DNA of 11,073 nucleotides from an uncultured Erysipelotrichaceae bacterium (GTDB lineage Bacteria > Bacillota_I > Bacilli_A > Acholeplasmatales > Anaeroplasmataceae), in assembly GCA_902783745.1 (NCBI GenBank), contig CACZRY010000082.1:1-11073 (forward strand). The letters are read 5' to 3'. Within the stretch, counting starts at the first letter, position 1; every line of letters starts with the position of its first letter. Of this stretch, positions 1 to 11,073 are shown piece by piece. Under the pieces are notes generated by a model, which made no database searches, was not told the DNA's origin, and saw nothing but the letters and a program-made list of their open reading frames with translations. The translations under genes and the position numbers were made by a program.

Positions 1-382
1 ATTCCAAGACACATTAACATTTGTAGAAGAAGCTAAATTTGAAGGAGCATATACATTTATATATTCTCCAAGAGAAGGCACTCCAGCCGCAACATGGCCA
101 AATCCATTAACTGAAGAAGAAAAGCATGATAGATTAAATAGATTAATTGAAGTTGTAAATAAGGGATATTATGATGGTCATAAGAGATTCTTAGATACAA
201 CAGTTAATGTATTAGTCGATGGTGTTTCTAAAAATGGTAATGGTATGTTGATGGGATATACAGAACATAACAAGGTTTGCCATTTTAAGAGTGAGGATTT
301 ATCTTTAGTTGGAAAATTTGTTAAAGTTCATGTAACTGAAGTTAAATCTTGGTTTATGATTGGTGAATTAGTTAATGAATAA
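1..382 (+). CDS. miaB: MiaB, tRNA-2-methylthio-N6-dimethylallyladenosine synthase, C-terminal part (5' end outside window)
   Basis: The reading frame is open from base 2 to a TAA at 380-382 and gives 126 residues of C-terminus. The early stretch YTFIYSPREGTPAA is the hallmark end of the radical-SAM TIM barrel in MiaB/methylthiotransferases. It is followed by the helix that links to a C-terminal TRAM domain (roughly the last 65 residues, starting near RFLDTTVNVLVDG), which binds the tRNA. The enzyme adds a methylthio group to i6A37 of tRNAs reading UNN codons, using two Fe-S clusters that lie upstream of the window. The last 8 nt overlap the next gene, ymcA, the same neighbour that miaB (ymcB) has in Bacillus, which supports MiaB over the paralogues MtaB and RimO. 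It is the tail of a separate unit, ended by the terminator at 710-745, and has no evident link to the lipid operon. Confidence 0.92.
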   Translation, partial: FQDTLTFVEEAKFEGAYTFIYSPREGTPAATWPNPLTEEEKHDRLNRLIEVVNKGYYDGHKRFLDTTVNVLVDGVSKNGNGMLMGYTEHNKVCHFKSEDLSLVGKFVKVHVTEVKSWFMIGELVNE

Positions 383-704
383 TTTAGATGAAATTAAAGA
401 ATATTTTAATTCATTAGAAGAAGTAAAAAGAATAAAGGAACTTGAGCCTTTAATTGATAAGAATGAAAATGTTCGTAAAAGCTTAGATGAGGTTTTAGAT
501 TTACAGCATAAGCTTGTTTATGCGAAAGTTCATAAAGATTTAAATTATGAATCTTTAGTTAAAATATATAATCAAAAAAAGGAAGAATTAATATCTCTTC
601 CTTTTCTTGAAGAATATTTAGAATTATTAAGTATTGTAGAAGAAATACTTAAGAATTATTCATATGAAATATCATTAAAAATCAATAAAGATATAAATGG
701 ATGA
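375..704 (+). CDS. ymcA: YmcA/YlbF family protein (RicA-like)
   Basis: The 109-residue product is all-helical and highly charged, with the YlbF/YmcA family pattern: an N-terminal helix (IKEYFNSLEEVKRIKELE), a central helix around LDEVLDLQHKLVYAK, and a C-terminal EYLELLSIVEEILK helix. In Bacillus subtilis YmcA (RicA) forms a complex with YlbF and YaaT that affects RNase Y-dependent mRNA processing, biofilm formation and sporulation. Position directly after miaB is the strongest support for YmcA rather than YlbF. Its ATG at 375 overlaps the miaB end by 8 nt and no good ribosome site precedes it, so translation is probably coupled. The protein is shorter than the roughly 140-residue Bacillus form and contains no cysteine. 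It ends at TGA (702-704), the only TGA stop in the window, and a strong terminator follows. The family call is firm; the exact orthology and function are inferred. Confidence 0.8.
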   Translation: MNNLDEIKEYFNSLEEVKRIKELEPLIDKNENVRKSLDEVLDLQHKLVYAKVHKDLNYESLVKIYNQKKEELISLPFLEEYLELLSIVEEILKNYSYEISLKINKDING

Positions 705-709
705 TATAA

Positions 710-745
710 ACCCTAGTGTTTTTTGTAAACATTAGGGTGTTTTTT
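710..745 (+). terminator. Intrinsic terminator after ymcA
   Basis: A 12-bp stem pairs ACCCTAGTGTTT (710-721) with AAACATTAGGGT (727-738). It has one G-T wobble and a 5-nt loop, and is followed by GTTTTTT (739-745). The hairpin begins 6 nt after the ymcA stop and separates the miaB-ymcA unit from the lipid operon. Confidence 0.93.
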
Positions 746-758
746 ATAAATTAGACTC

Positions 759-784
759 TTTTTTGTTTCAAAATGAACAAAAAA
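759..784. repeat. Perfect 9-bp inverted repeat upstream of the operon promoter
   Basis: TTTTTTGTT (759-767) and AACAAAAAA (776-784) are perfect reverse complements separated by 8 nt. The element lies about 35 bp upstream of the -35 box, between the ymcA terminator and the promoter. It could bind a dimeric regulator or form a weak A-U hairpin. Low sequence complexity (runs of T and A) makes chance a serious alternative in such AT-rich DNA. Confidence 0.4.
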
Positions 785-818
785 TTCAATATTTAGTATT
801 AATAAAAGTTTAGCGCGC

Positions 819-847
819 TTGACATTTTATATTATAAAAGATATAAT
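819..847 (+). promoter_or_regulatory. Consensus housekeeping sigma promoter of the lipid operon
   Basis: The -35 box TTGACA (819-824) and the -10 box TATAAT (842-847) are both exact matches to the sigma-A/sigma-70 consensus, with the optimal 17-nt spacer. An A/T-rich tract (about 785-811) just upstream could act as an UP element. Transcription should start near 853-856, giving a leader of about 65 nt before the first ACP gene. A promoter this strong normally needs a repressor, which fits the inverted repeat lying on the start site. No other convincing promoter was seen between here and the right end. Confidence 0.9.
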
Positions 848-850
848 ATC

Positions 851-872
851 ATTGGTTTTTATTTTAACCGAT
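851..872. promoter_or_regulatory. Candidate operator over the transcription start site
   Basis: ATTGGTT (851-857) and AACCGAT (866-872) form an inverted repeat with 6 of 7 positions complementary and an 8-nt A/T spacer. It begins 3 bp after the -10 box and spans the expected start site, where a bound repressor would block initiation. It does not match the FapR or FabT operators as I know them, so the regulator is unknown. As RNA it would be only a weak hairpin without a following T-run, so a DNA operator is the likelier reading. Confidence 0.5.
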
Positions 873-918
873 AAAATAATAATATTTTAAAGCTCTTATT
901 TGAAAGGAAATTTTTAAG

Positions 919-1164
919 ATGGAAGAGAAGCAAATTAAGGACGTATTAAAAAAATTTTTAGTTGATGAATTAGGTGTTGATGGAGATGCATTACAAGATG
1001 ATTCAGAATTATTTGGTGATGAAATCGGTCTTGACTCAATTGATTCAATCGAATTAATTTCTTGTATTGATGACAATTTCGGTGTTTCTATGACTGGTGT
1101 TGATAGAGAACATTTCCAAAGTGTTAATACATTAACAGCTTATATTTTAGCTCATCAAAATTAA
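919..1164 (+). CDS. Acyl carrier protein 1
   Basis: This 81-residue acidic four-helix protein carries the growing acyl chain on a phosphopantetheine arm. The attachment serine is Ser40 in GLDSIDSIEL, at the start of helix II. AAAGGA at 903-908 lies 10 nt before the ATG. The motif is GLDSIDSIEL, where primary fatty-acid ACPs usually have GADSLDTVEL. The GLDSID form is one I associate with ACPs beside KS/CLF pairs in polyene and other specialised clusters, so a dedicated partner for the downstream KS-CLF protein is plausible. It is the first gene of the operon and is separated from the rest by a hairpin terminator at 1174-1207, which should make its transcript the most abundant. ACP identity is certain; primary versus specialised use is open. 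Confidence 0.93.
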   Translation: MEEKQIKDVLKKFLVDELGVDGDALQDDSELFGDEIGLDSIDSIELISCIDDNFGVSMTGVDREHFQSVNTLTAYILAHQN

Positions 1165-1173
1165 GATTTTTAT

Positions 1174-1207
1174 GATTGCAGGCCAGTATAAGCTTGCAAT
1201 CTTTTTT
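1174..1207 (+). terminator. Intrinsic terminator / attenuator inside the operon, after ACP 1
   Basis: A 10-bp stem pairs GATTGCAGGC (1174-1183) with GCTTGCAATC (1192-1201). It has one G-T wobble and an 8-nt loop, and is followed directly by TTTTTT (1202-1207). It lies between the ACP 1 stop codon and the ribosome site of the KS-CLF gene. No promoter is visible in the 38 nt left before the next ATG, so the downstream genes probably depend on read-through. This would give excess ACP over the enzymes. Confidence 0.85.
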
Positions 1208-1245
1208 ATTAATATAGTTTTTATTTAATTATAAGGAGAAATAAT

Positions 1246-3633
1246 ATGACTTTAGATAAGGATAGAGTAGTTATAACTGGTTTAGGTATGATTAGTGCAA
1301 TTGGCCATAATGTAGAAGAATGCATTAAGGCTGCAAAAGAAGGAAAAAGCGGAATTGAAGAAGCTAAATCAGTTTGTACAGATAACTGTTATTCAAAGCT
1401 TGGTGCTGAGGTAAAGAACTTTAATATGGATATCCCTGGCACTGAAGGAATGGATAGAGTTTCTAAGCTTGCAATTACTGCATCAAAAGAAGCAGTAGCT
1501 GATGCTGGATTAGATGATTTCAACAATTCAGAAAGAGTTTCTGTAATTATGGGATCTTGTGTTGGTGGTGCTGTTTCTATTGAAGGATATTACAAGAATG
1601 GCAAAACTAAAGAAGATGTTTTAAGAATGCCTATCGGTACTATTGCAAATGATGTTGCATTAGTACATCATGCAGGTGGTGTTGTTACAAACGTTGCAAA
1701 TGCTTGTGCTGCAGGTACTATTTCAATTGCATATGCATGTGATTTAATTCGTGCAGGTAAGGCTGATATTGTTTTAGCTGGTGGTTCTGATTCATTTGCA
1801 TCAGTACCTTATGCTGGATTCTTAGCATTACATGCATTAGACCCAGATGGATGTTCACCATTTAACCATTTATCAGGTATTACTTTAGGTGAAGGTGCTG
1901 GTGTTTTAGTTGTTGAATCATATGAACATGCTAAGAAAAGAGGAGCACACATTTATTGTGAAGTTTTAGGACAAGGTGTTACATCTGATGCACACCATAT
2001 TACAGCTCCAAGAGAAGATGCTATGATGCAAGTTGTTGCAATGGAAAATGCAATTAAGACATCTGGCGTTACAAAAAAGGATATTTCATATATTAATGCC
2101 CATGGTACAGGTACTCATAAGAATGATGAATCTGAGTTCTTAGGAGCACATAAGGTATTTGATGGACAAAATGATAATTTATCAATTTCATCAACTAAGG
2201 CAATGGTTGGACACTGCTTAGGTGCTGCAGGTGCAGTTGAAGCTGTATTTACAATTAGATGCTTAACTGACCAAGTAGTATTACCTACATTAGGATTTAG
2301 TGATGCTGATTTAGAAACATTAAAAGAAAGAGCAGGTCAAATTGATTTTGTACCTAATAAGGCTCATAAAAAAGAATTACATACAGTTATGTCAAATAAC
2401 TATGCATTCGGCGGAAATGATGCATCTATAGTATTTGCTGATCATCCTGGTGATGTTAAAGTAAATGATTATAAGGATAAGGTTGCAGTAACAGGATTTG
2501 GTGTTTTAACTCCATTATCTAATAATGTTGATGAATATATTTCAAATATTGATACATTTAAACCATCTTTATCATCTATCCATACTGCATATGAAGATAG
2601 CTTATTTGATACTGTTGGCTTAAAAAGAGCATTCTATCGTAAGCTTGATAATTTATCTAAGATGCAAGCTATTTCTGGTATGCAAGCATTACAAAATGCA
2701 GGTATTACTGTAACAGATGAAAATGATAAGAATATTGGTATTGTTGTTGGTACATCTGAAGGTGCATTATCTACATGCTGCCAGTTCCAAGAAAATATTT
2801 ATGAAAAGGGTAATGAGAATGGTAGTGCATTCAATTTCCCTAATACTGTATATAATGCAGCAGGTGGATATTTATCTATTTGTTCTGGCATTAAAGGTTA
2901 CAATGTAACTGTTACAAATGGTGCACAAGCTGGTTTACAATCAGTTGCTTATGCAGTTGATGTATTAAGAAATGGTGTTAATGATACTATTTTAACTACT
3001 GGTATTGATGAAAACACAGAAGTATCAACTGAATTATTTAATAAATTAGGATTAGTATCTAATTCTACAACAGTACCATTTGAAGGTAATAAGAATGGAT
3101 TTACATTATCTGATGCAGCAGTATCTTTAATATTAGAAAATGAATCTAAAGCTAAAGAAAGAGGAGCAAATATCTATGCCTATATTACAGGATATGGTAT
3201 GGCTCATGAATCTGTTAGATATTCAGAAATTAAAGGTACTGATATAGCATTAGAAAAGGCAATTAATCTTGCGTTAAAGGATGCTAATTTAACAATTGAT
3301 GATATAGATGCAGTTGAATCATTCGCAAATGGTTATAAGGATATTGATGATATTGAAGTAAATGTTTTATCTAAAGTATTTAAGGATAAGATTAATGAAA
3401 CTCCTTTATTTGCGATAAAGGAAAACTTAGGTGAAGCAAGAGCCGGTGGTGCAATGGCACAGGTACTTGATGCATCATTAGTATTAAGTGGTAAATTATC
3501 TCATAAGGATGCATATTACATTACATCTGGTAAGGCAGAAAAGAAGAATTTCAAAAATAAGGAATTAAAGAATATCTTAGTTACATCATATGGTGCAGCA
3601 GGTTCATATACTGCAATAGTTGTATCTAAGTAA
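1246..3633 (+). CDS. Fused ketosynthase and chain-length-factor-like protein (KS-CLF)
   Basis: One 795-residue chain holds two complete thiolase-fold ketosynthase domains, twice the FabF length. Domain 1 (about 6-400) is a full condensing enzyme: nucleophile Cys154 in NACAAG, His286 in NAHGTGT, Lys318 and His323 in STKAMVGH, and the NNYAFGGND end motif. Domain 2 (about 411-795) keeps the fold (GFGVLTPLSNNV; FPNTVYNAAGG at 531-541) but lacks catalysis. Cys aligns with Ala560, followed by Gln561; the two His positions are Phe693 and Glu730. This is the pattern of a KS-beta or chain-length factor. Start: AAGGAG at 1233-1238, 7 nt before ATG. The linker (about 400-412) has no in-frame ATG, GTG or TTG, so it is a true fusion. 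Domain 1 extends acyl chains with malonyl-ACP. By analogy with type II polyketide and PfaC systems, domain 2 would pair with it and shape the chain tunnel. The domain 1 sequence resembles KSs of specialised clusters more than classical FabF. Confidence 0.9.
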   Translation: MTLDKDRVVITGLGMISAIGHNVEECIKAAKEGKSGIEEAKSVCTDNCYSKLGAEVKNFNMDIPGTEGMDRVSKLAITASKEAVADAGLDDFNNSERVSVIMGSCVGGAVSIEGYYKNGKTKEDVLRMPIGTIANDVALVHHAGGVVTNVANACAAGTISIAYACDLIRAGKADIVLAGGSDSFASVPYAGFLALHALDPDGCSPFNHLSGITLGEGAGVLVVESYEHAKKRGAHIYCEVLGQGVTSDAHHITAPREDAMMQVVAMENAIKTSGVTKKDISYINAHGTGTHKNDESEFLGAHKVFDGQNDNLSISSTKAMVGHCLGAAGAVEAVFTIRCLTDQVVLPTLGFSDADLETLKERAGQIDFVPNKAHKKELHTVMSNNYAFGGNDASIVFADHPGDVKVNDYKDKVAVTGFGVLTPLSNNVDEYISNIDTFKPSLSSIHTAYEDSLFDTVGLKRAFYRKLDNLSKMQAISGMQALQNAGITVTDENDKNIGIVVGTSEGALSTCCQFQENIYEKGNENGSAFNFPNTVYNAAGGYLSICSGIKGYNVTVTNGAQAGLQSVAYAVDVLRNGVNDTILTTGIDENTEVSTELFNKLGLVSNSTTVPFEGNKNGFTLSDAAVSLILENESKAKERGANIYAYITGYGMAHESVRYSEIKGTDIALEKAINLALKDANLTIDDIDAVESFANGYKDIDDIEVNVLSKVFKDKINETPLFAIKENLGEARAGGAMAQVLDASLVLSGKLSHKDAYYITSGKAEKKNFKNKELKNILVTSYGAAGSYTAIVVSK

Positions 3634-3638
3634 GGAGG
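3632..3638 (+). promoter_or_regulatory. Ribosome binding site that fixes the fabG start
   Basis: AAGGAGG overlaps the KS-CLF stop codon and sits 8 nt before the ATG at 3647. It rules out the upstream in-frame TTG at 3620, which lies inside the KS-CLF gene and has no such site. Confidence 0.9.
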
Positions 3639-3646
3639 ATAAAATT

Positions 3647-4378
3647 ATGAAGGTTGCAATCGTTACAGGTGCATCAAGAGGAATAGGTAGAGCATGTGCT
3701 ATTACTCTTGGAAGCAATGGTTATACAGTTGTTATAAATTATTCTTCAAGTGAAGCAAAAGCTCAAGAAGTTTTAGATATCATTAAAGCTAATGGCGGCG
3801 ATGGTATGATTTATAAAGCTGACGTTTCTAAGCTTGATGATGTTAAAGCAATGGTTAAGGAAGTTTATAATACATATAAGCAAATTGATGTATTAGTAAA
3901 CAACGCTGGTATTGCAAGAGATGAATTCTTATTAACTATGTCTAGTGAAAATTTAGATAAATGCTTTGATTTAAATGTTAAGGGTTATTTCTATATGGCT
4001 CAGCAGGTTGGATTAAAGATGTTTAGAAAAAAGAGTGGAGTTATTATTAATATGTCATCAGTTTCTGGTACATATTCAATTCCAGGTCAAACTGTATATT
4101 CAGCAACAAAGGGTGCTGTAAACCAGTTTACTAGAACTCTTGCAAAGGAAATGGCTCCTTATGGAGTTAGATGTAACGCGATTGCTCCTGGATTCATTTT
4201 AACTGAAATGATGGATGCAATTCCTGAAGATAAAAAAGAAGAATATATTAAGCACATTCCAGAAGGTAGATTTGGTAGTGTTGATGATGTTGCAAATCTT
4301 GTATTAACATTATGTGATGATAAGCTTTCATATGTTACAGGACAAGTAATTACAATTGATGGAGGTTTATCACTATAA
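3647..4378 (+). CDS. fabG: 3-oxoacyl-ACP reductase FabG
   Basis: This 243-residue short-chain dehydrogenase reduces 3-oxoacyl-ACP to 3-hydroxyacyl-ACP with NADPH, the first reduction after each condensation. The cofactor loop TGASRGIG is at 7-14 and NNAG at 85-88. The catalytic tetrad is Asn110, Ser138, Tyr151 and Lys155 (YSATK), the same numbers as in E. coli FabG. The C-terminus ends in VTGQVITIDGGLSL, as expected for FabG. Length is typical. ATG at 3647 is chosen because of the AAGGAGG at 3632-3638, and it gives the usual MKVAIVTG opening. The stop codon shares one base with the fabZ start (TAATG), so the two are translationally coupled. Position between the KS and the dehydratase supports a FabG role over other SDR functions. 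Confidence 0.95.
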   Translation: MKVAIVTGASRGIGRACAITLGSNGYTVVINYSSSEAKAQEVLDIIKANGGDGMIYKADVSKLDDVKAMVKEVYNTYKQIDVLVNNAGIARDEFLLTMSSENLDKCFDLNVKGYFYMAQQVGLKMFRKKSGVIINMSSVSGTYSIPGQTVYSATKGAVNQFTRTLAKEMAPYGVRCNAIAPGFILTEMMDAIPEDKKEEYIKHIPEGRFGSVDDVANLVLTLCDDKLSYVTGQVITIDGGLSL

Positions 4379-4821
4379 TGTTAAACATTAATGATATTAA
4401 TAAAAAGATTAAACAACGTCCACCATTCCAAATGATTGAACGTGTTATAGAATTAGAACCAGGTGTTATGGCTAGAGGTACTAAGTGTGTTTCTGTTAAT
4501 GAACCATATTTTATGGGACATTTCCCAGGTGCACCAATTATGCCTGGTGTATTAATTATTGAATCATGTGCTCAGTTATGCTCATTTGTATTTGATACTG
4601 ATGCATCTGATGAAGAAAAATTATATGTAATAGTTAAGGTTGATAATTTTAAATTTGCAAAGCCTGTTATCCCTGGTGATGTTTTAGATATAACTGTTAC
4701 ATTATCAAAAACTATGGGACCTCTTGCAGTATTTGATGCAAAGGTAATGGTTGATAACGAATTAAGAGCAAAAGGAACTATGACTTTTACTAGTGCTGAT
4801 AAATCAAAGATTTATGGCTAA
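4378..4821 (+). CDS. fabZ: 3-hydroxyacyl-ACP dehydratase FabZ
   Basis: This 147-residue single hot-dog-fold protein removes water from 3-hydroxyacyl-ACP to give trans-2-enoyl-ACP. The opening RPPFQMIERVIELEPG is typical. Catalytic His48 lies in GHFPGAPIMPG and Glu62 in LIIESCAQ. Glutamate rather than aspartate at that place marks FabZ rather than the FabA dehydratase-isomerase, so no built-in double-bond isomerisation is expected from this feature. KVDNFKFAKPVIPGD (87-101) is the standard FabZ strand. Length is normal. The start overlaps the fabG stop by one base. A GGAGG lies 12 nt upstream, so coupling probably aids initiation. FabZ acts as a homodimer assembled into a hexamer in other bacteria. 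Its enoyl product would need a reductase that is not recognisable in the window. Confidence 0.95.
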   Translation: MLNINDINKKIKQRPPFQMIERVIELEPGVMARGTKCVSVNEPYFMGHFPGAPIMPGVLIIESCAQLCSFVFDTDASDEEKLYVIVKVDNFKFAKPVIPGDVLDITVTLSKTMGPLAVFDAKVMVDNELRAKGTMTFTSADKSKIYG

Positions 4822-4827
4822 AAATTA

Positions 4828-4834
4828 AAGGTGG
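4828..4834 (+). promoter_or_regulatory. Ribosome binding site that fixes the flavoprotein start
   Basis: AAGGTGG lies 5 nt before the ATG at 4840. An in-frame GTG at 4831 falls within this site and so cannot be the real start. Confidence 0.8.
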
Positions 4835-4839
4835 TATTT

Positions 4840-5577
4840 ATGAAGAAGATTTTAGTATTGAACGGAAGTCCTAAAAATGAAAATAGTAGTACATTAACTG
4901 TAACTAAGGCATTTGTTGATGGCTTAATTGAGAGTGGTGAATATGAAGTTGAATATGTAAATCTTTCTTCATTAAATATTAAACCTTGTACAGGTTGCTT
5001 ATCTTGCTGGGGAAGAACTGCAGGAGAATGCGTTATAAAAAATGATGATATTCCATCTTTTAAGGCTAAAGTTGAAGAAGCAGATATATTTATTGAATCA
5101 TATCCATTATTTTTCTTTGGAATGCCTGGTACTATGAAGGTATTTACAGATAGAATGCTTTCTATGATGAATACTTATAGAGGACAAGGTGCACCAGAGG
5201 ATGGTAAAAGCTTCCATGGAATTAGAAATCCAAAGCCAGAAAGACGCTTTGTTATAATTTCAAGCTGTGCATATACAGAGGCAAGTACTATATATGAGCC
5301 TTTAAAGATGCAATATGATTATATTTGTGGTAAGGGTGAATATACATTTATTGGAGTACCACAATTAAAAACATTAATTGATCTAAAGAATGAAAAGAAG
5401 ATTACAAGATATTTAAGTAAATTCAAGGAAGCTGGTATTGAATTTGCAAAAAATGGTAAGTTATCAAAAGAAACAGAAGATAATCTATTAAAACCACCAT
5501 TTACTGAAAGTGGATATAAGGTATTTTTAGATAATTTCTGGACTGAAGAGGAAGAAAAAGGTAAGAATTTAAAATAA
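4840..5577 (+). CDS. NAD(P)H-dependent FMN reductase / iron-sulfur-flavoprotein-like protein
   Basis: This 245-residue protein has a flavodoxin-like fold. The opening MKKILVLNGSPKNENSSTLT holds the FMN phosphate loop (about 8-20), and ESYPLFFFGMPGTMKVFTDRM (86-106) is the second flavin-binding segment of NADPH-dependent FMN reductase/WrbA relatives. Between them Cys50, Cys53, Cys56 and Cys64 are spaced C-x2-C-x2-C-x7-C, the compact cluster motif of archaeal and clostridial iron-sulfur flavoproteins, so a [4Fe-4S] cluster is possible. The C-terminal region (about 125-245) is longer than in simple FMN reductases. It probably moves electrons between NAD(P)H, FMN and a partner. Its place between fabZ and ACP 2, in the same operon and 18 nt after fabZ, suggests a redox step on the acyl chain, but the sequence does not show the substrate. 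It is not related to the FabK or FabI enoyl reductases. The family is well supported; the role is unknown. Confidence 0.8.
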   Translation: MKKILVLNGSPKNENSSTLTVTKAFVDGLIESGEYEVEYVNLSSLNIKPCTGCLSCWGRTAGECVIKNDDIPSFKAKVEEADIFIESYPLFFFGMPGTMKVFTDRMLSMMNTYRGQGAPEDGKSFHGIRNPKPERRFVIISSCAYTEASTIYEPLKMQYDYICGKGEYTFIGVPQLKTLIDLKNEKKITRYLSKFKEAGIEFAKNGKLSKETEDNLLKPPFTESGYKVFLDNFWTEEEEKGKNLK

Positions 5578-5593
5578 ATGGGAGGCGGTAAGA

Positions 5594-5830
5594 ATGTTTG
5601 AAGAAATTAAAAGACTTCTTATAGAGAATGCTAATTGTGATAAAGATAAAATAACTCCTGATGCATTATTAAAAGAAGATTTAGGAATAGATTCTTTATA
5701 TGCAGTAGAATTAATTTTATATTTAGAAGAAGAGTTTAATATTTCAATTGATTGGGAAGATATTGAAAATTTAAAATATGTTTCTGATGTTGTTGATTTA
5801 GTTGAAAAGAAGATAAGGGAGAAGAAGTAA
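5594..5830 (+). CDS. acpP: Acyl carrier protein 2
   Basis: This 78-residue acidic ACP has the phosphopantetheine site Ser34 in LGIDSLYAVEL. Helix II and loop (LILYLEEEFNISI) and the C-terminal YVSDVVDLVEKKI helix match fatty-acid ACPs more closely than ACP 1 does. An unusual point is Tyr after DSL, where Asp is normal. GGGAGG at 5580-5585 is 8 nt before the ATG. The stop is only 2 nt from the accB start, so it is coupled to the acetyl-CoA carboxylase genes. It clearly differs in sequence from ACP 1, so this is not a recent duplication. It may be the carrier for bulk malonyl loading, or the two ACPs may serve different steps; the sequence does not decide. The symbol is given for the family and not as proof that this is the main housekeeping ACP. 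Confidence 0.9.
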   Translation: MFEEIKRLLIENANCDKDKITPDALLKEDLGIDSLYAVELILYLEEEFNISIDWEDIENLKYVSDVVDLVEKKIREKK

Positions 5831-5832
5831 TA

Positions 5833-6294
5833 ATGAAAAATTTTAATGATATAGAAAAATTAGTTGAATTATTTGAAAAATCATCCTTAACAGTTATGGA
5901 AGTTGAAGTTGAAGGTTTAAAGGTGAAATTTGATAAGCGTAATTTTGATGAACCACAAGTTGTATCTACACCAATGGCTTATCCTACAACTGAAGTAAAA
6001 AATAATAATAATACAAATGCATTAAATGAAAATACAAAAGTAAATGATGATGAAAATGCAAAATATATAACATCACCACTTGTAGGTACATTCCATCAAG
6101 GTCCTACTGCAAATGCAGCTGCATTAGTAAAGGTAGGAGATGTTGTTCATAAGGGACAAAAGCTTTGTATGATTGAAGCTATGAAGGTTATGAACGAAAT
6201 TACTGCAACAACTGATGGTAAAATCTTAGCTGTACTTGTTGAAGACGGTTCAATGGTTGAATACGGTCAAAAGCTATTTAAGATAGGTGAATAA
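5833..6294 (+). CDS. accB: Biotin carboxyl carrier protein of acetyl-CoA carboxylase
   Basis: This 153-residue subunit carries biotin between the carboxylase and transferase halves of acetyl-CoA carboxylase. Residues 1-36 form the usual N-terminal AccB helix and strand (DIEKLVELFEKSSLTVMEVEVEG). Residues about 40-77 are a flexible linker. It is rich in Asn (NNNN at 57-60) rather than the Ala/Pro found in higher-GC species, probably from base composition. Residues 78-153 are the biotinyl domain, opening with SPLVGTFHQGP and holding the target Lys118 in EAMKVMNEI. The thumb loop typical of AccB is present around SPLVGTFHQGPTANAAALV. It starts 2 nt after ACP 2 (AAGGGAG at 5815-5821) and ends 2 nt before accC, in the usual accB-accC order. 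A separate biotin ligase must act on Lys118; none is in the window. Confidence 0.96.
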   Translation: MKNFNDIEKLVELFEKSSLTVMEVEVEGLKVKFDKRNFDEPQVVSTPMAYPTTEVKNNNNTNALNENTKVNDDENAKYITSPLVGTFHQGPTANAAALVKVGDVVHKGQKLCMIEAMKVMNEITATTDGKILAVLVEDGSMVEYGQKLFKIGE

Positions 6295-6296
6295 TT

Positions 6297-7664
6297 ATGT
6301 TTAAGAAAATATTAATTGCGAACCGAGGTGAAATAGCTGTAAGAATCATAAGAGCCTGTAAGGAATTAGGAATAGAGACTGTTGCAGTATATTCTAAGGC
6401 TGATGAGCATGCATTACATAAGGAATTAGCTAATGAAACTGTATGTATTGGTGAAGCATCTGCTCAGGATTCTTACTTAAATATGGAGCGCTTAATAAGT
6501 GCTGCTTGTTTAACAGGTTGTGATGCAATACATCCTGGCTTCGGATTTTTATCAGAAAACCCAACATTTGCACGTATGGTAGAAAAATGTGGACTTGTTT
6601 TTATAGGACCTAATCCAGATGTTATGGAGAAAATGGGAAATAAGGCAGAGGCAGTTCAATCAATGATTGCTGCAGGTGTACCTGTAGTGCCTGGTTCTCA
6701 TAAGGCTGTTACTATGGAAGAGGGTAGAAAGATTGCTGATGAGGTAGGCTACCCAGTATTAGTTAAAGCTTCTGCTGGTGGTGGGGGAAAAGGAATTAGA
6801 AAGGTTAATTCACATGATGAGTTTGAAGAGCTTTATAATGAAGCTCATGAAGAAGCAATTAAATTCTTTGCTAATGGAGATATTTATGTTGAAAAATGTA
6901 TTATAAATCCAAAGCATATTGAAGTTCAGCTATTATGTGATAAGCATGGACATGTTATTCATTTATTTGAACGTAATTGCTCAATGCAAAGAAGAAATCA
7001 AAAAATGCTTGAAGAAGCTCCTTGCCAATCAATTTCTAAGAAATTAAAAGAAAAATTATATAAATCAGCAATTGATGCATGCAAATATGTAAATTACGAT
7101 TCAGTTGGTACAATTGAATTTTTAGTAGATAAGGATGAAAACTATTATTTCATTGAAATGAATACAAGAATTCAAGTTGAACATTGTGTAACTGAAGAAA
7201 TAACTCATATTGATATTGTAAAAGCAATGATTAAGTCTGCATATGGCTTAAATCTAGAATATAAGCAAGAAGATGTTAAATGCTTAGGATATGCAATTGA
7301 ATGTAGAATTGCTGCAGAAGATGTATCAAATGGTTTCCTTCCATGTCCTGGTGAAATATCATTCTTACATATTCCTGGTGGAATGGGTGTAAGAGTTGAT
7401 TCAAGTGTATATCCAGGATATAGAATTTCACCATTTTATGATTCTATGATTTTAAAGTTAATTGTTTTTTCTAAAACAAGATTAGAATGCATAAGAAAAA
7501 TGCGTGCAGCATTAGAGGAATTAATTATAGATGGAGTAAATACTACTATTGAATTCCATTATGTATTATTGCATGATCCAAAATTCATTTTAGGAAATTA
7601 TGATACATCATTCATTGAAAATTTCATAAAGGAGTTGGATTCTAATGCAAAACGCATTCGATAA
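6297..7664 (+). CDS. accC: Biotin carboxylase subunit of acetyl-CoA carboxylase
   Basis: This 455-residue ATP-grasp enzyme carboxylates the biotin on AccB with ATP and bicarbonate, and is close to the E. coli length of 449. The N-terminal domain opens FKKILIANRGEIAVRIIRAC. The ATP-grasp glycine loop KASAGGGGKGIRK spans 157-169. RRNQK around Lys236 and EMNTRIQVEH (287-296, with catalytic Glu287, Asn289 and Arg291) complete the active site. The C-terminal domain holds ECRIAAED and the PGYRISPFYDSMILKL segment. One small difference is Cys297 where the family normally has Pro (EHPVTE). AGGTGA at 6285-6290 lies 6 nt before the ATG. The last 20 nt overlap accD, so the two subunits are translationally linked. 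Linked genes for all four subunits point to acetyl-CoA carboxylase rather than pyruvate or propionyl carboxylase. Confidence 0.96.
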   Translation: MFKKILIANRGEIAVRIIRACKELGIETVAVYSKADEHALHKELANETVCIGEASAQDSYLNMERLISAACLTGCDAIHPGFGFLSENPTFARMVEKCGLVFIGPNPDVMEKMGNKAEAVQSMIAAGVPVVPGSHKAVTMEEGRKIADEVGYPVLVKASAGGGGKGIRKVNSHDEFEELYNEAHEEAIKFFANGDIYVEKCIINPKHIEVQLLCDKHGHVIHLFERNCSMQRRNQKMLEEAPCQSISKKLKEKLYKSAIDACKYVNYDSVGTIEFLVDKDENYYFIEMNTRIQVEHCVTEEITHIDIVKAMIKSAYGLNLEYKQEDVKCLGYAIECRIAAEDVSNGFLPCPGEISFLHIPGGMGVRVDSSVYPGYRISPFYDSMILKLIVFSKTRLECIRKMRAALEELIIDGVNTTIEFHYVLLHDPKFILGNYDTSFIENFIKELDSNAKRIR

Positions 7665-8514
7665 AAGAAAAGAAGAATTAAAAGAATTTGATGATGCAAT
7701 GGAAAAGCTTAATTTAAAAAAGCGTGATAAGACTATTGTTGTTAAGCAAGTACCATCAGACTTAATGGATAAATGTAGTAAATGTGGTAGATTTGTTGTT
7801 AAAGAAGAATTATTAGCAAATTTAAAGGTTTGTCCATATTGTGGTCATCATCAAAGATTGACACCAAAAGAAAGATTAGAACAGGTATTAGATCCTGGTT
7901 ATGAAATAATCTTAAATGATATAGAAGAACATCACTTAGATTTTCCTGATTATAAAGAAAAACTAAATCTTGCAAAGGAAGAAACAGGAGATGATGAATC
8001 AGTTGTTTGTGCAAAGGGTTCAATTGATGGAATTAATGTATTAGTTGGTGTAATGAATTCATTTTTTATGATGGGTTCAATGGGTTCAGTAACTGGTGAA
8101 AAGATTACTCGTTTATTTGAACTTGGAAATGATAAAAAGCTTCCTGTTATAATATTTACTTGTTCTGGTGGTGCAAGAATGCAGGAAGGTGTAATTTCGT
8201 TAATGCAAATGGCTAAAACTAGTGAAGCAGTTGGTAGATTTAATGAGCTTTATATTGCTGTATTAACTGATCCAACTACAGGTGGAGTTTCAGCATCATT
8301 TGCAACACTTGCAGATATTACTCTTGCAGAACCTAAAGCATTAGTTGGTTTTGCAGGTAAAAGAGTTATTGAGCGTACTATAAAAGAAACATTACCAGAT
8401 GAATTCCAGACTGCAGAATTCTTACTTGAAAAAGGTTTCTTAGATTCTATTGTTTCAAGAAAGGATATGAAGAAGAAGTTGAATTTATTACTTCGTCTTC
8501 ATAATTATAGATAA
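7645..8514 (+). CDS. accD: Carboxyltransferase beta subunit of acetyl-CoA carboxylase
   Basis: This 289-residue subunit pairs with AccA to move the carboxyl group from biotin to acetyl-CoA, making malonyl-CoA. A four-cysteine zinc ribbon is present: Cys44-x2-Cys47 and Cys63-x2-Cys66 (CSKCG, CPYCG). A crotonase-fold core follows, with GSMGSVTGEKITRLFE (144-159), the oxyanion region TCSGGARMQEG (172-182) and TDPTTGGVSASFA (208-220). The ATG at 7645 lies inside accC and has its own AAAGGAG (7628-7634) 10 nt upstream, so the 20-nt overlap is real. The charged region before the zinc ribbon (about 43 residues) is somewhat longer than in E. coli. The stop shares one base with the accA start. All expected residues are present. 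Confidence 0.96.
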   Translation: MQNAFDKRKEELKEFDDAMEKLNLKKRDKTIVVKQVPSDLMDKCSKCGRFVVKEELLANLKVCPYCGHHQRLTPKERLEQVLDPGYEIILNDIEEHHLDFPDYKEKLNLAKEETGDDESVVCAKGSIDGINVLVGVMNSFFMMGSMGSVTGEKITRLFELGNDKKLPVIIFTCSGGARMQEGVISLMQMAKTSEAVGRFNELYIAVLTDPTTGGVSASFATLADITLAEPKALVGFAGKRVIERTIKETLPDEFQTAEFLLEKGFLDSIVSRKDMKKKLNLLLRLHNYR

Positions 8515-9434
8515 TGAGTAATTTAAGAGATAATGAACTAAAAATTAAAGAAATGCAGCAAGAATTATCATCACTTAATCCAGAATGTGATGAATATAAA
8601 GCTTTAGCAGCAAAGCTTTATGAATTTAAAAAAGAAACCTATAAGGATTTATCTCACTGGGATAAGGTATGTATTGCTAGAAGCCCAGAAAGATTAAAAG
8701 CAAAGGTTTTAATTGATAAGCTAATTACAGATTTCTTTGAAATACATGGTGATCAATTATTTAGTGATGACCAATCAATAATAGCAGGTATAGGTTTTTT
8801 AGATGAAATACCTGTTACAGTACTTGCACAAGCAAAGGGTACTAATACAGAAGAATCTATTAGAAGAAATTTCGGTATGACTTCTCCTGAAGGATTTAGA
8901 AAAACATTAAGATTAGCAAAAGAAGCAGAAAAATTTAATCGTCCAATTGTTACAATTGTTGATACTTCAGGTGCATACCCTGGTAAGGGTGCAGAAGAAA
9001 GAGGACAGGCTAGAGCAATAGCTCAGAATATAATGGAGTTTTCTAAACTTAGAGTTCCTGTTGTTGCAATTGTATTATCTGAGGGTGGTTCTGGTGGTGC
9101 ATTAGCATTAACAGTTTCTGATTATGTATTCATGTTTGAAAATGCAACATATTCAGTTCTATCACCTGAAGGATTCTCATCTATTTTATTCAAAAATTCT
9201 AAAACAGCTGAAGAGGCTGCAAATATTATGAAGCTAACAAGCCATGACTTAAAAGAAATTGGTGTTGTTGATGAAATCTTATATGAACCATTAGGCGGTA
9301 TTAAGGTACCTAATGATGAATATGTAGAACAGCTACGTCATAAGATTTCAAAAAGAATTAAAAAGCTTCAAAAGACTAGTTTAGAAGAATTATTAAAAGA
9401 TAGATATAATAAATTTAGAAAAATAGGATTATAG
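8514..9434 (+). CDS. accA: Carboxyltransferase alpha subunit of acetyl-CoA carboxylase
   Basis: This 306-residue subunit completes the alpha2-beta2 carboxyltransferase with AccD. The N-terminal region (1-50) is a charged helix pair, as usual. GTNTEESIRRNFGMTSPEG (109-127), DTSGAYPGKGAEERGQA (150-166) and SEGGSGGALAL (189-199) are the signature blocks, including the glycine-rich oxyanion-hole loops that hold biotin and acetyl-CoA. SPEGFSSILFKN (217-228) is also standard. Length is close to E. coli AccA (319). The ATG overlaps the accD stop (TAATG) and no clear ribosome site precedes it, so translation depends on coupling, which helps keep the two subunits equimolar. It ends with TAG, the only TAG stop in the window. 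Nothing suggests damage or divergence. Confidence 0.96.
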   Translation: MSNLRDNELKIKEMQQELSSLNPECDEYKALAAKLYEFKKETYKDLSHWDKVCIARSPERLKAKVLIDKLITDFFEIHGDQLFSDDQSIIAGIGFLDEIPVTVLAQAKGTNTEESIRRNFGMTSPEGFRKTLRLAKEAEKFNRPIVTIVDTSGAYPGKGAEERGQARAIAQNIMEFSKLRVPVVAIVLSEGGSGGALALTVSDYVFMFENATYSVLSPEGFSSILFKNSKTAEEAANIMKLTSHDLKEIGVVDEILYEPLGGIKVPNDEYVEQLRHKISKRIKKLQKTSLEELLKDRYNKFRKIGL

Positions 9435-9442
9435 GAGGACTA

Positions 9443-10546
9443 ATGGATTTATCATATTATATGCCCACTAAATTATTAATGGGTGAAAATGTAGTTGAAA
9501 AGAATAAGAGCATTTTTAGTATTTATGGTAAATCTGCTCTTATAGTTACAGGTAAAAATAGTGCAAAATCATCAGGAGCATTAGATGATGTTATAAACGC
9601 TTTAAATAGCTATAAAATATCATATACTGTTTTTGATAAGATTATGCCAAATCCTACAGTTGATGTAGTATATTTAGGTGCTAGCGTAGCAAAAGAGAAT
9701 AATTGTGATTTTGTTATTGCAATAGGTGGAGGATCACCTATGGATGCAGCTAAAGCTATTAGTGCATTAACAAAGAATAATGTTTCAAAAGAAGATGTAT
9801 TTAATTCAAGTAAATATCATGACATAATGCCTATGATTTTTATTCCTACAACTGCAGGTACAGGTAGTGAGGTTACTCAATACTCTATTCTTACAGATGA
9901 TAAGAATGAAACTAAAACATCTATTGCATCAACTTTATTCTTCCCTAATGTTGCATTACTTGATGCAAAATATATGAAGAATTTAGGTCGTGCAACAACA
10001 ATTAATACTGCGATTGATGCATTATGCCATGCAATTGAATCATATTTATCTAAAAGAAACACTTCAGTTTCTGAAATATTTTCTTTAGAAGCTATTAGAT
10101 TAATCGCTAAGGAATTTAATAATTTAAAGAAATATGACCTAGATTACAATAGTAGATCAAATCTACTTTATGCATCAAGCCTTGCTGGTATTGCGATTGC
10201 ACATACATCAACAGTAGTTGTACATGTTATGGGATACCCACTAACATATTATAGAGATATAGATCATGGTAGAGCTAATGGTTTAGTTCTATTACAATAC
10301 TTATATAAAGTTAATGAATCATATCCTGATAAAATTAATAGATTATTAGAAGCGTTAAATTTAACATCACTAAAAGAATTTGATAATGTTATTTCATCTC
10401 TTTTAGGTGAAAAAGAAAATGTATCTTTAGATGAAATAAAGAAATTTGCATCTAATTCTATGAAGAAGAAAAATGTTTCTAATTCAATAGTTGAATTAAC
10501 TGAAAATGATTTAATTGATATGTATTCAAATGTATTTTTAAAATAA
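9443..10546 (+). CDS. Iron-containing (group III) alcohol dehydrogenase
   Basis: This 367-residue, apparently NAD(P)-dependent alcohol/aldehyde dehydrogenase belongs to the iron-activated family. It opens SYYMPTKLLMGEN, typical of these enzymes. The nucleotide loop GGGSPMDAAKA spans 95-105 and the FIPTTAGTGSEVT block 133-145. Metal ligands are all present: Asp192 and His196 in DALCHAIE, His261 and His275 in the HVMGYPLTYY...DHGRANG segment. The histidine that usually lies four residues after the third ligand (His267 in E. coli FucO) is Tyr265 here. I recall this GYPLT form from some clostridial members. AGGAGG at 9433-9438 sits only 4 nt before the ATG, 8 nt after accA, so it is part of the operon. 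Its job among fatty-acid genes is not shown by sequence. Aldehyde/alcohol interconversion of an acyl product or short-chain precursor is speculative. Substrate unknown. Confidence 0.88.
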   Translation: MDLSYYMPTKLLMGENVVEKNKSIFSIYGKSALIVTGKNSAKSSGALDDVINALNSYKISYTVFDKIMPNPTVDVVYLGASVAKENNCDFVIAIGGGSPMDAAKAISALTKNNVSKEDVFNSSKYHDIMPMIFIPTTAGTGSEVTQYSILTDDKNETKTSIASTLFFPNVALLDAKYMKNLGRATTINTAIDALCHAIESYLSKRNTSVSEIFSLEAIRLIAKEFNNLKKYDLDYNSRSNLLYASSLAGIAIAHTSTVVVHVMGYPLTYYRDIDHGRANGLVLLQYLYKVNESYPDKINRLLEALNLTSLKEFDNVISSLLGEKENVSLDEIKKFASNSMKKKNVSNSIVELTENDLIDMYSNVFLK

Positions 10547-10559
10547 GAGGTATATTGAA

Positions 10560-11073
10560 ATGAAAATTGCATTTTTATTTGCAGGTCAAGGTGCTCAAGC
10601 AAAAGGCATGGGCAAGGATTTTTATGATAAATATGATTATGCAAAAAAATTATATGATGAATTTCCTGAAATAAGAGACTTATGCTTTGATGATAAAGAT
10701 GATGTTATCAATCAAACAGCATATGCACAAAAAGCAATGTTATTAACATCATATGTTTATGCTATGGGATTAAAGAATGCAGGTATTATGCCTGAATATG
10801 GCTGTGGCTTATCACTTGGTGAATATAGTTGTTTAGCATTTGCATCTGTATGGAATTTAAAGGATGCTTTATATATTGTAAAGAATCGTGGAGAAATTAT
10901 GCAGAATGCATTACCTTTAGGTACAACTAAAATGGCTGCAATTATTGGTCTTGATAGAGAAAAAATTCAAGAAGTTATAGGAAATGTTTCAGGTACATGT
11001 GAAATTGCAAATTATAACTGTCCTGGTCAAATTGTTATTACAGGTGACAATTTAGGCGTTGATAATGCTATGA
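10560..11073 (+). CDS. fabD: Malonyl-CoA:ACP transacylase FabD, N-terminal part (3' end outside window)
   Basis: The frame opens at ATG 10560, 13 nt after the dehydrogenase, with AAGAGG at 10545-10550, and runs to the window edge, giving 171 residues of an expected 300 or so. It transfers malonyl from CoA to ACP for use by the ketosynthase. It opens KIAFLFAGQGAQAKGMG, the FabD signature. The nucleophile is Ser85 in GLSLGEYS; Leu replaces the His found before Ser in E. coli (GHSLGEY), which I recall as common in clostridial FabDs. Arg110 (KNRGEIMQ), which binds the malonyl carboxylate, is present, as is the MAAIIGL strand and NCPGQIVITG. The second catalytic residue, a His near position 200, lies beyond the window. 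The operon likely continues to the right, where FabH, an enoyl reductase or other accessory genes might be found. Confidence 0.95.
   Translation, partial: MKIAFLFAGQGAQAKGMGKDFYDKYDYAKKLYDEFPEIRDLCFDDKDDVINQTAYAQKAMLLTSYVYAMGLKNAGIMPEYGCGLSLGEYSCLAFASVWNLKDALYIVKNRGEIMQNALPLGTTKMAAIIGLDREKIQEVIGNVSGTCEIANYNCPGQIVITGDNLGVDNAM

Follow-up and report, generated by a model that had tools for sequence, protein, structure and literature searches.

A single-chain ketosynthase–CLF in an acc–fab operon, candidate sole condensing enzyme of a type II fatty acid synthase

In bacterial lipid synthesis, FabH and FabF count as near-universal steps and as drug targets. The window (the whole stretch of DNA analysed, 11,073 nucleotides) raises the question of what a fused condensing enzyme makes when it is encoded in an acc–fab operon. 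Judged by its sequence, the open reading frame at 1246..3633 on the plus strand is a single-chain KS-CLF of 795 aa, in which an active-type ketosynthase (KS) half is joined to a conserved, inactive KS-fold partner of the chain length factor (CLF) type. The reading we favour, with moderate confidence, is that this chain alone carries out the condensations of a type II fatty acid synthase that works without FabH, primes itself and employs a flavoprotein reductase.

The earlier note, made from the sequence alone, had read two full KS folds in one 795-residue frame, and this stands. A domain search finds the PF00109/PF02801 pair twice in a single open frame and no domain beyond the two KS folds. 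The KS half occupies residues 1–405 (1246..2460, plus strand), and the CLF-like half residues 410–795 (2473..3630, plus strand). There is no ATG, GTG or TTG in linker codons 386–430, so that the note was also right in seeing no in-frame start there. Residues were compared in an alignment of 75 fusions, namely 74 picked from 121 protein ids (the window's own among them) and one from Lachnospira eligens. The catalytic set proposed for the first domain, Cys154, His286, Lys318 and His323, is present in 75 of 75, as is N384. The second domain had been described as lacking catalytic residues (Ala560, Phe693 and Glu730 in their places), and these sites are replaced across nearly all of the fusions. 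The Cys site, 560, holds Ala in 46, Ser in 11, Pro in 6, Phe in 4, Asn, Cys and Thr in 2 each, and Gly and Met in 1 each, so that Cys persists in 2/75. Of the two His sites, the first (693) has Phe in 73, Met in 1 and Cys in 1, and the second (730) Glu in 74 and Asp in 1. Lys725 and Arg732 of the CLF half are invariant (75/75). The HGTG motif occurs in the second half of none of the 119 full-length proteins among the matches listed.

The two halves are kept together. Among the 120 matches listed of 766 (P0002 being the window's own protein), 119 have a length of at least 780 aa. Against locus L001, which is 90% identical, dN/dS is about 0.074 for the KS half and 0.21 for the CLF half. Because of these low ratios and the lengths of the listed matches, we regard the fusion as a product of neither chance nor decay. 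Structure prediction of the chain as one unit, which the earlier note had proposed, gives an AlphaFold model with pLDDT 90.6 and pTM 0.94. Its top Foldseek match is the PfaC KS-CLF (6riw), which it fits across both halves (E 2e-51, TMq 0.79, rmsd 7.3, 912 columns). The KS and CLF halves are predicted by this model to pack as a built-in pseudo-heterodimer.

The surrounding genes, all on the plus strand, supply discrete partners. Upstream, and outside the operon count, is a YlbF/YmcA-like protein (375..704; PF06133 22.7 bits, just below the cut-off of 23.9), followed by a terminator-like hairpin (710–738). A promoter-like site, TTGACA-17-TATAAT (819..847, plus strand), precedes the first ACP gene; it agrees at 12/12 consensus positions and is unchanged in hexamers and spacing in L001, as a match in sequence only, and at a looser threshold 7 such sites are found in the stretch against 5.8 expected in shuffles. 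ACP1 (919..1164; PF00550 41.8 bits) has GLDSIDSIEL around the modified Ser and is recognised in 11 of the 16 fetched fusion loci and in L. eligens. The interval from ACP1 to the fusion holds a terminator-like hairpin with a T-run (1174..1201, plus strand; shuffle mean 0.0), identical in L001, which is a possible attenuator. The fusion is followed by a FabG-like 3-oxoacyl-ACP reductase (3647..4378; TIGR01830 273.9 bits, below the cut-off of 297.75), the 3-hydroxyacyl-ACP dehydratase FabZ (4378..4821; NF000582 134.4 bits, passing the cut-off of 113, and TIGR01750 129.4, below its cut-off of 155.15), a flavodoxin-fold FMN reductase with a CX2CX2CX7C motif, the candidate enoyl reductase (4840..5577; PF02525/PF03358), and an AcpP-like ACP2 (5594..5830; NF002148 71.7 bits, above the cut-off of 71). 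Then come the acetyl-CoA carboxylase genes: AccB, the BCCP (5833..6294; TIGR00531 131.1 bits, above 115.2); AccC, the biotin carboxylase (6297..7664), read by eye from the translation and holding its position in syntenic loci; AccD, carboxyltransferase beta (7645..8514), likewise by eye and synteny; and AccA, carboxyltransferase alpha (8514..9434; TIGR00513 344.1 bits, above 319.3), the sole accA match in genome G000. An iron-containing alcohol dehydrogenase (9443..10546; PF00465) is a variable insertion in the operon; among the loci compared it recurs in just one stretch of genome G095, covered by both L037 and L001. FabD, the malonyl-CoA:ACP transacylase (10560..11072), is truncated by the window end, and the partial protein scores 154.8 bits with TIGR00128 (cut-off 260.9). 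The earlier note's picture of a stand-alone KS-CLF alongside discrete FabG, FabZ and ACPs is thus borne out; the operon also encodes FabD and acetyl-CoA carboxylase.

This arrangement is sustained across loci. The order KSCLF-FabG-FabZ is found in 16/16 fetched fusion loci and the flavoprotein in 15/16. ACP2-AccBCDA-FabD follows in 14/16, the exceptions being L040, at a contig edge, and L043, whose genome has accA on another contig. A fusion on a megaplasmid of L. eligens belongs to a run ACP-KSCLF-FabG-FabZ-FabD-AccD-AccA-flavodoxin-PlsX, the AccA being read from an unlisted ORF. The canonical parts of a type II fatty acid synthase are therefore present: acetyl-CoA carboxylase, FabD, FabG, FabZ and ACP, with AccC and AccD assigned by reading.

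A search for the same fusion in related genomes, also suggested earlier, finds it in 22 of 55 family genomes; these genomes are mutually related and mostly incomplete MAG-like assemblies, and therefore their counts are not independent. There is no separate FabF in 18 of the 22, and the other four hold both the fusion and a separate FabH/FabF operon. FabH is found in 0/18 fusion-only genomes and in 7/7 genomes with a separate FabF; in a control, the loose FabH search found it in 13/14 known genomes, above the cut-off in 8. A partial FabH in G099 (192 bits, below the cut-off) was counted as FabH, and no KS was matched in that genome. At most one accA match occurs per genome among the 55. It occurs in 23/25 genomes with the fusion or FabF versus 1/30 of the others, and lies on the contig of the fusion in 17/22 fusion genomes. 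In the four genomes with both systems, the sole accA is that of the fusion operon. The flavoprotein (E 1e-20) is found in 21/22 fusion genomes versus 0/33 of the others. Since the 18 genomes have neither FabH nor a separate FabF, accA is single and the flavoprotein is linked, the system looks like a primary fatty acid synthase and not a side system. PlsX, carried by 52/55 genomes, cannot be used here to recognise de novo synthesis.

In the favoured reading, a fatty-acid role of the fusion is implied, and we infer a fatty acid as the product. FabD would charge ACP with malonyl. The KS half, with H286, H323 and K318, would then decarboxylate malonyl-ACP, which is probably how the chain is primed, and having so made its own acetyl primer would go on to condensation. 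Reduction by FabG and dehydration by FabZ would follow, and the operon's flavodoxin-fold FMN protein would reduce the enoyl-ACP. The CLF half would complete the acyl tunnel and limit the length of the chain.

The enoyl reduction step depends on the flavoprotein as a candidate. Its CX2CX2CX7C motif is conserved, and its fold resembles azo- and quinone reductases. The best PDB sequence match, a weak one (38 bits, residues 3–110 only), is 7d38, the FLR of Flavonifractor plautii. FLR is an FMN ene-reductase with a fold like WrbA and cannot directly use NAD(P)H, according to PMC7862272. The C-terminal tail that FLR needs for activity is unmatched, the match stopping at residue 110. The enoyl reductase families searched were FabI and FabK. 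All 15 FabI matches (E 1e-15) are the operon FabGs at 23–28% identity, and none is a real FabI. FabK above 300 bits is absent from 10/18 fusion-only genomes; FabK-like proteins above 300 bits are present in 8/18, the window's own included, and 0/8 reach the curated cut-off. Therefore, another enoyl reductase may serve in those eight. In G000 and G095, the FabK-like gene lies on a different contig from the fusion, next to an ORF whose start reads as aldo-keto-reductase-like. With that location and its presence in just 8/18, FabK was rejected as the missing reductase.

The main rival holds that the operon is a highly reducing type II PKS, making a polyene or another specialised acyl product without reducing the enoyl group, while the cell takes its membrane fatty acids from the environment; we think this unlikely, though deserving of weight. 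The parts are all there (KS-CLF, KR, DH and ACP), and KS-CLF with KR and DH is how a passage of PMC10698177 describes that subfamily. In our tree, the KS half groups with plasmid PKS fusions and with ApeO, whose branch is long; ApeC, on a very long branch (3.98), was removed before the tree was used for AU tests. The DSIDS motif of ACP1 is known from highly reducing type II PKS systems, and we counted it for this rival, together with the lack of a real FabI and the frequent absence of FabK. It is also favoured by relatives without any KS. Neither fusion nor separate FabF is found in 30/55 family genomes: 29 have no KS match, and G090 has only a distant one broken by in-frame stops, which was left out of the FabF count. 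Of these 30, 27 keep PlsX; outside fatty acids thus apparently suffice for them, and the fusion could therefore make something else. Against this, the interval from fusion to FabD in the loci compared contains no recurring extra gene of at least 90 aa besides acc and fab genes, the flanking ORFs being mostly unidentified. Nor is there a second accA in any genome; the flavin reductase is tightly linked, and PlsX lies within the L. eligens run.

Less probable again is that the system supplies one defined short or medium chain measured by the second half, for example a lipid tail or an octanoyl primer. Bulk lipids would then be taken up or, in the four genomes that hold both systems, be made by the separate FabH/FabF operon. 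The retention of both systems in those four speaks for this, as does the length-determining role of the CLF in polyketide and PUFA systems, so described in PMC9702510. However, the only accA of the four belongs to the fusion operon, and 18 genomes have the fusion system alone.

An ordinary FabF with a decaying tandem copy is very improbable. The whole protein does score just over the FabF NCBIfam cut-off (495.9 vs 493.75), with two stretches contributing, but AU tests reject both halves as a single clade (p-AU 2e-5) and the placing of the KS halves beside FabF from the same order (p-AU 4e-4), and both halves are retained in 119 of the 120 matches listed. These rule it out, barring long-branch effects. 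The separate phylogeny of the halves that the earlier note had called for thus places neither with the order's FabF. The CLF halves form one clade (support 100/98) that includes single-chain KS-CLFs of Priestia and Streptomyces; the tree took in no PfaC sequences. A reduced PfaC relative making polyunsaturated chains is hardly to be credited either: PfaC is the top whole-length structural match, but the profile's top 60 PDB sequence matches do not include it, no Pfa-type gene is among the window genes searched, and a chain without further domains, dehydratase domains included, rules out PfaC membership.

The fusion is not rare, and single-chain KS-CLFs also occur in plasmid PKS-like clusters of Priestia and Streptomyces. 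Names among the 120 matches listed (of 766), 119 of them full-length fusions, include Anaeroplasma, Lachnospiraceae and Treponema, so that unrelated anaerobes appear to carry it too; the hosts outside the window's phylum (Lachnospiraceae, Treponema) come from protein names, not genome searches. In 392 genomes of the phylum, a sweep at E 1e-25 gave 33 matches: 4 fusions of this family and 29 single KS proteins (25–31%). Free-standing relatives of the CLF half were sought among the best 120 of 214 matches to it. In the 22 examined, the 18 CLF-like ones all start inside a fusion and therefore look like pieces; of the remaining four, one is a distant KS protein of 668 aa, and three are single KS proteins with 26–28% identity. 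A pattern scan of viral contigs found no relative.

One-chain KS-CLFs are thus already known, and what appears undescribed is their deployment as a fatty acid synthase; the open-licence PMC literature, most matches being judged by listing, yielded no such case. Annotation tends to mask the fusion, since the chain scores just above the FabF cut-off and public names read beta-ketoacyl synthase family protein. We tentatively suggest an unrecognised form of primary fatty acid synthase in several lineages of gut and rumen anaerobes, in which a KS-CLF both starts and elongates the chain in place of FabH and FabF, a four-Cys flavodoxin-fold FMN protein, of a class not known for the reaction, replaces FabI, FabK, FabL and FabV, and the CLF half is a built-in length ruler. 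If the KS-CLF is the sole condensing enzyme, polyketide-type machinery can take over primary metabolism. Such a lineage would also show, without engineering, whether a CLF governs chain length in a system that reduces at each cycle, and some common gut anaerobes would be predicted to respond differently to inhibitors of FabH, FabF, FabI or FabK.

The closest known systems each share part of this design. PfaC has KS and CLF in one chain, to which the model aligns over both halves, but identity is 18%, and PfaC belongs to a multidomain megasynthase, whereas here a 795-aa chain works with discrete partners. The PfaC chain also bears dehydratase domains. The ishigamide KS/CLF (6kxd), other highly reducing type II PKSs and ApeO-ApeC are two proteins in secondary-metabolite clusters; here there is one chain in an acc–fab operon. 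In the aromatic type II PKSs, four Streptomyces CLFs have Gln at the Cys column, where the window's CLF has Ala, with Gln in the next column; therefore, CLF-type decarboxylation is unsupported by that residue. Cyclases and aromatases, which mark aromatic type II PKS clusters, are not among the window genes searched. PDB 9s5h (3-oxoacyl-ACP synthases) provides the best single-query PDB match to each half, chain B matching the KS and chain C the CLF half, but as two separate chains; a family-profile search places chain B fifth, after FabFs, the entry is absent from the top rows of fold searches, and no paper on it was found in open-licence PMC. The single-chain KS-CLFs of Priestia megaterium pBM500 and Streptomyces plasmids have the same fused order at 31–33% identity. 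Their CLF halves have different residues at the catalytic sites, and their settings differ: a PKS-like cluster with PPTase, thioesterase and MFS transporter in Priestia, and PKS-like clusters with further KS and KSIII genes in Streptomyces. FabF itself is a one-domain chain of ~410 aa that acts after FabH. The KS half shares its catalytic set and fold, but here the KS is fused to an inactive half and stands without FabH.

The open reading frame at 1246–3633 (+) encodes a single chain of 795 residues with two ketosynthase folds (PF00109 and PF02801, each twice), a KS half followed by a CLF-like half. The earlier note placed Cys154, His286, Lys318 and His323 in the first half and Ala560-Gln561, Phe693 and Glu730 at the aligned places of the second, and both sets are right; its linker without a start codon also holds, with ATG, GTG and TTG absent from codons 386–430. 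In an alignment of 75 fusions, the first-half residues are invariant, and the catalytic sites of the second half are nearly always non-catalytic: site 560 is Cys in two of the 75, and sites 693 and 730 are never His. Against a 90%-identical locus (L001, from Acholeplasmatales bacterium Tb.RUG.213), the KS half has a dN/dS of ~0.07 and the CLF half one of ~0.21, so purifying selection acts on both halves.

A search of related genomes, as had been proposed, finds the fusion in 22 of the 55 genomes of the family, three of them partial owing to contig ends. More widely, a search with the second half gave 766 matches among 7995 scored candidates. Among the 120 matches listed, which include the window's own protein, 119 are full-length fusions of at least 780 aa; each of the 119 contains both HGTGT and ACAA, and past residue 420 HGTG is absent from all. 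Source-given names among the matches listed include Anaeroplasma, Acholeplasmatales, Lachnospiraceae and Treponema, and pieces bear the names Fibrobacter and Ruminiclostridium. The cultured Lachnospira eligens ATCC 27750 has a fusion of 58.6% identity, the sole match on its 626-kb plasmid. Distant one-chain KS-CLFs (31–33% identity) come from plasmids of Priestia and Streptomyces, where they belong to PKS-like clusters.

In a maximum-likelihood tree of 51 rows (ApeC left out), the CLF halves of the fusion family, Priestia and Streptomyces form one clade (100/98). The family's KS halves group with the fused KSs of Priestia and Streptomyces, the aryl polyene-type ApeO and chain B of PDB entry 9s5h (96/89), apart from the order's FabF. 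In this tree, ApeO and ApeR are long branches, and many rows are of uneven composition. The reading that the halves lie inside FabF, the second as a tandem copy, which the earlier note had set against its own, is rejected by both AU tests, one that kept the two halves as one group (p-AU 2e-5) and one that placed the KS halves in a group with FabF of the order (p-AU 4e-4). A single clade of all fusions' KS halves is absent from the best tree and not rejected (p 0.25).

Four of the 22 fusion genomes (G103, G105, G116 and G117) have FabF as a separate protein too, encoded in one run with FabH, FabK, FabG and FabZ; a separate FabF has no match in the remaining 18. FabH is found in none of these 18 fusion-only genomes, among which 10 reach at least 90% completeness (two of them at 7–8% contamination), and in all seven genomes having a separate FabF. 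In G099, FabH is partial and KS has no match. The carboxylase gene accA occurs in 23 of the 25 genomes with fusion or FabF vs one of the 30 others. All these genomes are related, MAG-like assemblies and not independent samples, so Fisher values for co-occurrence are descriptive. There is never more than one accA per genome in the 55. Of the 22 fusion genomes, 17 have accA and the fusion on one contig and three (G106, G110 and G114) on different contigs; in G093 and G113, where the contig carrying the fusion stops early, accA is not found. The accA of each of the four double genomes belongs to the fusion operon. The 30 genomes with neither fusion nor separate FabF, of which 29 lack accA and 27 retain PlsX, resemble fatty acid auxotrophs, and presence of the fusion operon would therefore mark the members able to synthesise. 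G090 has a distant KS-like match (C177:1767-2621, 31%) interrupted by three in-frame stops; fusion, FabH and accA are all not found in this genome.

Sixteen fusion loci were fetched from the 21 fusion genomes besides the window's. KSCLF-FabG-FabZ is conserved in all 16, a flavodoxin-fold FMN reductase (4840..5577 (+) in the window) is present in 15, and ACP2-AccB-AccC-AccD-AccA-FabD is conserved in 14; locus L040 stops at a contig edge, and L043 comes from G114, whose accA is elsewhere. Biotin ligase follows FabD in both loci tested. Among compared loci, the window and G095, its 90% relative, are the only ones with an iron-containing alcohol dehydrogenase between accA and fabD (9443-10546), an enzyme that may be unrelated or could yield a fatty alcohol or an aldehyde. 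Upstream, a promoter-like site (819-847, 12/12 consensus positions) also occurs in L001, and a terminator-like hairpin with a T-run (1174-1201), identical in L001, stands between ACP1 and the fusion gene, which suggests transcriptional attenuation. Together, the two signals may raise ACP1 above the rest of the operon.

From this gene content, the product of the operon's own carboxylase would probably pass through FabD to malonyl-ACP, the KS half would probably condense it, and FabG and FabZ would then process the condensed product. Since FabH is absent, the primer must have another source, the simplest being malonyl-ACP decarboxylation, which we infer occurs at the KS half because the Gln of aromatic CLFs is not at the Cys column of the fusion's CLF half. 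FabH-independent initiation via malonyl-ACP decarboxylase activity has been reported elsewhere (PMC8666670). In L. eligens, PlsX comes later in the gene run that holds the fusion, which points to phospholipids. The strongest rival is a polyene-type PKS; the main point of difference is whether enoyl reduction takes place. The candidate reductase that probably completes the cycle is the flavoprotein, present in 21 of the 22 fusion genomes (the locus of the exception, G113, is truncated by a contig edge) vs none of the 33 others. All 15 matches to an E. coli FabI query (E 1e-15) are the operon FabG, at 23–28% identity. Ten of the 18 fusion-only genomes, six of these at least 90% complete, lack a FabK match above 300 bits; the other eight, including the window's own, have one, none above the curated cut-off. 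Ten of the 55 genomes have a second PlsX copy (G000:C11:3960-4934 in the window's own, and nine others), and eight of these ten have a FabK-like protein above 300 bits.

PfaC already provides a one-chain KS-CLF, and others are annotated within PKS-like clusters, so the architecture is not categorically new. Among open-licence papers, we found none that describes such a chain as condensing enzyme for a discrete acc-fab operon lacking FabH and FabF. Clusters on Streptomyces plasmids (L079:9322-14355 and L080:6939-12313) have neighbouring genes for a stand-alone KS, a stand-alone CLF-like KS and a one-chain KS-CLF, adjoining a KSIII gene. In Priestia megaterium pBM500, the PKS-like operon that encodes a one-chain KS-CLF (L078:11998-14427) also encodes a glycine-cleavage-T-like protein. 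The nearest single-query PDB match for each half is in 9s5h, where the KS and CLF-like partners, chains B and C, are solved as separate chains.
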